Source: an uncultured Eubacteriales bacterium (GTDB lineage: Bacteria > Bacillota > Clostridia > Christensenellales > Aristaeellaceae). From it: 64,000 nucleotides of DNA. Below are positions 1-64,000 of this stretch, one piece after another; position 1 is the stretch's first letter; each line of letters begins with the position of its first letter. The stretch is taken from assembly GCA_902796025.1 (NCBI GenBank), contig CADBNW010000217.1:21432-85431 (forward strand), written 5' to 3'. The notes below the pieces were generated by a model. It saw only the letters and a list, made by a program, of their open reading frames with translations. It had not been told where the DNA came from and did no database searches. The position numbers and the translations under genes are program-made.

Positions 1-1
1 T

Positions 2-298
2 GCCGGGGTACTCATCCGCGCGGTGGAAAAGGGCTGCGAATTTGACGGCTGGACGGAGTTTTTCAAAAAAGAAGCCTGGGAGGAGGCCTTCCGCGAGGAG
101 GGGCTCGATCCCGTGCAATACGCCTGCCGCGAGCGCCCGCTGGACGAGGTCTTTCCCTGGGATCACCTGGACTGCGGCGTTACAAAGGAATATCTGATCC
201 GGGAGTATAAAAAATCGCAGCGCGCTGAGATCACGCCGGACTGCCGCAAGGGCTGCCAGGGCTGCGGAATGAAGCGCTACGAGGGGGCGTGCAAGTGA
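2..298 (+). CDS. B12-binding/radical SAM protein, TIGR03960 family, C-terminal fragment
   Basis: This is the tail of a gene that begins before the window: the frame is open from base 2 to the TGA at 296-298, so the GTG at 23 is not a real start. What remains is the end of the C-terminal domain, with a closing cysteine cluster (CRKGCQGCGM near the end) and acidic/aromatic residues typical of the TIGR03960 family. Identification also rests on the next gene, because TIGR03960 and DUF2344 proteins are regularly adjacent in Clostridia. The radical SAM and cobalamin-binding parts lie outside the window and cannot be seen. The role is unknown; rRNA or tRNA modification is only a guess from the neighbours. 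Confidence 0.75.
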   Translation, partial: AGVLIRAVEKGCEFDGWTEFFKKEAWEEAFREEGLDPVQYACRERPLDEVFPWDHLDCGVTKEYLIREYKKSQRAEITPDCRKGCQGCGMKRYEGACK

Positions 299-960
299 AG
301 CTGATCTATGTGTATTCCAAAAAGGGACGACTGCGCTTTGTATCCCACCTGGAGCTGCAGCGCTTTTTGCTGCGCGCGCTGAACCGCACGGATCTGCCCA
401 TCACCTTCTCGCAGGGCTTCAATCCCCACCCGCTTTTGTCCATTGCGGGCGCGCTCGCCATGGGTTACGAAAGCGATTACGAGGTGTTCGAGGTGCGCGT
501 GGACGGCGAGGTGCAGCGGGAGCATGCGCTGCAAACGATGCAAAGCGCCCTGCCGCAGGAAATGCACGTGCTGGACGTGGTATCCAGGCCCGACAATCAC
601 CCCGCGATGATGTCGCTTGTGCAAATGGCGGATTACGAGATCGTGCCTTTGCGGGAGCAGGACGCGCTGTTTGCGGCAGCCGAGGCTTTTTGGAGCATGG
701 ACAGCTGCATGGGCATCCGCAAAACAAAATCCGGCGAGCGGGAGGTCGACGTAAGGCAGCTGTGCAAGGGACTGAAGGCAGAAAACGGCCTGCTGAGGGC
801 CCGGCTCATGCTCACGGAAAGGGACACCTTGAAGCCGGACCTTCTCATGGCGACGTTGTGCAAGCTTGCCGGGATTGAGGTCCCGTCGCTACGCGTTTGC
901 CGCAAGGGGTTGCTTGGCGCGGACGCGCAGGGCCAAATGCAGCTGATCCATTTATTGTAA
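289..960 (+). CDS. DUF2344 (TIGR03936 family) radical SAM-associated protein
   Basis: A protein of about 222 residues that starts inside the end of the preceding radical SAM gene. GTG codons at 289 and 295 are both possible; the second makes a GTGA overlap with the upstream stop. The N-terminus (YSKKGRLRFVSHLELQRFLLRAL) and the following SQGFNPHP motif are hallmarks of DUF2344. In many genomes this domain is fused to, or directly follows, the TIGR03960 radical SAM protein, as here. The two are probably one functional unit. No catalytic role is established for the family, so I do not assign one. Confidence 0.85.
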   Translation: MQVKLIYVYSKKGRLRFVSHLELQRFLLRALNRTDLPITFSQGFNPHPLLSIAGALAMGYESDYEVFEVRVDGEVQREHALQTMQSALPQEMHVLDVVSRPDNHPAMMSLVQMADYEIVPLREQDALFAAAEAFWSMDSCMGIRKTKSGEREVDVRQLCKGLKAENGLLRARLMLTERDTLKPDLLMATLCKLAGIEVPSLRVCRKGLLGADAQGQMQLIHLL

Positions 961-2127
961 ATGAACAATAAGCTGATCCTTGGCCGCTATGAGGATAAAA
1001 CCCTGGCGGCCCTGTGGGAGGATGGGGAGGTCACAGAGCTTACCCTCCTTCCAGACGCCGGGCAGGCCGCGACGGGCAGCATCTACCTTGGCCGCACGGT
1101 CAACCGCGCCCTGAGCCTGAACGCGCTGTTTGTGGACATCGGCCTTGAAAAAAACGCCATCCTTTCCGGCGAAAAGGAGCTGGAGCGCGCCAGATGCGCG
1201 CAGTTTGGAAGCGGAGAGATCCTGGTACAGCTTGAGCGGCTGCCAATGGGCGAAAAAGGCGCCATCCTCACCTCGGATATCAAGCTGCCGGGCAAAAATA
1301 TGGTGCTCATGCCCTGTACGGCGGGCTCTGCTGTGTCCTCCAGGATCCAGGACACAAACGAAAGAACGCGGCTTACGGAGCTTGCGCAAAGGATTTTGCC
1401 CGAAGGCTTTGGCCTTATCTGGCGCACCGCGGCGCAGGGCGAGGACGAAAAGGAGCTTTCACAGGAGCTTAACGCCCTGCTTGACAGGTGGAACGGCATC
1501 CTTCAGCGGGCAAGGTGCCACAAAGCCCCGGCGCTGTTATCAGACGAAGGGGGATTTACGCGCCTTATCACAGATCTTGCGGCGATGCGGATAAACGAGA
1601 TCCTCTGCCAGGATGCGCTGCTCTTTTCGCAGATGGAAAAGGCGCTTGCCCTGCAGGGCGTAACGGATATCCCCCTGCGCGAAGGAAAAGGGGAGATGGA
1701 CCTTTTCACGGTCTACGGCGTAAGCAAGGCGATAAAGGAAGCGCTTTCCCAAAGGGTATACCTGAAAAGCGGAGGCTTTCTGGTGATCGACCGCACCGAG
1801 GCGATGACCGTGATCGACGTAAACAGCGGTTCCTACGCGCCGAAGCTTTCAGCAAGGGAGGCCGCGCTGAACCTGAACCTCGAGGCCGCGGAGGAGATCG
1901 CAAGGCAATTGCGCCTAAGGGATACCGGCGGCATCGTGATCATCGATTTTATAGACATGCCGACGGCCGCGCAGGGCGAGGAGCTCACGCGGCAGCTAAA
2001 GCTCTTTCTAAAGCGCGACAGGGCGCGCAGCTGTGTATACGGACTTACGCGCCTTGGCCTTATGGAAATGAGCCGCAAAAAGAAAAATGAGGAGCTGGGC
2101 CGCCTTACGGGCCCTAAAAGCAAATGA
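961..2127 (+). CDS. rng: Ribonuclease E/G family protein, short form
   Basis: An endoribonuclease of the RNase E/G family, expected to cut single-stranded AU-rich RNA and to act in rRNA processing or mRNA decay. The N-terminal S1-like segment (GSIYLGRTVNRAL, NALFVDIGLEKNAILS) is followed by the RNase H-like and DNase I-like parts. The metal-binding aspartates sit in VIDVNSGSY and IIDFIDM. At 388 residues it is shorter than E. coli RNase G (489): it stops just after LGLMEMSRKKK, before the place where the CxxC zinc-link and small domain normally follow. The ATG directly follows the upstream stop, and the stop overlaps the miaB start (ATGA), so it is translationally coupled at both ends. Confidence 0.9.
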   Translation: MNNKLILGRYEDKTLAALWEDGEVTELTLLPDAGQAATGSIYLGRTVNRALSLNALFVDIGLEKNAILSGEKELERARCAQFGSGEILVQLERLPMGEKGAILTSDIKLPGKNMVLMPCTAGSAVSSRIQDTNERTRLTELAQRILPEGFGLIWRTAAQGEDEKELSQELNALLDRWNGILQRARCHKAPALLSDEGGFTRLITDLAAMRINEILCQDALLFSQMEKALALQGVTDIPLREGKGEMDLFTVYGVSKAIKEALSQRVYLKSGGFLVIDRTEAMTVIDVNSGSYAPKLSAREAALNLNLEAAEEIARQLRLRDTGGIVIIDFIDMPTAAQGEELTRQLKLFLKRDRARSCVYGLTRLGLMEMSRKKKNEELGRLTGPKSK

Positions 2128-3515
2128 TCAAGGATACACACGTACCAGCGGAAGAAATGCAGCGCCAGTACGCCTATGCGCAGATGCTGCAAAAGCAGGG
2201 ATTGGGGCTGAAATACTGCATCGTCACTCTGGGCTGCCAGATGAACGTGCGCGACAGCGAAACCATGAGCGGCTGGCTAAGCGGCATGGGCTTTACCCAG
2301 ACCGCCGCCCGCGAGGACGCGGACATCATTTTGTACAATACCTGCTGCGTGCGGGAAAATGCGGAGAACAAGGCCCTTGGCAACGTCATCTGGCTCAAGG
2401 AGCTAAAAAAGCTCAAGCCCAGTCTCGTCATCGGCATCTGCGGCTGCATGGTGCAGCAGGCCGGCGTGGGGGAGGAGCTAAAGCAACGCTATCCCTTTAT
2501 AGACCTTGCCTTTGGCACGCATAACGCCTACCGCCTGCCGGAATACATCTACCGCATCCTGGTGGAAAGGCAGCGCGTGTTTGAGGTATGGAACACGGAC
2601 GGTGAGATCCCGGAGGGCATGCCGGCAAAGCGCCAAAGCGGCATCAACGCCTTTGTAAACATCATGTACGGCTGCAACAACTTCTGCACCTACTGCATCG
2701 TGCCCTATGTGCGTGGCCGGGAGCGCTCGCGCGCGCAGGAGGACGTGCTTGACGAATGCAAGGAGCTCGTCATGGGCGGCACAAAGGAGATCATGCTGCT
2801 TGGACAAAACGTAAACAGCTATATGGGCGGAGGCAGCGCTTTTGCAGAGCTTTTGGAGCAAGTGAGCAGGCTAGGCATCCAGCGCCTTCGGTTTATGACC
2901 TCCCATCCCAAGGATATAAGCGACGAGCTGATCCACTGCTTTGGCAGGATCCTAAACCTCATGCCGCAGCTGCACCTGCCGGTGCAAAGCGGCTCAAACG
3001 AGGTGCTCAAACGCATGAATCGCCACTACACGCGGGAAAAGTATCTGGAAACCGTGCAAAAGCTGCGTGAGGTCTGCCCCGACATCGGCCTAACCACCGA
3101 CATCATCGTGGGCTTCCCGGGCGAAACTCTCTCACAGTTCGAGGAAACGCTTAGCCTTGTGGAGCAGGCGCAGTACGACGCGGCCTACACCTTTATCTAT
3201 TCTCCCCGCCAGGGCACGCCCGCAGCGAGCTACGAGGATGGCGTCACGATGGAGGAAAAGACGCGCCGCATCGAGCAGCTGATCGCCCTGCAGCAAAGCA
3301 TCACGTCAAAAAAGCTTGCCGCGCAGCTTGGCAAAGCGGAAAAGGTGCTGATCGAAAGCGCGTCCACCAGAGACGAGGGCTTTGTGGGCGGCAAAACGCC
3401 CCGGGGCTTTATGGTAAATCTGCCGGGCGGCGCGGAGCTGATCGGCAAAACCGTAGACGTGCGCATCACGGGACAGGGCAAAAATACGCTCAAAGGCGAA
3501 ATGGTGAACAAATGA
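2124..3515 (+). CDS. miaB: tRNA-2-methylthio-N6-dimethylallyladenosine synthase MiaB
   Basis: A radical SAM methylthiotransferase that adds a methylthio group at C2 of i6A37 in tRNAs reading UNN codons. It has the UPF0004 N-terminal domain (TLGCQMNVRDSE, NTCCVRENAENK, GICGCMVQQ supply the three cysteines of the auxiliary cluster), the radical SAM motif CNNFCTYCIVPYVRGRERSR, and a C-terminal TRAM domain. The length, 463 residues, is normal. MiaA, which makes its substrate i6A37, is encoded four genes downstream in the same run, so both steps of ms2i6A synthesis are in this locus. The start overlaps the rng stop and the end overlaps the ylbF start, both as ATGA. Confidence 0.97.
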   Translation: MIKDTHVPAEEMQRQYAYAQMLQKQGLGLKYCIVTLGCQMNVRDSETMSGWLSGMGFTQTAAREDADIILYNTCCVRENAENKALGNVIWLKELKKLKPSLVIGICGCMVQQAGVGEELKQRYPFIDLAFGTHNAYRLPEYIYRILVERQRVFEVWNTDGEIPEGMPAKRQSGINAFVNIMYGCNNFCTYCIVPYVRGRERSRAQEDVLDECKELVMGGTKEIMLLGQNVNSYMGGGSAFAELLEQVSRLGIQRLRFMTSHPKDISDELIHCFGRILNLMPQLHLPVQSGSNEVLKRMNRHYTREKYLETVQKLREVCPDIGLTTDIIVGFPGETLSQFEETLSLVEQAQYDAAYTFIYSPRQGTPAASYEDGVTMEEKTRRIEQLIALQQSITSKKLAAQLGKAEKVLIESASTRDEGFVGGKTPRGFMVNLPGGAELIGKTVDVRITGQGKNTLKGEMVNK

Positions 3516-3913
3516 ACGAGGTATTTCAAAAAACGAGGGAGCTGGGCGAGGCGATCCGCCGCAGTCCCGAATACAGGGCGGTAAAGGCCGCAGAAGACAG
3601 GGCCATGGGCAGCGAGCGGGCTTCCCAGACCATGCAGCGCCTGATCGAGCTGAAAAGCAGGCTGGAAAGCGCGATGAGCGAAAACAAAAGCGACTGGGCG
3701 CAACTGGAAAGCATCCGCCTTGCCATCGACGAGGCCCGCACGGAAGCGGAGGGCATCGAGGAGCTTGTGGCCTTGAATGATGCGCGAGGCGAATTGGAAG
3801 CGATGATGGAAAAGGTCACTTCGCTCCTTGGCTATCTTGTGATGGGCGGCATGGGCGACGGAGACGACGACGCCCTGAGTGCGCGCATCCATCAAAACGC
3901 GAGGGTGAACTGA
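3512..3913 (+). CDS. ylbF: YlbF/YmcA family protein
   Basis: A small, mostly alpha-helical protein of 133 residues of the Com_YlbF family (formerly DUF964). The helical pattern with KTRELGEAIRRSPEY at the start and SRLESAM in the middle fits the family. In Bacillus subtilis, YlbF, YmcA and YaaT form the Y-complex, which affects RNase Y-dependent mRNA processing and developmental decisions. A position between miaB and mutS is common in Bacillota. The last 20 or so residues are acidic and probably unstructured. The ATG overlaps the miaB stop. Confidence 0.85.
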   Translation: MNEVFQKTRELGEAIRRSPEYRAVKAAEDRAMGSERASQTMQRLIELKSRLESAMSENKSDWAQLESIRLAIDEARTEAEGIEELVALNDARGELEAMMEKVTSLLGYLVMGGMGDGDDDALSARIHQNARVN

Positions 3914-3914
3914 T

Positions 3915-6500
3915 ATGGCGCTCAGTGCGATGATGCGCCAGTATCTGGAGCTGAAGGAAAAACACCGGGATGAGATCCTCATGTTCCGCGTGGGCGACTT
4001 TTACGAAATGTTTTTTGACGATGCCCGCACGGCCTCGCGCGAACTGGAGCTGACGCTGACCGGCAAGGATTGCGGGCTGGAGGAGCGCGCGCCCATGGCG
4101 GGCGTTCCGTATCACGCGGTGGATACCTATGTAAAACGCCTGGTCGAAAAGGGATACCGCGTGGCCATCTGCGAGCAGCTGACGGATCCCGCCGAGTCCA
4201 AGGGCCTTGTGGAGCGGGACGTGACCCGCGTGATCACCGCGGGCACCCTGACAGACGAAAAGATGCTTGAGGAGAAGGAATCAAGCTACCTTCTGAGCAT
4301 CGCCCAAAAGGGCAAAAAGGCCGGCCTTGCATTTTGCGACATCTCGACCGGCGAGTTTTACGTCTGCCAGGTAAGCGACGCGCCCTTGCATCTTGCAGAC
4401 GAGGTGGCGCGCATCAGCCCCAAGGAAGTGCTTGCGCAGGCAAATAGCGAAATCAGCGCCCTTTGTGACAGGATTTCCGCTGTGCTTACGCCAAGAGATC
4501 CTTCTGCTTTCGACGCGCAAAAGGCGCAAAAGCTTTTAAAGCTGTTTTTCGGGGACGAAGCGCAGCTTGCTAAGGAGCAGGGGCGGGAAGCAGTGCTTGC
4601 CTGCGGCGCGCTTTTGGACTATATCGAGGAAACACAAAAAAGCGCGCTCAAGCACATCAATCACATCAAGCCCTTCGACAGCGGTCTGTACATGCTGATC
4701 GACCGCACGGCTGCCATCAACCTTGAGCTGACCGGAGACCGGCGCGAGATGGGCAAAAGAGGCTCGCTGCTTGGCGTCATCGACCAAAGCGCCACCGCGA
4801 TGGGCGGGCGGCTTTTGAAAAGCTGGCTCGTAAAGCCGCTGATGGACGAAGATAAGATCAACAGCCGCCTGGACGGCGTGGAGTATTTTACCAAAAATTC
4901 CCACATCGCGCAGGAGCTTAAGCAGGTCCTGAAGGGTGTTTACGACATCGAGCGGCTTTTGAGCCGCATCGCGCTTGGCAGCGAATCGCCAAGGGACTGC
5001 CTGAGTCTTGCCCAGACGCTTGAGAGGGTACCGCAGATCCATGCGCTGCTTTCGGGCGCTCCGGGCGTGATCGCCCAAACCCTTGAAACGCTGGATCCCA
5101 TAGAGGACTTATCTGCGCTATTGCAAAGCGCCATACGGGAGGACGCGCCCGTGCTCACACGCGAAGGCGGCATCTTTAAGCCGGGCTTCAACCAAAGCCT
5201 CGATACCTATCACGAGGCGTCCTTGAACGGCAAGGAGTGGCTCAGCCAGCTGGAGGCGAAAGAGCGCGAGGAGACCGGAATCAAAAACCTGAAGATCGGC
5301 TATAACCGCCTGTTTGGCTACTATATCGAGGTCACAAAGTCCTATTACGAGCTGATCCCCCTGCGCTATACGCGAAAGCAGACACTGGCCGCCTGCGAGC
5401 GCTTTGTAACGGAGGAACTGAAGCAGCTTGAAAATACGATCCTGGGCGCGGAGGAAAACGCCATTCGTCTGGAAACGGAGCTGTTTTCTGCCCTGCGCGA
5501 GGAACTGAAGGGCCAGATGGAACGCATCTCCAAAACGGCGCAGGCGCTAAAGACCCTGGACGCGCTGAATGCCCTTGCGCTTACAGCCCTCGATAACAAC
5601 TACGTGCGCCCTTCGCTCAACCGCGAGGGCCGCTATGAGATCATAAACGGAAGGCACCCGGTGGTGGAACGCGCGCGGGGCGCGGAACAATTTGTGCCAA
5701 ACGATACGCACCTTACAAAGGACGCCCGGGTGATGATCATAACCGGCCCCAACATGGCGGGCAAATCCACCTACATGCGGCAGGTGGCGCTGATCGTGAT
5801 CCTTGCCCAGATGGGCAGCTTCGTCCCCGCAGACAGCGCCGACATCAGCATCACCGACCGCGTGTTTACCCGCATCGGCGCAAGCGACGAATTGTACATG
5901 GGCCGCTCCACCTTTATGGTGGAGATGGACGAAATGAGCGTGATCCTGAAAAACGCCACCTCCCAAAGTCTTGTGCTGCTGGACGAGGTGGGGCGCGGCA
6001 CCTCGACCTTTGACGGGCTTTCCATCGCATGGGCTGCGGTAGAGCATCTGGCAAACGAAAAGTGCGGCGCAAGGACGCTCTTTGCCACCCACTACCATGA
6101 GCTGAGCGTCCTGGAGGGGCAATTGGACGGCGTGGTCAATTACCGCGTCACGGCCACGGAAAAGGGAGACGACGTGATCTTTCTGCGAAAGGTCGTGCCG
6201 GGCGGGGAGGACAAAAGCTACGGCATCGCCGTTGCAAAGCTTGCGGGGCTTCCGCGCGAGGTGATCGCCCGCGCGCGCCAAATCATGGCGCGGCTCGAGG
6301 TGAGCGACGAAAAAAACGGCTCGCTCGGGCAAAGCATCTTAAATTCCAGCTCCAATTCCGGCCAGCGCCAGCTGTCCATAGAGGATTTCAGACCCATGGA
6401 GCTGGTGGAGGAATTGCAGACGCTGGACGTCATGGGGATGAGTCCGATCGACGCGCTGAACTATCTGTTCAAGCTGTGCGAAAGAGCAAAGAGGCTTTGA
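3915..6500 (+). CDS. mutS: DNA mismatch repair protein MutS
   Basis: A mismatch-recognition ATPase that works with MutL. The mismatch-reading motif FYEMFFDDA lies in domain I near residue 30, connector, lever and clamp domains follow, and the ABC-type ATPase has Walker A GPNMAGKST at about residues 611-619, then LLDEVGRGTSTFDG and FATHYHEL. The C-terminal tail ends with the MutL-proximal helix-turn-helix region. At 861 residues the length is standard for MutS1. The start ATG at 3915 has GAGGG nine bases upstream and follows the ylbF stop by one base. mutL begins one base after its stop, so the two repair proteins should be made together. Confidence 0.98.
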   Translation: MALSAMMRQYLELKEKHRDEILMFRVGDFYEMFFDDARTASRELELTLTGKDCGLEERAPMAGVPYHAVDTYVKRLVEKGYRVAICEQLTDPAESKGLVERDVTRVITAGTLTDEKMLEEKESSYLLSIAQKGKKAGLAFCDISTGEFYVCQVSDAPLHLADEVARISPKEVLAQANSEISALCDRISAVLTPRDPSAFDAQKAQKLLKLFFGDEAQLAKEQGREAVLACGALLDYIEETQKSALKHINHIKPFDSGLYMLIDRTAAINLELTGDRREMGKRGSLLGVIDQSATAMGGRLLKSWLVKPLMDEDKINSRLDGVEYFTKNSHIAQELKQVLKGVYDIERLLSRIALGSESPRDCLSLAQTLERVPQIHALLSGAPGVIAQTLETLDPIEDLSALLQSAIREDAPVLTREGGIFKPGFNQSLDTYHEASLNGKEWLSQLEAKEREETGIKNLKIGYNRLFGYYIEVTKSYYELIPLRYTRKQTLAACERFVTEELKQLENTILGAEENAIRLETELFSALREELKGQMERISKTAQALKTLDALNALALTALDNNYVRPSLNREGRYEIINGRHPVVERARGAEQFVPNDTHLTKDARVMIITGPNMAGKSTYMRQVALIVILAQMGSFVPADSADISITDRVFTRIGASDELYMGRSTFMVEMDEMSVILKNATSQSLVLLDEVGRGTSTFDGLSIAWAAVEHLANEKCGARTLFATHYHELSVLEGQLDGVVNYRVTATEKGDDVIFLRKVVPGGEDKSYGIAVAKLAGLPREVIARARQIMARLEVSDEKNGSLGQSILNSSSNSGQRQLSIEDFRPMELVEELQTLDVMGMSPIDALNYLFKLCERAKRL

Positions 6501-6501
6501 T

Positions 6502-8391
6502 ATGGCAATCAGACTGCTGGACAGGGACACGATCGAAAAAATCACCGCGGGGGAGGTCATAGAGCGGCCTGTATCCGCGGTAAAGGAGCTGGTGGAAAAC
6601 GCTATCGACGCGGGCTCCTGCGGCATCAGCGTAGAGATCCGCGGCGGGGGAGCGGAGTACATCCGCGTTTCGGACAACGGCTGCGGAATCCCCGCAGAGG
6701 AGGTCAAGCTGGCCTTCACTAGCCACGCGACCAGCAAGCTGAAAAACGCAGACGAGCTTTCAAGCGTGCTCACCATGGGCTTTCGCGGCGAGGCGCTGCC
6801 GTCCATCTCTGCCGTTGCAAAAGTAACGCTGACCACCCGAACCGCGGGCGCGGAGGCGGGCGTAAAAATCTGCGTGGAGGCGGGACAGATCACCTCCATC
6901 AGTGAAGCAGGCTGCCCGGAGGGCACCACTGTAGAAGTGCGCGACATGTTCTTTAACGTGCCCGTGCGCCGCTCGTTTATGAAAAAGCCCGCCTACGAGC
7001 AGTCCTTGATCAGCGAGCTGATCGAGCGCATAGCGCTTGGAAATCCTTTGATTGCCTTCCGCCTGACCTCGCAGGGCAAAGCGCTAATAAAAACCTACGG
7101 CTCCGGAGACGTCGTGCAGACCGCAGCGGAGATCTACGGCAAGGCCTGGGCAGACAGCTTAAGGCGCGTAAACGAAACAGAGGGCGCTATCACGCTTAAA
7201 GGCTATATCGGCATCGGCGATCAGGCGCAGCCCACCCGCGCAAGGCAGTGCTACTTTATAAACGGACGCCTCGTGTCCTGCCGCGTTCTGTCTCAGGCGT
7301 TGGAGGAGGCCTGCAGGGGACGGGTGACCATCGGACGCTACCCCTCCTGCGCGCTGAACGTGACGCTGCCCACGGCGCTTGTGGACGTGAACGCGCATCC
7401 CGGCAAGCTCGAGGTGCGCTTTCGGGACGAAGCCTCCTTCCGCCTTACGGCGCAGACGCTGCTTGCGCGCGCGTTTGCGGGGGAGCGTATGATGGACGCG
7501 CTGCTGCCAAAGATCGAGCTTCCGCCGCTTAAGGCGCAGGTGGAATTAAGCCAAAGCGTGCCTGCAAAAGAGGAGCCGTGCCCGGAAAAGCCAAAGCCCG
7601 CAGCTTTGGATGAAGTAAGTGCGCCAAAAGCGCAAAGCGCCTTTGACTACTTAAGAACGCTGGACATCGACGCTGCGCCAAAAGCCATGGTAAGCGAAGT
7701 ACGTGAAGCGCCGATCGGGGTTTTGCAGCAAAAGGCTTCGCAGCCGGAAAAACCGGTGGAAGCGACTACAGCTTCGCCCGTGCCCCAGCAGACCACCATT
7801 GCGGAGGCGGAATTGAATGTGCCTGCCTATCGGCTGATCGGCGTTTATCTGAACACCTACATTTTGCTGGAATACCGGCAGTCGCTCATCATGATCGACC
7901 AGCATGCGGCCCACGAGCGACTGAACTACGAAAAATACACAAAGGCGCTGGACGAGGGCGTTGCCTCGCAGCCGCTGCTATTGCCGGTGGTTTTGGAGCT
8001 TGGTCCCCGCGACCGTGCCATCCTGCAGGACAGCATGGACGTACTGAAGGACGCAGGGTATGAGATAGAGCTTTTTGGCGACGGCGCGCTGCGCGTGACC
8101 GCGGTGCCCTTTATCTACGGGCAGGGAGACATGCGCCTGCTGTTTACTGAAATGCTGGATGAACTCAAACTATTGAAAAACGCAGAAAAGGAGCGAAGGC
8201 TTGCAAGCGTCATCCAGGCCTCCTGCAAGCACGCCGTGAAGGGCGGCGACCGCCTGAGCGAAGCGGAGATCCAAAGCCTGCTGGAAATGATGAATGCCTC
8301 CGGCGCGCCGCCCACCTGTCCCCACGGCAGACCCATCATCAAGGTCTTTACAAAACGAAGCGTGGAGCAGATGTTCAAGCGCCTGCAATAG
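6502..8391 (+). CDS. mutL: DNA mismatch repair protein MutL with endonuclease motif
   Basis: A GHKL ATPase that couples MutS to strand incision. The N-terminal ATPase motifs are clear: ELVENAIDAG, DNGCGI, SHATSKL and GFRGEAL. A low-complexity linker of roughly 100 residues precedes the C-terminal domain, which carries DQHAAHERLNYE from residue 466. That matches the DQHA(x)2E(x)4E metal-binding endonuclease motif; CKHAVKGGD and CPHGRP follow as the other conserved parts. This is therefore a nicking MutL, as expected for bacteria without MutH. The length is 629 residues. A GAGG site lies seven bases before the ATG. Confidence 0.97.
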   Translation: MAIRLLDRDTIEKITAGEVIERPVSAVKELVENAIDAGSCGISVEIRGGGAEYIRVSDNGCGIPAEEVKLAFTSHATSKLKNADELSSVLTMGFRGEALPSISAVAKVTLTTRTAGAEAGVKICVEAGQITSISEAGCPEGTTVEVRDMFFNVPVRRSFMKKPAYEQSLISELIERIALGNPLIAFRLTSQGKALIKTYGSGDVVQTAAEIYGKAWADSLRRVNETEGAITLKGYIGIGDQAQPTRARQCYFINGRLVSCRVLSQALEEACRGRVTIGRYPSCALNVTLPTALVDVNAHPGKLEVRFRDEASFRLTAQTLLARAFAGERMMDALLPKIELPPLKAQVELSQSVPAKEEPCPEKPKPAALDEVSAPKAQSAFDYLRTLDIDAAPKAMVSEVREAPIGVLQQKASQPEKPVEATTASPVPQQTTIAEAELNVPAYRLIGVYLNTYILLEYRQSLIMIDQHAAHERLNYEKYTKALDEGVASQPLLLPVVLELGPRDRAILQDSMDVLKDAGYEIELFGDGALRVTAVPFIYGQGDMRLLFTEMLDELKLLKNAEKERRLASVIQASCKHAVKGGDRLSEAEIQSLLEMMNASGAPPTCPHGRPIIKVFTKRSVEQMFKRLQ

Positions 8392-8401
8392 GATATAAAC
8401 G

Positions 8402-9334
8402 ATGCAAAGCGTATTGTTTGGGATCTGCGGCCCCACTGCTTCTGGCAAAAGCGCGATAGCGCTTGCCTTATGCGAGGAACTGGGCGGCGAGATCCTTTCG
8501 GCAGACTCCATGCAGGTCTATACCGGCATGGACATCCTCTCCGCCCAGCCGACGCAAAGCGAGCGGCAGAGGGTGCGCCATCACATGGTCGCCGTCGCCT
8601 CGCCCGCCCAGCGCTTTAACGCCACGATGTACCGTGACGAAGCGACGAAGGCGCTGGAGGACATCTATAAAAGGGGCGCGCTTCCCGTCCTATGCGGCGG
8701 CAGCGGGCTGTACATCGACGCGCTTACAAAGGACATCTCGATGGCCAGTCAGGCGGATCTCACTTACCGCGAGGAGTTAAAGCGTATCGCCGCCTTGCCG
8801 GAAGGCCCCTTGCTTTTGCACAGGGAGCTAATGCAAAAGGACCCGGAGTCGGCACGCAAATATCCGCCTGGGGACGTGCGCCGCGTGATACGCTCGTTGG
8901 AGATCTTTGCCGCCACCGGAAAACCCAGGGGAGAGGCGGAAAAACAGGACGCCCTGAGGCCGGATCGCATTCCCTGCAAGCTGTATGCCCTCAAATGGGA
9001 CAGGGCCGCGCTGTATCAGCGCATCGAGCACCGCGTTGAGGAGATGCTTTCCATGGGCCTTGTGGAGGAGGTGCGCCGCCTTATGCAATCCTCCGCCTCT
9101 GTGCAGGAAACGGCGCTGCAGGCCATTGGCTTTAAGGAGATGCGCGCGCATCTGCTTGGCGAAATAAGCTTTGACGAGGCTGTGGATCGCATAAAGCAGG
9201 CGACGCGCCGCCTGGCCAAACGCCAGGAAACCTGGTTCAAAAGGGATCCAAGGGTCACCTCGCTTGCAACGGACGGGCAGAACATGGACGAGATCACGCG
9301 GCAGATCAAAAGCGACATTCTGTCGCGGCGATGA
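8402..9334 (+). CDS. miaA: tRNA dimethylallyltransferase MiaA
   Basis: Transfers dimethylallyl from DMAPP to N6 of A37 in tRNAs that read UNN codons, giving i6A37, the substrate of MiaB encoded upstream. The P-loop GPTASGKS sits near residue 10, followed by ILSADSMQVYTGMDI. The central HHMV-like segment reads HHMVAVASP, and the C-terminal part has RRLAKRQETWFKRD. At 310 residues the length is normal. An AGGAT site lies seven bases upstream of the ATG. In many Bacillota hfq follows miaA; here the next gene is a DUF1294 protein instead. Confidence 0.97.
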   Translation: MQSVLFGICGPTASGKSAIALALCEELGGEILSADSMQVYTGMDILSAQPTQSERQRVRHHMVAVASPAQRFNATMYRDEATKALEDIYKRGALPVLCGGSGLYIDALTKDISMASQADLTYREELKRIAALPEGPLLLHRELMQKDPESARKYPPGDVRRVIRSLEIFAATGKPRGEAEKQDALRPDRIPCKLYALKWDRAALYQRIEHRVEEMLSMGLVEEVRRLMQSSASVQETALQAIGFKEMRAHLLGEISFDEAVDRIKQATRRLAKRQETWFKRDPRVTSLATDGQNMDEITRQIKSDILSRR

Positions 9335-9381
9335 AATGATTCCCACCGCATAACCATCGATAAGGAATGGAGAAAGATCAA

Positions 9382-9666
9382 ATGGATAAAACTTTACTTA
9401 TTCTTATCCTTGCACTGCTGCTCATCACCAATCTTATCGCGTATATCCTTATGGCGTACGATAAAAGCTGCGCCAAAAAGGGCAAGCGGCGCATCCCGGA
9501 AAAGACGCTGTTTGCGGCTACCGGCTGCTTTGGCGGACTTGGCGGCGTATTGGGAATGTTTTTATGCCGTCACAAGACGAAGCACTGGTATTTCAGACTT
9601 TTCTTCCCGCTGATGCTGCTTGCGCAGATCGCCCTTTTGTTTCTGGGCTGGAGGCTGCTTACGTAA
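9382..9666 (+). CDS. DUF1294 small membrane protein
   Basis: A 94-residue membrane protein with an N-terminal helix (hydrophobic run about residues 3-22) and a second near the C-terminus, separated by a basic loop. The loop has the family signature AYDKSCAKKGKRRIPEKTL, then GGLGGVLGM and RHKTKHWYFR, all typical of DUF1294. I chose the ATG at 9382 over the one at 9367 because GGAG lies about nine bases before it, while 9367 has its purine run directly adjacent. The function of the family is not known. A rho-independent terminator follows at once, so this closes the mutSL-miaA transcription unit. Confidence 0.85.
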   Translation: MDKTLLILILALLLITNLIAYILMAYDKSCAKKGKRRIPEKTLFAATGCFGGLGGVLGMFLCRHKTKHWYFRLFFPLMLLAQIALLFLGWRLLT

Positions 9667-9686
9667 AAAAAGCGCTGGCGCTTTTT
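9667..9686 (+). terminator. Rho-independent terminator after DUF1294
   Basis: AAAAAGCG (9667-9674) pairs with CGCTTTTT (9679-9686) around a four-base loop and starts inside the stop codon region of the DUF1294 gene. The T run is part of the stem. It probably ends the repair/tRNA-modification unit. Confidence 0.7.
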
Positions 9687-9721
9687 CAGCCAAACCCCTT
9701 TACTGTTACTGATTCGCAATC

Positions 9722-9742
9722 GGCTGGCGTCAAAAGCCAGCC
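9722..9742 (+). other. Hairpin in the leader of the FecR/YDG gene
   Basis: GGCTGGC (9722-9728) and GCCAGCC (9736-9742) form a perfect seven-base-pair stem with a seven-base loop, 28 bases before the FecR-gene ATG. No T run follows, so it is not an obvious terminator. It may affect message stability or be a regulatory fold; I recognise no known riboswitch class here. Confidence 0.45.
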
Positions 9743-9770
9743 AGGGACACCCAAAAAAGGAGTGGGCGGA

Positions 9771-12700
9771 ATGAAAGTACGGCTATGGTGTATGCTTACG
9801 GCGCTGTGTCTGCTGCTTGCGGCCTTTGGCGCCGGGCAGGCAGCGCTTGGCGAAAGCTACAGCGCCTCCGCGATGCGGCTGTTGCGCTACGAGGGAGAGG
9901 TCACCATCGAGGACGCAAACGGCAATTCCAGATTTGTCCTGCCAAACGTGCGCTTTTCAAGCGGAGAGGCGATGAAAACGGGGGAAAATTCAAGCGCCTC
10001 GGTAAGCCTGGATGCTTCAAAGATCGTCACCCTGGACGCGCAAAGCCGCGTGGAATTTGCCCAAAGCGGCAGCCATATGGAACTGACCCTCACCGAGGGA
10101 ACGCTGTTTTTGGACGTAAGCGAAAAGCTGGACGCAAACGAAACCCTGGACATCAAGACCTCCACCATGACCGTTGGCATACGCGGCACGATCGTATTCG
10201 TATCGACCCTGCCATCCGATAAGGCCCAGGCGCTCTACGGGGTAAGCGCCCAGCCGCAACAGGCCGCAGACGGCTCCGTTACGGTCTTTGGCGTATTGGA
10301 GGGCAGCGCGCAGATCAGCGATGAAAACGGTGACAAGGCTCAGGTGGACGCGGGCCAGATCGCCGTGGTCGGCAAAAGCACGGCGCTTGCCGAAATGTCC
10401 CCCGAAAACGTCACGCCCTTTATACAGCAGCAGTTTGAAAACGATGAGACCCTCAGCAGAGTCGTGACCGCCTGCCCGCAGCTTTTTGAAGACTATGACT
10501 TTCCTGCGGACGGCGACTGGGAGTTTACCGGAGAGGTTTTGATCATCGCGCAAAGCGCCAGCAAGCTCTACGACGGAACGCCCCTTACGCGCACGGGCGA
10601 CATCCTTGTATACAATCTGCCGGAGATGTTCAATATTTCTGCAAACGCAGTGGGGGCGATCACCAATGCCGGCACGGCGCAAAATCCCATCGGCTCCTGT
10701 GCCATTTTCAATCAGGCTGGAGAAAACGTAACAGATCACTTTAACGCCCTCAAGACCATCCCGGGACAGTTGGTGGTGGATCCCGCGCCCATGACGATTT
10801 GGACGGGCAGCGCGGAAAAATACTACGACGGCACGCCGCTTACAAACGAAGAGGCGGGCTTTGATGTGATTTCCGGAGGCTATAAAGAAGAACCGTGGCG
10901 CGATACCTCGCTGGTGCTCAGCGAGGAAAGCGGCGAAACCCTGTACGGCTTGAGCGGCCAGCTGCTGGTACACGGCACAAATCCTTTGACCGGGCAAACC
11001 AGCCAGATCGTGTTAAGAGCGGGCGAAAAGCTCACTGTGCAGCTAAACAGCGAAGGCGACGGGGGCAGCATCCATTACAACATCGAAAAGGTAAGCGAGC
11101 AGGAGATCCCGAAGGAGATCCTGCGCCTTTACGCGGACAACCGGGCCTTGCTGGAACAGGCCTGCGCGGATACGGGCTGGGACATCGATCTCATAAGCGA
11201 AAGGATAAGCCAGCTTGATCAAAGCGCGGAGCCGACCACCGTAAAGGACGGCCTTACGATCAGCGTAAATTACGCGGGTGGCCTTATGCGCCAGCTCACA
11301 AACGCGCGCATCAACGTAGACAGCGACATCACAGACTACAGCGGGCGCGCGTTGAACGGCGAAGAGGCGCGCTTTACGGAGATCCGCATCGACGACAGCG
11401 TGGTCGTGACCGCGACGGGCAGCCAGACGGAGGTGGGCCAAAGCGAAAACGGCTATCAGATCGACTGGGGCAGCGAAAACCCGGCAAACTTCGTCGTGTC
11501 CGAGGATCTGGGAACGCTTACCGTGAAACAGGCGCAGCCCTCCGTCGTTCTTACCGCGTATTCCGCGAGCAAAACCTACGACGGCGCGCCGCTTACAAGT
11601 GAACGCGTTTCTGCAAGGGGTCTGCCGGAGGGGTACAAATTTAGCGCGAAGGTGACTGGTAGCCAGACGGACGCGGGCAGCGGGAAAAGCGTGATCTATC
11701 AGTATACGATCACCGATCCCGAAGGCCGGGACGTAACGGGCGAGTTTTCTAACGTCACGCTGGTTAGCGGAACGCTTACCGTAAATCCCGCGCCTCTCAC
11801 GGTAAAAACCGCTTCCGCCAGCAAGCAGTACGACGGCGCGCCGCTTACCGCCTCGGAAAACGCGCAGCTTCTTGGCCTTGTTTCTTCAGACAGCGCAAGC
11901 GTTACCGCAACAGGCAGCCTTACTGAGGTCGGCTCCTGCGAGAACACTTATACAATCGAATGGGGCAGCGCAAAGAGTGAAAACTATCAAATCACTGAGG
12001 AGCTTGGCACTTTAACGGTAAGCAAAAACAGCACGAAGATCACCGTGACATCCGCTTCCGCAGAAGCTGTCTATACCCCGTTTGGACTTATAAACCACGA
12101 TTATGCCACCGACGGCCTGCCGGAGGGCTTTTCGCTTGAAGCCACAGTAGAGGGCGTGCAAATGCTTGCGGGCAGCAGCGAAAACACCATTTCGGACTAT
12201 GCGATTAAAAATTCGAGCGGCGAAGACAAAACCGAAAACTTCACCAATGTGGAGCTGGTAAGTGGCACGCTTACCGTGACGAAGGCGAAGATCGACGTAT
12301 GGTCTCATGTAAGGGGTTCCATATTTGAAACGGAGGCCAGCTATGTCTATCGTGGCAGCGGTTATCCCTTCTCCTGCGCGTGGACAGGCGCGTACAATGC
12401 CGACAGCCCCGCGACAGCTGTGATCATTTCGGATATGTACGGCGGCGGCTGGACGGAAAAGGACGTTGGAACGTATACCTTGTCCTTTACCGTATCCTTG
12501 CGGGAAGACTTGAACGACAGATATGAGATCGGCGACGTGCAATTTGGCTCGATTACCATCACGCCCGCCCCGCTCACGATCAAAACGGGATCCGCAAGCA
12601 AGGGCTATGACGGAAAGCCGCTTACCGCGGGCGCGAGCCTTGAAGGGCTGGTCGGGGTCGACAGTTGGGCTTCCTACACGCTGACTGCGACTGGCAGCAT

Positions 12701-14036
12701 CACAGACCTTGGCAGCACGGAAAACAGCTATACCCTTGACTGGGGCGAGATCGATGCATCCAACTACGACGTAAGTGAAGATATCGGAACGCTGAGCGTT
12801 ACGAAAAACACTTCCCCCGTCGTGGTGACTGCTCCAAGCACCAGCTTTGTCTATAATGGAAAAGGCGTGGTCTTGATGAGCGGCGCGTCGGTAACGGGTC
12901 TTCCGGAGGGCATTTCCATGATGATGACGCCGACGCATCCCGAAATCAAAGACGCGGGCAGCTACGAAACGGGCGTAAGCTACTACATCATTGATGAAAA
13001 CCTTGGAAAACCAGTTACAGACTATTTTACAAACATCACCGTTACGCCAGGTACCGTCACCGTGGAGCCGCTAAGGCTTACAATCGATCTGGCCGGAGGG
13101 GAAACGGTCTACACAGGAAGCCCGCAGGGCTTTAACGCTACCGGCGTAAGCGTCACCTGCGCAAACGGCGAAAACGCCGGCACGCAGGCTTCCGGAAGCT
13201 CCAGTGCCGTGGTCGGCAGCTTGACGGCGGATTATACACTGCTCACAGGCGACAGCATCACCCTTTCGGTCGAAGGCTCCGGTATCGACGTGGGGAGCTA
13301 TACGATAAGCGCTGCGCTTAGCTTTACTGCCGGAAAAGCCTCCAACTACAGCGTGTCGTATATCAACACGCAGCTGGATATTTTGCCCCTGCAGATCAGC
13401 CTGGACCTTGGCGGGCGAACCGTGGTGTTTAACGGGCAAAATCAGACCTTCGACATGAGCGCGGTCAAGGGCACGATCCTGAACGGCTCTAGGGCTGGGC
13501 AGAGCGCAAATGCGACGCTGAACTACACGGTTTCGGGCGGAGCCCAGTATACTCTGAGTGTTCCGGGGATCGGCGCGCAGGAAGTAATGGTAAGCGGCGC
13601 GGGCGTAAATGCAGGACAATACACCGTGACGGTCAGCGGCAACAGCGGTGGGAACGTCGTTTACAGCGCTGCAAACAACGTCCTCACGATCGAACCGCTG
13701 AAAATCAATGTCTGGGCCTTTGGCGGCGTATATGGATACGGTTTGGAGGCCTACAGCGCAGAGGTCGACGTGATCTACTTGAGCGGGCCAAACGCGGAAA
13801 CCGTTGCAGAGTGCCTTAGCTACAACACGAATCCCGACGGCAGCCTGAACGCAAGCTTCCAGCTGTATACCGGAAACACCATCACGGTCACCGCGCCGGG
13901 CGCAGGACCTGCGATCGGCACGTACACGATCACGCCAAGCTATACTTTAAGCGGGGCCGCCTCCAATTACAGTGTAAGCGTATCGGGCGCCACGATCGAA
14001 ATCAAGCTGGATCCCTATTCGACAGACACACCATAG
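9771..14036 (+). CDS. Secreted FecR-domain protein with YDG-type repeats
   Basis: A 1421-residue exported protein. A signal peptide (MKVRLWCMLTALCLLLAAFGAG) precedes a FecR domain at about residues 30-150 (GEVTIEDANG, SRVEFAQSG, then VGIRGTIVFV, the FecR core). The rest is a chain of beta repeats of about 85-130 residues, each opening with SASKxYDGxPLT and ending GTLTV. Clear copies start near bases 10555, 10806, 11560, 11815 and 12590; four more degenerate copies (VYNGKG, VYTGSP, VFNGQN and others) follow. They resemble the YDG/MBG repeats of bacterial surface proteins. No LPXTG motif or C-terminal membrane anchor is visible. The start at 9771 has an AGGAG-like site and a proper signal peptide; the longer frame back to 9564 overlaps DUF1294 and lacks both. 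It is paired with the CHASE2-PP2C gene downstream. Confidence 0.88.
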   Translation: MKVRLWCMLTALCLLLAAFGAGQAALGESYSASAMRLLRYEGEVTIEDANGNSRFVLPNVRFSSGEAMKTGENSSASVSLDASKIVTLDAQSRVEFAQSGSHMELTLTEGTLFLDVSEKLDANETLDIKTSTMTVGIRGTIVFVSTLPSDKAQALYGVSAQPQQAADGSVTVFGVLEGSAQISDENGDKAQVDAGQIAVVGKSTALAEMSPENVTPFIQQQFENDETLSRVVTACPQLFEDYDFPADGDWEFTGEVLIIAQSASKLYDGTPLTRTGDILVYNLPEMFNISANAVGAITNAGTAQNPIGSCAIFNQAGENVTDHFNALKTIPGQLVVDPAPMTIWTGSAEKYYDGTPLTNEEAGFDVISGGYKEEPWRDTSLVLSEESGETLYGLSGQLLVHGTNPLTGQTSQIVLRAGEKLTVQLNSEGDGGSIHYNIEKVSEQEIPKEILRLYADNRALLEQACADTGWDIDLISERISQLDQSAEPTTVKDGLTISVNYAGGLMRQLTNARINVDSDITDYSGRALNGEEARFTEIRIDDSVVVTATGSQTEVGQSENGYQIDWGSENPANFVVSEDLGTLTVKQAQPSVVLTAYSASKTYDGAPLTSERVSARGLPEGYKFSAKVTGSQTDAGSGKSVIYQYTITDPEGRDVTGEFSNVTLVSGTLTVNPAPLTVKTASASKQYDGAPLTASENAQLLGLVSSDSASVTATGSLTEVGSCENTYTIEWGSAKSENYQITEELGTLTVSKNSTKITVTSASAEAVYTPFGLINHDYATDGLPEGFSLEATVEGVQMLAGSSENTISDYAIKNSSGEDKTENFTNVELVSGTLTVTKAKIDVWSHVRGSIFETEASYVYRGSGYPFSCAWTGAYNADSPATAVIISDMYGGGWTEKDVGTYTLSFTVSLREDLNDRYEIGDVQFGSITITPAPLTIKTGSASKGYDGKPLTAGASLEGLVGVDSWASYTLTATGSITDLGSTENSYTLDWGEIDASNYDVSEDIGTLSVTKNTSPVVVTAPSTSFVYNGKGVVLMSGASVTGLPEGISMMMTPTHPEIKDAGSYETGVSYYIIDENLGKPVTDYFTNITVTPGTVTVEPLRLTIDLAGGETVYTGSPQGFNATGVSVTCANGENAGTQASGSSSAVVGSLTADYTLLTGDSITLSVEGSGIDVGSYTISAALSFTAGKASNYSVSYINTQLDILPLQISLDLGGRTVVFNGQNQTFDMSAVKGTILNGSRAGQSANATLNYTVSGGAQYTLSVPGIGAQEVMVSGAGVNAGQYTVTVSGNSGGNVVYSAANNVLTIEPLKINVWAFGGVYGYGLEAYSAEVDVIYLSGPNAETVAECLSYNTNPDGSLNASFQLYTGNTITVTAPGAGPAIGTYTITPSYTLSGAASNYSVSVSGATIEIKLDPYSTDTP

Positions 14037-14077
14037 GCGGCCAAAATGACCTGCGGAAGCGGTGAGGGGATGAGCAC

Positions 14078-16021
14078 ATGGGTGAGGGGAAAATGAACAG
14101 TAAGCCGATCATACATCTGCTGCGCGCGTTTGTGGCCGCGCTGCTTATGACGCTTATGGTTTTTTCCGGAGCGCTCAAGCGCGTGGACAAGTGGGCGCAG
14201 GACGGCCTTTTTCAGCGCGAAAAGGCGACGAACACCGATATCGTCATCATCGGTATCGACGACGCCACGCTGGAGACCCTTGGCCCGTACCCCACCAATT
14301 ACCGCGATTTCGTGGCGTTCGCGCTGGAGGAGTTGGCTGCGGATCCCAGCAAAAAGCCGCTGGTGACGGCGGTGGACATCCTGTACGAGGGCTACAGCGA
14401 CGAGGTTTCAGACGCGCATCTGGCTGACGCTGCGGCAAAGCTTGGAAACGTGATCACCGCCACCATGGCGGAATACGGCGAAAGCATCACCTGGGAGCAG
14501 GGACACGCCAAATCGATCGACGCAAACGCGGTCACCGGCTATGTGCAGCCCTACGACGCCCTGCGCGAGCGATCCGGGCAGGGCCACATCAACGCCATGT
14601 ACGACAAAGACGGCGTGATGCGCCACGCGATACTGTATATCGATCTGGATGAGAAAACCCGCGTCTACTCCATGGCCTGGGAGGCCGCGAAGGTCTATGC
14701 TGCATCCAGGGGAATGACGCTTGAAATGCCGGCGACCGGCCCGACCGGACAGTACTATATCCCATACAGCGCAAAGCCCGGCGGCTACTACGACGGGGCA
14801 AACCTTTCTCAGCTCATCTTTGGCGAGGTACCGGCCGATTTCTGGGCTGGCAAGATCGTATTGATCGGCCCTTACGCATCAGGCCTTCAGGATTCCTACT
14901 ATACGCCCATCTCCAACGCGGAGCAAATGTTCGGCGTGGAGATCCAGGCAAATATCATTCAAAGCCTGCTGGAAGCAAACACCAAGATGGAGGTGGGGGA
15001 CTACCCGCAGCTGCTGGCGCTGTTTTTGCTGTGCTTTGCGGCGATAAGCCTCTATCAGAAGCTGGGACTCAACTGGGGCGGCGCGGTGTGCGCGGGCTTT
15101 ATCGCGCTGGGGCTTGGGGGCTCGCTGCTTTTATACAAACTTGGCTACGTCACGCATCCGCTGTGGCTGGCCGTGAGCGCGGCGCTTTTATACGACGCAG
15201 CGCTGGTGTTCAAGTACATCCGCGCGGCAAAGGAGCGCCGGGCGCTGGCGCTTGAAAAGGAGCGCATAAGCGCTGAGCTTTCCCTGGCCGCGCGCATCCA
15301 GGAAAGCGCCCTGATCAAGGACTTCCCGCCCTTTCCTGAACGGCGCGAATTCGACATCTTTGCCTCCATGGATCCCGCAAAGGAGGTCGGCGGCGACTTT
15401 TATGACTTTTTCATGCCGGACGACGACCACCTCGTGCTGCTGATCGGGGACGTTTCCGGCAAGGGCGTGCCCGCGTCGCTGTTTATGATGGTGGCCATGA
15501 CGCTTTTAAGGCACATTGCCATGAACGAGACGAGTCCCGCCAGCATCATGCAAACCGTAAACCGCGAGATCTGCGCCCGAAATCCGGAGGAGATGTTCAT
15601 CACCGCGTGGATGGGCATCCTTGAGATTTCGACGGGCAAGCTGAAATGCGTAAACGCCGGGCATGAATATCCAGTCCTTCAGTATCCCGGGGAAGGCTTT
15701 GCGCTTTTCAAGGACAAGCACGGCTTTGTGCTTGGGGGCATGGACGGCGTGCGCTATAAGGAATACGAATTGGAGCTGAAGCCCGGCACAAAGCTTTTTG
15801 TCTACACCGACGGCGTTCCGGAGGCCACAAACGCGAGCGAGCAGCTCTTTGGCGCTGAGCGCATGGTGGAGGCGCTAAACGCCGTCCAGCATGGCGAACC
15901 TAAGCAGATCCTGTCCGGCGTAAAAAGCGCGGTCGACCGCTTTGTCGGGACAGCACCGCAGTTTGACGATCTTACGATGCTGTGCCTCAGGTACAACGGC
16001 CCGATGGAAGAAAACGATTGA
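14078..16021 (+). CDS. CHASE2 sensor with C-terminal PP2C (SpoIIE-type) phosphatase
   Basis: A 647-residue membrane protein. One transmembrane helix near residues 8-28 leads into an extracytoplasmic CHASE2 domain (DIVIIGIDDATLETLGPYP, then PADFWAGKIVLIGPYASGLQD). Three more helices follow at about residues 308-380, then a short coiled coil and a PP2C phosphatase. The phosphatase shows GGDFYDFF, IGDVSGKGVPASLFM, VNAGHEYPVL and DDLTMLCLRY, that is, the metal-binding aspartates of SpoIIE/RsbU enzymes. Such phosphatases usually act on anti-sigma-factor antagonists, but no such partner is encoded here. The ATG at 14078 has GAGGGG eight bases upstream. It lies 41 bases after the FecR/YDG gene and is probably co-transcribed with it. 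Confidence 0.9.
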   Translation: MGEGKMNSKPIIHLLRAFVAALLMTLMVFSGALKRVDKWAQDGLFQREKATNTDIVIIGIDDATLETLGPYPTNYRDFVAFALEELAADPSKKPLVTAVDILYEGYSDEVSDAHLADAAAKLGNVITATMAEYGESITWEQGHAKSIDANAVTGYVQPYDALRERSGQGHINAMYDKDGVMRHAILYIDLDEKTRVYSMAWEAAKVYAASRGMTLEMPATGPTGQYYIPYSAKPGGYYDGANLSQLIFGEVPADFWAGKIVLIGPYASGLQDSYYTPISNAEQMFGVEIQANIIQSLLEANTKMEVGDYPQLLALFLLCFAAISLYQKLGLNWGGAVCAGFIALGLGGSLLLYKLGYVTHPLWLAVSAALLYDAALVFKYIRAAKERRALALEKERISAELSLAARIQESALIKDFPPFPERREFDIFASMDPAKEVGGDFYDFFMPDDDHLVLLIGDVSGKGVPASLFMMVAMTLLRHIAMNETSPASIMQTVNREICARNPEEMFITAWMGILEISTGKLKCVNAGHEYPVLQYPGEGFALFKDKHGFVLGGMDGVRYKEYELELKPGTKLFVYTDGVPEATNASEQLFGAERMVEALNAVQHGEPKQILSGVKSAVDRFVGTAPQFDDLTMLCLRYNGPMEEND

Positions 16022-16085
16022 CGGCTTTCTTCGTTTTGCCGCGCTCGCCTTCAATCCCCATAGCTAAAAATGTAAATAAACTATG

Positions 16086-16117
16086 ACACAAATGTTGCGC
16101 AAAACCAACATTTGTGT
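16086..16117. repeat. Perfect 12-base inverted repeat upstream of the yhaM-like gene
   Basis: ACACAAATGTTG (16086-16097) and CAACATTTGTGT (16106-16117) are perfectly complementary around an eight-base spacer, in an AT-rich gap between the CHASE2-PP2C gene and the promoter of the next unit. There is no good T run after it. It could be the terminator of the upstream unit or an operator for the downstream promoter about 30 bases away. Confidence 0.7.
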
Positions 16118-16145
16118 ATTTGTGCCTGTGCGCGCTAAATTTGCT

Positions 16146-16173
16146 TTGAAAATCGGGCGCTTTGGAGTAAAAT
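16146..16173 (+). promoter_or_regulatory. Sigma-A type promoter for yhaM-topB-cysE
   Basis: TTGAAA (16146-16151) and TAAAAT (16168-16173) are separated by 16 bases, 31 bases before the ATG of the exoribonuclease gene. This is a good match to the vegetative consensus in an otherwise AT-rich gap. Confidence 0.65.
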
Positions 16174-16204
16174 ACTGTCCATAAAGCATACGAGGTGGAA
16201 GAAT

Positions 16205-17161
16205 ATGAGGGAGCAGCCAAGGATCGCGGATTTGATCAAAAATGTGAGCTTCGAGGGCTTTTTGCTTGTAAAGACAGCGCAGCAGCGTACCTCTGCCAAC
16301 GGCTCCAAGTATCTGGATTTGAACCTTGTGGACATCAGCGGAGAGATCAACGCCAAGCGCTGGGATGGGATGGAGCTGCCGCCCACGGTAGGATCGGTTT
16401 TGAAGGTGCGGGGCCTTGTGCAGGAATACAATAACCGCCTGCAGTTGCGCATCGACAAAATGCGCCTGTCGGTTCCGGAGGATCACGTGGACATGGAGGC
16501 CCTGATCCCCTGCGCGCCAAGATCCAGCGACGAAATGCTGGAGGAGATCAGCAACCGCATCGACGCCATGGAAAACCGCGAGCTGCGCGAATTGACGCTG
16601 AAGCTTTTAGACGAAGCGGGCGAGCAGCTTTCTGTGATGCCGGCGGCAAAGAATCTGCACCATGCCCAGCGGGGCGGGCTGCTCAACCACACCACGACCA
16701 TGCTGCGGGGCGCGGCGATGATCTGCGAACTGTATCCGTTTTTGGACAGCGACCTGCTGGCCGCGGGTGTGATCGCCCACGACCTGTGCAAGATCGAGGA
16801 AATGGAGTGCGACGAATTGGGCCTGGTCACGGATTACACGGTGGAGGGAAACCTGCTTGGGCACATCGTGCTTGGCGTAAGCAAGCTGGACCGCTGCGGC
16901 AGGGAGCTTGGAACGAGCAGGGAGTTGCTTACCCTGCTTGAGCACATGGTGCTGTCCCACCATGACCTGCCGGAGTACGGATCGCCTAAGCCGCCCATGT
17001 TCCCGGAGGCCGAGGCGCTGCACGCGCTGGACCTTTTGGACGCGCGCATGTTTGAAATGAAGGCGGAGCTTGAAAAGGTAAAGCCCGGCTGCTTTACCGA
17101 CCGCATCTGGTCGCTTGATAGAAAGCTCTACAGAAGAAACGAAGCCGAAACGGAAGACTGA
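16205..17161 (+). CDS. YhaM-like 3'-5' exoribonuclease (OB fold + HD domain)
   Basis: A 318-residue protein with an N-terminal OB fold (VSFEGFLLVKTAQQRT, LNLVDISGEINAKRWD) and a C-terminal HD phosphohydrolase domain. The metal ligands are seen in HHAQRGGLLNHT, VIAHDLCKIEEME and LSHHDLPEYGSP. This architecture is that of Bacillus YhaM and S. aureus Cbf1, which trim RNA and short DNA from the 3' end. The ATG at 16205 has GAGGTGG upstream. topB begins three bases after its stop. Confidence 0.9.
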   Translation: MREQPRIADLIKNVSFEGFLLVKTAQQRTSANGSKYLDLNLVDISGEINAKRWDGMELPPTVGSVLKVRGLVQEYNNRLQLRIDKMRLSVPEDHVDMEALIPCAPRSSDEMLEEISNRIDAMENRELRELTLKLLDEAGEQLSVMPAAKNLHHAQRGGLLNHTTTMLRGAAMICELYPFLDSDLLAAGVIAHDLCKIEEMECDELGLVTDYTVEGNLLGHIVLGVSKLDRCGRELGTSRELLTLLEHMVLSHHDLPEYGSPKPPMFPEAEALHALDLLDARMFEMKAELEKVKPGCFTDRIWSLDRKLYRRNEAETED

Positions 17162-17164
17162 TCG

Positions 17165-19039
17165 ATGAAAACACTGGTTGTGGCGGAGAAGCCCTCCGTC
17201 GCGCGGGATATCGCCCGGGTGCTGAAGGCCAATCAGCGGGGCGAGGGCAGCCTGAATAACGATCAATACATCGTAAGCTGGGCGATCGGCCACCTTGTGA
17301 CCCTGAAGGAACCGGACGAACTGGACGAGCGTTACAAAAAATGGCGGCGGGAGGATCTGCCGATCCTTCCTTCGCTTTTGCCGCTTAAGGTCATAAAGGA
17401 CACGCAGGCGCAGTTCAAGATTTTAAAGCAGCTGATGAACGACAAAGAGGTCGAATCCATCATCTGCGCCACGGACGCCGGGCGGGAGGGCGAGCTCATC
17501 TTCCGCTACATTTACGAAATGGCGGGCTGCAAAAAGCCCTTCGGACGGTTGTGGATCTCCTCTATGACGGACGAAGCCATAAAGCAGGGCTTTGCCAATA
17601 TAAGGCCCTCCAGCAGCTATGAGGGCTTGTACGCCTCCGCCAAATGCCGCTCGGAAGCGGACTGGCTGGTGGGTATGAATGCAAGCCGCGCCTTTACCCT
17701 GCGCTATGGTGCGCTGCTCAGCGTCGGGCGCGTGCAGACGCCGACGCTTGCGCTGATCGTAAAGCGGGAAGAGGAGATCCGTAGCTTCGTCCCGCAGGAT
17801 TACTGGGAGCTTACTGCATATTTCGAGGCCTGGAAGGGCTTGTGGTTCGACCCAGCCAGCAAATCCACCCACATCGAAAGCAAGGAAAAGGCGGATCAGA
17901 TCGCCTCGAAGGTCAAGGGTAAAACGGGTGTCGTCACCCAGTGCCAGACCCAGCAAAAGCGCGTGCCGCCGGAAAAGCTGTACGACCTTACCACCCTGCA
18001 GCGCGAGGCCAACCGCAGATTTGGCTATAGCGCGCAAAAGACGCTGGATATTGCGCAAAGGCTCTACGAAACGCATAAGCTTTTGACTTACCCAAGAACG
18101 GATTCGCGCTACCTCTCGGACGACATGGCGCCGAAGGTCGAAAAGACACTTCGGATGCTGCCGGAGCCCTACAAGGCGCTGGTGGACGCGGTGCTTCCGC
18201 TTGCGAGGGCGGATCGCATTTACGACGCTTCAAAGGTAAGCGACCACCACGCGATCATCCCGACGGATAAAAAGCCGCTGCTTACGAGTCTTAGCGCGGA
18301 GGAAAGAAACATCTACGACCTCGTGGCTAAGCGCCTGATCGCGCAGCACTATCCGGATTATGTGTACGACGCCATGACCATCGTTACCGAGGTGGAGGGC
18401 GAAAGCTTCAAAACCAACGTGAACCGCCAGGTACAGGAGGGCTGGAAGCGCGTCTACAGGGGCGACGAAAAACCGGAGGGCAAGGAAGAAGAGGAAATGA
18501 GCCAGACCCTGCCGGAGGTCAAAAAGGGTGACAGCGCCCGCGTTTCTAAAACGAGCATCAAAAAGCAGGCCACGAAGCCCCCGGCCCACTACACGGACGA
18601 CACGCTGCTCAAGGCCATGGAGGACGCAGGCAAGTCCATCGACGACGAGGAGCTGCGCGAAAAAATGAAGGACGCGGGCCTTGGCACATCGGCTACGCGC
18701 GCGGCGATCATCCAGCGCCTCATCAGCGTGGGCTACGCAAAGCGGGAGAAAAAGACCATCCTCTCCACGGAAAAGGGCGATAAGCTGATCCAGGTCGTGC
18801 CGGTGGAAATGTCAAGTGCCGTCACCACAGGCAAATGGGAGCGGGCGCTTTCGAAAATGGCGAAGATCAACGACGCGGATGAGATCGCGCAAAAGCGGGA
18901 AAAGTTTATGGCCAGCATCCGGAATTATTCCACGTTTTTGATCCAGTACGCCTTTACGCAGGCGGGAAACGTAAGCTTCTCCAGAGAAGAGTTCAAAACA
19001 GGAAGGAAACGCAAAAATGCAAAACGAAGCAATCCGTAA
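17165..19039 (+). CDS. topB: DNA topoisomerase III
   Basis: A type IA topoisomerase that decatenates DNA through a transient tyrosine-DNA bond. The Toprim domain begins VAEKPSVARDIARVL and carries DAGREGELIFRY (Asp104 region). The catalytic tyrosine is Tyr309 in LLTYPRTDSRYLSDDM. At 624 residues it is a compact form without C-terminal zinc fingers; the tail is basic (FKTGRKRKNAKR). Its last 23 bases overlap the next gene, so the two are probably coupled. Confidence 0.95.
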   Translation: MKTLVVAEKPSVARDIARVLKANQRGEGSLNNDQYIVSWAIGHLVTLKEPDELDERYKKWRREDLPILPSLLPLKVIKDTQAQFKILKQLMNDKEVESIICATDAGREGELIFRYIYEMAGCKKPFGRLWISSMTDEAIKQGFANIRPSSSYEGLYASAKCRSEADWLVGMNASRAFTLRYGALLSVGRVQTPTLALIVKREEEIRSFVPQDYWELTAYFEAWKGLWFDPASKSTHIESKEKADQIASKVKGKTGVVTQCQTQQKRVPPEKLYDLTTLQREANRRFGYSAQKTLDIAQRLYETHKLLTYPRTDSRYLSDDMAPKVEKTLRMLPEPYKALVDAVLPLARADRIYDASKVSDHHAIIPTDKKPLLTSLSAEERNIYDLVAKRLIAQHYPDYVYDAMTIVTEVEGESFKTNVNRQVQEGWKRVYRGDEKPEGKEEEEMSQTLPEVKKGDSARVSKTSIKKQATKPPAHYTDDTLLKAMEDAGKSIDDEELREKMKDAGLGTSATRAAIIQRLISVGYAKREKKTILSTEKGDKLIQVVPVEMSSAVTTGKWERALSKMAKINDADEIAQKREKFMASIRNYSTFLIQYAFTQAGNVSFSREEFKTGRKRKNAKRSNP

Positions 19040-19919
19040 GGCGCTGGACGAAACCGCGCAGGCGCTTATGCGCTTTGGCGGCGAAAACGAGTTTTTGACC
19101 TATCCGGGGCGGGGATTGCCGGACAGGGAAGCCATCGTGCGCGTGACGCGCACGCTTCGAAGCGCGATGTTCCCCGGCTTTTTTGACATTCCCGCCGCGC
19201 ATGATAATCCTTACGCGCTGCCGGCTGCGCTCTCCAATGCCTGTCAGCTGCTTTTGGAGCAGGCGGAAAGCGCCTTTGGCACCCGAAATCCTCAGATCGA
19301 GGCAAGACGCCTTGCGGAGGAAGCAATCGAGGGCTTTGTAAAGGCTCTTCCGGAGGTTCAGCGCCTGCTTTCCACGGATGTAGAGGCCCTCTACAACGGG
19401 GATCCGGCTGCGCATTCCCACGTGGACGTGATCTTTTCCTACCCCGGGCTTTTGGCGATCAGCGTCTACCGTCTGGCGCACGAGCTTTACCGGCTGAATG
19501 TACCGCTCATTCCAAGGATGATGACCGAATACGCTCACGAGAAAACGGGCATCGACATAAACGCCGGCGCTACGATCGGCAACCACTTCTTTATCGACCA
19601 CGGAACGGGCGTGGTAATCGGTGAAACCACCGTGATCGGCGATCAGGTAAAGCTGTATCAGGGCGTGACGCTGGGTGCGCTCTCCACCCGCAAGGGACAG
19701 CTGCTAAAGGGCATCAAGCGCCATCCGACCATCGGCAGCCGCGTCACGGTCTATTCCGGCGCTTCCATCCTGGGGGGCGAAACCGTGATCGGCGACGACT
19801 GCATCATCGGCTCAAACGCCTTCGTCACGGGCTCCGTTCCGCCCTGCACCAGGGTCATGAACGCAAGAAGCGAGCTCAGCTTTCGCAAAATGAACGCGGA
19901 CGTGTGGGAAAACAGCTAA
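19017..19919 (+). CDS. cysE: Serine O-acetyltransferase, EpsC/CysE type
   Basis: Acetylates L-serine to O-acetylserine, the entry to cysteine synthesis. The N-terminal helical domain (about residues 1-170) includes SHVDVIFSYPGLLAISVYRLAHEL, and the C-terminal left-handed beta helix has hexapeptide repeats: GATIGNHFFIDHGTGVVIGETTVIG, then YQGVTLGALS and GDDCIIGSNAFV. The active-site histidine lies in FIDHGTG. At 300 residues it matches the long EpsC form seen in Clostridia. GGAAGG precedes the ATG within the end of topB. No cysteine synthase gene is nearby. Confidence 0.92.
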   Translation: MQNEAIRKALDETAQALMRFGGENEFLTYPGRGLPDREAIVRVTRTLRSAMFPGFFDIPAAHDNPYALPAALSNACQLLLEQAESAFGTRNPQIEARRLAEEAIEGFVKALPEVQRLLSTDVEALYNGDPAAHSHVDVIFSYPGLLAISVYRLAHELYRLNVPLIPRMMTEYAHEKTGIDINAGATIGNHFFIDHGTGVVIGETTVIGDQVKLYQGVTLGALSTRKGQLLKGIKRHPTIGSRVTVYSGASILGGETVIGDDCIIGSNAFVTGSVPPCTRVMNARSELSFRKMNADVWENS

Positions 19920-19958
19920 GGGACGTAGCGTTAAACTAAAATTTCATTTTGTGAGATA

Positions 19959-19987
19959 TTGAATTTTGTGCCTGTATGTGGTATATT
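19959..19987 (+). promoter_or_regulatory. Sigma-A type promoter of the tyrosine T-box operon
   Basis: TTGAAT (19959-19964) and TATATT (19982-19987) stand 17 bases apart. The transcript would start near 19994, about 80 bases before the first recognisable part of T-box stem I. Confidence 0.7.
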
Positions 19988-20069
19988 CTAATGTAATGGC
20001 GGCTGAGGGACAACGGTTCTTCCGTCGCTGACTGAAATCCATGGCTTACAAGCCTGAACGCAGGCCCAC

Positions 20070-20302
20070 AGGGGCTTGATGCGATGAAGGAAAGAGTACC
20101 GTGTTTTGGAGTCTAAAGAGATACGCCGGTCGGTGCAAGGCGGAAGACAAAAAATGCGGGAATACGCTCCGGAGCAAGGCGGGCGAACGACAGTAGTCCG
20201 CTTCGGGTGCGCCCGTTACAGCGTCCACAAGGCCGGACACTCGTCCGGTGAACGGAAGTGGTACAGCGGTTTATACGCCTTCCCTTTGGGGAAGGCTTTT
20301 TG
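20070..20302 (+). ncRNA. T-box leader, tyrosine (UAC) specifier
   Basis: A tRNA-sensing transcription-attenuation leader. Stem I is visible: CCGTGTTTT (from 20099) pairs with AAAATGCGG, GTCT with AGAC and CGCC with GGCG, around a distal loop containing CGGTGCAA and an AAAGAGATA bulge. AGTA on the 5' side and GAATAC (20160-20165) on the 3' side form the specifier loop, giving UAC, a Tyr codon, at 20163-20165. Stem III is CCGGAC/GTCCGG (20233-20248). The T-box element AAGTGGTACAGCGG is at 20256-20269; its TGGT would pair with a tRNA ending ACCA, as tRNA-Tyr does. The antiterminator GGAAG/CTTCC competes with the terminator at 20277-20301. It controls the aminotransferase-tyrS unit. Confidence 0.92.
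20277..20301 (+). terminator. Attenuator terminator of the T-box
   Basis: GCCTTCCC (20277-20284) pairs with GGGAAGGC (20289-20296), followed by TTTTT. Its 5' arm shares CTTCC with the antiterminator, so uncharged tRNA binding would prevent termination. Confidence 0.92.
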
Positions 20303-20318
20303 TATGGAGGAAAGGGTT

Positions 20319-21500
20319 ATGGAGTTTAACGAGAGTTATTTTGCCAAGCATATCGCGCCCATCAGCGGCAGCGCCATCCGTGACATTTTTAAGCTGCTGG
20401 GAAAGCCCGGCATGATCTCCTTTGCGGGCGGCAACCCCTCAAACGCCGCGCTGGAGCCTCAGGTGATCGGCCCCATCGCCAAAGAGGTCATAGAAGGGAT
20501 CGGCGCACCCATCCTGCAGTACGGCGCGAGCGAAGGCTTTATCCCTTTGAAGGAAAGCGCCCACCGGTACCTGCTGGACAGCGGCGTTCCCTGCAAGGAG
20601 AGCGAGATCTTGCCCACTGAGGGCTCCACGCAGGGCATGGATCTGCTGCTAAAGGCCCTGATCGACCCCGGCGACGTGGTGCTGGTGGAGGACCCCACCT
20701 TCCTTGGCGCGCTGCAGGCGATGAAGACCTACCACGCAAAGATCGTCGCTGTAAAGAGCGACGAGAACGGCATTTTGCCGGACGAGCTTGAAAAGGCGAT
20801 GAAGGAATATCACCCGAAGCTTGCCTACATCATTCCCACGTTCCAAAACCCCACCGGCGTTACCTTGAACGCGGAGCGAAGGAGGATGATAGCCCATCTG
20901 GCGTCGAAGTACGGCGTGATCGTAGCGGAGGACGACCCGTACCACGATCTGCGCTATACCGGCGAGAATCTGCCCACGATCAAGAGCTTTGACGAGGATG
21001 GCTGGGTGGTGTACCTTGCAAGCTTTTCCAAGATCATCTCTCCCGGCATGCGCGTAGGCACGATGGTGGTATCCTTCCCGGAGCTTATGCGAAAGTGCGT
21101 CATCGGCAAACAGTCCAGCGACCTGCACTGCCCGCTGATGACCCAGGCCATCGTGGACGCGTATCTTCGAAAGGGCCTTCTGCCGGAGCATCTTACCCGC
21201 ATCCGCGCGGGCTACAAGGCGCAGCTGGACGCGATGCTGAAGGGCTTTGAGGCGTTCCCGAAGGGGACACAGCTTATCAAGCCCGAGGGAGGCCTGTTTG
21301 TCTGGGCGGCGCTGCCGGAGGGCATGAACGCGACGCAGCTGCTTTCGACCGCCGTGGAAAACAACGTGGCCTACGTGCCCGGCACGCACTTCTATCCGGA
21401 AGGCGGCCATCACAACACCCTGAGGCTCAACTTCTCCAACAGCCCCGTGGACAAGATCAACGAAGGCATGGAGAAACTTGCAAAAATATTCAATAACTGA
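20319..21500 (+). CDS. PLP-dependent class I aminotransferase (T-box controlled)
   Basis: A 393-residue fold-type I aminotransferase. It shows YGASEGFIPLKES near residue 70, the PLP-binding NPTG region in PTFQNPTGVTL, the AEDDPYHDLRY motif, and the Schiff-base lysine in ASFSKIISPGMRVG. It resembles the LysN/2-aminoadipate and aromatic/valine-pyruvate-like group, so several amino acids are possible substrates. Control by a tyrosine T-box and the shared unit with tyrS suggest a role in tyrosine or phenylalanine supply; this is inference. The start at 20319 has GGAGG seven bases upstream; the ATG at 20304 has none. Confidence 0.88.
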   Translation: MEFNESYFAKHIAPISGSAIRDIFKLLGKPGMISFAGGNPSNAALEPQVIGPIAKEVIEGIGAPILQYGASEGFIPLKESAHRYLLDSGVPCKESEILPTEGSTQGMDLLLKALIDPGDVVLVEDPTFLGALQAMKTYHAKIVAVKSDENGILPDELEKAMKEYHPKLAYIIPTFQNPTGVTLNAERRRMIAHLASKYGVIVAEDDPYHDLRYTGENLPTIKSFDEDGWVVYLASFSKIISPGMRVGTMVVSFPELMRKCVIGKQSSDLHCPLMTQAIVDAYLRKGLLPEHLTRIRAGYKAQLDAMLKGFEAFPKGTQLIKPEGGLFVWAALPEGMNATQLLSTAVENNVAYVPGTHFYPEGGHHNTLRLNFSNSPVDKINEGMEKLAKIFNN

Positions 21501-21513
21501 GTGAGGAACACAA

Positions 21514-22752
21514 ATGAAAAACGCACTGGACATTCTGCGCGAGCGCGGATTCGTTGCGCAGGTAACATACGAGGACGAGCTGAACAAGGCCTTTGAGGAA
21601 GGCCCGATCACCTTCTACACGGGCTTTGACCCCACGGCGGACAGCCTGCACATCGGCCATTACATTCCGATCATGGCCATGGCACATCTGCAAAAAGCCG
21701 GACATAGGCCGATCGCCCTGATGGGCGGCGGCACCGCCATGATCGGCGACCCCTCCGGCAAAACCGACATGCGCAAGATGATGACCATCGAGACCATCGA
21801 CAATAACGTCGCCCATATCAAAAAGCAGATGGAGCGCTTTTTGGACTTTGACGAATCCAAGCCCAATTCCGCCATCATCGTAAACAACGCCGACTGGCTC
21901 AGAAACCTGAACTTCTTAAGCTTTATGCGCGAGATCGGATCGCTCTTCAGCGTAAACCGCATGCTTACCGCCGACTGCTACAGGCAAAGGATGGAGAAGG
22001 GACTTACCTTCCTGGAGTTCAGCTATATGCTGATGCAGTCCTACGACTTTTTGCAGCTGTTTGAAAAGTACGGTTGCAGCCTGGAGACGGGCGGCGACGA
22101 CCAGTGGAGCAACATGCTGGGCGGCGCGGACCTGATCAGAAGAAAGCTGGAAAAGCCGGCCTTTGCCCTGACCTTCAAGCTTTTGCTGACCCACGACGGG
22201 CGCAAGATGGGCAAAACCGAAAAGGGCGCGCTGTGGCTGGATCCCGCAAAGACCAGCCCCTACGATTTCTACCAGTACTGGAGAAACGTAGACGATGCGG
22301 ACGTGGAAAAGTGCCTGGCGCTGCTTACCTTCCTGCCCATGGAGGAGGTAAAGCGCCTTGGAGCTCTGAAGGACAGCCGTATAAACGAAGCCAAGGTCGT
22401 GCTGGCTTACGAGGTGACCAAGCTCATCCACGGCGAGGAGGAGGCCAACAAGGCCAAGGCCGCTGCAGAGGCGCTGTTCTCCGGCCAGGGCAGCGCGGGC
22501 TCAACACCTACCACAGAGGTGAGCGAGGAAGATTTGCAGGCTGAAAACCGCATTTTGGCCTGGGCTGCGAAGGTTGGTCTGTTCAAGAGCAACGGCGAAG
22601 CCAGAAAAGCCATCCAGCAGGGCGGCCTTTACATCGGAAACGATAAGGTGACCGATGAGGACGCCCGCATCACGCCGGAGATGCTTGAAGGCGAGGGCCT
22701 GCTCATCCGCCGCGGCAAGAAGGCCTATCACAAGCTGGTGCTCAAAAAGTAA
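21514..22752 (+). CDS. tyrS: Tyrosyl-tRNA synthetase
   Basis: A class Ic synthetase charging tRNA-Tyr. The signature HIGH is at residues 46-49 (SLHIGHYIP), GGDDQWSN marks the tyrosine pocket region, and the KMSKS loop appears as [10 protein letters not shown]-terminal S4-like RNA-binding domain occupies about the last 65 residues ([15 protein letters not shown]). At 412 residues it is full length. It lies 13 bases after the aminotransferase gene and under the same T-box. Confidence 0.97.
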
Positions 22753-23387
22753 TGGAGCTGAAGCCTTATAAAACGCTGCTTGGGCGCGCGCAGGACGAGA
22801 TCGTGATCAACAAATCGCGCTTTCTGTGCTACGGCGCGCCCTGCGCGGACGAGACGGAGGCATTGGATTTTTTAAAGCAAGTGCGCGGCATCCACCCGGA
22901 TGCCACGCATCATTGCTATGCGTACGCCCTGCAGCCGAATATGGGCATCATGCGTTATAGCGACGATGGAGAGCCGGGCGGCACGGCGGGCCTTCCGATG
23001 ATGGAGGTCGTAAAGGCGAAAAACGTCACCAACTGCATCGTGGTGGTCACACGCTATTTCGGCGGTATATTGCTTGGGGCGGGCGGGCTGGTGCGCGCCT
23101 ATTCCCAGGGCGCGGCGCTGGCCATAGACGCCTGCGGGGTGGGCACGGTGTATCCCACCGCCCGCTATATGGTGGATATCGCCTACAACCTTTGGGGGCG
23201 GGCGGAGTACTTTCTTGCCTCGCAGCCCGTGGAGCTGGAGGACAAAAGCTTTACCGACAAGGTAAGCCTTACGCTCATCGTAAAAGCGCAGGACGAAGAA
23301 AAATTCATCACGGCGCTCACCAGCGCGCTTGACGGCAGGGTGGAGACGCTAAGACTGGAAGAATTGTACAAGGCATGGAAAGCATAA
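22752..23387 (+). CDS. YigZ/IMPACT family protein
   Basis: A 211-residue protein with the IMPACT N-terminal domain: GIHPDATHHCYAYAL, YSDDGEPGGTAGLPM, and VVVTRYFGGILLGAGGLVRAYSQGA. The C-terminal part is the small DUF1949-type ferredoxin-like domain. Family members bind ribosomes or translation factors in some bacteria, but the biochemical role is not settled. The ATG shares its A with the tyrS TAA (TAATG), so translation is coupled. Confidence 0.92.
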   Translation: MELKPYKTLLGRAQDEIVINKSRFLCYGAPCADETEALDFLKQVRGIHPDATHHCYAYALQPNMGIMRYSDDGEPGGTAGLPMMEVVKAKNVTNCIVVVTRYFGGILLGAGGLVRAYSQGAALAIDACGVGTVYPTARYMVDIAYNLWGRAEYFLASQPVELEDKSFTDKVSLTLIVKAQDEEKFITALTSALDGRVETLRLEELYKAWKA

Positions 23388-24559
23388 GAAAAAAAGCAGC
23401 GCGGGGAGTACTGGTCTACACCCTGTGCATTTTTATGGCGCAATGGATCCTGGCAAGCCTGCACTCCGCTGTGGGCGCGTATCAGACGGAGGTCATAAGC
23501 GCCTACGCCCTTGAGGACTCGGCTAAGGGGCTCGTGTCAAGCACGCTGAGCCTGCTTACGATCATCACCTTTGCGGCGGTTTTGCTGCTTAGCGGGCGCG
23601 TTCAAAAAAGCAGGATGCTGCTGTTTGGGCTTGCGCTTGCTGCGTGCTCGCTTTGCCTGATCGCCCTAAAGGGCGTAGAGCGCAGCTATGGACTGCTGCT
23701 TTGCCTGATCGCCTTTGCCGGGATCGGCTGTGGCTGCATCGACAGCCTTGGAAGCGCGGTGCTTAGCGAGCTCTATCCCGGAAAGGGCAGCGTGATGAGC
23801 CTGTATCACGCGACCTACGGCTGCGCGGGCCTAATGATGCCCTTTGTATTTGGGCTTTTGAGTGGCAAGGGCGTTTTTGGCGGCCTTGGCTTTCGCGGCG
23901 CTTATGCGTTTGTGGGAATGCTTGCGCTTTTGCCGCTTGCGGTGATGGCTCTTGGCGTTTTGCCGGGGTATCGAGAAGGAAGACAAGGCCCGGCCCGGCG
24001 CGTAAGCCCTGGTCTGATCGGGCAGACCCTTTCCGAAAAGCGGCTGCTGCCCGTGTTTGCAAGCGCCATCCTTGGCGGCATGTACCTAAACACCATGCTG
24101 GTATGGACGCCGCGCTTCATCGTCTATGGCCACGGGGGAGCGGAGTATGAAAAATGGGCGCTTGCCTGTGTGTATCTTGCAATCACCCTTTCGCGCCTGC
24201 TGATGTCCCTTCTAAAGCCGAATATGCGAAAAACGCTTTGGCTGCTTATGCCCGTATCCGCGCTGGGGCTGCTTGCGGCCATTTGGGTAAAGCAGCCGCT
24301 TTGGGCGCTGATATTTGTGTTTGCAAGCGTGTTTTGCTGCGCGCCGGTCATTCCCTTTCAGGTGACCATCGCAAGCGACATGCTGCCGGAGAAAAGATTT
24401 TTGATTACGCTTTTGCTGATGTTCATCATGATGCTTGGACAGACGCTGATCGCGCCCATCATCGGGGCTGCGGAAAGCGCCTGGGGCATCAATTCCGCGA
24501 TGTATCTTGCCGCAGGAGCGATGGCGCTTAGCTGGATCGCGGCGCTTAGGATAAAATGA
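23375..24559 (+). CDS. MFS transporter
   Basis: A 394-residue integral membrane protein with about 12 hydrophobic segments and a basic cytoplasmic loop near the middle (GYREGRQGPARR). The first half includes GIGCGCIDSLGSAV and YHATYGCAGLMMPF, similar to sugar/drug major facilitator proteins of the FucP/YfkF type. The substrate cannot be read from sequence. It overlaps the yigZ end by 13 bases and the next gene by an ATGA, so it belongs to the same unit. Confidence 0.85.
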   Translation: MESIRKKAARGVLVYTLCIFMAQWILASLHSAVGAYQTEVISAYALEDSAKGLVSSTLSLLTIITFAAVLLLSGRVQKSRMLLFGLALAACSLCLIALKGVERSYGLLLCLIAFAGIGCGCIDSLGSAVLSELYPGKGSVMSLYHATYGCAGLMMPFVFGLLSGKGVFGGLGFRGAYAFVGMLALLPLAVMALGVLPGYREGRQGPARRVSPGLIGQTLSEKRLLPVFASAILGGMYLNTMLVWTPRFIVYGHGGAEYEKWALACVYLAITLSRLLMSLLKPNMRKTLWLLMPVSALGLLAAIWVKQPLWALIFVFASVFCCAPVIPFQVTIASDMLPEKRFLITLLLMFIMMLGQTLIAPIIGAAESAWGINSAMYLAAGAMALSWIAALRIK

Positions 24560-25455
24560 TCACAAAGCTTACTTCGATCGTGCCCGCGGGTGCACAGGGC
24601 CTGGAGCTTGCCCGCTATATCGACCGCGCCTGGCCGATGCTTGGAAAGGCGCGCGCCGCAAAGCTGATAAAGCAAAAGCAGGTAAAGCGAAACGGCCAGC
24701 GCCCGGAGGGCGACTGCCGCTTAAAGGCAGGGGATGAGATCGTTCTCTATGTCGACGGGGGCTATGATACGAGTTTGAAAATCCTGTTTGACGACGGCTT
24801 TCTCATGGCGTTTTACAAGCCGCAGGGCCTGCCAGTGGATGTGGACGCCGAGGGCATAGGGGAGGATACGGCGCTTATGCGCCTTCGGCTCGTAAAGCCG
24901 GACGCGCGGCTTGTGCACCGGCTGGACACGGGAACGGGCGGCGTGATGCTTGCTGCGCTGTGTAAGAAGGCGGAAGACATGCTGCTTTCGCTTTTTCGGC
25001 AGCATCTGCTTATCAAAACCTATCTTGCCTGCGTTTGTGAAAGGATGGAAAAGCCGGATGGCAGGCTGACGGGCTTTCTTTTGAAGGACGAAGCGCGGGC
25101 AAGGGTGCGCGTTTTAGCGCAAAAGGCCCCCGGCGCGCTTTCCATAGAGACGATCTATTCTCTTATCGAAACCATACAGGAAAAGGGCGAAACGCTAAGC
25201 TGGCTCAGGGTGCAGATCCCGACCGGGCGCACGCACCAGATCCGCGCGCACATGGCTTCGATAGGCCATCCGCTCGTTGGGGATGACAAGTACGGACGGC
25301 GCGAGATCAACCGCGCCCTGAACGCAAAAGAGCCAAGGCTGTGGTGCAAAAGCATTGAAATCATGCCTACGCAGGAGGCCGGCGCTTACGCGGGAATGCG
25401 CTTTGAAGCGCCGGCGGAGGAGATCAAATGGGACAGTTGGCAGACGTTAAGCTGA
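24556..25455 (+). CDS. RluA-family pseudouridine synthase
   Basis: Isomerises uridine in rRNA or tRNA. A short S4-like N-terminus (KARAAKLIKQKQVKRNGQR, about residues 30-50) precedes the catalytic domain, which has HRLDTGTGGVMLAAL with the active-site aspartate and RTHQIRAHMASIGHPLVGDDKYG. At 299 residues it fits the RluD/YlyB-like group. The target site is unknown. The start overlaps the MFS stop (ATGA), and the end overlaps the HAD gene by 28 bases. Confidence 0.93.
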   Translation: MITKLTSIVPAGAQGLELARYIDRAWPMLGKARAAKLIKQKQVKRNGQRPEGDCRLKAGDEIVLYVDGGYDTSLKILFDDGFLMAFYKPQGLPVDVDAEGIGEDTALMRLRLVKPDARLVHRLDTGTGGVMLAALCKKAEDMLLSLFRQHLLIKTYLACVCERMEKPDGRLTGFLLKDEARARVRVLAQKAPGALSIETIYSLIETIQEKGETLSWLRVQIPTGRTHQIRAHMASIGHPLVGDDKYGRREINRALNAKEPRLWCKSIEIMPTQEAGAYAGMRFEAPAEEIKWDSWQTLS

Positions 25456-26270
25456 TCTGCATGGACATGGACGGGACGCTCTTCGGCTCCGGCGAGCAGA
25501 TCCCGGAGATAAACCTGTATGCGCTGAGGCGCGCAAGGGAGAGGGGCATACGCCTTGCCCTCGTCAGCGGGCGCAACTGGCGCTTTCTTGCCCAGCACGC
25601 AAATGCCATCGCGCCCGGCATCGCCATCGTGTCCGCAAACGGCGCGAGGATCGACGAGCAGCCCGGCGGTAAGTGCATATTCGAGGCTTCCTTTACTCCG
25701 GTCTTTGCCGACAAGGTCAGCCGCGTGCTTTGGGACAGCGGCTTGAATTATGAGGTCTACACAGACCGGTGCAATTACAGCTTTCGAAGCGAAAGGGTGA
25801 CGCCGCAGCATGCCTCTTCGCTTAAAAAGTACCTCCAAAAAGGACAGGTCGCGCGCCTTGTTTTGCGTAAAGGCCCAGAGGTCAGCGATATAAGCGGCAT
25901 CTACAAATTTGTGGCGTTTTGCGACGAGCCGGAAAGAATCGCAGCCCTGCAAAAGGCTCTGGACGAAAAAGAGATCGTGCATTCCTCCTCCTCCGCGCAA
26001 AATGTCGAGGTGATGCCGGAGGGTGTGGGCAAGGGAAGGGCTGTAGCGCTGCTTGCGCGGCACTTTGGCATTCCGATCGGGGATACTCTGGCCTTTGGAG
26101 ATTATACCAACGACATCGATATGCTTAAAAGCGCGGGACATGGCATCGCCATGGAAAACGCGGTCCCGGCGCTTAAAGCGGTTGCAGAAGCGCTGACCTG
26201 TGACAACCGCTCTGGCGGCGTGGGCCGCTTTATTCTTGAGCATGTGCTGGAAGAACCGACAAATGCATAA
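25428..26270 (+). CDS. Cof-type HAD-IIB phosphatase
   Basis: A 280-residue HAD hydrolase. Motif I is CMDMDGTLFGS near residue 10, motif II SGRNW, motif III includes the GKGRAVALLARHFG lysine, and motif IV is AFGDYTNDIDML. The Cof cap domain sits between motifs II and III. Family members dephosphorylate sugar phosphates, flavin intermediates or similar small molecules; the substrate here is unknown. GGAGGAG precedes the ATG inside the end of the pseudouridine synthase gene. Confidence 0.92.
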   Translation: MGQLADVKLICMDMDGTLFGSGEQIPEINLYALRRARERGIRLALVSGRNWRFLAQHANAIAPGIAIVSANGARIDEQPGGKCIFEASFTPVFADKVSRVLWDSGLNYEVYTDRCNYSFRSERVTPQHASSLKKYLQKGQVARLVLRKGPEVSDISGIYKFVAFCDEPERIAALQKALDEKEIVHSSSSAQNVEVMPEGVGKGRAVALLARHFGIPIGDTLAFGDYTNDIDMLKSAGHGIAMENAVPALKAVAEALTCDNRSGGVGRFILEHVLEEPTNA

Positions 26271-26287
26271 TATTCATCTGAAAAGTT

Positions 26288-26315
26288 TTTACACTGAATA
26301 AATATAAGATATATT
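26288..26315 (+). promoter_or_regulatory. Promoter of the arginine operon
   Basis: TTTACA (26288-26293) and TATATT (26310-26315) are 16 bases apart in the AT-rich gap before argC. An ArgR-box-like sequence fills the spacer, so a bound repressor would block polymerase. Confidence 0.7.
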
Positions 26316-26360
26316 TACTTTTACGCCCTTATATGCTAAACTTATGCGCATAATTATGCA
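26295..26360. promoter_or_regulatory. Pair of ArgR-type operator boxes
   Basis: CGCATAATTATGCA (26347-26360), containing the perfect palindrome GCATAATTATGC, matches the ARG-box pattern TGNATWWWWATNCA at all but one fixed position. A weaker copy, TGAATAAATATAAG (26295-26308), lies between the -35 and -10 of the promoter. Two boxes about 50 bases apart are a common arrangement for a hexameric arginine repressor. No argR gene is in the window. Confidence 0.7.
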
Positions 26361-26377
26361 TAAGGAATGGGCCGTAT

Positions 26378-27289
26378 ATGCACAAAGTATTTATTGACGG
26401 AGGCGCCGGAACCACGGGGCTTCGCCTGCGCGAGCGGCTGACGCAGCGGAAGGACATTGCGCTGATTGAGCTAAGCGATGAAATGCGAAAGGACGCAAAT
26501 GCCCGCAGGGACGCACTGAACGAGGCGGAGATCGCTTTTTTGTGCCTGCCGGATGACGCGGCCAGGGAGAGTGTTTCCCTGATCGAAAACCCGCTTGTAC
26601 GGGTGATCGACACCTCTACAGCCCACAGAGTGGCGCAAGGCTGGGCGTACGGCTTGGCGGAATTGACCGGGCAGAGGGAAAGGATCGCCTCCTCCCTTCG
26701 CGTAGCTAATCCCGGCTGCCACGCAAGTGGCTTTATCGCGCTGATCGCGCCGTTGGTGGAAGCGGGCCTCATCAAAAAGGACGAGCATCTCAGCTGCTTT
26801 TCTCTGACCGGCTATTCCGGCGGGGGCAAAAAGATGATCGCTCAGTATGAAAGCGAGAGCAGGGATCTCCTTTTGAATGCGCCCCGCCAGTACGGGCTTT
26901 CCCAAGCGCACAAGCATCTTCCGGAAATGACCTATTACAGCGGCCTTGATGCGGCACCTGCCTTCTGCCCGGTGGTCGCGCCGTTTTACAGCGGCATGGA
27001 GGTCGCAGTGCTGGTTTTTGGTGTGCAGCCTGAAAGGGCAAAAGAGGTCTACCGCCAAAAATATGCTGGCGGCCTGATACGCTTTAAAGAGGAAAGCGAC
27101 GAGCAGGGCTTTCTTTCCGCCGCGGCCTACAGCGGGAAAGACGATATGGAAATCAGCGTCCACGGAAACGACGAGCGCCTTTTGCTGGTTGCGCGCTTTG
27201 ACAACCTCGGCAAGGGCGCCTCGGGCGCAGCGATACAGAACATGAACATCATGCTGGGCTTAAACGAGTCCACCGGGCTTGCACTGTGA
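26378..27289 (+). CDS. argC: N-acetyl-gamma-glutamyl-phosphate reductase, short (type 2) form
   Basis: Reduces N-acetylglutamyl phosphate to the semialdehyde with NADPH, the third step to ornithine. The N-terminus VFIDGGAGTTGLRLRERL is a Rossmann dinucleotide-binding start. The active-site cysteine is Cys114 in NPGCHASGF, and IDTSTAHR and GYSGGGKKM are conserved. At 303 residues, and with this N-terminus, it fits the shorter argC subgroup (TIGR01851) rather than the 340-350-residue form more usual in Bacillota. AAGGA lies about ten bases before the ATG. It is first in the arg-car unit. Confidence 0.92.
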   Translation: MHKVFIDGGAGTTGLRLRERLTQRKDIALIELSDEMRKDANARRDALNEAEIAFLCLPDDAARESVSLIENPLVRVIDTSTAHRVAQGWAYGLAELTGQRERIASSLRVANPGCHASGFIALIAPLVEAGLIKKDEHLSCFSLTGYSGGGKKMIAQYESESRDLLLNAPRQYGLSQAHKHLPEMTYYSGLDAAPAFCPVVAPFYSGMEVAVLVFGVQPERAKEVYRQKYAGGLIRFKEESDEQGFLSAAAYSGKDDMEISVHGNDERLLLVARFDNLGKGASGAAIQNMNIMLGLNESTGLAL

Positions 27290-27306
27290 GCGGAAGGGAG
27301 CAAAAG

Positions 27307-28521
27307 ATGAAACAAATCGAGGGCGGCGTCTGCGCCGCAAAGGGCTTTACGGCAAACGGCATCCACTGCGGCATCCGTAAAAACCGATCCAAGCGGGATC
27401 TGGCGCTGATCTACTCCTCAACGCGGGCAGCCTGCGCGGCGGTGTACACGCAAAACCTCGTAAAGGGCGCGCCGCTCAAGCTCACAAAGGAGCATCTTTC
27501 GGACGGCTGGGCGCAGGCGATCATCTGTAACAGCGGAAACGCCAATACCTGCAACGCAAACGGGCGCGAAATCGCCGAGGGCATGAGTGAGCTTGTAAGC
27601 AAGCGCCTTGGCATAAAGGCTCAGGACGTGGTCGTGGCCTCCACGGGCGTGATCGGTCAGCCCATGAGCCTTGAGCCGATCGAAAAAGGCATCGGCGCGC
27701 TTACAGACGGGCTCAGCCGTGACGGCTGCGAAAAAGCGGCGGAGGGCATCATGACCACGGACACGGTCAAAAAGGAGATGGCCGTGGAGTTTACCCTGGG
27801 CGGCAAGACCTGCCGCATGGGCGGCATCGCCAAGGGCAGCGGCATGATCCACCCAAACATGGCGACGATGCTGGTGTTTATCACGACGGACGCTGCGATC
27901 TCGGCAGAAATGCTGCAAAAGGCGCTCTCGGGCAACGTGCAAAACACCTTCAACATGCTCTCCATCGACGGCGACACCTCTACAAACGACATGGTCGTAG
28001 TGATGGCAAACGGCCAGGCAGAAAACGAAGAAGTGAACGGCGAAGGAGAGGATTTTGATAGATTCATGCAGGCGCTGAACACCATCAACGTTGGCCTGTG
28101 CCGCATGATCGCGGGAGACGGCGAGGGAGCGACCAAGCTGCTTGAGTGCAAGGTAAGCGGCGCGTCAGACAAAAGCACTGCCCGCACGGTGGCAAAGAGC
28201 GTGATCTGCTCCTCCCTGCTAAAGGCCGCGATGTTTGGCGCGGACGCAAACTGGGGGCGCGTATTGTGCGCCATCGGCTACAGCGGAGCTCAACTGGACG
28301 TTGATAAAATAGACGTATCCTTTCAAAGCGATGCTGGCCTGATCGAGGTATGCAAAAATGGCGCGGGCGTGGACTTTGACGAGGCGCTTGCCAAAAAGAT
28401 CCTAAGTGAAAAGGAAATCGACATTCTGGTGGAGCTCAACAGCGGCGCTTTTTCCGCGGACGCCTGGGGCTGCGATCTTACCTACGATTATGTGAAGATC
28501 AACGGCGATTACCGCACCTGA
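27307..28521 (+). CDS. argJ: Glutamate N-acetyltransferase/amino-acid acetyltransferase ArgJ
   Basis: Transfers acetyl from N-acetylornithine to glutamate, recycling the acetyl group; the bifunctional form also uses acetyl-CoA. The self-cleavage site is NMATMLVF, with the nucleophile Thr187 following the cleaved Ala. TGVIGQPM and the C-terminal SGAFSADAWGCDLTYDYVKING are typical. At 404 residues it is full length. The start at 27307 has GGAAGGGAG six bases upstream; the GTG at 27286 would overlap argC. Its presence explains the lack of argE here. Confidence 0.95.
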   Translation: MKQIEGGVCAAKGFTANGIHCGIRKNRSKRDLALIYSSTRAACAAVYTQNLVKGAPLKLTKEHLSDGWAQAIICNSGNANTCNANGREIAEGMSELVSKRLGIKAQDVVVASTGVIGQPMSLEPIEKGIGALTDGLSRDGCEKAAEGIMTTDTVKKEMAVEFTLGGKTCRMGGIAKGSGMIHPNMATMLVFITTDAAISAEMLQKALSGNVQNTFNMLSIDGDTSTNDMVVVMANGQAENEEVNGEGEDFDRFMQALNTINVGLCRMIAGDGEGATKLLECKVSGASDKSTARTVAKSVICSSLLKAAMFGADANWGRVLCAIGYSGAQLDVDKIDVSFQSDAGLIEVCKNGAGVDFDEALAKKILSEKEIDILVELNSGAFSADAWGCDLTYDYVKINGDYRT

Positions 28522-28535
28522 GGAGGGCATGGTAT

Positions 28536-29417
28536 ATGGAAGGAACGCTTACCAACCACGAACGCGCAGAGGTGCTGACCCAGGCGCTGCCCTACATCCA
28601 GCGCTACACCGGCAAGACCGTCGTCATAAAGTACGGCGGAAACGCGATGGTGAACGAAAGCCTGAAGCAGCAGGTCATGGAGGATGTGGTGCTTTTGTGG
28701 CTGATCGGGGTAAAGGTCGTGCTGGTGCACGGAGGCGGGCCGGATATCAGCGAGCTTATGAAGCGGCTTGGCAAGCAGCCGCAGTTTATCGACGGCCTGC
28801 GCGTGACCGACGCGGAGACGGTGGACATCGCGCAGATGGTGCTGGCGGGGCGCATCAACAAAACGCTGGTAAATCTGCTTGAAATGAAGGGCGGCCGCGC
28901 CATCGGTCTAAGCGGTGTTGACGACCGCATGATCGAGGCGGACTTCCGAGACGAGCGGCTGGGATACGTGGGGCGCATCACAAAGATCAATATTCGGCCG
29001 GTAGTGGACATCATGGACAAGGGGTATATCCCTGTCATTTCCACTCTGGGCTGCGACGCGCGGGGCAACGTTTTCAACATCAACGGCGATACCGCCGCCG
29101 CCCGGATCGCGGGCGCGCTTGGCGCGGAGGAGCTCATCATGATGACGGATATCGCGGGCATCCAGCTGGACAAGGACGATCCCTCGACCTTGATCCCCGA
29201 AATCAATCTTGCGCGCATCGACCAGCTAAAGCGCGAGGGCGTGATCACGGGAGGAATGATCCCCAAGGTGGATTGCTGCATCACGGCGTTGGGCGAGGGC
29301 GTAAAGCAGGCAGTCATCATGGACGGGCGCGTGCCCCACTCGATCTTGATGGAGCTATTGACAGACGAGGGCGCGGGCACGCTGGTAAAGGAGGATGTGC
29401 ATGGCTATCAGTCTTAA
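28536..29417 (+). CDS. argB: Acetylglutamate kinase
   Basis: Phosphorylates N-acetylglutamate. It shows KTVVIKYGGNAM near residue 30, VHGGGPDIS, and TDIAGIQLDKDDPS and GVITGGMIPK for nucleotide and substrate binding. At 293 residues, and with an N-terminal helix (TNHERAEVLTQALPYIQRY), it has the form usually inhibited by arginine through a hexamer; that is a family expectation. GAGGAGGG lies eight bases before the ATG. It overlaps argF by 17 bases. Confidence 0.96.
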   Translation: MEGTLTNHERAEVLTQALPYIQRYTGKTVVIKYGGNAMVNESLKQQVMEDVVLLWLIGVKVVLVHGGGPDISELMKRLGKQPQFIDGLRVTDAETVDIAQMVLAGRINKTLVNLLEMKGGRAIGLSGVDDRMIEADFRDERLGYVGRITKINIRPVVDIMDKGYIPVISTLGCDARGNVFNINGDTAAARIAGALGAEELIMMTDIAGIQLDKDDPSTLIPEINLARIDQLKREGVITGGMIPKVDCCITALGEGVKQAVIMDGRVPHSILMELLTDEGAGTLVKEDVHGYQS

Positions 29418-30405
29418 GGGCAGAAGCTTTTTGACGCTGATCGATTATTCGGCGGAGGAAATAGAAGCCTTATTGTGCCTTGCGGCGCGCCTGAAGGCCG
29501 ACAAAAAGGTGGGGCGGGCGCACAGGCTGTGCGAGGGAAAAAGCGTCGCGCTGATATTCGAAAAGACCTCCACCCGCACGCGCTGCGCCTTTGAAGTTGC
29601 CGCGTTCGATCTTGGCATGCACGCGGTATATCTGGATCCCAGCGCATCCCAGATCGGCAAAAAGGAATCCATGGCCGACACTGCGCGGGTGCTGGGGCGC
29701 ATGTTTGACGGCATCGAGTACCGGGGCTACGGGCAGGAGCGCATGGAAGCGCTTGCAAAATACGCGGGCGTCCCTGTGTGGAACGGGCTGACGAACGAAT
29801 ACCATCCCACCCAGGTGCTTGCGGACATGCTGACCATACAGGAGCACTTTGGCTCGCTGAAGGGAAAAAAGCTCGTCTTTATGGGCGATGCGAGATACAA
29901 TATGGCTGCGTCCCTCATGATCGGCTGCGCAAAGCTGGGGCTTCATTTTACTGCGTGCGCGCCGAAGGAATATTTTCCGGGCGACGCGCTGGTAGAAAAA
30001 TGCAAAAGCTGGGGAAGGGACAGCAGTGCTAAAATCGAGCTCGTCACAGAACCTGAAAAAGCGGTATGCGGCGCGGATGTGATCTACACGGACGTTTGGG
30101 TCTCCATGGGCGAGGATGCGGGCGTATGGCAAAAGCGGATTGAGGATCTTACGCCTTACAGGGTGACAAGGGCGCTGATGGAAAAGGCGGGCCCTGGCTG
30201 CCGCTTTATGCACTGCCTGCCCTCCTTCCACGATCTTGGAACGCAGACGGGGCAGGAGATCTATCAGAAATATGGCATCGACTGCATGGAAGTGACGGAC
30301 GAAGTGTTCGAGGGCGCGCAGTCCATCGTATTTGACGAAGCGGAGAACCGCATGCACACCATCAAGGCGGTAATGGCGGCCACGCTTGCGGACGCGTTCA
30401 ACTAA
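29401..30405 (+). CDS. argF: Ornithine carbamoyltransferase
   Basis: Joins carbamoyl phosphate to ornithine, giving citrulline. The carbamoyl-phosphate loop is KTSTRTRCAFE, HPTQ follows in NEYHPTQVLAD, and the ornithine-binding HCLP motif is in RFMHCLPSFHD. At 334 residues it is normal. The ATG at 29401 has AAGGAGG six bases upstream, whereas the one at 29395 is directly next to it. Its carbamoyl phosphate comes from the two genes that follow. argG and argH are not in the window. Confidence 0.95.
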   Translation: MAISLKGRSFLTLIDYSAEEIEALLCLAARLKADKKVGRAHRLCEGKSVALIFEKTSTRTRCAFEVAAFDLGMHAVYLDPSASQIGKKESMADTARVLGRMFDGIEYRGYGQERMEALAKYAGVPVWNGLTNEYHPTQVLADMLTIQEHFGSLKGKKLVFMGDARYNMAASLMIGCAKLGLHFTACAPKEYFPGDALVEKCKSWGRDSSAKIELVTEPEKAVCGADVIYTDVWVSMGEDAGVWQKRIEDLTPYRVTRALMEKAGPGCRFMHCLPSFHDLGTQTGQEIYQKYGIDCMEVTDEVFEGAQSIVFDEAENRMHTIKAVMAATLADAFN

Positions 30406-30422
30406 GCAAAGGGATGATATCC

Positions 30423-31496
30423 ATGTCGAAGCGATATTTGATTTTGGCAGACGGCAGCGTTTACGAGGGCGAGGCCTTCGGCTACGAGGGCGAGGCGCTG
30501 GGCGAACTGGTGTTCAATACGGGCGTCGTGGGCTATATTGAGACGCTGACCGATCCAAGCTACTATGGGCAGATCATCATGCAGACCTTCCCGCTGATCG
30601 GCAACTACGGCATCATCGAAGAGGACTTCGAGGGCAGATGCCTTTGCAGCGGCTATGTCGTGCGCTCCTGGTGCCAGACGCCAAGCAATTTCAGAAGCGA
30701 GTACGACCTGGACGCGTTTTTGAAGCGTCACAAGGTGCCTGGCATTTGCGGGCTGGATACCCGCGCCATCACCCAGCACATAAGAGACCGGGGCGTGATG
30801 GGCGCGATGCTGTCAAATGCCCCCAAGGCGGATCTGGAGGGCCTTCGTGCCTTCAAGATCCAAAACGCCGTTTCGCACGCTGCGGCAAACGATACATTGA
30901 TCTACCCCGCGAAGGGGGAGAAGCTTTTCAGCGTGACGCTTGTGGACTACGGCACAAAAAAGGGCATCATAAGGGAATTGAATCAAAGGGGCTGCGAGGT
31001 CACGGTAGTTCCGCCCTCCATGACGGCAGATGAGATTCTTTCCATGAAGCCGGACGGCGTGATGCTTTCAAACGGCCCGGGCGATCCGGCGGAGAACGAG
31101 GAATGCATCGCCCAGATCGCCCGTTTACTTGGAAAGCTGCCGATGTTTGGCCTGTGCCTTGGCCATCAGATGATGGCGATCGCAGCGGGCGGCAAAACCA
31201 TCAAGCTCAAATACGGCCACCGGGGCGGCAATCAGCCAGTCACCGACGTAAAGACCGGGCACACCTACATTACCAGCCAAAACCATGGATACGCGGTGGA
31301 CGCAGACAGCCTGAAAACGGGTGTGGTACGCTTTGTAAACGCAAATGACCTGACCTGCGAGGGCGTGGATTATCCGGAGCAATGCGCCTTCGGGGTGCAG
31401 TTTCATCCCGAGGCCTGCGCGGGGCCTCGTGATACTGCCAAACTCTTTGACCGCTTTACGCGCATGATGGGAGGGAAGAGCTTTGCCGCTGAATAA
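30423..31496 (+). CDS. carA: Carbamoyl phosphate synthase small subunit
   Basis: The glutamine amidotransferase subunit that feeds ammonia to CarB. The N-terminal CPSase domain has LADGSVYEGEAFG and GYIETLTDPSYYGQI. The class I glutaminase has its nucleophile Cys245 in FGLCLGHQMM and the His/Glu pair in VQFHPEACAG. The length is 357 residues. I start it at 30423, with AAAGGG about ten bases upstream, rather than at the ATG at 30414. The end overlaps carB by 14 bases. Confidence 0.96.
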   Translation: MSKRYLILADGSVYEGEAFGYEGEALGELVFNTGVVGYIETLTDPSYYGQIIMQTFPLIGNYGIIEEDFEGRCLCSGYVVRSWCQTPSNFRSEYDLDAFLKRHKVPGICGLDTRAITQHIRDRGVMGAMLSNAPKADLEGLRAFKIQNAVSHAAANDTLIYPAKGEKLFSVTLVDYGTKKGIIRELNQRGCEVTVVPPSMTADEILSMKPDGVMLSNGPGDPAENEECIAQIARLLGKLPMFGLCLGHQMMAIAAGGKTIKLKYGHRGGNQPVTDVKTGHTYITSQNHGYAVDADSLKTGVVRFVNANDLTCEGVDYPEQCAFGVQFHPEACAGPRDTAKLFDRFTRMMGGKSFAAE

Positions 31497-34400
31497 AGAC
31501 ATCAAAAAGGTGCTGATGATCGGCTCTGGGCCCATCGTGATCGGACAGGCGGCGGAATTCGACTACGCGGGAGCGCAGGCCTGCCGTGTGCTGAAGGCAG
31601 CCGGGGTCAACGTGGTGCTGGTAAACTCCAACCCCGCGACTATCATGACGGATAAGGCGCTGGCGGACGAAATCTATCTGGAGCCCCTGACCGCCGAAAC
31701 GGTAAAGCGCATCATCCTTAAGGAACAGCCGGACAGCATGCTGGCGGGCCTTGGCGGACAGACTGGCCTTACCCTTGCGATGCAGCTGAGCCGCGAGGGC
31801 TTTTTGGACGCGCACGGCGTAAAGCTGATCGGCACGAACGCCGAGGCCATCGAAAAGGCGGAGGACAGGCAGGCTTTCAAGGACACCATGCTGGAAATCG
31901 GCGAGCCAGTCATTCCCTCGGACATTGCAAACGACGCAGGCACCGCGCTTGCCATCGCGCATGAGATCGGCTATCCTGTGATCATTCGCCCCGCCTTTAC
32001 CCTGGGCGGCACCGGCGGAGGCGTAGCGTACAACGACGAGGAAATGCGCACCGTGGCGCAGGCGGGACTGGACGCCTCCCCGATCACGCAGATTTTGGTG
32101 GAAAAGTACATCGCCGGCTGGAAGGAGATCGAATTTGAGGTCATGCGGGATGCCATCGGCAACGTGATCGCCATCTGCAGCATGGAAAATGTGGATCCGG
32201 TGGGCGTGCACACCGGCGACAGCATCGTGGTGGCCCCGGCGCTTACCCTGAGCAACAGGGAGTACCAGATGCTGCGCTCCGCGGCGCTAAACATCATAAA
32301 TGCCCTTGGCATCATGGGCGGCTGCAACTGCCAGTTTGCGCTGGATCCAAACAGCATGGACTACGCGGTGATCGAGGTAAACCCAAGGGTCAGCCGCTCT
32401 TCCGCCCTGGCCAGCAAGGCAACCGGCTATCCCATTGCGAAGGTGACGACGCAAATCGCCCTGGGCTACAATCTGGACGAGATCAAAAACGAGATCACCG
32501 GCAAAACCTGCGCCTGCTTTGAGCCCACGGTGGATTACGTGGTGGTCAAGTTCCCCAAATGGCCCTTTGACAAGTTCAACACCGCGCGCCGCCGCCTGGG
32601 CACGCAGATGAAGGCAACGGGCGAGGTGATGGCGATCGCAACCTGCTTTGAGATGGCGCTTATGAAGGTGGTGCGGGGCGCGGAGATCGGCCTGGACACG
32701 CTGAACAAGGCTCCCCTCGATCAAAGAGATGTGCGTAAGCGCCTGAGCGACATGGACGACAACCGCATCTTTACCTGCTTTGAGGCCATCAAGGCGGGCG
32801 TGAGCGTCGATGAGATCTTTGAAATCACCCGCATAGACCGCTGGTTTTTGAACCGGCTAAAGCATCTTGCTGAGTATGAAGAAAGCATAAAGCAGGGCTT
32901 GAGCGATGAAGCGTATTTAGAGGGCAAAAGGCTTGGCTATACGGACAAGGCCCTTACTTGCCTGTCCGGCAGAAAGGAGCTGCCGGGCAGATCTGCCGTT
33001 TACAAAATGGTGGATACCTGCGCTGCAGAATTTGACGCCGAAACACCGTACTTTTATTCTGCCTACGACACGGTCTGCGATTCCAGAAGCTTTAAGCGCT
33101 CCGGCCGCCCTTGCGTGATGGTGCTGGGCTCTGGACCGATCCGCATCGGGCAGGGCATCGAATTTGACTATTCCTCCGTGCACTGCGTGTGGACGCTGCG
33201 GGATATGGGCTATGACGTGGTGATCGTAAACAACAACCCGGAGACCGTCTCCACCGATTACGACACCGCGGACAGGCTGTACTTTGAACCCCTGACGCCC
33301 GAGGACGTAATGAACATCATCCGGGTGGAAAAGCCTGTTGGCGTCGTGGTGGCCTTTGGCGGACAGACCGCGATCAAGCTGACAAAGTTTCTGGACGAGC
33401 AGCACATACCGATCCTTGGCACCTCCGCCGACGGCATCGACCTTGCGGAGGACCGGGCGCGCTTTGACGCGCTGCTTGAGAGCTTTGGCATACGCCGTCC
33501 AAGCGGTATGGGCGTGCGCACGATGGAGGAGGCGCTGGACGCCGCAAGGAAGCTTGGGTATCCTGTGCTTTTGCGCCCGTCCTACGTAATCGGCGGCCAG
33601 AACATGACCATCAGCCGCAGCGACCATCAGACACAGGATTACATGCAGCGCATCCTGGCAGGCGGCATCGATAACCCCGTGCTGGTGGATAAGTACATGC
33701 CCGGCATCGAACTGGAGGTGGACGTGATCTCAGACGGCCAGGACGTGCTGATCCCCGGCATCATGGAGCACATCGAGCGCGCGGGCGTGCATAGCGGCGA
33801 CTCCATCGCCGTGTATCCGCCCTACAATCTGGACGACCGCTACATACAAAAGATCTGCGACAGCTCCAAAAAGCTCGCGCTCGCGCTTGGCACGAAGGGC
33901 CTTGTAAACATCCAGTATCTGATCTACGAGGATGAACTGTATGTGATCGAGGTAAACCCAAGGGCCTCCAGAACCGTGCCCTACATCAGCAAGGTGACGA
34001 ATGTGCCCATGGTGCAGCTGGCGGCGCAGGTGATGCTGGGCGCGAAATTGGAGGAGCTTGGCTGCGGAACGGGACTAAACCGCACGCCGCCGTATTACGC
34101 TGTGAAGGTGCCGGTCTTCTCCTTTGAAAAGCTAAGCGACGCAAACTCCATTCTGGGGCCGGAAATGAAATCCACGGGCGAGGTGCTGGGCATTGGCAAA
34201 ACGATGCCGGAGGCGCTGTTCAAGGGCCTTACCGCGGCGGGCTTCAAGGTGCCGTCGCCGGAAAAGGCCAGCAGCACGGGCGTGCTTTTGAGCGTGGAGG
34301 AGACCGACTATCAGGAGATCATCCAGCTTGCCAAGCGCTTTTACGATCTGGGCATGGGACTGTACGCCACCACAGGCACGGCGGGCGCGATCGCAAGCCT

Positions 34401-35514
34401 CGGCATCCCCGTACAGGCAGTAAAAAACGCAAGCGAGAGCGACGACATAACCCGCCTGATGGCGTCTGGGAGCCTGAGCTACATCGTATATACCGGCGCG
34501 GTAAAGGACGCGACCATTGGCGATTACACGGTATTGCACCGCAAGGCGATGCTGCTTGGCATCCCGTGCCTTACGTCCCTGGACACGGCAAACGCCCTTG
34601 CGGACATCATCGAAAGCCGCTTTACGGCCTACAGCGTGGAGCTTGTGGACATCAACAATATGCGCGCCTGGCGGCAGAAGATCCACTTTGCAAAGCTTCA
34701 GTCCTGCGGCAACGACTGCATCTATATCGAAAACTTTGACGGCAGCATCACCTGCCCGGAGTCGCTGTGCGTGGAGCTGTGCAGGCAGCATTACGGCATC
34801 GGCGGCGACGGCATCGTGCTGATCGAAAAATCAAAGCTCGCGGACGTCAAAATGCGCGCCTTCAACCGCGACGGCAGCGAAGGCCTGATGGCTGGAAACA
34901 GCCTTCGCTGTGTGGCCAAGTACGTATACGACAAAGGCTATGTGCGCTCTCAGGTGATGAGCATCGAAACGGCAACGGGCGTTACGCACCTAAAGCTGTA
35001 TTTAAAGGATGGCAAGGTGAGCACCGTTTCGGCCAAGGTCGCCAATGTGTGCTTTGACGCGCGCAAGATCCCCGTGCGCACGGAGAAATCCTGCTTGGTC
35101 GACGAAGAGCTGATGCTTGGGGGCGAAAAGCTGCGCGTCACCTGCGTAAACGTTGGAAATCCCCATGCGGTCATCTTTACAGACCAGCTGGACGCCGTGA
35201 ACGTAAAGGAAAAGGGCACGCGGATCGAATACGCGGACATCTTCCCGGAGCGCGTGAACGTGGAGTGGGTAAGGGTCATAAACCGCACCACGCTGCGCGT
35301 TCGCGTATGGGAGCGGGGAAGCGGCGAGACCTTGGCCTGCGGGACCGGCGCATGCGCGGCAGCTGTGGCCGCGGTGCGCCTGGGACTATGCGACAGGGGG
35401 CGCGACATCACCGTAAAGCTTCCCGGCGGAGATCTTACTGTGAACACCGATGGCAGCGCCATCACGCTTACGGGCAGCGCCGTAATGGTGTTTGAGGGAG
35501 ACTTCGAGTACTAA
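31483..35514 (+). CDS. carB: CarB-DapF fusion: carbamoyl phosphate synthase large subunit + diaminopimelate epimerase-like domain
   Basis: A 1343-residue fusion read from a TTG start with GGAGGG seven bases upstream. Residues 1 to about 1059 are a complete CarB: two ATP-grasp halves (GSGPIVIGQAAEFDYAG and GSGPIRIGQGIEFDYSS open them) and an MGS allosteric domain (LYATTGTAGAI). The frame continues without a stop into a full-length DapF-like domain (about 1060-1343) with SCGNDCIYI, GIGGDGIVLIE, NVGNPHAVIF and ERGSGETLACGTGACAA. The second catalytic cysteine is Cys1286. The first catalytic position, normally MCGNG, reads MAGNS here: Ala1137 replaces the Cys. Either epimerase activity is lost or chemistry is changed. 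It closes the arg-car unit. Confidence 0.93.
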   Translation: MPLNKDIKKVLMIGSGPIVIGQAAEFDYAGAQACRVLKAAGVNVVLVNSNPATIMTDKALADEIYLEPLTAETVKRIILKEQPDSMLAGLGGQTGLTLAMQLSREGFLDAHGVKLIGTNAEAIEKAEDRQAFKDTMLEIGEPVIPSDIANDAGTALAIAHEIGYPVIIRPAFTLGGTGGGVAYNDEEMRTVAQAGLDASPITQILVEKYIAGWKEIEFEVMRDAIGNVIAICSMENVDPVGVHTGDSIVVAPALTLSNREYQMLRSAALNIINALGIMGGCNCQFALDPNSMDYAVIEVNPRVSRSSALASKATGYPIAKVTTQIALGYNLDEIKNEITGKTCACFEPTVDYVVVKFPKWPFDKFNTARRRLGTQMKATGEVMAIATCFEMALMKVVRGAEIGLDTLNKAPLDQRDVRKRLSDMDDNRIFTCFEAIKAGVSVDEIFEITRIDRWFLNRLKHLAEYEESIKQGLSDEAYLEGKRLGYTDKALTCLSGRKELPGRSAVYKMVDTCAAEFDAETPYFYSAYDTVCDSRSFKRSGRPCVMVLGSGPIRIGQGIEFDYSSVHCVWTLRDMGYDVVIVNNNPETVSTDYDTADRLYFEPLTPEDVMNIIRVEKPVGVVVAFGGQTAIKLTKFLDEQHIPILGTSADGIDLAEDRARFDALLESFGIRRPSGMGVRTMEEALDAARKLGYPVLLRPSYVIGGQNMTISRSDHQTQDYMQRILAGGIDNPVLVDKYMPGIELEVDVISDGQDVLIPGIMEHIERAGVHSGDSIAVYPPYNLDDRYIQKICDSSKKLALALGTKGLVNIQYLIYEDELYVIEVNPRASRTVPYISKVTNVPMVQLAAQVMLGAKLEELGCGTGLNRTPPYYAVKVPVFSFEKLSDANSILGPEMKSTGEVLGIGKTMPEALFKGLTAAGFKVPSPEKASSTGVLLSVEETDYQEIIQLAKRFYDLGMGLYATTGTAGAIASLGIPVQAVKNASESDDITRLMASGSLSYIVYTGAVKDATIGDYTVLHRKAMLLGIPCLTSLDTANALADIIESRFTAYSVELVDINNMRAWRQKIHFAKLQSCGNDCIYIENFDGSITCPESLCVELCRQHYGIGGDGIVLIEKSKLADVKMRAFNRDGSEGLMAGNSLRCVAKYVYDKGYVRSQVMSIETATGVTHLKLYLKDGKVSTVSAKVANVCFDARKIPVRTEKSCLVDEELMLGGEKLRVTCVNVGNPHAVIFTDQLDAVNVKEKGTRIEYADIFPERVNVEWVRVINRTTLRVRVWERGSGETLACGTGACAAAVAAVRLGLCDRGRDITVKLPGGDLTVNTDGSAITLTGSAVMVFEGDFEY

Positions 35515-35525
35515 AAAGCAAAAAG

Positions 35526-35561
35526 AAGGGAACAGAGGCGTAACGGCCCCTGTTCTCTTTT
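35526..35561. terminator. Bidirectional terminator between carB-dapF and GH88
   Basis: GGGAACAGAGGC (35528-35539) pairs, with a bulge, with GCCCCTGTTC (35546-35555), followed by TCTTTTG. On the other strand the stem is followed by a CTTTTTGC tract. It sits between two convergent genes. Confidence 0.75.
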
Positions 35562-35611
35562 GCTGTCAAATAAGGGTACAGAGCTTTATCTGCAAGCCAG
35601 GAAGAATCGGA

Positions 35612-36751
35612 CTACGGCATCGTCCACAGAAGGAGCTTTTCGCCGCAGAGCTTCAAAAGGGCTTCGGCGTAGAAGAAATCGGCGTAGAGGATCGGGTATT
35701 CGGGATGCCCGTCGGAGTAGGCGCCGGTGCAGCGGGGGAGCACGGCGGGGATGCTGTCGTCGTACACCGCGCATTTGCTGTCAAGGGCCTTGAGCAGTTC
35801 GATCGCAAAGGTCAGATAGCGCTCGGCGTCCTTGGGGCGCTCATCCTTAAACTGCTCTGAAAGCTCGATAAGACCGCTTGCCGCGATGGCGTTTGCGCAG
35901 TTGTCGATGATGGGGCGCTCCGGGCTCTGGCAAAAATCTACGGGCACGAGACGGTCTTCGGGGGTGTGGGCGATAAAGTAATCCGCGACGCGACTGGCGC
36001 AGGACAAAAACTCCTTCTTTCCGGAGAGGATCGCGCTTAAGGTATAGCCGTAGAGCGCCCAGCTTTGCCCTCTGGACCAGCTGGAGCCCGGCGCGCAGCC
36101 CTGCCCGGCGGGAGTGTCCACCACCTTGCCGCTTTCGGGATCGTAGATCACGATGTGATACACGGAGCCGTCCGGCTTAAAAAAGTTCTTTGCTGCAAAT
36201 TCCGCGTGGCGGATGGCCATCAGTTTAAAACGCGCGTCATTGCTCAAGCGGCTCATCGCGTAAAGCAGGGGCAGATTCATCATCGTGTCGATGATCGACC
36301 AGCCTGCGCGGGATCCGTCGCCGTTGTCGTTCCACGCGCGGATGAAGCCGTTGGGATTGTAGCGCGCGGCCAGCAGATCGCCGGCCAAAGTGAGCCTGCG
36401 AAGGCTGTCCTTGTCGCCTTCAAGGGCGTAGTGCGCGCCGGAGGACAAAAGCCACATGAAGCCCACGTCGTGATGCAGCTTTTCAAATTCTTGAAGCGCC
36501 TTATCAAGCAGCGCTTCGCCACGAAGCGCCTCCTGGCGAAAGAGGAGATTTGGGTTATGCCTGTACAATAGCCACATGAGCCCCGGCCAAAAGCCGTTTG
36601 TCCACCAGTCGATGCCATAGCCCTCCGCCCACTCGCCTTTTTTTACGGTGTAGGGGATGCCGCTTAGCTTTTGTGCCTTGCGGATGGATTCGGGCGCCTT
36701 TTGACAGAGCTTGTCCAGAATGCCTTTTGCCCATTGCATCGTATCGTTCAT
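35612..36751 (-). CDS. Glycoside hydrolase family 88 unsaturated uronyl hydrolase
   Basis: An (alpha/alpha)6-barrel enzyme expected to remove an unsaturated uronic acid from oligosaccharides left by a polysaccharide lyase. Two catalytic aspartates can be placed by similarity to Bacillus UGL: Asp95 in LHHDVGFMW and Asp155 in WSIIDTMMN. GSSWSRGQSWALYGY is also typical. The length is 379 residues with no signal peptide, so it should act in the cytoplasm on imported fragments. GGAGGT precedes the ATG. It follows the larger glycosidase gene by 29 bases in the same direction, and the two probably form one unit. Confidence 0.9.
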   Translation of the reverse strand: MNDTMQWAKGILDKLCQKAPESIRKAQKLSGIPYTVKKGEWAEGYGIDWWTNGFWPGLMWLLYRHNPNLLFRQEALRGEALLDKALQEFEKLHHDVGFMWLLSSGAHYALEGDKDSLRRLTLAGDLLAARYNPNGFIRAWNDNGDGSRAGWSIIDTMMNLPLLYAMSRLSNDARFKLMAIRHAEFAAKNFFKPDGSVYHIVIYDPESGKVVDTPAGQGCAPGSSWSRGQSWALYGYTLSAILSGKKEFLSCASRVADYFIAHTPEDRLVPVDFCQSPERPIIDNCANAIAASGLIELSEQFKDERPKDAERYLTFAIELLKALDSKCAVYDDSIPAVLPRCTGAYSDGHPEYPILYADFFYAEALLKLCGEKLLLWTMP

Positions 36752-36780
36752 TTGTTTTGACCTCCGTTTTAAATTTGCAG

Positions 36781-38919
36781 TCAGGATCTTGGGGTAAGCG
36801 CAAAGCGCTGCGGATGATCAAAGCAATCATTCGTGCTTTGTCCATCCAGCTTTTTTTCACCGTCGATCAGCAGTGTGTAGCCTGCGTTTAAGCCGTCCTC
36901 AGTCTTGGTGCGGAAATGCACGTCGATCCTGTGACCCCGGATCACGACGTTTTGCAGCGAAAAGCGCGTAAGGCCGCTTTTTATGGGATGAAAGCAAAAG
37001 CCCTCCTCCGTGGGCTCAAGGCCGCACAAATGCCGGATGACAAGATCGATATAGAAGGAGTGGTTGTAATCGGCTTCGTCGCTTAAAGCCTCGCCGGTTT
37101 CGGCGTTATAAAACTCCACAAGGCAGGGCTGATCGAGATCGCCCATGCGGAAGTGCTCAAGCGTATACTCATGAAACAGCTTCATGAAGTTTTCGTCAAA
37201 GCGGTGCCCGTGCGCCTTGCTCTGTCTGGCCGCGGCGTCCAGCGCGATGCCGGTGGTGTAGGGCCAGGAGGGGCCGTTCCACATGCAGCCGTCGCGCCCT
37301 TTGAAGAAATCGCCCTTCCAGCCGCCGCAGGGCGAGTACACGGGGCAGTCCGCAGCGGTAGAGGCAAAGCCGGAGCCCCTTGCAAAATAATCGGGGCTAA
37401 AGAGGTAGTCAAGAAGCTTTAAGTGCTCTTCCTGCGTGATGCCGGCCCAGAGGGGATAAACGCTTACAATGTGCTTTACATAGGCGCGCCGGTCGCTTTG
37501 GTGATGCAGGTCGTAAAAGCAGCCGCCTGCGCTGTCCCACATTTTGTTTAGAACATCCCGGCAGATGGCGCTTGCCCGCTGCTCGTATTTTTCCGCGTCC
37601 GGGTCGCCGGCCTCGCGGCACAAGCTGGCAAGGCCCAGACAATTGAGATACATGTAGATGGACGCGTCCACGCGCTTTAAGGGGGTGTAGCCCTCCTGCG
37701 TGCCGCGCACCTTGGCGGGGAAGCATTGATTGGTGAAAAACCAAAAGCCGGGCTGATATTCCTTGCCGGTCAACTGATGCGTATAGCACACCATCAGGCT
37801 GTCGTTTGCGCCCTTGTGGCGCTCAAAGACGCTGTCGCAATCCTTTTTATACGCGGGCAGAAGCTCGCAGATCAGATCGAGGTCGCTGCTTTGCAAATAG
37901 TACTGATACAGGGCCCAGGAGGCGTAATTGGTGTATTCCTTCCCGTTTGCATCCACGGCGCTTACAGAAAACGCGCCCTCCGCGTTTACACTGTCGGTAA
38001 GGGCGCGAAACGCTTCCCTGGACACCTCCGGCTGATTAAGCCAGCGCATGTCCGTCATGGTGAGCGGAGTGGAAAGGGGGTTGAGCCGCGAAAACTCCCA
38101 GCCGGTTTTCTGATAGGGCGTTTTTACCATCGCGTGAGAGCGGCCCTCGTAAAACAGCGCGTGCTGCAAATAGCCAAGGCCGGGCCTGGCCAAACAGGAG
38201 CGCAGAAGATAAATGCGGTACCACCAGCAGCGCTCGATGTAGGGATCGGAGCATTCAAAGGAAGGGGCCTTCTCAAACCAGCGAAGGTATTCGGCGCTGA
38301 GCTCGTCCATCAAAGCATCGGGATCGCTTCTGCGCGCATCCAGCTTTGCAAGGCGAGCGCGAAGCGCAGTGTCCTCGCCCTCAAGGCCGAGAGCTGCGGC
38401 GAGCAAAAAGCGCTTGCGCTGACCGGGCTGAAGGATACAGCGGCCATCCGTAAAAGCTTTATCCAGGCTGAGGCGCATGACGACTCTAAAGCCGTGCAGG
38501 TTTACGGGAAAGACGTAAGCTTCGTTTAGCTGCGTACCCTCAGGCAGCATAAGCTCAAGCGTAAGCGGCACGTCGCCCGTGTTTTCCCAGCTTTGCAGTG
38601 AACAGGCGACGTCGTCCCAACTGATGGTTTTGCGTTCGGAAAAGCGAATGCTGTCATCACAGTACGTTAAAACGCTTTCGTCCGGATACCAGGTGTGCAG
38701 GGCAGAGGATAGGCGCGCCTCTTTGCCCAACACGCGCACGCTGAACAGCAGGGGAAGATTGAGCTTATGAATAAAGTCCAGCCTGCCTGAAAAGCCGGGA
38801 GTGCATTCAAGATAATCCGCCCACAGTCTTGCGCCGGTAGGACCGAGCGACTGCATGCCCGGATGCTTTCGGAAGGAACGGTTTCGGGTCTTTAAAAGCT
38901 GCTTTGCGCGTGCGCTCAT
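36781..38919 (-). CDS. Six-hairpin (MGH1-like/GH63-clan) glycosidase
   Basis: A 712-residue protein with an N-terminal beta-sandwich-like part (to about residue 200) and a C-terminal (alpha/alpha)6 catalytic part. The latter has GWEFSRLNPLS, then WALYQYYLQSSDLDLICELLP, DASIYMYLNCLGLA, and WNGPSWPYTTGIALDA, the motif typical of MGH1-like and GH63-type glycosidases. YNHSFYIDLVIRHLCGLEP closes the barrel, followed by a small beta domain. No signal peptide is seen. The substrate is unknown; pairing with GH88 suggests a uronate-containing glycan. GGGAGG lies seven bases before the ATG. Confidence 0.78.
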   Translation of the reverse strand: MSARAKQLLKTRNRSFRKHPGMQSLGPTGARLWADYLECTPGFSGRLDFIHKLNLPLLFSVRVLGKEARLSSALHTWYPDESVLTYCDDSIRFSERKTISWDDVACSLQSWENTGDVPLTLELMLPEGTQLNEAYVFPVNLHGFRVVMRLSLDKAFTDGRCILQPGQRKRFLLAAALGLEGEDTALRARLAKLDARRSDPDALMDELSAEYLRWFEKAPSFECSDPYIERCWWYRIYLLRSCLARPGLGYLQHALFYEGRSHAMVKTPYQKTGWEFSRLNPLSTPLTMTDMRWLNQPEVSREAFRALTDSVNAEGAFSVSAVDANGKEYTNYASWALYQYYLQSSDLDLICELLPAYKKDCDSVFERHKGANDSLMVCYTHQLTGKEYQPGFWFFTNQCFPAKVRGTQEGYTPLKRVDASIYMYLNCLGLASLCREAGDPDAEKYEQRASAICRDVLNKMWDSAGGCFYDLHHQSDRRAYVKHIVSVYPLWAGITQEEHLKLLDYLFSPDYFARGSGFASTAADCPVYSPCGGWKGDFFKGRDGCMWNGPSWPYTTGIALDAAARQSKAHGHRFDENFMKLFHEYTLEHFRMGDLDQPCLVEFYNAETGEALSDEADYNHSFYIDLVIRHLCGLEPTEEGFCFHPIKSGLTRFSLQNVVIRGHRIDVHFRTKTEDGLNAGYTLLIDGEKKLDGQSTNDCFDHPQRFALTPRS

Positions 38920-38946
38920 AGGAAGACCTCCCTTAAAGCGAAAAAT

Positions 38947-39684
38947 TCAGGAGCGCCCCGGTTTAGCACCGCTGTTCAACTGCCGCATCAGTTCGTCCAT
39001 TTCGGTGGGCGTGAGGTTTCGCCACTGGCCGAGCTTTAGATTTCCTAGGCGCAGGTGCATGATGCGAACGCGCCGAAGCGCCCGCACGTTATAGCCCAGC
39101 GCCTCGCACATGCGGCGGATCTGCCGGTTGAGGCCCTGGGTGAGGATGATCGTAAACGTGCGCTCGCCCGTTTTTTTAAGCTTGCAGGGCAGGGTCACGG
39201 TGTCGAGGATCCTGACGCCGTCCTCCATCTGACGAATGAATTCCGGGGTGATGGGCTTATCCACCCGCACATCGTATTCCTTTTCGTGGTGCTCGCTGGC
39301 GCGCAGGATGCGGTTTACGATGTCGCCGTCGTTGGTCAGCAAAAGCAGACCCTCGCTGTCCTTGTCGAGGCGCCCTACGGGATAGATGCGGTCGTCGTGA
39401 TCCACAAAATCGACCACGTTGTCCGGCTCGTTATGGTCGGCTGTGCAGACGATGCCAACGGGCTTGTTTAGCATGATGTAGCGGCGCTTGATTTTGCTGC
39501 GCACCGGCTCGCCCTCGATCGTCACCTTCATGCCCGGGGTCACGCGGTCGCCCAGTGTCGCGCGATGTCCGTCGATCAGCACGCGGCCTTCCTGGATCCA
39601 CCTGTCCGCCTCGCGCCTTGAGCAGCGCCCCGCGTCTGCAAGGTATTTGTTGATTCTTACGCCCAGTTTTTCGTCGTAGCTCAT
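38947..39684 (-). CDS. rRNA pseudouridine synthase, RsuA/RluB family
   Basis: A 245-residue enzyme with an N-terminal S4 domain (RINKYLADAGRCSRREADRWI) and the RsuA/RluB catalytic domain: PVGRLDKDSEGLLLLTNDG with the catalytic aspartate, and QGLNRQIRRMCEALGYNVRALRRVRI. It probably modifies 23S or 16S rRNA; RluB, RluF and RsuA cannot be separated by eye. An AGGCGGTGA site precedes the ATG. The two glycosidase genes lie downstream on the same strand after 27 bases and could be read from the same promoter. Confidence 0.93.
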   Translation of the reverse strand: MSYDEKLGVRINKYLADAGRCSRREADRWIQEGRVLIDGHRATLGDRVTPGMKVTIEGEPVRSKIKRRYIMLNKPVGIVCTADHNEPDNVVDFVDHDDRIYPVGRLDKDSEGLLLLTNDGDIVNRILRASEHHEKEYDVRVDKPITPEFIRQMEDGVRILDTVTLPCKLKKTGERTFTIILTQGLNRQIRRMCEALGYNVRALRRVRIMHLRLGNLKLGQWRNLTPTEMDELMRQLNSGAKPGRS

Positions 39685-39720
39685 ATGTCACCGCCTGTGT
39701 TTGCTGGTATTCTTATCATT

Positions 39721-39749
39721 ATTATACCAAAAGCCGGATGGATTTTAAA
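39721..39749 (-). promoter_or_regulatory. Promoter for the rRNA pseudouridine synthase gene
   Basis: On the minus strand, TTTAAA (39744-39749) and TATAAT (39721-39726) are 17 bases apart, 37 bases upstream of the start codon. Confidence 0.65.
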
Positions 39750-39801
39750 GGGGGCAACGTAAAAGACCAATGTAAAGGATTTTTGATTGGCTGGTTTAGT
39801 G

Positions 39802-39830
39802 TTGAATTGCGATGATCCAGGTGGTATAAT
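39802..39830 (+). promoter_or_regulatory. Promoter for the DUF4342 gene and cysS
   Basis: TTGAAT (39802-39807) and a perfect TATAAT (39825-39830) are spaced by 17 bases and are followed by a GGAGGGG site before the ATG at 39852. It is divergent from the preceding promoter. Confidence 0.8.
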
Positions 39831-39851
39831 CATAGTGGAGGGGAGTAAACC

Positions 39852-40358
39852 GTGACAAGACTTGAAATGGTGGAAAAGCTGCGCGAAAAGACCGGCATCA
39901 GCTACGACGCGGCCAGGGAGGCGCTGGAGCAAAACAACTGGGATCTGATCGACACGATCATCGTGCTGGACAAGCAGGGGCGGGTCGTTGAGGACGCAGG
40001 CGCTCCAAGAGCGGAGGAAGAACCAAAGCCCGTCCGGATGATCGACGCGACCAAGGCCGGAGCGAAGCTGAAAAACGCCCTTAGGTGGGTGCTTGGCATC
40101 ATCAAAAAGGGCGAGGCGATCCGCATCAGCATCCTGCGCGGCGAGGAGGAGCTTGGCAGCCTCTCCGTTACGGCTGTGATCTTGCTGTTTCTTGTAAAAT
40201 GGTATATCCCTTTAGGACTATGGATCATAAGCCTGTTTTTTGGCTTTAAATACCGCTTTGGCGGCCTGGCCGCGGCGGGCAAGCTGCTGGATTCGCTAAG
40301 CGACAGGGCCGGCGAAAAGGCAGAGGAGATCAAAACAAAATTCAGTGAGGATAAATAA
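39852..40358 (+). CDS. UBA-like + DUF4342 membrane-associated protein
   Basis: A 168-residue protein. The first 45 residues (MVEKLREKTGISYDAAREAL, then NNWDLIDTIIVL) form a three-helix UBA/EF-Ts N-terminal-type fold. After a charged linker comes a DUF4342 domain (GEAIRISILRGEEELGSLSVT) with a hydrophobic segment (about residues 107-133) that probably enters the membrane. No function is known for the family. cysS starts directly after its stop codon, so the two should be co-expressed. It has its own strong promoter. Confidence 0.8.
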   Translation: MTRLEMVEKLREKTGISYDAAREALEQNNWDLIDTIIVLDKQGRVVEDAGAPRAEEEPKPVRMIDATKAGAKLKNALRWVLGIIKKGEAIRISILRGEEELGSLSVTAVILLFLVKWYIPLGLWIISLFFGFKYRFGGLAAAGKLLDSLSDRAGEKAEEIKTKFSEDK

Positions 40359-41762
40359 ATGAAAATCTACAATACCATGACCCGCCAGAAGGAAGAATTC
40401 GTGCCCCTCGTACCCGGCAAGGTGGGCATTTACGCCTGCGGCCCCACGGTGTACAATTTCTTCCACATCGGCAATGCGCGCCCGTTCATCGTGTTTGACG
40501 TGCTGCGCAGATATTTCAGGCACCTTGGCTATCAGGTGACCTTTGTACAGAATTTTACGGACATCGACGATAAGATGATCCGCCGCGCTTGGGAAGAGAA
40601 CACCACGGTGCCCGAGATCGCTGAAAAATACATTGCGGAATACTTTACCGACGCCGAGGGCCTTGGTATCGAGCGGGCGGATGTGCATCCCAGAGCCACC
40701 AAGCACATAGGCGAAATCATCGCCATGATCAAAAAGCTGGAGCAAAAGGGCTACGCCTACAGAACGGACAACGGCGACGTATACTTTAACACGCAGGCCT
40801 TTTCCGGCTATGGAAAGCTCTCCGGCCAGAACCTTGAGGACAGGGAGGCCGGCGCGCGCATCGAGGTGGACGACATAAAGAAAAATCCCATGGACTTTGC
40901 CCTGTGGAAGGCGCAAAAGCCCGGAGAGCCTGCGTGGAACAGCCCCTGGGGCATGGGCCGTCCCGGCTGGCACATCGAATGCTCGGCCATGAGCACCAAA
41001 TACCTTGGCGAAACCTTTGACATCCACTGCGGCGGCGTGGATCTGATCTTCCCGCATCACGAAAACGAGATCGCTCAGAGCGAATGCGCAACCGGCAAGC
41101 CCTTTGCGCGCTATTGGATGCACAACGGCCACATAAACGTGGACAACCGCAAAATGAGCAAAAGCCTTGGAAATTTCCTGCTGGTGCGCGACATTTCCAG
41201 GGAATTTGACCTTGAGGTCGTGCGCATGTTCATGCTGTCTGCGCACTACAGAAGCCCCATCAACTATTCGCACGATTTGCTGGTGCAGGCGCAAAGCTCG
41301 CTGGAGCGCATGTACACGGCGCGAAACAACGCAGCCTTTGCGCGGGAGCACGCAGCGGACAAGCCCATGAGCGAAGCGGAGAAAGCCTTTCAGGAGCGCT
41401 CCAAGGCCGCCATGCAGGCCTTTGACGACGCGATGGGGGATGACCTCAATACCGCGGACGCGATCGGCGTGATTTTTGACTATATCCGCGACATGAACAC
41501 CGTGCTGCAGGACGCAAACGATCCCTCCCGCGCGGCGTTCGACACCGCCCTTGATACCCTCGGCTGCATGACGGAGGTGCTGGGCCTTCTGCGCAAGGAG
41601 GCGGACACCGTGCCCGCTGAGATCAAGCAGCTGGTAAACGAGCGCGCGCAGGCAAAGAAGGACAAAAACTTTGCAAGAGCAGACGAGATCCGCCAGCAGG
41701 TGCTTTCGATGGGCTACGTGATCGAGGATACGCCAAAGGGCGCAAAGGTGAAAAAAGCATAA
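40359..41762 (+). CDS. cysS: Cysteinyl-tRNA synthetase
   Basis: A class Ia synthetase for tRNA-Cys. The zinc ligand Cys27 opens ACGPTVYN, the HIGN motif is at residues 36-39, and KMSKS is intact in DNRKMSKSLGNF. GWHIECSAMS and the DIHCGGVDLIFPHHENEIAQ zinc-binding region are present. At 467 residues it is full length. Its ATG directly abuts the stop of the DUF4342 gene. Confidence 0.97.
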   Translation: MKIYNTMTRQKEEFVPLVPGKVGIYACGPTVYNFFHIGNARPFIVFDVLRRYFRHLGYQVTFVQNFTDIDDKMIRRAWEENTTVPEIAEKYIAEYFTDAEGLGIERADVHPRATKHIGEIIAMIKKLEQKGYAYRTDNGDVYFNTQAFSGYGKLSGQNLEDREAGARIEVDDIKKNPMDFALWKAQKPGEPAWNSPWGMGRPGWHIECSAMSTKYLGETFDIHCGGVDLIFPHHENEIAQSECATGKPFARYWMHNGHINVDNRKMSKSLGNFLLVRDISREFDLEVVRMFMLSAHYRSPINYSHDLLVQAQSSLERMYTARNNAAFAREHAADKPMSEAEKAFQERSKAAMQAFDDAMGDDLNTADAIGVIFDYIRDMNTVLQDANDPSRAAFDTALDTLGCMTEVLGLLRKEADTVPAEIKQLVNERAQAKKDKNFARADEIRQQVLSMGYVIEDTPKGAKVKKA

Positions 41763-41786
41763 TTTTTGTGCAACAGTAAAAGCGCT

Positions 41787-41828
41787 GCATCTGGCGGCCT
41801 TGCCTGGTAGGCGAAGCTTGCCAGATGC
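41787..41828 (+). repeat. Long imperfect hairpin between cysS and the URO-D-like gene
   Basis: GCATCTGGC (41787-41795) and GCCAGATGC (41820-41828) are perfectly complementary, and the 24-base interior contains a second small stem, GCCT/AGGC. No T run follows, so it is not a typical terminator. It sits 30 bases before the start of the next gene. Confidence 0.65.
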
Positions 41829-41857
41829 TGAATATTATTTGCAGCTGGAGTGACGAC

Positions 41858-42811
41858 ATGAACGATTACATGAGGGCGATCACCTATAACCATCCCGAAA
41901 CCATTCCGGTACACGTGAGCCTGCTGCCCGCGACCTGGCGAAAATACGGGAAAGAGCTGCAAAGGCTCTGCTTGAGACATCCGGCGCTTTTCAAGAACAT
42001 TCAGCCGACAGATGAGGTAAAGTACTATACGCCGCCCTCCTACCACGAGGGCAAGTTTACGGACGCCTGGGGCTGCGTGTGGGAAAACATAAAGGAAGGC
42101 TACGAATCCATCGTGACAGGGCACCCGCTGAAGAACCGCGAGGACGTGCGGACGCTGAAGGCCCCGAAGGAAGACATCGGCCTTCCGCACGGCTTTATGT
42201 ATCTGCGCCTGCTCGACCTTCGCGGCTTTGAGGAAATGATGATCGATTTTGCAGAGGAGCCGGAGGAACTGCAAATGCTGATCGACATCGTGCGGGATTA
42301 CAACATTCGCCAGACGCGCCTGTTTTTACAGAACAACCCGGACGCGGAGATGGTGGTCTTTGGCGACGACAACGGCATGCAAAAGAGTCTTGCGATCTCG
42401 CCCCGCAAGTGGCGCAAATACATAAAGCCGGCCTATCAGGCGATCTACGGCGTGGTGCACGACGCGGGAAAGCTTGTGTACATGCATACCGACGGCTGCA
42501 TCTGGGAGGTCATACCGGACTTAAAGGAAACCGGCGTGAATTGCCTGAATCCCCAGATCCGCGCAAACGGTCTAAGCCACCTTGTGGATACCTGCAAGGG
42601 CAAAATATGCATCGATCTTGACCTGGACAGACAGATGTTCCCCTTCGCTACGCCTGCACAGCTGAGGGAGCATATATATGAGTGTGCGCGCGCCATGTAC
42701 CTGCCGGAGGGCGGCCTTATGCTGGCGGCAGAGTGCGCGGCGGACGTGCCGCTTGAAAACATCGAAGCGATCTGCGAGACCCTGGAAGAGGTGAGCACCT
42801 ACAGGGGGTAG
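41858..42811 (+). CDS. URO-D superfamily protein (uroporphyrinogen decarboxylase-like)
   Basis: A 317-residue TIM-barrel protein of the uroporphyrinogen decarboxylase/corrinoid methyltransferase superfamily. MHTDGCIWEVIPDLKETGVNCLNPQIR is the typical strand-helix segment of the superfamily. It lacks the N-terminal substrate motifs of true HemE, and no heme or methylotrophy gene is nearby. Such proteins often occur in carbohydrate loci of gut bacteria; the reaction is unknown. The start at 41858 has TGGAG seven bases upstream, better than the ATG at 41825 inside the hairpin. A DUF5060-type glycosidase follows. Confidence 0.75.
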   Translation: MNDYMRAITYNHPETIPVHVSLLPATWRKYGKELQRLCLRHPALFKNIQPTDEVKYYTPPSYHEGKFTDAWGCVWENIKEGYESIVTGHPLKNREDVRTLKAPKEDIGLPHGFMYLRLLDLRGFEEMMIDFAEEPEELQMLIDIVRDYNIRQTRLFLQNNPDAEMVVFGDDNGMQKSLAISPRKWRKYIKPAYQAIYGVVHDAGKLVYMHTDGCIWEVIPDLKETGVNCLNPQIRANGLSHLVDTCKGKICIDLDLDRQMFPFATPAQLREHIYECARAMYLPEGGLMLAAECAADVPLENIEAICETLEEVSTYRG

Positions 42812-42832
42812 CGACAGGACAGGAGGCGACGG

Positions 42833-44512
42833 ATGAGAAGCGTAGCAAAATGGGAGATCTTTGAAGAAAGCTTTCAGCTGAAGGAAAAGCTGGACAATCC
42901 CTTTGTGGAGGTGGATTTAAGCGCCCGGTTTTACACAGAGGGCGCTGCCTACACGGTGGATGGGTTTTACGACGGCGAGGACGTGTGGAGGATACGCTTT
43001 TCGCCGATGCACGAGGGTGTGTGGCGCTATGTGACGCGCTCCAATAAGCCCGCATTGAACGGACTGACGGGAGAATTTACCTGCACAAAGGCGATTTCGC
43101 GCGGCCCGCTCGTGCTCAATCCCCAGTTTCCAAACTGGTTTTTCCGGGAGGACGGCGAGGCGCAGCTGATCGTTAACGACGGCTGGTTTCCGCACACGGC
43201 AAACGGTCACGAGCTGCCCTTTGAAGATCTTGAGTTTCAGCAGCCCTCCGGCAGCGACTTTAACCGCTTTTTTGATATCCTGGCCGACCACGGCGTGAAC
43301 ATGGTGGTGGGCATGAGCGAGCTCTACGCGCGGCAAAGCAGCATCACGGACACGAGCTTTGTGTGGCCCTGGCGTATCGTGGACGCGGAAAAGAACCTGA
43401 TCGACAAGGAACGCTTCAACCTTGAATTTTATCGCCGCTGGGAGGACAACCTGGCCCATGCGGCAAAGAGAGATCTGTTTTACGCATTCGAGCTGCTCTA
43501 CGACAACAGCCTGATCCGCCCGCGCGAATGGAACAACCATCCCTATAACGAGAAAAACGGCGGCTGGCTGACCAGCGATCCGGGCACGGATGTCTGCTGG
43601 CGCAATCTGTTTGACGTAAACAACGAGCAGTCCAAAAAGTATCTTGGCAGGTACATCCGCTACACCATGGCGCGCCTTGCGTGCTATCGCTCCGTTTTGT
43701 GGGAGGTGGGCGCGGAGAACGCAAACCTCGCGGTGCTGCCGGAGCGCATGCTGCCAAAGGCACTGATGCCTGTGGAGCGGGTGGCCGAATGGTATCGCTA
43801 CTGGGCGCGCTATATCGAATTGCACGATCCTTACGGAAGGCTGCGCACCTTTGGCGACACCACGTATCATCCGCTCATGGTGACGGCGCACGGAAACGAT
43901 TTCGTGCTTACGCAGGATCCGCGAAACTATCCCAGAAATCCCCTGGCTTACTATACCGCCATGCGCGATTACGGCTCGCTGTACTGGCAGTTCTGCCGCC
44001 CGATGGTGATCGGAGAAATGACCTCCTCCAACAATGGCAATTACGAGCGCGAGCGCCGCATGTACTGGATAGGCATGACCTCCGGCTACATCATGGGGCG
44101 CAGCGACCGGCACTTTGCGCCGATGTGCGAAGACGGCCTGATGGAGTCTAAGAAGTTTGACATCGAGGGCATCCCAGTCATATACGAGTATTTGCGCATA
44201 CTGCGAGAGTATGTGGAAAAGAACGTGCGCTTTTGGCGCATGCGTCCCGCAAACGAGCTGGTGGAGAGCAAAGGGCTTACCTGCACGCTGGCGGCGGAGG
44301 ATGAGGAATACCTGATCTACTTTGTAAACGGCGGCAGCGTGGAGCTGAACGTGCCAAAGGGCAGGTATCGCCTACTGGACCCAAGAAACGGAAAGATCGT
44401 GCAGGAGGGCTGCTGCGAAGAAGGCGCGTTCAAGTTTGACGCACCCGCTTCGGACAACGAAAACGATACCGACTGGGTGCTGCACATAAAGGCAGAGGGA
44501 TTTGACTGTTAG
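42833..44512 (+). CDS. DUF5060-containing glycoside hydrolase (DUF4038/apiosidase-like TIM barrel)
   Basis: A 559-residue cytoplasmic protein. The N-terminal beta-sandwich (about residues 1-85: WEIFEESFQLKEK, NPFVEVDLSARF, VDGFYDGEDVWRIRF) is a DUF5060 domain. A TIM barrel follows, with NGWF-like NDGWFPHTANG, RFFDILADHGVNMVVG, and YRSVLWEVGAENAN, in which the glutamate may be the acid/base. A small C-terminal beta domain ends it (YFVNGGSVELNVPKGRYRLLDPRNG). This layout is shared with putative collagen-binding or apiosidase-like glycosidases. The substrate is unknown. AGGAGG precedes the ATG. Confidence 0.8.
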   Translation: MRSVAKWEIFEESFQLKEKLDNPFVEVDLSARFYTEGAAYTVDGFYDGEDVWRIRFSPMHEGVWRYVTRSNKPALNGLTGEFTCTKAISRGPLVLNPQFPNWFFREDGEAQLIVNDGWFPHTANGHELPFEDLEFQQPSGSDFNRFFDILADHGVNMVVGMSELYARQSSITDTSFVWPWRIVDAEKNLIDKERFNLEFYRRWEDNLAHAAKRDLFYAFELLYDNSLIRPREWNNHPYNEKNGGWLTSDPGTDVCWRNLFDVNNEQSKKYLGRYIRYTMARLACYRSVLWEVGAENANLAVLPERMLPKALMPVERVAEWYRYWARYIELHDPYGRLRTFGDTTYHPLMVTAHGNDFVLTQDPRNYPRNPLAYYTAMRDYGSLYWQFCRPMVIGEMTSSNNGNYERERRMYWIGMTSGYIMGRSDRHFAPMCEDGLMESKKFDIEGIPVIYEYLRILREYVEKNVRFWRMRPANELVESKGLTCTLAAEDEEYLIYFVNGGSVELNVPKGRYRLLDPRNGKIVQEGCCEEGAFKFDAPASDNENDTDWVLHIKAEGFDC

Positions 44513-44565
44513 ACGTATAATGGCAGAAGAGATCAGCAGGAGCTGACTTGCGCTGCCTTAGAAGC

Positions 44566-44610
44566 AAAAGGCGTATCGGACTTGTAACGGAAAGGCCGAT
44601 GCGCTTTTTT
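44566..44610. terminator. Terminator between the glycosidase and MATE genes
   Basis: AAAAGGCGTATCGG (44566-44579) pairs, with one bulge and a wobble, with CCGATGCGCTTTTTT (44596-44610) across a 16-base loop. It lies between convergent genes and has T tracts suitable for both directions. Confidence 0.75.
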
Positions 44611-44677
44611 CTGTTTGGCAAGACAAGGGATGGTTTTGCGTTTTCGGAGCGGACGACAGAAAGACATTTTTCCGCGG

Positions 44678-46039
44678 CTACGCCTTCGTCAGGTCCTTTA
44701 CCCACTTGTATTTGTAAAAGTGCGCGATGACCCAGGGGATCTTGCCTACCTCGTCCACGCAGGTGCAGGCGTACACGAGGGGCACTGGCCATTTGAAATG
44801 GGTGCCCAGAAAGGCAAGAGGAATGGCGATCAGCCACATGCTCACGATCAGGGAATAGGTGTCGAAGATGATGTCGCCGCCGCAGTAAAAGATGCCGTTT
44901 ATGACGATGGTGTTTACACAGCGGCCGATCATGTAAAAGGACATGATCAGCATCATCTGGATAAAGTAGCGGCGGGACTCCCCGTCCAGTTTTATAAAGC
45001 CAAGCAGCGGGGGAATGAGCGCAAACATGATAAGCGTCGAAAGCGCGCCGCATACAAAGGACAGGCGCATGATCCTTTCGCCGTAAAGCTTGCCCTGCAT
45101 AAGACGCCCCGCTCCCAGCTCGTAGCCGATCATGATGCCGGCGGCTGCGGCAAGACCGTTGCATGCGCAGCATACCAGATCGCGCACCACAGCGGTAACG
45201 GCGTTTGCTGCCGCGGCTGCCTTGCCCATGTGCCCCATAAAGGCGGTGTAGGAAGTAAAGCCCCCGCCCCATAAAAGGCTTGAGGCCAGTACGGGCAGCA
45301 CGCACTTTGCAAAATCCTTTATAAGGTAGCGGTAGGTGTGCATAAGGCCCGAAAGCCTCGGCCGCATATAGCCCTTGCGCAGGGAAAGCAGCACGCAGGC
45401 GGCAAGCTCAAGAATCCTTGAAATCAAGGTGGCCAGCGCGGCACCCCGGGCTTCCATGCGCGCAAAGGGGCCGATGCCGTAGATCAGCAGCGCGTTAAAA
45501 ACGATATTGATGATGACGGCGGAAATGGAGATGGTGGCCGCAGCGTCCGGGTGCTCGCTTACCTTCATGATGGCGAGATAGCACTGGGAGATGCCGGTCA
45601 AAAGATACGACCAGCCCGCGATCTTCAGGTATTCAACGCCGATCTGCTGAAGCTCCGGCTCGTTTGTGAAGATGCGCATAAGCGTGCCGGGGCACAGCTC
45701 GCATGCCGCAAAGAACGCGAGGGAGACCAGTGTATTCAAGCGAAGGATCATGCAGAAGATGTCCCGCACGGTATCCTTTGCGCCCTTGCCCCAGTACTGC
45801 GCGCCCAGGATCGTGCAGCCGCTGACTACCGACGAGAGAATCATGTTTTGAATAAACTGGATCTGCGTCGCCTGGGAGACGGCGGACATGTAGTTTTCGT
45901 GCAGACTGCCAAGCATCAGCGAGTCTGCCGCGGCGACCGCCGCAAGCATGAAGCTTTGCAGCGCGATGGGAAGGGCCAGCTTATTCAGTTGTTTTAAAAA
46001 CGCCCTGTCGCCGAACCATTGGACGAGCTTTGTCCTCAT
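44678..46039 (-). CDS. MATE family efflux transporter
   Basis: A 453-residue membrane protein with about 12 helices in two related halves. The first half opens LALPIALQSFMLAAVAAADSLMLGSL and includes GAQYWGKGAKDTVRD, the conserved cytoplasmic loop of MATE proteins. The second half has ANAVTAVVRDLVCCACNGLAAAAGIMIGYELGAG. The substrate (drug, flavin or other organic cation) cannot be inferred. It is on the same strand as rodA but after it, with nine bases between; it may be read through from the cell-shape cluster. Confidence 0.9.
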   Translation of the reverse strand: MRTKLVQWFGDRAFLKQLNKLALPIALQSFMLAAVAAADSLMLGSLHENYMSAVSQATQIQFIQNMILSSVVSGCTILGAQYWGKGAKDTVRDIFCMILRLNTLVSLAFFAACELCPGTLMRIFTNEPELQQIGVEYLKIAGWSYLLTGISQCYLAIMKVSEHPDAAATISISAVIINIVFNALLIYGIGPFARMEARGAALATLISRILELAACVLLSLRKGYMRPRLSGLMHTYRYLIKDFAKCVLPVLASSLLWGGGFTSYTAFMGHMGKAAAAANAVTAVVRDLVCCACNGLAAAAGIMIGYELGAGRLMQGKLYGERIMRLSFVCGALSTLIMFALIPPLLGFIKLDGESRRYFIQMMLIMSFYMIGRCVNTIVINGIFYCGGDIIFDTYSLIVSMWLIAIPLAFLGTHFKWPVPLVYACTCVDEVGKIPWVIAHFYKYKWVKDLTKA

Positions 46040-46048
46040 ATAACCTCT

Positions 46049-47329
46049 CTACAGAGCCTTGGAGTAGTGCGCCGCGCCGCCCAGCTGCTTTTGGCGGGAG
46101 CGCATGACCACGTTCATCACCAGTCCCAGCGCGACCATGTTGGTAAGGTAATTCGAGCCGCCGTAGCTGATGAAGGGCAGAGGAATGCCGGTGACCGGCA
46201 ATATGCCAAGGATCATGCAGATGTTTTCCAGAATGTGGAACATAAACATTGCAGTGGCGCAGACGATGATGTATTCGCCGAAGGTGTCCTCTGTGTGAAG
46301 CGCGTGGTAGATGAGCCGGCCAAGAAAGGCCATAAAGGCGATCAGCAAAAGGACTGCGCCAACGAAGCCGAAGGCCTCGCAGACAATGGCAAAGCAGAAG
46401 TCTGTGTGATCGTCGGGGATGTAGCCAAGGGAGGCAAAGGAGCCGACGCTCACCACGCCCTTGCCCAGCAGGCCGCCGCTGCCGATGGCGATTTGGCCGT
46501 TTAGCACCTGGCGCGCGTCGTCCGGGTAGCGGTCGGGATACAGCCACATCAGTATGCGGGTCAGGCGGAAAGAATCAGATGCCGTGTTCAGATAGAACCA
46601 CAAAGGGATGGCGACCGCGATCACAACGGCGATCAGGCCGTAAATGAGCTTTCGCTTGGTGCCCGAAATGTAGAGCAGCACCACGTACATCACCATGTAC
46701 ACAAGCGCCGTGCCAAAGTCCGGCTGCAAAAACACCAGCATCATGGGAACGCCTACGAAGACGGCGGTGGGTATAAGCTCGCGCAGGTTGCGTATGGGCT
46801 TTTTGCGCTGTGAGAACACCTGGGCAAGGGCGATCATCATGGCGGTCTTGCCGAATTCCGAGGGCTGGAAGCTTCGGTTGCCCAGGGTGGAGCTGCCGGT
46901 GGAGAGCTGGAAAAAAGCCCTCATACCGCCGCGTCCTGCCTGCACGGTGAGCACGCCCAGAAGAATGACGATGTTTGCAAAATAGATGAAGCGGGAGTAT
47001 TTGCCGTAGAGGTGATAATCCAGTATACTGACCGCGAAAAAGGCGGCTGTGCCAACGGCGATCCAAATCAGCTGCAAACGGGCGTAGGTGATGGGATGCG
47101 TCCTTAAAACATTTACAAGACCGCTTACCTCCTCGTCCGTAGCGGCGGAGGTGGCGGAGAAAATGGCCACGACGCCAAAAAGCGAAATGCCGATCACCAG
47201 CAAGAACAAAAACCAGTCGAAATGCCGAAACAGCCCGCTGCTGTACCAGTTGCTGTGGATGTCCGCACGGAGGCGCTGAACGCCTTCACGCCTTAATTGT
47301 CGTCTAAGCCATCTAAGGAATCTTTGCAT
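46049..47329 (-). CDS. rodA: Rod shape-determining SEDS protein RodA
   Basis: A peptidoglycan glycosyltransferase of the SEDS family, working with the class B PBP encoded upstream. About ten membrane segments are present. Typical motifs are FQPSEFGKTAMMIALA, LQPDFGTALVYM, GSGGLLGKG, IPDDHTDFCFAIVCEAFGFVGA, and the C-terminal TGIPLPFISYGGSNYLTNM. A basic N-terminal extension of about 30 residues precedes the first helix. The length is 426 residues. Its start lies inside the end of minD (37-base overlap), with GGAAGGG seven bases before the ATG. Confidence 0.95.
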   Translation of the reverse strand: MQRFLRWLRRQLRREGVQRLRADIHSNWYSSGLFRHFDWFLFLLVIGISLFGVVAIFSATSAATDEEVSGLVNVLRTHPITYARLQLIWIAVGTAAFFAVSILDYHLYGKYSRFIYFANIVILLGVLTVQAGRGGMRAFFQLSTGSSTLGNRSFQPSEFGKTAMMIALAQVFSQRKKPIRNLRELIPTAVFVGVPMMLVFLQPDFGTALVYMVMYVVLLYISGTKRKLIYGLIAVVIAVAIPLWFYLNTASDSFRLTRILMWLYPDRYPDDARQVLNGQIAIGSGGLLGKGVVSVGSFASLGYIPDDHTDFCFAIVCEAFGFVGAVLLLIAFMAFLGRLIYHALHTEDTFGEYIIVCATAMFMFHILENICMILGILPVTGIPLPFISYGGSNYLTNMVALGLVMNVVMRSRQKQLGGAAHYSKAL

Positions 47330-48102
47330 GCGCTTTCCCTTCCGAAATGAGTCTTGAACTTGTGAATGAGGCTGCTGTGCGGCACCTTGTAACGCACGCT
47401 TTCGCCGAGCAATCGGCGGGTGATGCGCTCAAAGGCGTCTCCCGCGTGGGTCTGTGCCTCGATAACGGCCTTGCCGCCGGCGGCTGCGCGCATAACGCCG
47501 GGATCCTCCGGCACAAAGCCCAGCACGGGCAGCTCCATCCGGTGCACGCATTCGTCAGTAGTGACGGCTGGTCGCGCGCCCACGCGGTTGATCAAAAGGC
47601 GGATGTCGCTAAGGCCCTCGCCGGTCAAAAGCTGAAAGGTGCGCTCCGCGCTGCGCAAGGAGATATAGTCGGGCGTGATGACCAGGATGGCGGTGTCCGC
47701 GCAGGAGACGGCGTTGCGAAAGCCGCGCTCGATCCCGGCGGGACAGTCCAGAATGATAAAGTCGTAGCTGTCCCGTTCCGCCTCTAAAAGCGCGCGCACG
47801 TCCTGCGGAAGCAGCGCGTTTGAACCGCTGTTTTGCGAGGCGGGCAGCAAATACAGGCCGGGCCTGCGCTTCAATTCGTACACGGCCTGCTGCATGGTGC
47901 AGATGCCATCCAAAACGTCCGCAAGATCGAACACCAATTCGTTCTCTGCGCCCAGCATGAGGTCGAGGCTTCGAAGCCCTGCGTCCATGTCGATCAGCAG
48001 CACGCGCCTTGCATCAAAGGCCAGGCCGTAGGCGATGTTGACCGCGACGGTGGATTTGCCGACCCCGCCCTTGCCGGAGGTAACTACGATAATCTGTCCC
48101 AT
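47293..48102 (-). CDS. minD: Septum-site ATPase MinD
   Basis: A 269-residue ParA/MinD ATPase. The deviant Walker A motif is SGKGGVGKST near residue 10, followed by LLIDMDAGLRSLDLMLGAE, ILDCPAGIERGF and ITPDYISLRSAER. The C-terminus has an amphipathic stretch (SLIHKFKTHFG) that could be the membrane-targeting helix, then a hydrophilic tail overlapping rodA. The start at 48102 has GAGAGG upstream; the longer frame runs into pbp2. minC and minE, expected on either side in many Clostridia, are absent: pbp2 ends 14 bases before and rodA overlaps the end. Confidence 0.92.
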   Translation of the reverse strand: MGQIIVVTSGKGGVGKSTVAVNIAYGLAFDARRVLLIDMDAGLRSLDLMLGAENELVFDLADVLDGICTMQQAVYELKRRPGLYLLPASQNSGSNALLPQDVRALLEAERDSYDFIILDCPAGIERGFRNAVSCADTAILVITPDYISLRSAERTFQLLTGEGLSDIRLLINRVGARPAVTTDECVHRMELPVLGFVPEDPGVMRAAAGGKAVIEAQTHAGDAFERITRRLLGESVRYKVPHSSLIHKFKTHFGRESACKDSLDGLDDN

Positions 48103-48116
48103 ATGGCAACCTCTCG

Positions 48117-50621
48117 TCAATCCGCCAGCGTGTTGTCCGCAACGATGGTGTTTCGCTCGGAGTAATTGAGCGAATCCAGATAGTATTCGATCGTGGTGAT
48201 CGCGGCCTGGGAGGAGTAAGCGCCCGCGTAGCCGTTTTGGATGTAGACGACCACGACGATCTTGGGATCCTGCTGGGGCGCGTAGCACACGAGCCAGGCG
48301 TTGTTTTCAAGGTCCAGATCGGTACGCTGACTGGTTCCCGTTTTAGCGGCGATGGGGTACTTTGCGTTTTTGAACTGCTCAGACGCAGTACCGTCGTTCT
48401 CGACCGAGGTAACTTCGTTCATTCCCTCGTGGATGGCGTCGAAGTATTCCTGACGGGTGATGATCTGGTTTGCGATGACGGGCTGCTTTTCAAGCACGAT
48501 GTTGCCCTGCGCGTCGATGACCTTGTCGATGATCTGCGCGTCGTACACGGTGCCGTTGTTTGCGATGGCCGATACGTACCTTGCAACGGCGATGGGGGTC
48601 ACCTGGGTGATGGACTGGCCGATGCCCACCATGATGGTTTCGGTAGGCGTCCATTTAAGGTCGTTGAGGTAGGTGTTTATGGTGTTTACCATGTAGTGGG
48701 AGGAAATGTAGTTGGCGGGCAGCTTTACGTCGTACAGCAAGATCTCGCGGATCGCGGGAAGCCACTCGGCCTTGGACTCGTAGGTGGTCACGATGTTCAA
48801 AAGGGAGGTGGCGATTTCGTCCTGGAAGTCGTCGGAATACTCGGTGCCGCGGTCGGCCGCCACCTGCTGAAGCAGGCGCTTGATCATGGCAGCGGCGATT
48901 TCCGGCTTATAGGTATACTGGTCGCTTGAGGATCTGTCCGGGTCGTAGAGCATGGACTGGTTGCCCACAAAGCTCGTGCTCTCGCTTGGCAATTCGATGT
49001 TTGTCTTTGTGGTAAGGCCGAGTGCCGCCGCCCATTTGGTGAGGTTGGAGGAGCCCAGACGATAGCTGACCTCGTAGAAAAAGTAGTTGCAGCTGTTTTT
49101 GATCGCGTCGACGATGGTCTGGTCTCTGTGCAGATAGCGGCGGCGTTCGCCGATCCAGCAGCGGGGATGATAGGAGGTGTCCGTTCCCTCGCGCACAAAT
49201 TCGCCGCCGTCGGAGATCCTTTCGTTCAGAGTGATCGCGCCTTCGCTGAGGCCCGCAAGGGAGGTGACCAGCTTGAAGATAGAGCCGGGGGTATCCTTTG
49301 CGGAGATGGCGCGGTTGAACATGGGATTTCGCTTGTCGGTTGCGATCACAGACCATCCGCCCGGATCCACGCTTGCGCCCTCGAAGATGCTCAGGTCAAA
49401 CGTCGGATGGGAGGCCAGGCCAAGGACCTTGCCGGTGTTTGGATCCATGGCCACCATCGCGCCGGTCTGGGCAAGGGATACCTCATAGCCCATTTCCGCG
49501 TAGTAGGCAAGGGTGGAGGAATTGTTCTGGTTCCAGCGGATGCCCTCCGAGGTCTGGGCGTAGAGGATGTCGTACTGCTGCTTGTAAATCTCGTCGATGA
49601 CGTCCGCAAGCGCCTGTTCCATGACGGCCTGCAGGGAGGTGTCGATGGTGGTGATGACGGAGTTGCCGTCGGTCGGCGCGCTGTAGGACAGCTCGCGCAC
49701 CACAGCGCCGCGGGTGTTGATCTCTACCACGCGCTCGCCCTGGCGGTATTGAAGGTAGGGGGAAAGCTGATCCTCCATAGAGAACTCAAGGCCTGTCGCG
49801 CCGACCTGCGCGTCGGTGGGATAGCCCTGGCTGCGATAGGTCTCAAGCGCGGAGGGGGTGGTGATCCTGCTGACGTATCCGATGGCGTGCGCGGCAAGAC
49901 TGTTAAAGGGATAGACGCGGGTGGAGCTCTCCTGCACGCTCATGCCCTCCAGCTCAAGGGTCCGGACCTCCAATTCCGCCACGGTTTCGAAGCCTACGTC
50001 GTAGGCGATGGTCACGGGGGTGGAGTTGTAGTTGTTCATGCGCGAGGCCTGCCAGATGGCGAGGATCTTTAGTTTATAGTCCTCGTCCAGCTCCGGCGGG
50101 ATCGAGTAGTTGGTACAGAGGGTGTCAAACAGGGCTTCCACGGGATATTTGGTTTTGTTTTGCAAAAGGAAATTGCCGCGCCACTGTCTTTCGCGCGTTT
50201 CCGCCACGGTCTCGGAATTGGTGCCGAGATTCCACTGCCAGGCGCCGTACTCGTCGCGCTTGAGCCAGAATTCCGTTGCTGGATCGAGGGTGGATTTGCC
50301 GTTGGACTCGATCAGCATGATGGTCTGGTAGATGCTCATGGTGTAGGCGCGCCTGTCCTCGGCGGAGGACTTTGAGGGATCGCGGTAGAACTGGATGTTG
50401 TACGACGACTGATCGTAGGCCAGGGGGATCATGTTGCTGTCGTAAATGGTGCCGCGCATGCCATAGAGCTTTATGGTTTTGGTGGACTTGGTTTCGACCT
50501 GCTGCACGTAGTCGTCGTTATGGAGGATCTGCAGATAGTACAGCCGAAACACGATGGCCACGGCAAACAGCCCCAGCACGATGCAAAGTACGCGGTATCG
50601 GTCTAAATGCTTTTTGGTCAT
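48117..50621 (-). CDS. mrdA: Penicillin-binding protein 2 (class B transpeptidase)
   Basis: The elongation-specific transpeptidase partner of RodA. One N-terminal membrane helix (YRVLCIVLGLFAVAIVFRLYY) precedes the dimerisation domain (MRGTIYDSNMIPLAYDQSSYN). The transpeptidase has its serine in GSIFKLVTS (SxxK), the SxN motif as NSCNYFF, and KTGTSQRTD. At 834 residues it is longer than E. coli PBP2 (633). Extra sequence lies in the pedestal region and between SxN and KTG (about 95 residues, including LLQQVAADRGTEYSDDFQDE). mreD lies directly upstream. Confidence 0.95.
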   Translation of the reverse strand: MTKKHLDRYRVLCIVLGLFAVAIVFRLYYLQILHNDDYVQQVETKSTKTIKLYGMRGTIYDSNMIPLAYDQSSYNIQFYRDPSKSSAEDRRAYTMSIYQTIMLIESNGKSTLDPATEFWLKRDEYGAWQWNLGTNSETVAETRERQWRGNFLLQNKTKYPVEALFDTLCTNYSIPPELDEDYKLKILAIWQASRMNNYNSTPVTIAYDVGFETVAELEVRTLELEGMSVQESSTRVYPFNSLAAHAIGYVSRITTPSALETYRSQGYPTDAQVGATGLEFSMEDQLSPYLQYRQGERVVEINTRGAVVRELSYSAPTDGNSVITTIDTSLQAVMEQALADVIDEIYKQQYDILYAQTSEGIRWNQNNSSTLAYYAEMGYEVSLAQTGAMVAMDPNTGKVLGLASHPTFDLSIFEGASVDPGGWSVIATDKRNPMFNRAISAKDTPGSIFKLVTSLAGLSEGAITLNERISDGGEFVREGTDTSYHPRCWIGERRRYLHRDQTIVDAIKNSCNYFFYEVSYRLGSSNLTKWAAALGLTTKTNIELPSESTSFVGNQSMLYDPDRSSSDQYTYKPEIAAAMIKRLLQQVAADRGTEYSDDFQDEIATSLLNIVTTYESKAEWLPAIREILLYDVKLPANYISSHYMVNTINTYLNDLKWTPTETIMVGIGQSITQVTPIAVARYVSAIANNGTVYDAQIIDKVIDAQGNIVLEKQPVIANQIITRQEYFDAIHEGMNEVTSVENDGTASEQFKNAKYPIAAKTGTSQRTDLDLENNAWLVCYAPQQDPKIVVVVYIQNGYAGAYSSQAAITTIEYYLDSLNYSERNTIVADNTLAD

Positions 50622-50648
50622 TTGTTTACCTCTTGTCGCCCGGCGCTT

Positions 50649-51149
50649 TCATCGCCTTGCCCGGCCGATGCTGGCGGGCTTCAAAAGCTTGATGGCGGGC
50701 AGATATAAAAGCTGCAGGGCAAATAGCGCGACGAGCAGCCGCAAAAAGGCGTAGGGAAGCTGCGAAGCGGGAAATGTGCCCACGGTAAAATACACGTAGA
50801 TCGCCATGCCTATTTCAAAAAACAGGTATGCTGCCGTAAGCGGCACCACGGTGACCAGATAGGGCCGGAGCCTTCCGGACAAAAAGCCCGCGATCAGGCC
50901 GCACAGGGTGTAGAAAACGGCCACGAGGCCAGCGGGCTGATAGACGGTGATGTCAAGCAGTATGCCCGCAAAGGCCCCGTAAGCGATGCCTTCGGTCGCG
51001 CCAAGCACTGTGCCGATCAGCACCACGGCGACCAGGCACAGCCTTGGCACAAAGCGCATGTCCAGCCCTGTGAACGGAAGGACGGAGCTGTCCAGTAAAA
51101 GTGTCAGCAGGGTAAGGACGATACAGATGATCCTGCGTCGTGTACGCAT
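50649..51149 (-). CDS. mreD: Rod shape-determining protein MreD
   Basis: A 166-residue integral membrane protein with five or so helices. The start IICIVLTLLTLLLDSSVLP and the central GIAYGAFAGILLDITVYQPAGLVAVFYTLCG fit MreD. It is one of the membrane partners of MreC and RodA in the elongasome. Assignment rests on hydrophobic pattern, size and position between mreC and pbp2. Confidence 0.9.
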   Translation of the reverse strand: MRTRRRIICIVLTLLTLLLDSSVLPFTGLDMRFVPRLCLVAVVLIGTVLGATEGIAYGAFAGILLDITVYQPAGLVAVFYTLCGLIAGFLSGRLRPYLVTVVPLTAAYLFFEIGMAIYVYFTVGTFPASQLPYAFLRLLVALFALQLLYLPAIKLLKPASIGRARR

Positions 51150-51161
51150 GGCTGCCCTCCC

Positions 51162-52256
51162 TTACTTGTACTCCAGCCAGGCGGCCTCAGGCACGGGCTT
51201 GGTGGGTCTGGGCGTGGGAGTGGGCGTGGGCGTCACGTTGGGATCCGGCGTGGGCGTGGGGAAGTGCCATACGGCGTTGTCGTCCACGGTGGATTGCGTG
51301 GTGAAGGCGTAGGGATTGTTTGTGACCGTCGGCTGCACGGTGACGACGGCGTTGGGGGTGGGCGTGGGCACGGGCTGCAATTCGTCGATGGACTCCACCT
51401 GCTCGCGCAGCACAAAGACCTCCTCAATGGAGGAAAAGCTTACCGAGGGGCGAATGGAGACGTATTTGTCCGCGGATTTGCTTGAACGGCTGACTGCCGT
51501 CACCTCCCCGATCAGAAGGCCCTTGGGAAAGCGGGAGTCAAGGCCGCTTGTGTACACAAGGTCGCCGACCTTTACGTTTCCAAGGTTTGTAAGATAGTAC
51601 ATGCGGCATTCCGTCTCGCCGTTGTCACCCTGGGTCACGCCCTGCAGCATGCCGTTATCGCGGGTGCGGCCGATCAGCGCCGCCACGGAGGAGCGGCTGT
51701 CGATGATGCTGATAACGGTGGAGTAGTTTAGACCCACACTGTTTACACGGCCGATCAGACCCTGGGCGTTGACGATAGCCATGTTCGGGGTGATGCCGTC
51801 GTTTTGGCCCTTGTTGATGGTGAAGGTTTCAAACCACAAGCCGGTGTCCTTTGCGATGACCTTTGCAAAGAGGGGGGACAGGGCCTCGTATTCGTTCTGA
51901 GCGCCAAGCATCTCTTCGTAGCGCTCGTTTTCGCTTAGCACCTCGGCATAGGAATTCATTTCGATCTGCATCTGCTCAAGCTGCAGGCGCAATTTCTCCA
52001 GCTCCTCGGCGTCGGATTCTCCGCCCGAGGTGCCAAACCAGCTTTTGAAAAACTCAGTCACATTTGAAAACACGCGCTGTACGGGCGTAAAGATGGTGCC
52101 CGCGCCGTTTTCAACGACGGAGATCTTGCCGGAGGGGCGCAGCACCAGATACCGCAGCAGCAGGAAAACGACCGCGATGACCAGAACGCTGTATACGATT
52201 TGCCGTATGCGGCGCGCGCGCCGCTTTTTTGCTTTGGAGGCAGAACTTGTTGCCAT
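51162..52256 (-). CDS. mreC: Rod shape-determining protein MreC with Pro/Thr-rich tail
   Basis: A 364-residue bitopic protein. After a basic cytoplasmic start (ASKAKKRRARRIRQ) and one membrane helix, a coiled coil (DAEELEKLRLQLEQMQIEMNSYAEVLSENERYEEML) leads into the paired beta-barrel domain: VIAKDTGLWFETFTINKG, GLIGRVNSVG, DNGMLQGVTQGD, VYTSGLDSRFPKGLLIGEV. The last 80 residues are a low-complexity PTPTP-rich extracytoplasmic tail that the family does not normally have at this length. It scaffolds PBP2 activation. Confidence 0.93.
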   Translation of the reverse strand: MATSSASKAKKRRARRIRQIVYSVLVIAVVFLLLRYLVLRPSGKISVVENGAGTIFTPVQRVFSNVTEFFKSWFGTSGGESDAEELEKLRLQLEQMQIEMNSYAEVLSENERYEEMLGAQNEYEALSPLFAKVIAKDTGLWFETFTINKGQNDGITPNMAIVNAQGLIGRVNSVGLNYSTVISIIDSRSSVAALIGRTRDNGMLQGVTQGDNGETECRMYYLTNLGNVKVGDLVYTSGLDSRFPKGLLIGEVTAVSRSSKSADKYVSIRPSVSFSSIEEVFVLREQVESIDELQPVPTPTPNAVVTVQPTVTNNPYAFTTQSTVDDNAVWHFPTPTPDPNVTPTPTPTPRPTKPVPEAAWLEYK

Positions 52257-52271
52257 GATTTACTCCTGCAG

Positions 52272-53309
52272 TTAGATTTCGTAAACGGAATAGCCGGCAC
52301 TGAGGGCGCGGCTCAGGCGGTCGTCCGAGGCGGCGCGCAGCGCGCCCCTTACGGCGTCAAAGCGGGGCTCGTCGCTTTGGCTCACGTCCAGCTGGGTCTC
52401 GTCCTGAAGGCGCTGGGCAAAGCCGTGCAGCTCCGTTTCGCCGCCGGTCAGGCACAGGCCGCCCTTTAGAATGTCGCTTGAAAACTCGGAGGGCACGTTG
52501 AACAGCGCGTCGCAGATGTTTCCGACCAAGGCGGCGATGGGCTGCTCAAGGGCGTTGTAAATGTCCTGCGTGCTGACCTCGACGGTCGTCGGTCGGCCCG
52601 TTCGGATGCTGCGGCCGGACAAGAGCTGGGAAACGGCTTTGTCTGTGGGCACAGCGCTGCCCAGGGCGCGCTTTAATTCGCCGGCCACATCCTGGGAGAT
52701 CACGAGGCCGTGTGTCTTTCGCACATATTCCACGATGGCCGCGTCGAAGGCCGCACCGCCGCCCTTGATGTGGCGGTTCATCGCGATGCCGCCGGCGCTG
52801 AGAATGCTGATTTCGCTGACCTGCGCGCCGATGGATACGACTAATTGCCCTTCGGCCTTTTCCACGCGCTTTTTCAGACTGATGGCCGCGGCGACGGGGC
52901 TTTTTATGACCATGACGCGCTTGGCTCCGGCCATCTGCGCGCAGTTGACAAGCGCGGCGCGCTCCACGCGGGTAGCGCCCTCTGGAACGGTAAGGATAAG
53001 GCGGCTTTTGTCTAAGGCCTTTCGGCGCAGGCTGGATTGCTCGATCGCGTTTAGCAGCAGCATCGCGGCAAGCTCGCTGTCGGCTACTGCCCCGTAGCGG
53101 ATGGGGTTTACAAGCACCGTGTCTTCGCTGGTGCGCCCGCCCATGCGCCTTGCTTCGCGCCCGGCAGCGTACACGACGCCGGATTTATTGGCGTCTACCA
53201 GCACGCAGCTGGGACAGGTGAATACCTCGCTTTTGTCGTCGCCGAGCACGCGGGTGTTTTCGCTGCCGAGATCGACCGCGATGTTGTTGATAAATGATAT
53301 AGCAGGCAT
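52272..53309 (-). CDS. mreB: Divergent MreB-like actin homologue
   Basis: A 345-residue actin-fold protein at the MreB position. The phosphate-1 loop survives as VDLGSENTRV. The phosphate-2 loop, DIGGGTT in ordinary MreB, reads SIGAQVSEI here, so Ser159 replaces the metal-binding aspartate. EPMAAAIG reads SPVAAAIS (Ser137 for Glu), and the adenosine motif is CLTGGETELHGF. GHIKGGG-like (RHIKGGGAAFD) and GELKRALGSA keep the overall fold. Filament formation may persist, but normal ATP hydrolysis is doubtful. Whether a canonical MreB exists elsewhere in the genome cannot be told. Confidence 0.88.
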   Translation of the reverse strand: MPAISFINNIAVDLGSENTRVLGDDKSEVFTCPSCVLVDANKSGVVYAAGREARRMGGRTSEDTVLVNPIRYGAVADSELAAMLLLNAIEQSSLRRKALDKSRLILTVPEGATRVERAALVNCAQMAGAKRVMVIKSPVAAAISLKKRVEKAEGQLVVSIGAQVSEISILSAGGIAMNRHIKGGGAAFDAAIVEYVRKTHGLVISQDVAGELKRALGSAVPTDKAVSQLLSGRSIRTGRPTTVEVSTQDIYNALEQPIAALVGNICDALFNVPSEFSSDILKGGLCLTGGETELHGFAQRLQDETQLDVSQSDEPRFDAVRGALRAASDDRLSRALSAGYSVYEI

Positions 53310-53327
53310 CGATATCCTCTTTATTCG

Positions 53328-53900
53328 TCAGTGTACGGCGTCTTCAAGAAGCGCCAGAAATTTTTCGCTTGGGAAGCCTACGATGTTGTCGTAGGAGCCG
53401 TTGATCTTTTCCACAAACTTGCCCGCGCCGCCCTGGATGGCGTATGCGCCGGCTTTGTCCATGGGCTCCCCGCTTGCGACGTAGTCGTCGATCTCCTTGG
53501 GGGTTAAAGCCCGAAAGAGCACAGATGTCGTATCGCAGCAGGAGAAGACCGCGTGGCTTTTTGTGTTTATAAGGCATAGACCGCTAACGACCTCGTGCGC
53601 TCTGCCGGAGAGGGCCAAAAGCATGCGCCTTGCATCCTCCGGTGAGCGGGGCTTTCCAAGCGGCTGACCGTACAGAGACACCAGCGTGTCGCAGCCGATG
53701 ACGAGAGCGTCTTTTTCCTCCAAAGCGACGTGCTCGGCCTTGCGGTGGGACAGAAGCGTGACCATATCTGAAACGCGGCCAGTTACGTCGTCCTCGGGAA
53801 CGTTTGAGGTGTGCACTTCAAACTGGAAGCCAAGGCGCGTCAGGATCTCGCGCCTCCTGGGGGAGGCGGAGGCCAGTACCATGCGTAAGCCTTTGTACAT
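53328..53900 (-). CDS. maf: Maf family nucleoside triphosphate pyrophosphatase
   Basis: Hydrolyses non-canonical or modified nucleotides (dTTP/UTP/m5UTP type) to monophosphates. The N-terminus VLASASPRRREIL, the central VIGCDTLVSLYGQPLGKP and YAIQGGAGKFVEKINGSYDNIVGFP are all Maf signatures. The length is 190 residues from the ATG at 53900; the ATG at 53882, with AAAGG before it, is an alternative. It is first in the maf-mre-pbp2-minD-rodA unit, its usual place in Bacillota. Confidence 0.95.
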   Translation of the reverse strand: MYKGLRMVLASASPRRREILTRLGFQFEVHTSNVPEDDVTGRVSDMVTLLSHRKAEHVALEEKDALVIGCDTLVSLYGQPLGKPRSPEDARRMLLALSGRAHEVVSGLCLINTKSHAVFSCCDTTSVLFRALTPKEIDDYVASGEPMDKAGAYAIQGGAGKFVEKINGSYDNIVGFPSEKFLALLEDAVH

Positions 53901-53931
53901 TTATCTGATACTCCATTTTATTTCATTTTAT

Positions 53932-53961
53932 ATTATAGCACGAAAGCACTGTATGAAACAA
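53932..53961 (-). promoter_or_regulatory. Promoter of the maf-mre-rodA cluster
   Basis: On the minus strand, TTGTTT (53956-53961) and a perfect TATAAT (53932-53937) are 18 bases apart, about 32 bases before the maf start. It is divergent from the rplU promoter. Confidence 0.7.
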
Positions 53962-54012
53962 GCAAAAACTGGCAAAATAATCTGAAGCAAATTTATTTAA
54001 AAAGAATATAAC

Positions 54013-54041
54013 GTGACAAAGGCGCTGGCTTGAGATATAAT
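54013..54041 (+). promoter_or_regulatory. Promoter of rplU-prp-rpmA
   Basis: GTGACA (54013-54018, one mismatch to TTGACA) and TATAAT (54036-54041) are exactly 17 bases apart. Strong consensus fits a ribosomal protein operon. Confidence 0.8.
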
Positions 54042-54047
54042 AACTTG

Positions 54048-54112
54048 TAAGCCGCTCCGGGGAGGCTTTAAATGCATGGATATGCTGCCTGAGTCCGGGC
54101 GAGTATGTGTAT
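54048..54112 (+). promoter_or_regulatory. Candidate L21 leader RNA
   Basis: The roughly 75-base transcribed leader before rplU contains GCCGCTCC...GGAGGCTTT and GAGTCCGGGC segments that can fold. Bacillota commonly carry an L21 leader at this place, used for autoregulation by the ribosomal protein. I infer it from position and foldability only. Confidence 0.4.
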
Positions 54113-54126
54113 AGGAGGTGCAACGC

Positions 54127-54435
54127 GTGTACGCAGTCATTAAGACGGGTGGCAAGCAGTACCGCGTCCAGCAGGGCGACGTTATCTTTGTAGAGAAGCT
54201 GAACGCTCAGGCGGACGATACGGTGAATTTTGACGCTCTGCTCATCGGCGACGAGAATGGCTCCAAGATCGGCACGCCCACTGTTGAGGGCGCAAAGGTC
54301 GAGGGCAAGGTTGTGGCGCAGGTCAAGGGCGAGAAGATCACCGTTTACAAGTACAAGGCCAAGAAGAACGAGCGCAAAAAGCAAGGTCATCGTCAGCCCT
54401 ACACCAAGGTAGAGATCACGGCGATCAACGGCTGA
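54127..54435 (+). CDS. rplU: Ribosomal protein L21
   Basis: A 50S subunit protein of 102 residues. The N-terminus [19 protein letters not shown] and the C-terminal [22 protein letters not shown] are diagnostic. I start it at the GTG at 54127, which gives the standard MYAVIKTGG start and sits eight bases after AGGAGG; the GTG at 54118 overlaps that site. It is followed by prp and rpmA as in other Bacillota. Confidence 0.97.
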
Positions 54436-54440
54436 AACGC

Positions 54441-54782
54441 ATGACGAGGGTGACCTTTTACAGGCGTCCGGACGGCTTGTGCGTAGGCTACAGGGCCCAG
54501 GGGCACGCAAACTTCGGCGAATACGGCAGCGACATCGTGTGCGCTGCAGTGTCCGCCCTGACGCAGGCGACGTACCTTGGCATAAGCGAGGTCATCGGCG
54601 CAAAAGCGCAGATGAAGTCTGAAAGCGGATTGTTCAGCGTCATGCTGGACGAAGATCAGCCGGCGCAGCTTCTTGAAAAGGCACAGCTTTTGCTGGACAC
54701 ACTGGAAAAGGCACTTTACAGCATATCCGGCGATCCCGCCTACGGCGGAAGCGTCCGGGTAGATATCAGGGAACGGAGGTAG
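54441..54782 (+). CDS. prp: Ribosomal-processing cysteine protease Prp
   Basis: Cleaves the N-terminal leader from L27, encoded next. It is a 113-residue protein with the catalytic pair His22 in [10 protein letters not shown] and Cys34 in [10 protein letters not shown], as in S. aureus Prp. It lies five bases after rplU and four before rpmA. The L27 leader it should cut is visible in the next gene, which supports the assignment. Confidence 0.95.
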
Positions 54783-54786
54783 AAAC

Positions 54787-55083
54787 ATGTTCAAGATGGA
54801 TCTTCAGCTGTTCGCGCATAAGAAAGGAATGGGTTCCTCCCGCAACGGCCGTGACAGTCATGCACAAAGGCTGGGCACCAAGCGCGCGGATGGGCAGTTC
54901 GTTCTTGCGGGCAATATCCTTGTTCGCCAGCGCGGCACAAAAATTCATCCCGGCCTGAACGTAGGCATCGGTGATGACGATACGCTTTATGCGAAAATGG
55001 ACGGCGTTGTAAGGTTCGAGCGTCTGGGCAGGGACAAAAAGCAGGTTTGCATTTATCCCGTGACCGAAGCCGCCGCTGAATAA
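54787..55083 (+). CDS. rpmA: Ribosomal protein L27 with Prp-cleaved leader
   Basis: A 98-residue 50S protein whose N-terminus contacts the peptidyl transferase centre after processing. The leader MFKMDLQLF precedes [21 protein letters not shown]; cleavage after the Phe by Prp would expose the normal L27 start. The rest ([36 protein letters not shown]) is standard. A terminator follows. Confidence 0.97.
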
Positions 55084-55098
55084 ATCAAAGTCGTTTAT

Positions 55099-55133
55099 AC
55101 CCGTGCGGATCACCCGCGCGGGTTTATTTATTG
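55099..55133 (+). terminator. Rho-independent terminator after rpmA
   Basis: ACCCGTGCGG (55099-55108) pairs with CCGCGCGGGT (55114-55123), with one G-T wobble, followed by TTATTTATTG. It ends the L21/L27 unit. Confidence 0.85.
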
Positions 55134-55138
55134 TATAG

Positions 55139-55927
55139 ATGTCGATAAGAAATTGTGACGCGCAGCTTACCCTGATGGACAGCGCGCAGGTATTCCACTG
55201 GCATAAAGCCGGGGAGGAATATGTGGCGGTAGTCGATGGCTGCATCATGACCGACCAAAGCATGAGCGATTCCGCAAGTGTGTATTTTGACGACGGGTGG
55301 GACTACGGGGCGCTGATCAGGGAGGTGTCCGGCTTTGAGGTCGCGGAAAGGGCGATATCTCTTTTGCCGGGCCTAAGGGTTTTGAACCAGCCGGCATGGG
55401 AGGCGCTGCTTGCGTTTATCCTGTCTGCCAACAATAACGTTAGCCGCATCCGAAATCTGGTAAATGCGCTGTGCAGGGAGTATTCGGACGCCTAAAGCTA
55501 TAAGGGCGAGCGCTACTGGGGTTTTCCGCAGCCAAAGACCCTGGCTTTGCTTGATCCGATGGAGCTTAAAAAGCGCGTGACCTGCGGCTACAGGGCAGAG
55601 AACCTCGTGGAAACGGCAAGGATGGTCTGTGAGGGCTTTTCGCTTGACGCGCTTAGGGATATGCCTCTTGAAAAAGCAAGAAACGAGCTTACTAAGCTAA
55701 AGGGCGTTGGCCCGAAGGTGGCAGACTGCGTGCTGCTATTTGGCCTTGGACACACAGACGCCTTTCCGGTGGACGTATGGGTGAGCCGCCTGATGGAGAA
55801 GTGGTTTTGCGTAAACGGCTCCCGCGCGTTTATGGCTAAGGAGGCAAGACGGCTGCTTGGGCCGCACTGCGGGCTGGTGCAGCAGTATCTGTTCCACTGC
55901 GCGCGGACGGGCAAAATGGATGTGTAG
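55139..55927 (+). pseudogene. OGG1-type 8-oxoguanine DNA glycosylase interrupted by an in-frame stop
   Basis: The 5' part (codons 1-118) and the 3' part (from codon 120) lie in the same frame and are separated only by a TAA at 55493-55495. Together they give a 262-codon glycosylase. The first part has AWEALLAFILSANNNVSRIRNLV; the second has TCGYRAENL, then the helix-hairpin-helix LKGVGPKVADC with the catalytic lysine (codon 193) and FPVDVW with the catalytic aspartate (codon 212), as in OGG1. So one nonsense codon breaks an otherwise intact gene. It is probably a recent pseudogene, or a base-call error; readthrough is less likely. No ribosome binding site is obvious at the start, which sits just after the rpmA terminator. 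Confidence 0.85.
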
Positions 55928-55928
55928 G

Positions 55929-56840
55929 ATGACCAGGGACGAATTGCTTGAAAGAAGCAGGGAGCTTGGCTTTGCGAAGGTCTGTCTAACCGAGCCAAGG
56001 GCGCTTGACATCCCGAAAGAGGGTTTGATCGGCGACCCTGCAAGCGTCCTGCCTGACGTTAGGACCCTGATCTTTCTGCTGATGCCCTACAGGATCGGCC
56101 TTACGAAAGAAACGGGGGAAGGCGTGATCTCCTCCTATTATCCGGCGTCCCACAGCGCATACCTTGCGGCAAAGCGCCTAGCGGGAGAAATAAAAGAAGC
56201 GGGCTTTGATGCGGTATCAAATGTACAGCTGCCGCTAAAGCCCTGGCTGCTGGGGCTTGGCCTTGGCAAAATGGGCAGAAATTCTCTGGTGATCGTTAAG
56301 GGGCTTGGAAGCGCCTTTCACGTGCAGTGCATCCTGACAAACGCCCCCTGGGAGCCGACGCATTATTGGAGCGGCAGGCAAAAGGGATTGTACGAGGGCT
56401 GCGAGCACTGCATGCGCTGCGTAAGCGCGTGCCCTGCGGGGGCGATCCGCGAAAGCTGCATGATCGACCAGGAGGTTTGCATTCGGGCGGTGAGCGAAAA
56501 GGATCCCGTGCCCGAGGGCTTTGAAAAAAAACTGGGCGCGCGGCTGCTGGGCTGCGACGTGTGCCAAAGCGCCTGCCCGGCCAATGCCGCATTGCTTAAC
56601 GGAAGCGCGCTAAGTGTATCGCTTAAGGAGCTGCTTTGCGGACAGCTGGGGACGCTGCCCGATGTCATCGGAACAAATTACGCCAGAAAGCGCCGCCTGC
56701 GCAAAAAGGCCGCGCTGCTGGCTGCAAATCTTCACAGGACAGACCTTACACAGGAGCTTGAAAACATGGCGCAAAGCCCCGACCCAGGTGAAGCGGGCGC
56801 TGCGTTGCGGGCGCTTAAGCGCTTAAAGGAGGAAACATGA
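55929..56840 (+). CDS. QueG-like (epoxyqueuosine reductase-like) 4Fe-4S protein
   Basis: A 303-residue iron-sulfur protein. The N-terminal half has a QueG/DUF1730-like domain with LGLGLGKMGRNSLVIVKGLGS, matching GLGWIGKN-type motifs. The C-terminal half has two 4Fe-4S motifs: CEHCMRCVSACPAGAI and LGCDVCQSACP, with an extra CIRAV cysteine. QueG reduces epoxyqueuosine in tRNA with cobalamin, but it is usually longer (about 350-390 residues), and no other queuosine gene is nearby, so I leave the symbol empty. The start at 55929 follows the glycosylase stop by one base. The end overlaps the next gene (ATGA). Confidence 0.8.
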   Translation: MTRDELLERSRELGFAKVCLTEPRALDIPKEGLIGDPASVLPDVRTLIFLLMPYRIGLTKETGEGVISSYYPASHSAYLAAKRLAGEIKEAGFDAVSNVQLPLKPWLLGLGLGKMGRNSLVIVKGLGSAFHVQCILTNAPWEPTHYWSGRQKGLYEGCEHCMRCVSACPAGAIRESCMIDQEVCIRAVSEKDPVPEGFEKKLGARLLGCDVCQSACPANAALLNGSALSVSLKELLCGQLGTLPDVIGTNYARKRRLRKKAALLAANLHRTDLTQELENMAQSPDPGEAGAALRALKRLKEET

Positions 56841-57649
56841 GGATAGGAGTTCGAGGTCACGATTACGGCTGCGCAAGCGCAAGCGAGATGGCGCGCAGGA
56901 TCTCTGAGGCCGGGTTTGAGTGCTTTCAGCTGGCGCTACACAAAGCCATAGAGGGCTTTAAGCCGGAGTACGGCCATTTGAGCCCGGGCTTTTGCTGGGA
57001 CGTGCGGAGGGCGTTTGAAAGCAGAAAGCTCGAGGTCGCGGTGCTTGGCTGCTACATAGAGCCAGCCGACGACAGCGAGGAAAAGCGCCTTGGCGACGTA
57101 AAGCGCTTTAAGGAGCAGATCGCGTACTGCACACAGCTTGGCAGCCACATCGTGGCCACCGAGACCAGCCGCTGCGACGAAAGCCAGCGGGCGCGAAAGT
57201 ATGAGCTGCTTAAGGACAGCGTAAAGCGCATGGTATCCCAGGCGGAGCGCTTCGGCGTGTTTGTGGGCATAGAGCCGGTGCTCAAGCACACCTTAAATAC
57301 CCCAAAGCTCGCCGCGCAGCTGCTGTGCGACGTGCCAAGCCCAAATCTTCAGATCGTGCTGGATCCCATAAATCTTTTGAACGAAGAGAACATCGCCCAC
57401 CAGCGCGCGATCATCGACGAGTGCTTTGACCTGTTTGGTGACCGCATCGTGGCGGTGCACGCAAAGGACGTGGTGATCGAAAACGGCAGCTTCAAGCGCT
57501 GCGTGATCGGGGACGGCATTTTTGATCACGAGTACTTCTATAAAAAGCTCAATCGCGTAAAGCCGGGCATCAGCGTGCTGCGGGAAGAAGCGCATCCGGA
57601 AAGCGCGGCCAGGGACATCGCGGCGCTGAAAAGATTTGCGCAGCTCTAA
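56837..57649 (+). CDS. Sugar phosphate isomerase/epimerase-like TIM barrel
   Basis: A 270-residue member of the AP endonuclease 2-like superfamily. Metal-ligand segments are visible: AVLGCYIEPAD, VATETSRCDESQ, VGIEPVLKHTLNTP, IVLDPINLLNEEN, VAVHAKDVVIENG and VLREEAHPESAARD. The pattern fits sugar or inositol isomerases/epimerases rather than DNA repair enzymes. The substrate is unknown. AAGGAGG lies four bases or so before the ATG, and the start overlaps the QueG-like stop. Confidence 0.82.
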   Translation: MRIGVRGHDYGCASASEMARRISEAGFECFQLALHKAIEGFKPEYGHLSPGFCWDVRRAFESRKLEVAVLGCYIEPADDSEEKRLGDVKRFKEQIAYCTQLGSHIVATETSRCDESQRARKYELLKDSVKRMVSQAERFGVFVGIEPVLKHTLNTPKLAAQLLCDVPSPNLQIVLDPINLLNEENIAHQRAIIDECFDLFGDRIVAVHAKDVVIENGSFKRCVIGDGIFDHEYFYKKLNRVKPGISVLREEAHPESAARDIAALKRFAQL

Positions 57650-57667
57650 AAAGAGCAAAAATGAAGT

Positions 57668-57694
57668 AAAGGGGGCGGCACAGTCCCCTTTCAA
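57668..57694. terminator. Bidirectional terminator between convergent genes
   Basis: AAAGGGG (57668-57674) pairs with CCCCTTT (57685-57691) around a ten-base loop. T-rich tracts follow on both strands. It separates the isomerase and the URO-D-like gene. Confidence 0.65.
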
Positions 57695-57742
57695 TTTGCC
57701 GATGAAGTGTCGACTGAATGGCGGCTTTCTTACTTTACCGCT

Positions 57743-58969
57743 TCAGCCAAAATACTCATCCAGCACCTCGCCGACGGTTTCCTGCCACTGGATGAGGTTC
57801 GCGGGACGGTTGGAGACGGTCGAAATATCCTTTAAAACCAGCTCGAAGGGGCAGTCACAGCGCAGGCACGCTTCAACGGTTTGAACGATTTCCTTTCGGA
57901 TGAGCTCGGGCTCAGTTTTGACGGCGACGTTTGCAGGATTGGGTTTTGAAGCAAGCACGTAGTCCGGGCCGAGCTCTTCCGCCATGCGGTTTACATCGGC
58001 CCAGGGCGCGCAGCCGACCTTGCGAAGGTTCGGTATTTTTTTGAGCACCTGCACTTTGTCGTCCAGCGGCTCGCAGCAGCCGTAATAGGTGTAGGCAAAG
58101 CGGCTGGCAAGGGCGATGATGGGATCCACAGCGAAGCGCTCGAACATTTTTGGAGAGACGTTTGCAAGCGGCTGCGCGTTGTCCCGAAACCAGGTGCCCT
58201 TTAGGCCCCTGCCAAGCCCGGAGACCAGCGCGGGGGTGCAGTGCATGCCGGGGGCGTCCGGGTCCGGCTCCAGATGGGCTTCAATAAAATCGAGATAGGC
58301 GTTTGCGTAATCGATGTACTTTTGAAAGAGCGCGACCAGGTATTCCGGGCGGTCGTAAGCGTCGAGCAGGATGGCTTCCATGCCGCGCAAAAAGGCAATC
58401 GTGTCCCATTTGTTCAAGCAGAAAGGACCAAAGCCGTACACGTGCAGCGGGATAGAGCTTCCAAGAAGCTCATTTAGAAAATCGAGCCTTTGCGCGTCGG
58501 CCTCGGGGTCCAGGGACATTTGGGGCAGACGAAAGCGGGCAAGACAGGCTTCGCCCTCAAGATGATCGACGAGGCTGCGGGATACGATGTTGTTGAATTC
58601 GTCCGTGCGCTGGATCTCATAGTTTGGAAGCTCTACGCCGATCCCTGTGGCGAGCACGGTCTTTTGTACCCGGAAGAACGGCTCGTACAAGCTGTCCGCC
58701 CGGGGGAAATGGCGAAAATAGTACAGGGCCTTGCGAAAGTGATATTCCACCTCCCGCACGCGCTCGTCCTGGCTTACGCATTTAAGCTCGCCGTCTATGT
58801 CCATTTGATACCAGGGGATCTCATCCAGCAGCACCGGCGGACGCTGCTGGATGAGATCGTTGGTCTTTTTCATGCGCTCAAACGCGGAGGCCTGCTTAGG
58901 GGACGACACATACTCCATGTACTGCTTTGCAAGCTCCTGAACGACGCGCTTATCGGATGCCTGGATCAT
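57743..58969 (-). CDS. URO-D superfamily protein, second copy in the window
   Basis: A 408-residue protein related to uroporphyrinogen decarboxylase-like proteins. Conserved pieces include HVYGFGPFCLNKWDTIAFLRGMEAILLDAYDRPEYL, TYYGCCEPLDDKVQVLKKIPNLRKVGCAPWADVNRMAEELG and VLASKPNPANVA. It is clearly not HemE: length and active-site motifs differ. Similar proteins occur in gut Clostridia without known function. The start at 58969 has GGGAGG seven bases upstream; the frame open to 59188 runs through the promoter. It is transcribed alone from its own promoter. Confidence 0.78.
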   Translation of the reverse strand: MIQASDKRVVQELAKQYMEYVSSPKQASAFERMKKTNDLIQQRPPVLLDEIPWYQMDIDGELKCVSQDERVREVEYHFRKALYYFRHFPRADSLYEPFFRVQKTVLATGIGVELPNYEIQRTDEFNNIVSRSLVDHLEGEACLARFRLPQMSLDPEADAQRLDFLNELLGSSIPLHVYGFGPFCLNKWDTIAFLRGMEAILLDAYDRPEYLVALFQKYIDYANAYLDFIEAHLEPDPDAPGMHCTPALVSGLGRGLKGTWFRDNAQPLANVSPKMFERFAVDPIIALASRFAYTYYGCCEPLDDKVQVLKKIPNLRKVGCAPWADVNRMAEELGPDYVLASKPNPANVAVKTEPELIRKEIVQTVEACLRCDCPFELVLKDISTVSNRPANLIQWQETVGEVLDEYFG

Positions 58970-59023
58970 AAGCTTTCCTCCCTGCAAGACGCATTTGAGC
59001 AATTGTAAAGATGCGCTCTGCAT

Positions 59024-59052
59024 ATTATAGCAGGGCGCGCCGCGCTTTTCAA
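59024..59052 (-). promoter_or_regulatory. Promoter for the second URO-D-like gene
   Basis: On the minus strand TTGAAA (59047-59052) and TATAAT (59024-59029) are 17 bases apart, about 55 bases before the start codon. Confidence 0.8.
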
Positions 59053-59094
59053 TATTTCGTGCCTGAAAGGATGGAGCTTTGAGGGATAGCGCCG

Positions 59095-59922
59095 CTAAGC
59101 TGGATAAGCTTTCATTTTTTGATAGAGCTTTATGGCGAGAGTGACGACGAATGCTGTACACAGGGCGGCCCAGAGCTCCACGGACCAAAGCGGCACGCAG
59201 CCTCTTTGATACAGCGCCGGGAAGGTATCCATCAGCATGTGAAGGGCGACGGCGCAGGGCAGGCAGCCTTTCTTTTTGCTTACTGCGCCGTAGTACACGA
59301 TGATCGTAAGCCCGATGTGCAGAAGCATCGCAAACACTCGTTCGATGACATTCATTGCCATCAGTGAATAGTCAAACGCGGCGGCAGCCTGAACAGAGGG
59401 AAGCGCGGCGGCAGCGTTTTCTTCTGTGATCTTGAGCGCGCTCAGCGCATCAGCTGTACTTCCCCTGGAAAACAGTATCGTAATGACGAGATAGCTAATC
59501 AACCCCGGCAGAAGGACAGCTATGATCTCGATGCCGCCGTGCCCGATGCCGTAGAGCACCGCGTTTTCGCGGGTACGGTTTTGCTTCATGATGTATTTTA
59601 AAACGATGTGCCGCCCGCACTCTTCAAAAACGCCCGCCATGATAGTCCCATAAAGCACAAAGGGCAGGGTGCTGCCGCTAATGAAGCGGGAGACGGGATT
59701 ATCCGACAGGATGCAGAAGTAGTGCACGCCAAGCTCCAGCACGCGGGCGGAAACGATAAATCCAAGCGCGCCTGCAAGCAGGTAGCCAAGATTTGTCTGG
59801 CGCTTATGCTTTTTTCGCCAATAGAGGAGAAAGGCGGCGGTCAGCGCAAGCATCAAAACGATCGTGAGGAACAAAGAGGGGATGCTGCTTTTGCCGATTT
59901 TGATGGACTCAAACTCCGTCAT
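59095..59922 (-). CDS. YhfC family intramembrane metalloprotease-like protein
   Basis: A 275-residue membrane protein with seven or so helices. Conserved polar motifs within membrane segments are FEECGRHIVLKYI, YGIGHGGIE and AVALHMLMDTFPA, an EExxR/GHGGxE/HxxxD set like that of YhfC and related CPBP/PrsW-type proteases. Proteolytic activity is inferred, not shown. It overlaps the MerR-type regulator gene by four bases, so the pair is one unit. Confidence 0.82.
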   Translation of the reverse strand: MTEFESIKIGKSSIPSLFLTIVLMLALTAAFLLYWRKKHKRQTNLGYLLAGALGFIVSARVLELGVHYFCILSDNPVSRFISGSTLPFVLYGTIMAGVFEECGRHIVLKYIMKQNRTRENAVLYGIGHGGIEIIAVLLPGLISYLVITILFSRGSTADALSALKITEENAAAALPSVQAAAAFDYSLMAMNVIERVFAMLLHIGLTIIVYYGAVSKKKGCLPCAVALHMLMDTFPALYQRGCVPLWSVELWAALCTAFVVTLAIKLYQKMKAYPA

Positions 59923-60644
59923 TTTGCTTCACCTCCCCAGATCTCCACACAAAAGCCCTTGTGTCCGCACGCGCTGCATCTGAGCTTTCGCGCTGTGGGT
60001 GTATGGTTTGCCCAAAAGGCTTCCTTCAATGTGGGACGGAAAACCTTATGACATTCCGGGCAAATGTATTTTACGTGATGGAAGTAGTAACGGCTGACCA
60101 CTGTGCCCCAAACAGCGGCAGCTGCTGCCCAGAGGACGAAGGGTCCCCAAACGCCCTTCGTGATCCAGTAAATGACGGAAAACCATTGCAGCGCCGAAAG
60201 CGGGATCCCGCTTAGGATCATCGTCCAGCGCATTCTTTTGAGCTTCTTCCTGCCCTCCATAAACACGGCAATGTCACCGATGGATTCAAAGGAGAATCCG
60301 GCTTTGCTTTTCAATCCGCTTTTCAGGCCGCGCAGCTTTTCGAGCGTTTCCTCTTTGGCTGCGATCTCGTCCAAAAGGGCTTTTTCCTGCTGCTCGATCA
60401 AAAGCAAAATCAGTTTTTCAGGATGCTCTTCCTTCAGGATCTGGGAAATGGCGTCGATCGGAAGATCCAGCTCCCGCAAAAAGCAGATGATCTTCAGGCG
60501 TTTTAAGTCCTCTTCCGAGTACAGCCGCCTTCCGCCTTCGGAAAGCGCGCTGGGGATCAGAATGCCCCTGCTATCGTAATACTGGACCGTTCGGACTGTG
60601 ACGCCGCAAAGCTTTGCAAGCTCTCCTGTTGTGTATTGTGACAT
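59919..60644 (-). CDS. MerR family regulator with membrane segment and C-terminal zinc ribbon
   Basis: A 241-residue protein. Residues 1-70 are a MerR winged helix (YTTGELAKLCGVTVRTVQYYDSRGIL, then YSEEDLKRLKIICFLREL). A coiled coil (about 75-120: LILLLIEQQEKALLDEIAAKEETLEKLRGLKSGL) follows. Two hydrophobic segments (about 145-190: MILSGIPLSALQWFSVIYWI, FVLWAAAAAVWGTVVS) would anchor it in the membrane. The end has two CxxC pairs, CPEC and CSAC, forming a zinc ribbon. GGAGG precedes the ATG at 60644. It is coupled to the YhfC-like gene, which it probably regulates. Confidence 0.85.
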   Translation of the reverse strand: MSQYTTGELAKLCGVTVRTVQYYDSRGILIPSALSEGGRRLYSEEDLKRLKIICFLRELDLPIDAISQILKEEHPEKLILLLIEQQEKALLDEIAAKEETLEKLRGLKSGLKSKAGFSFESIGDIAVFMEGRKKLKRMRWTMILSGIPLSALQWFSVIYWITKGVWGPFVLWAAAAAVWGTVVSRYYFHHVKYICPECHKVFRPTLKEAFWANHTPTARKLRCSACGHKGFCVEIWGGEAK

Positions 60645-60775
60645 AGCCTTGCCTCCTTTCACCGTGCATCCTATCACGTGACGCTGCGTTATGAGCAATA
60701 CCTTACGCGGAGGATTTTTCCTGCTTTGCAAAATATTTACAAAACGGCCCTGGCACTTAGGAAATTTAATGGAAT

Positions 60776-60803
60776 GAGCCTGCTGGGGATTCCTGGCAGG
60801 CTC
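60776..60803. repeat. Hairpin between lysS and the MerR unit
   Basis: GAGCCTGC (60776-60783) pairs with GCAGGCTC (60796-60803) over a 12-base loop. It lies downstream of lysS on the minus strand but lacks a T run in either direction, so a terminator role is uncertain. Confidence 0.5.
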
Positions 60804-60870
60804 AAAGGATGAAGGTATTTTACGTCAGCGTAGAAAGCGCAGGCGGACGAAAGGCCAAAAGCCTTGCCGC

Positions 60871-62871
60871 TTAATAGAGCTTTGCGCCGGCGGGGATGTG
60901 CGGGTCGACCATCAGAAGGTGCAGCTTTTCCTCTTCGCCCTCCTTGTGCAGGGCGCTGATCAGCATGCCGCAGGAGTCGATGCCCATCATGGGCCTGGGC
61001 GGCAGGTTGACGATGGCGATGCAGGTTTTGCCGACGAGCTGCTCCGGCTCGTAATAGGCGTGGATGCCGCTTAGGATCGTGCGGGTTTGGCCACTGCCGT
61101 CGTCCAGGGTGAACTTCAGAAGCTTTTTGCTCTTGGGCACCGCTTCGCAGGCCAGCACCTTCACGGCGCGGAAGTCGGACTTGCTGAAGGTTTCAAAGTC
61201 CACCTGATCCTGAAACAGCGGCTCGATCACGACGTTAGAAAAGTCGATCTTTTCTTCCGGCTCGCTTGCGGGCTGGCTGGGGGCCGAAGCGGCTTGTTCG
61301 GCGGCAGGCTTTTCAGCGGAGGGCTTTTCGGATGCGGAGTCTTGGGGCTTGTCCAGCGGCTTCATCGTGGGGAACAAAAGCACGTCACGGATGGAGGGGC
61401 TGTCGGTCAAAAGCATCATCAGGCGGTCGACGCCAAAGCCCAGGCCGCCGGTCGGGGGCATGCCGTATTCCAGCGCGGTCACAAAGTCGTAATCCACCTG
61501 AGCGCGGCAGTCGGGCTCCAGCATTTTGCGCTGGGCGACCTGGCGCTCGAAGCGGCCTTTTTGATCGATGGGATCGTTCAATTCGCTGAAGGCGTTGCCA
61601 AACTCCATGGCGTTGATGAAATACTCGAAACGCTCGGTAAAGGCGGGATCGTCGGGCTTGCGCTTGGCCAGGGGGCTGATCTCTACCGGGTAATCGTAGA
61701 TGAAGGTGGGCTGAATGAGCTTTTCCTCTACGAAGGCGTCGAAGAATTCGGCCAAAATCGCGCCGCGCGTGGGAACCTCAGGCAATTCGACGCTATGCGC
61801 CTTTGCGGCGGCAATGGCGTCTTCGTCGCTTTGCCACTGGTCGTAATCCACGTCGGAATATTTCTTGACCGCTTCCTTCATCGTGAGGCGCTCCCAGTGG
61901 CCGATGTCGATCTGCTTGCCCTGGAAGGGGATGACGAGGCTGCCACAGACGTTTTGGGTGACGGTGCGCATCATGTCCTCCACCAGATCCATCATGCCGT
62001 GGAAGTCGGTGTAGGCCTGGTAGAGCTCTATGCTGGTAAACTCGGGGTTGTGGCGGGTGTCCATGCCTTCATTGCGGAAAATGCGGCCCACCTCGTACAC
62101 GCGCTCCATGCCGCCAACGATCAGGCGCTTTAGGTAAAGCTCCGTTTCCACGCGCAGCACCATGTCCATGTCCAAGGCGTTATGGTGGGTGTAAAAGGGA
62201 CGCGCAGTGGCGCCGATCTCAAAGGGTGTGAGGATGGGGGTGTCTACCTCTATAAAGCCTTTGCCGTCAAGGTAGCGGCGAAGCTCGCGCATGATGGCGC
62301 TTCTGCGAACGAAGGTGTTGGTTACGTCCCGGTTGGTCATCAGGTCCAGATAGCGCTGGCGATAGCGGGTGTCGGTATCCGTAAGGCCGTGGAACTTTTC
62401 CGGCAGGGGATGAAGGCTCTTGCTTAAAAGCACAAGCTCCTCCGCGTGGATGGAGATCTCGCCGGTCTTGGTTTTGAATACCTTGCCGCTTACGCCAAGG
62501 ATGTCGCCGATGTCCCAGTCTTTGAAGGCTGCGTAGGCCTCGGGGCCTACGTCGTCGCGCTTTACGTAGAACTGGATCTCGCCATAGCGGTCGGAAAGAT
62601 GGGCAAAGCTCGCCTTGCCCATCACGCGGCGGCTCATCATGCGGCCTGCGATGCGAACAGTCGTTCCCTCAAGGCGGGTCACGCCGTCCTCTTCCACCGC
62701 TTCTGCCGCAAGCTGGTCGTAGTTTTCGGTGATGTCCTTCGAAGTGTGGGTGCGGTCGTAACGCGTGATGGTGTAGGGGCTTTGGCCCTGCTGGGTCAGG
62801 GCATTCAGCTTATCCAGGCGGATCTGCTCCTGCTCGCTGAGTGGGGAAGGGCTAAGGTTTTCCTGTGTCAT
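60871..62871 (-). CDS. lysS: Lysyl-tRNA synthetase (class II) with C-terminal tRNA-binding OB domain
   Basis: A 666-residue fusion. Residues 1 to about 500 are a normal LysRS: anticodon-binding OB fold (VRIAGRMMSRRVMGKASFAHLSD), motif 2 with YEVGRIFRNEGMDTRHNPEFT, motif 3 with GLGFGVDRLMMLLTDSPSIRDVLLFP. After a 35-residue Ala/Pro/Glu linker, the last 120 residues form a Trbp111/EMAPII-like domain: FETFSKSDFRAVKVLACEAVPKSKKLLKF, GIHAYYEPEQLVGK, NLPPRPMMGIDSCGMLISA. That domain is usual at the end of MetRS, not of LysRS. The start at 62871 has GGAGGA upstream; a small GGCAC/GTGCC hairpin sits just before it. Confidence 0.95.
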   Translation of the reverse strand: MTQENLSPSPLSEQEQIRLDKLNALTQQGQSPYTITRYDRTHTSKDITENYDQLAAEAVEEDGVTRLEGTTVRIAGRMMSRRVMGKASFAHLSDRYGEIQFYVKRDDVGPEAYAAFKDWDIGDILGVSGKVFKTKTGEISIHAEELVLLSKSLHPLPEKFHGLTDTDTRYRQRYLDLMTNRDVTNTFVRRSAIMRELRRYLDGKGFIEVDTPILTPFEIGATARPFYTHHNALDMDMVLRVETELYLKRLIVGGMERVYEVGRIFRNEGMDTRHNPEFTSIELYQAYTDFHGMMDLVEDMMRTVTQNVCGSLVIPFQGKQIDIGHWERLTMKEAVKKYSDVDYDQWQSDEDAIAAAKAHSVELPEVPTRGAILAEFFDAFVEEKLIQPTFIYDYPVEISPLAKRKPDDPAFTERFEYFINAMEFGNAFSELNDPIDQKGRFERQVAQRKMLEPDCRAQVDYDFVTALEYGMPPTGGLGFGVDRLMMLLTDSPSIRDVLLFPTMKPLDKPQDSASEKPSAEKPAAEQAASAPSQPASEPEEKIDFSNVVIEPLFQDQVDFETFSKSDFRAVKVLACEAVPKSKKLLKFTLDDGSGQTRTILSGIHAYYEPEQLVGKTCIAIVNLPPRPMMGIDSCGMLISALHKEGEEEKLHLLMVDPHIPAGAKLY

Positions 62872-62882
62872 CGTCTTCCTCC

Positions 62883-62898
62883 GGCACGTAAAAGTGCC
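62883..62898 (-). promoter_or_regulatory. Small hairpin directly upstream of the lysS ribosome binding site
   Basis: GGCAC and GTGCC (62883-62898) form a five-base-pair stem with a six-base loop, ending right before GGAGGA in the lysS message. It could tune access to the ribosome binding site; this is inference only. Confidence 0.35.
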
Positions 62899-62938
62899 TG
62901 TCACATTTGATTATTTGAAACTGATTGGCATCAGATAC

Positions 62939-62975
62939 AAAAAATGCGGCCTGCCAAAACAGGCAGACCGCCATT
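62939..62975 (-). terminator. Rho-independent terminator after greA
   Basis: On the minus strand ATGGCGGTCTGCC pairs with GGCAGGCCGCAT (one mismatch) around a six-base loop and is followed by TTTTTTG. It ends the greA message before lysS. Confidence 0.88.
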
Positions 62976-62990
62976 TATGCCGGTCTGCTT

Positions 62991-63479
62991 TTATCTGCGT
63001 TTGATATTTCTGACTTCCATGCGAACGATGCCGCCGGGAGTCTCGGCTTCAACGATATCGCCGACTCTTGCGCCCATGAGCGCAGCGCCGATGGGGGATT
63101 CGCCTGAAATATAGAGCTTTGAGGGATCGCTCTCGGTAAAGCCAACGATGGTGTACTCGTCCTCTTCCTGGTACTCCATGTCGAAGACGGTCACCACGGT
63201 GCCAAAGGACACTTGCTCAGCAGAGGTGTCGCCCTCGTCCACGATGGTAGCGTTGGCGAGCATTTCTTCCAGCTGAAGAATGCGGCCCTGAACGCGCGCC
63301 TCTTCGTTTTTGGCCTCGTCGTACTCGGCATTTTCGCTGAGGTCGCCGTGCGCACGGGCTTCGCTGATCTCGCGGGTGACCTCGGCGCGCTTTACGGTTT
63401 TGAGCATATTGAGCTCGGATTCCAGGCGGTGCTTGTCTGCAACAGTGAGCACCGCGCCAACAGGCTTGGTCTCGGCCAT
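62991..63479 (-). CDS. greA: Transcription elongation factor GreA
   Basis: Rescues backtracked RNA polymerase by stimulating transcript cleavage. The N-terminal coiled coil includes KRAEVTREISEARAHGDLSENAEYDEAKNEE, whose tip acidic residues (DLSENAEY) act at the polymerase active site. The C-terminal FKBP-like domain ends SPIGAALMGARVGDIVEAETPGG. At 162 residues it is standard. AAAGGAG precedes the ATG. lysS follows after a terminator, an order common in Bacillota. Confidence 0.97.
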   Translation of the reverse strand: MAETKPVGAVLTVADKHRLESELNMLKTVKRAEVTREISEARAHGDLSENAEYDEAKNEEARVQGRILQLEEMLANATIVDEGDTSAEQVSFGTVVTVFDMEYQEEDEYTIVGFTESDPSKLYISGESPIGAALMGARVGDIVEAETPGGIVRMEVRNIKRR

Positions 63480-63497
63480 TTCTTTCTCCTTTGGGTG

Positions 63498-63512
63498 GCG
63501 GCGTAAAGCCGC
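63498..63512 (-). other. Hairpin in the greA leader
   Basis: GCGGC/GCCGC with a five-base loop lies about 20 bases upstream of the greA start. The rest of the 224-base gap between rpsT and greA shows a possible TTGACT -35 element near 63570 but no clear -10. Confidence 0.35.
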
Positions 63513-63703
63513 TGGTTTGGGTATGCCGTCAAAAGCTTTTAAGCTAAGGCGGAGGGGACAAACAAATGCTTTCAGTCAAGCCGCGAGATCATGAGCGGAT
63601 GCATCTGATCATTGCGCGGCAGTTGCTAAAGCATTCATTTAGATAAACGCATAGCGGAGCCATGTAAAACCATGACCCCGTAAGCGGATGCAAAAGCGAT
63701 GGA

Positions 63704-63970
63704 TTACGCTTCGGCGCTCTGCTTGTTAAGGCGCTTGGCCATGCGGGACTTTTTGCGGTTGGCGGCATTCTTATGGATGACGCCCTTGGAAGCGGCCTTA
63801 TCCACCGCGCCCTGAGCCATGCCCAGCAGCGCCTGATCGGCCTTGCCGTCGGCAACGGCGGTGTCAAACTTTTTGACCTGCGTCTTCATGGCGCTCTTGA
63901 CCATGCGGTTGCGCAGATTCTTGGTCTCGGATACCTTTACGCGCTTGATAGCGGACTTGATGTTAGGCAA
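63704..63970 (-). CDS. rpsT: Ribosomal protein S20
   Basis: A 30S subunit protein of 88 residues that binds 16S rRNA early in assembly. [29 protein letters not shown] and the C-terminal [22 protein letters not shown] are diagnostic. I place the start at the TTG at 63970: it gives the normal [10 protein letters not shown] start and has GGGAG upstream; the ATG at 63991 adds seven residues not seen in the family and lies over the ribosome binding site. A TTG start is consistent with limited translation of a feedback-regulated protein. Confidence 0.95.
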
Positions 63971-64000
63971 AATATTCACTCCCTGTGTCAAAATAGCTTG

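Follow-up and report, generated by a model that had tools for sequence, protein, structure and literature searches.

The question raised by this locus is what a diaminopimelate (DAP) epimerase (DapF) domain without its first catalytic cysteine is doing at the end of CarB, the large subunit of carbamoyl phosphate synthase (CPSase). In the window (the whole 64,000-nt stretch of DNA that was analysed), a single open frame of 1343 codons, carB::dapF, runs from 31483 to 35514 (+) and encodes both a complete CarB and a complete DapF. Its TTG start overlaps the end of carA, with a putative ribosome-binding sequence, GGAGGG, 7 nt before it (31470–31475, +). The answer proposed here, given about an even chance of being right, is that the gene encodes an arginine-operon CPSase large subunit whose C-terminal DapF pseudo-epimerase binds a DAP-like ligand and is regulatory.

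Both halves exceed their NCBIfam cut-offs, as expected of the true in-frame fusion recognized in the preliminary description. TIGR01369 (CPSaseII_lrg) matches residues 4–1041 with 1386.1 bits (cut-off 1027), and TIGR00652 (DapF) matches residues 1055–1343 alone, both lobes included, with 254 bits (cut-off 114.65); the Pfam domains are CPSase_L_D1, D2, D3, MGS, and DAP_epimerase, the last in two stretches. The boundary had been put at about residues 1059/1060. CarB proper seems to end near 1058: by Pfam, this part (31483–34656, +) ends at a DIN motif (residues 1056–1058), close to the old CarB C-terminus, the CarB of an unfused relative terminating in VDINTL and a stop. In the alignment of the domains, D2 and I3 hardly vary. 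The DapF start is rather near residue 1067, after a linker of residues 1059–1066 (34657–34680, +) delimited by the profile match and by comparison with the CarB end of the unfused relative. The putative pseudo-epimerase domain itself, residues 1067–1343, occupies 34681–35511 (+), as placed by TIGR00652, a structure model, and Foldseek.

In all, 143 distinct CarB-DapF fusions were extracted, that of the window among them, spanning many genera and family codes and including one single-contig genome (G342), plus G616 and G640 by frame length. The first catalytic cysteine is gone in 109 of them, with A, G, S, F, or P in its place, and both cysteines are present in 34; the second is retained in 141/143. 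In the window the first position, equivalent to Cys73 of H. influenzae DapF, is Ala1137 (GCT, 34891–34893, +) and the second, equivalent to Cys217, is Cys1286 (TGC, 35338–35340, +), as originally described. With only one of the two catalytic cysteines, the domain is not filed as a DAP epimerase.

Otherwise it is much like DapF (TIGR00652, PF01678; PDB 2otn, 9mro, 1bwz), with a full-length, two-lobed fold; it differs in the alanine, in being joined to CarB, and in that its genome also has a complete stand-alone DapF. The claim that the other DapF motifs are kept holds for the second cysteine, the His159 and Glu208 equivalents, and all of the DAP contacts: N1077, N1128, N1226, N1259, E1277, and R1278, corresponding to Asn11, Asn64, Asn157, Asn190, Glu208, and Arg209. 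It holds equally for the cysteine-lost fusions as a group, where the His159 and Glu208 equivalents are invariant (109/109), those of Asn64, Asn157, Asn190, Arg209, Gly218, and Thr219 are within the most conserved 7–14% of positions, and nearly every published DAP-contact residue is kept. Site 1137 is the sole position that fully separates them from the two-cysteine fusions. Passages in three papers name these conserved residues as catalytic or as DAP contacts (PMC3581254, PMC8225329, PMC12039745). Dab racemases, which have a different substrate, carry other residues at N64, N157, N190, and R209 according to a model-based comparison, and in PddB, a DapF homolog, replacement of either cysteine by serine leaves <0.1% activity (both from passages of PMC8225329). 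The pocket might, however, be conserved for the sake of the fold.

The model of the window domain has a mean pLDDT of 90.2, and Foldseek matches it to DapF structures (target TM-score 0.91 and rmsd 2.1 Å for 9mro_A). Selection on the domain had also been proposed, and dN/dS ratios of 0.02–0.20 in 11 pairs of cysteine-lost domains show it to be purifying. With the enzyme fold kept, a catalytic residue gone, and selection acting, the window domain has the marks of a pseudoenzyme. The nearest laboratory counterpart is the C73S mutant of H. influenzae DapF (PDB 2q9h), where the first cysteine is likewise absent and the fold intact, as predicted in the window; that protein was laboratory-made, whereas the window domain and its 108 relatives are natural.

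In the CarB half, R129, H243, E299, E841, and R848 (E. coli numbering), which we take to be catalytic-site residues, are kept in 79/79 cysteine-lost fusions, 27/27 two-cysteine fusions, and 45/45 unfused proteins. The window fusion is like E. coli CarB (TIGR01369; 1bxr) in these five residues and in its four Pfam parts, and unlike it in the extra C-terminal DapF domain and at positions 954, 993, 1015, and 1017. The last four, K954, K993, N1015, and T1017 of the MGS domain, presumably make up the nucleotide effector site together with T974 and T977. This site is not retained in the window, which has Y at 954, a non-basic residue at 993, Y at 1015, and G at 1017, with T974 and T977 kept. Positions 954 and 993 are both basic in 27/27 two-cysteine fusions vs. 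19/79 cysteine-lost ones. The effector site is a regulatory feature, not a defining catalytic one.

Upstream of the fusion, all on the forward strand, are argC (N-acetyl-gamma-glutamyl-phosphate reductase; 26378–27289; TIGR01851, 336.7 bits), argJ (27286–28521; TIGR00120, 469.6 bits), argB (acetylglutamate kinase; 28536–29417; TIGR00761, 258.6 bits), argF (ornithine carbamoyltransferase; 29395–30405; TIGR00658, 403.5 bits), and carA (30414–31496; TIGR01368, 419.4 bits). The last is the only TIGR01368 match above cut-off in the draft genome, with two further matches below it. This bears out the arginine-operon setting, but the ArgR-type promoter claimed for it only weakly. An ArgR homolog is encoded in the genome (129.1 bits, just below the 130.45 cut-off). 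The palindromic candidate operator before argC (26345–26362, no strand assigned) is weak, with three mismatches to an E. coli-type ARG-box consensus; matches of this quality are at chance level in the window (3 found, 2.79 expected). Nor does it follow that DAP-related chemistry is under arginine control, as had been suggested, because epimerization is presumably lost here and could be supplied by the separate DapF.

Across the fusions, gene context differs with cysteine state. There are arg genes upstream of 49/73 cysteine-lost vs. 0/14 two-cysteine loci, and none upstream of the remaining 24/73 cysteine-lost loci. A general tie between cysteine loss and the arg operon was rejected; it is true of the main group only. 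Of the cysteine-lost lineages outside or basal to that group, the six with at least 3 kb of upstream sequence have carA but no arg gene there, and the seven with full-length CarB all retain Lys993, so cysteine loss, arginine setting, and erosion of the nucleotide site were not one event. An additional DapF is found in 77/92 genomes with cysteine-lost fusions vs. 3/18 with two-cysteine ones; the very divergent one in the window genome (end branch 1.02) is the second, complete dapF that the preliminary description had proposed looking for. This association is confounded by kinship: the Fisher value of 6.6e-8 counts relatives as independent and is not to be read as a test, and a phylogeny-aware test, with only two independent pairs on starred branches, gave no significance. 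Eight cysteine-lost genomes, at 65–92% completeness, have neither another DapF nor Ddh. The two-cysteine fusions are predicted to be active epimerases, and probably are, since dapL lies immediately downstream in 11/30 (vs. 0/94 cysteine-lost loci) and the fusion is the only DapF in 15/18 genomes. Eleven of these 15 have meso-DAP dehydrogenase, so a backup route does not force cysteine loss.

On the CarB tree all fused CarBs form one clade (106/106 rows), and the nearest unfused relative (L320) has separate carA-carB-dapF-dapL genes. That order occurs at five loci, of which only L320 adjoins the fused clade; the DapFs of the other four fall among the stand-alone ones, and a position of the L320 DapF next to the fused ones is not firm, so the history is read from the CarB half. 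On that evidence, a single loss of the stop codon separating carB from dapF, in an operon of this kind, probably produced the fusion. The first cysteine was lost more than once among the fusions.

CPSase is a classic case of allostery, and its known bacterial effectors work through the MGS domain. Of the options raised for the DapF domain, a binding or allosteric one is favored here: most likely it takes up DAP or a related ligand, does not invert it, and serves as a clamshell regulatory domain of CPSase. The original fusion would have been a bifunctional enzyme, and where a separate DapF or meso-DAP dehydrogenase supplied meso-DAP, the first cysteine would have been free to go. The proton relay, which needs both cysteines, should then be blocked; the two lobes could nevertheless clamp onto a ligand that presents an L-amino-acid end, LL- or meso-DAP being the simplest candidates. 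We propose that closure might then be passed to the neighboring MGS domain, setting CPSase activity up or down, and that this control would replace that by nucleotides, whose site eroded in the window's clade. Passages in the literature describe closure of DapF on substrate (PMC12039745) and stimulation of RppH by an inactive DapF variant (PMC7144940). Activation of RppH in E. coli is a parallel for the proposed regulation in that DapF acts there independently of its own catalysis, except that the partner there is a separate protein, an RNA pyrophosphohydrolase, and here is part of the same chain (PMC4227774, PMC7144940). A more ambitious version is doubtful: that repeated thiol loss turned the fusion into an allosteric enzyme, that the DapF domain of arginine-operon CPSases responds to DAP, from which lysine and cell wall are made, and so couples arginine synthesis to it, and that one large group gained a Cys3-His metal or redox site. 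The residues concerned (Cys1091-x4-Cys1096-x3-Cys1100-x2-His1103; 34753–34791, +) occur only in cysteine-lost fusions, the three cysteines being found in 49/109 (47 with the His), 0/34 two-cysteine fusions, and 0/51 stand-alone DapFs.

If regulation by the DapF domain is borne out, a bacterial group with a second, amino-acid-binding clamshell on its CPSase chain would show a way of controlling this enzyme that is new. The two-cysteine and cysteine-lost forms make a natural series of an active enzyme domain changing role, with several losses to compare. The fusion is widespread, and carriers of the cysteine-lost form, where the domain is probably now a sensor controlling arginine synthesis, include some gut bacteria. 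Annotation of it as "diaminopimelate epimerase" will assign to these bacteria a lysine step of which the domain is probably incapable; elsewhere the fusion seems to be the genome's sole DapF. Protein databases may already contain such fusions with automatic annotation. No description was found in titles and abstract openings of the open-licence papers searched, nor in passages of an amino-acid pathway reconstruction in gut bacteria (PMC9026213).

Less probably, CPSase came after the fusion to need the DapF domain for its folding or its oligomer contacts, redundant catalysis having been lost and the ligand being irrelevant. This accounts for purifying selection and for repeated loss where another meso-DAP route exists, but such a passenger should also shed His159, Glu208, Cys217, and the DAP-contact Asn and Arg residues, which are almost fully kept in the 109 while site 1137 varied. 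Within the fused group, moreover, three unfused DapFs (L111, L114, and L156) follow carA as separate proteins, showing that folding there does not require CarB, although these have both cysteines.

A changed racemase or epimerase, as first suggested, finds no positive evidence in a domain whose other catalytic and nearly all DAP-contact residues are kept and whose two states are fully separated by site 1137 alone. Proteins of the proline-racemase/DapF fold that have a single thiol run one-base reactions, and a single-cysteine elimination, dehydration, or partial exchange would fit the retained second Cys, His, and Glu, the hydroxyproline dehydratases among the Foldseek matches, and the motif gained by many cysteine-lost members. 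It is unlikely, however, given unaltered DAP contacts, a lost site too variable for a new catalytic residue, and no nearby identified gene pointing to a new substrate. Cys1075, beside Asn11, was rejected as a moved catalytic thiol; it is also found in 17/34 two-cysteine fusions and 20/51 stand-alone DapFs, leaving no clear replacement.

Quite improbable is the third option first raised, a scaffold or channel joining arginine and lysine/peptidoglycan metabolism, in which the dimer face might, for instance, attract the separate DapF. In favor are reports that DapF dimerizes (PMC7144940) and binds RppH (PMC4227774), and the frequent placement of two-cysteine fusions beside dapL. Against it, the CPSase and DapF reactions are not known to share an intermediate, dapL lies downstream of none of the 94 cysteine-lost loci, and the separate DapF of the window genome is the very divergent one. 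An assembly or sequencing artefact is refuted, having nothing behind it beyond a draft genome with 5.66% contamination, while the same join in 143 distinct sequences from many genera, also in a single-contig genome, and the missing first cysteine in 109 rule out chance and the missed stop, frameshift, or miscalled alanine that had been considered.

The carB::dapF fusion (31483–35514, forward strand; 1343 aa) is the final gene in an arginine operon with the order argC (26378), argJ, argB, argF, carA, carB::dapF. Its TTG start codon overlaps the end of carA, downstream of the sequence GGAGGG. Pfam and NCBIfam both detect a CPSase large subunit and a DapF (residues 1067–1343) in the frame, each of them complete. 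The site of the first catalytic cysteine of DapF is occupied by Ala1137, with MAGNS instead of MCGNG, and the second by Cys1286, so the preliminary description of a full CarB-DapF frame missing one cysteine was accurate. No description of a CarB-DapF fusion was found in open-licence papers; it is a combination of two known families. Elsewhere in the window, a 394-aa ORF (23375–24559) flanked by genes for a YigZ-family protein and an RluA-type pseudouridine synthase has no NCBIfam match.

The same domain order, which it had been suggested to look for elsewhere, was found in 143 distinct fused domains, after two partial rows were dropped. Both cysteines are present in 34 of these (“two-cysteine”), and the first is absent from 109 (“lost”), where the site holds Ala (79), Gly (18), Ser (10), Phe (1), or Pro (1). 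The second cysteine is retained in 141 of the 143, and all 51 stand-alone DapFs of the set have both. Site 1137 is the sole position that fully separates lost from two-cysteine domains, the next-best difference being 0.71.

Extracted fusions occur in at least 72 of 150 genomes that share the window's family code, counting the window's own and leaving out contig-edge fragments in G094, G118, and G121. In the class sample they occur in at least 39 of 291 genomes besides the window's own, across 20 family codes (the G178 domain, identical to another, was merged in later counts). In the phylum sample (249 genomes), frames of 1314–1363 aa (E up to 1e-78), recognized by their length only, occur in 10 genomes that lie outside the class. 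Named GTDB genomes, when scanned, yielded 80 loci, of which 35 have a fusion; 33 were distinct and complete enough for counting, 16 of them two-cysteine. These are Clostridia, Oscillospiraceae, and Ruminococcus records, almost all metagenome bins, with Ruminococcus sp. FC2018 (L140) the sole isolate. Two Treponema-labelled bins (L141, L169) carry lost fusions, through either gene transfer or wrong binning. In genome G276 (L268, 7146–11176) the fused carB is in two frames of 736 and 580 aa, a split that is either natural or a sequencing error.

The catalytic residues described for the DapF structure 1BWZ are two cysteines plus a His and a Glu equivalent to His1228 and Glu1277 (PMC3581254), both of which are invariant in the 109 lost domains. 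Inversion is described as needing both cysteines (PMC8225329), and epimerase activity has very probably been lost from these domains. The idea of a changed racemase or epimerase is not supported, and that of DAP chemistry under arginine control does not hold, the domain presumably being without the chemistry. Among the DAP-contact residues named in PMC8225329 and PMC12039745, the equivalents of Asn64, Asn157, Asn190, Arg209, Gly218, and Thr219 are nearly invariant in lost domains, within the most conserved 7–14% of positions; those of Asn11 (28%) and Asn75 (18%) rank lower. PddB is related but acts on another substrate, and a model of it is described in which the distal-carboxylate sites carry different residues (PMC8225329). 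Retention of these contacts in lost domains and their replacement in PddB argue that the lost domains still bind a ligand that resembles DAP and has an L-amino-acid end, with DAP itself a likelier candidate than arginine or ornithine. The dN/dS ratios are 0.02–0.20 for lost domains (11 close pairs), 0.004–0.27 for the CarB part of the same pairs, and 0.02–0.06 for two-cysteine domains (five pairs), values that point to purifying selection, although they are rough in the several pairs with dS >1. With the catalytic His and Glu and the DAP contacts kept, a binding or allosteric domain, one of the roles first put forward, is the favored reading; its chief rival is that the DapF domain is purely a structural passenger.

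The modeled MGS-DapF region (residues 943–1343; 34 sequences) has a mean pLDDT of 90.2 and a pTM of 0.79, and the predicted fold is intact. Its top Foldseek PDB matches are DapFs (2otn_A, E 8.1e-33), and the laboratory C73S mutant 2q9h also appears in the hit list. Agreement is best with the inhibitor-bound 9mro_A (target TM 0.91, 2.1 Å) and 3ejx_A (0.88, 2.5 Å), and lower with 1bwz and 4ijz (0.81–0.82, 3.5–3.8 Å). This suggests a closed-like shape but does not prove it, because the DAP-bound 5m47, which is more distant, gives 0.79. DapF is described as closing round its substrate (PMC12039745), and E. coli DapF as binding and stimulating RppH (PMC4227774), as an inactive variant also does (PMC7144940); there DapF regulates another enzyme without its own activity, the role proposed here for the fused domain. 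Together with the need for two cysteines and the residue pattern, this leads us to propose that the domain may act as a ligand-driven clamshell, which would control the arginine-operon CPSase.

The window's genome is a 2.93 Mb draft (completeness 94.23%, contamination 5.66%). The second complete dapF that had been thought worth seeking is there, encoding a separate 290-aa protein with both cysteines (contig C223), as is dapB; the search for dapL or ddh gave no plant-type DapL above the cut-off and no Ddh match. This stand-alone DapF (L276, 4353–5222) is strongly divergent, with an end branch of 1.02 on the DapF tree, though it has both cysteines. The second CarB is unfused and belongs to a pyr operon with the order pyrC-carB-pyrK-pyrD-pyrF-pyrE-pyrB; it is thus the arginine-operon CPSase that is fused and not the pyrimidine-operon one. 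The pyr operon (L258, contig C236) has carB without carA. Just one carA above the cut-off accompanies the two CarBs, that of the arg operon (30414–31496); a single small subunit may serve both large subunits, or a gene may be absent from the draft.

Gene contexts differ between the two states. In a search that used a single plant-type DapL as query with a threshold of 250 bits, and so would miss other DapL types, dapL lies within 400 bp downstream of 11/30 two-cysteine vs. 0/94 lost fusions (loci with at least 1.3 kb downstream); the dapL beside the G276 fusion was identified by TIGR03542 (548.2 bits). Upstream arg genes accompany 49/73 lost vs. 0/14 two-cysteine fusions (loci with 3 kb or more of sequence before carB). 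Among the matches listed, 15 of 18 two-cysteine genomes have no DapF besides the fusion, and another DapF is found in 77 of 92 lost genomes; these counts take relatives together, a kinship-aware pairs test having had too few pairs. Meso-DAP dehydrogenase (Ddh) by-passes DapF. Seven of the 15 lost genomes that have no second DapF encode it, the other eight being bins 65–92% complete. Four of the 15 two-cysteine genomes in which the fusion is the only DapF also have no Ddh above the cut-off (G276, G153, G326, and G182; 97, 94, 93, and 76% complete), and three of these have an adjoining dapL. In these four genomes meso-DAP seems to be reached only through the fused domain, which is presumably active. 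The other 11 have Ddh yet retain both cysteines, which counts against a simple rule linking cysteine loss to a backup route.

Lost fusions also differ in other residues. Positions 954 and 993 (E. coli CarB numbering), which belong to the CPSase nucleotide site, are both basic in 37/45 unfused, 27/27 two-cysteine, and 19/79 lost CarBs. Lys993 is retained in seven lost CarBs that lie outside the main group of lost fusions, to which the window's belongs, or at its base, so the nucleotide-site erosion belongs to that group. A C-x4-C-x3-C motif at 1091–1100 is found in 49 of 109 lost domains, 47 of which also have His1103; this Cys-x4-Cys-x3-Cys-x2-His (34753–34791) is a possible metal or redox site. 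None of the three cysteines occurs in any of the 34 two-cysteine domains, and no stand-alone DapF (0/51) has all three.

In a tree of 194 DapF domains, every fused row falls in one group of 148, along with five stand-alone rows (SH-aLRT 95). On this tree the cysteine state of fused rows must change at least nine times, although the starred branches alone force just three changes for the lost label. The 106 full-length fused CarBs form a single clade in the FastTree CarB tree (local support 99), and the next to join is the unfused CarB of locus L320 (support 100), which has separate carA, carB, dapF, and dapL genes and a DapF with both cysteines. Its CarB ends in VDINTL-stop, with a probable DapF start codon about 50 bases further on; in the fusions the DIN motif is retained, followed by a short linker. 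Gene order, tree position, and the join thus suggest that the fusion arose through stop-codon loss in a carA-carB-dapF-dapL operon. The L320 DapF itself has no firm placement on the DapF tree, and unfused carA-carB-dapF-dapL also occurs at L196, L259, L322, and L323, with CarBs and DapFs placed elsewhere on the trees. Another DAP-carAB neighborhood is that of E. coli, with dapB upstream of carAB. At three loci (L261, L262, and L156), the gene immediately after carA encodes a two-cysteine DapF that belongs to the fused group, and carB is missing in between; it looks as though the carB portion was deleted and DapF retained.
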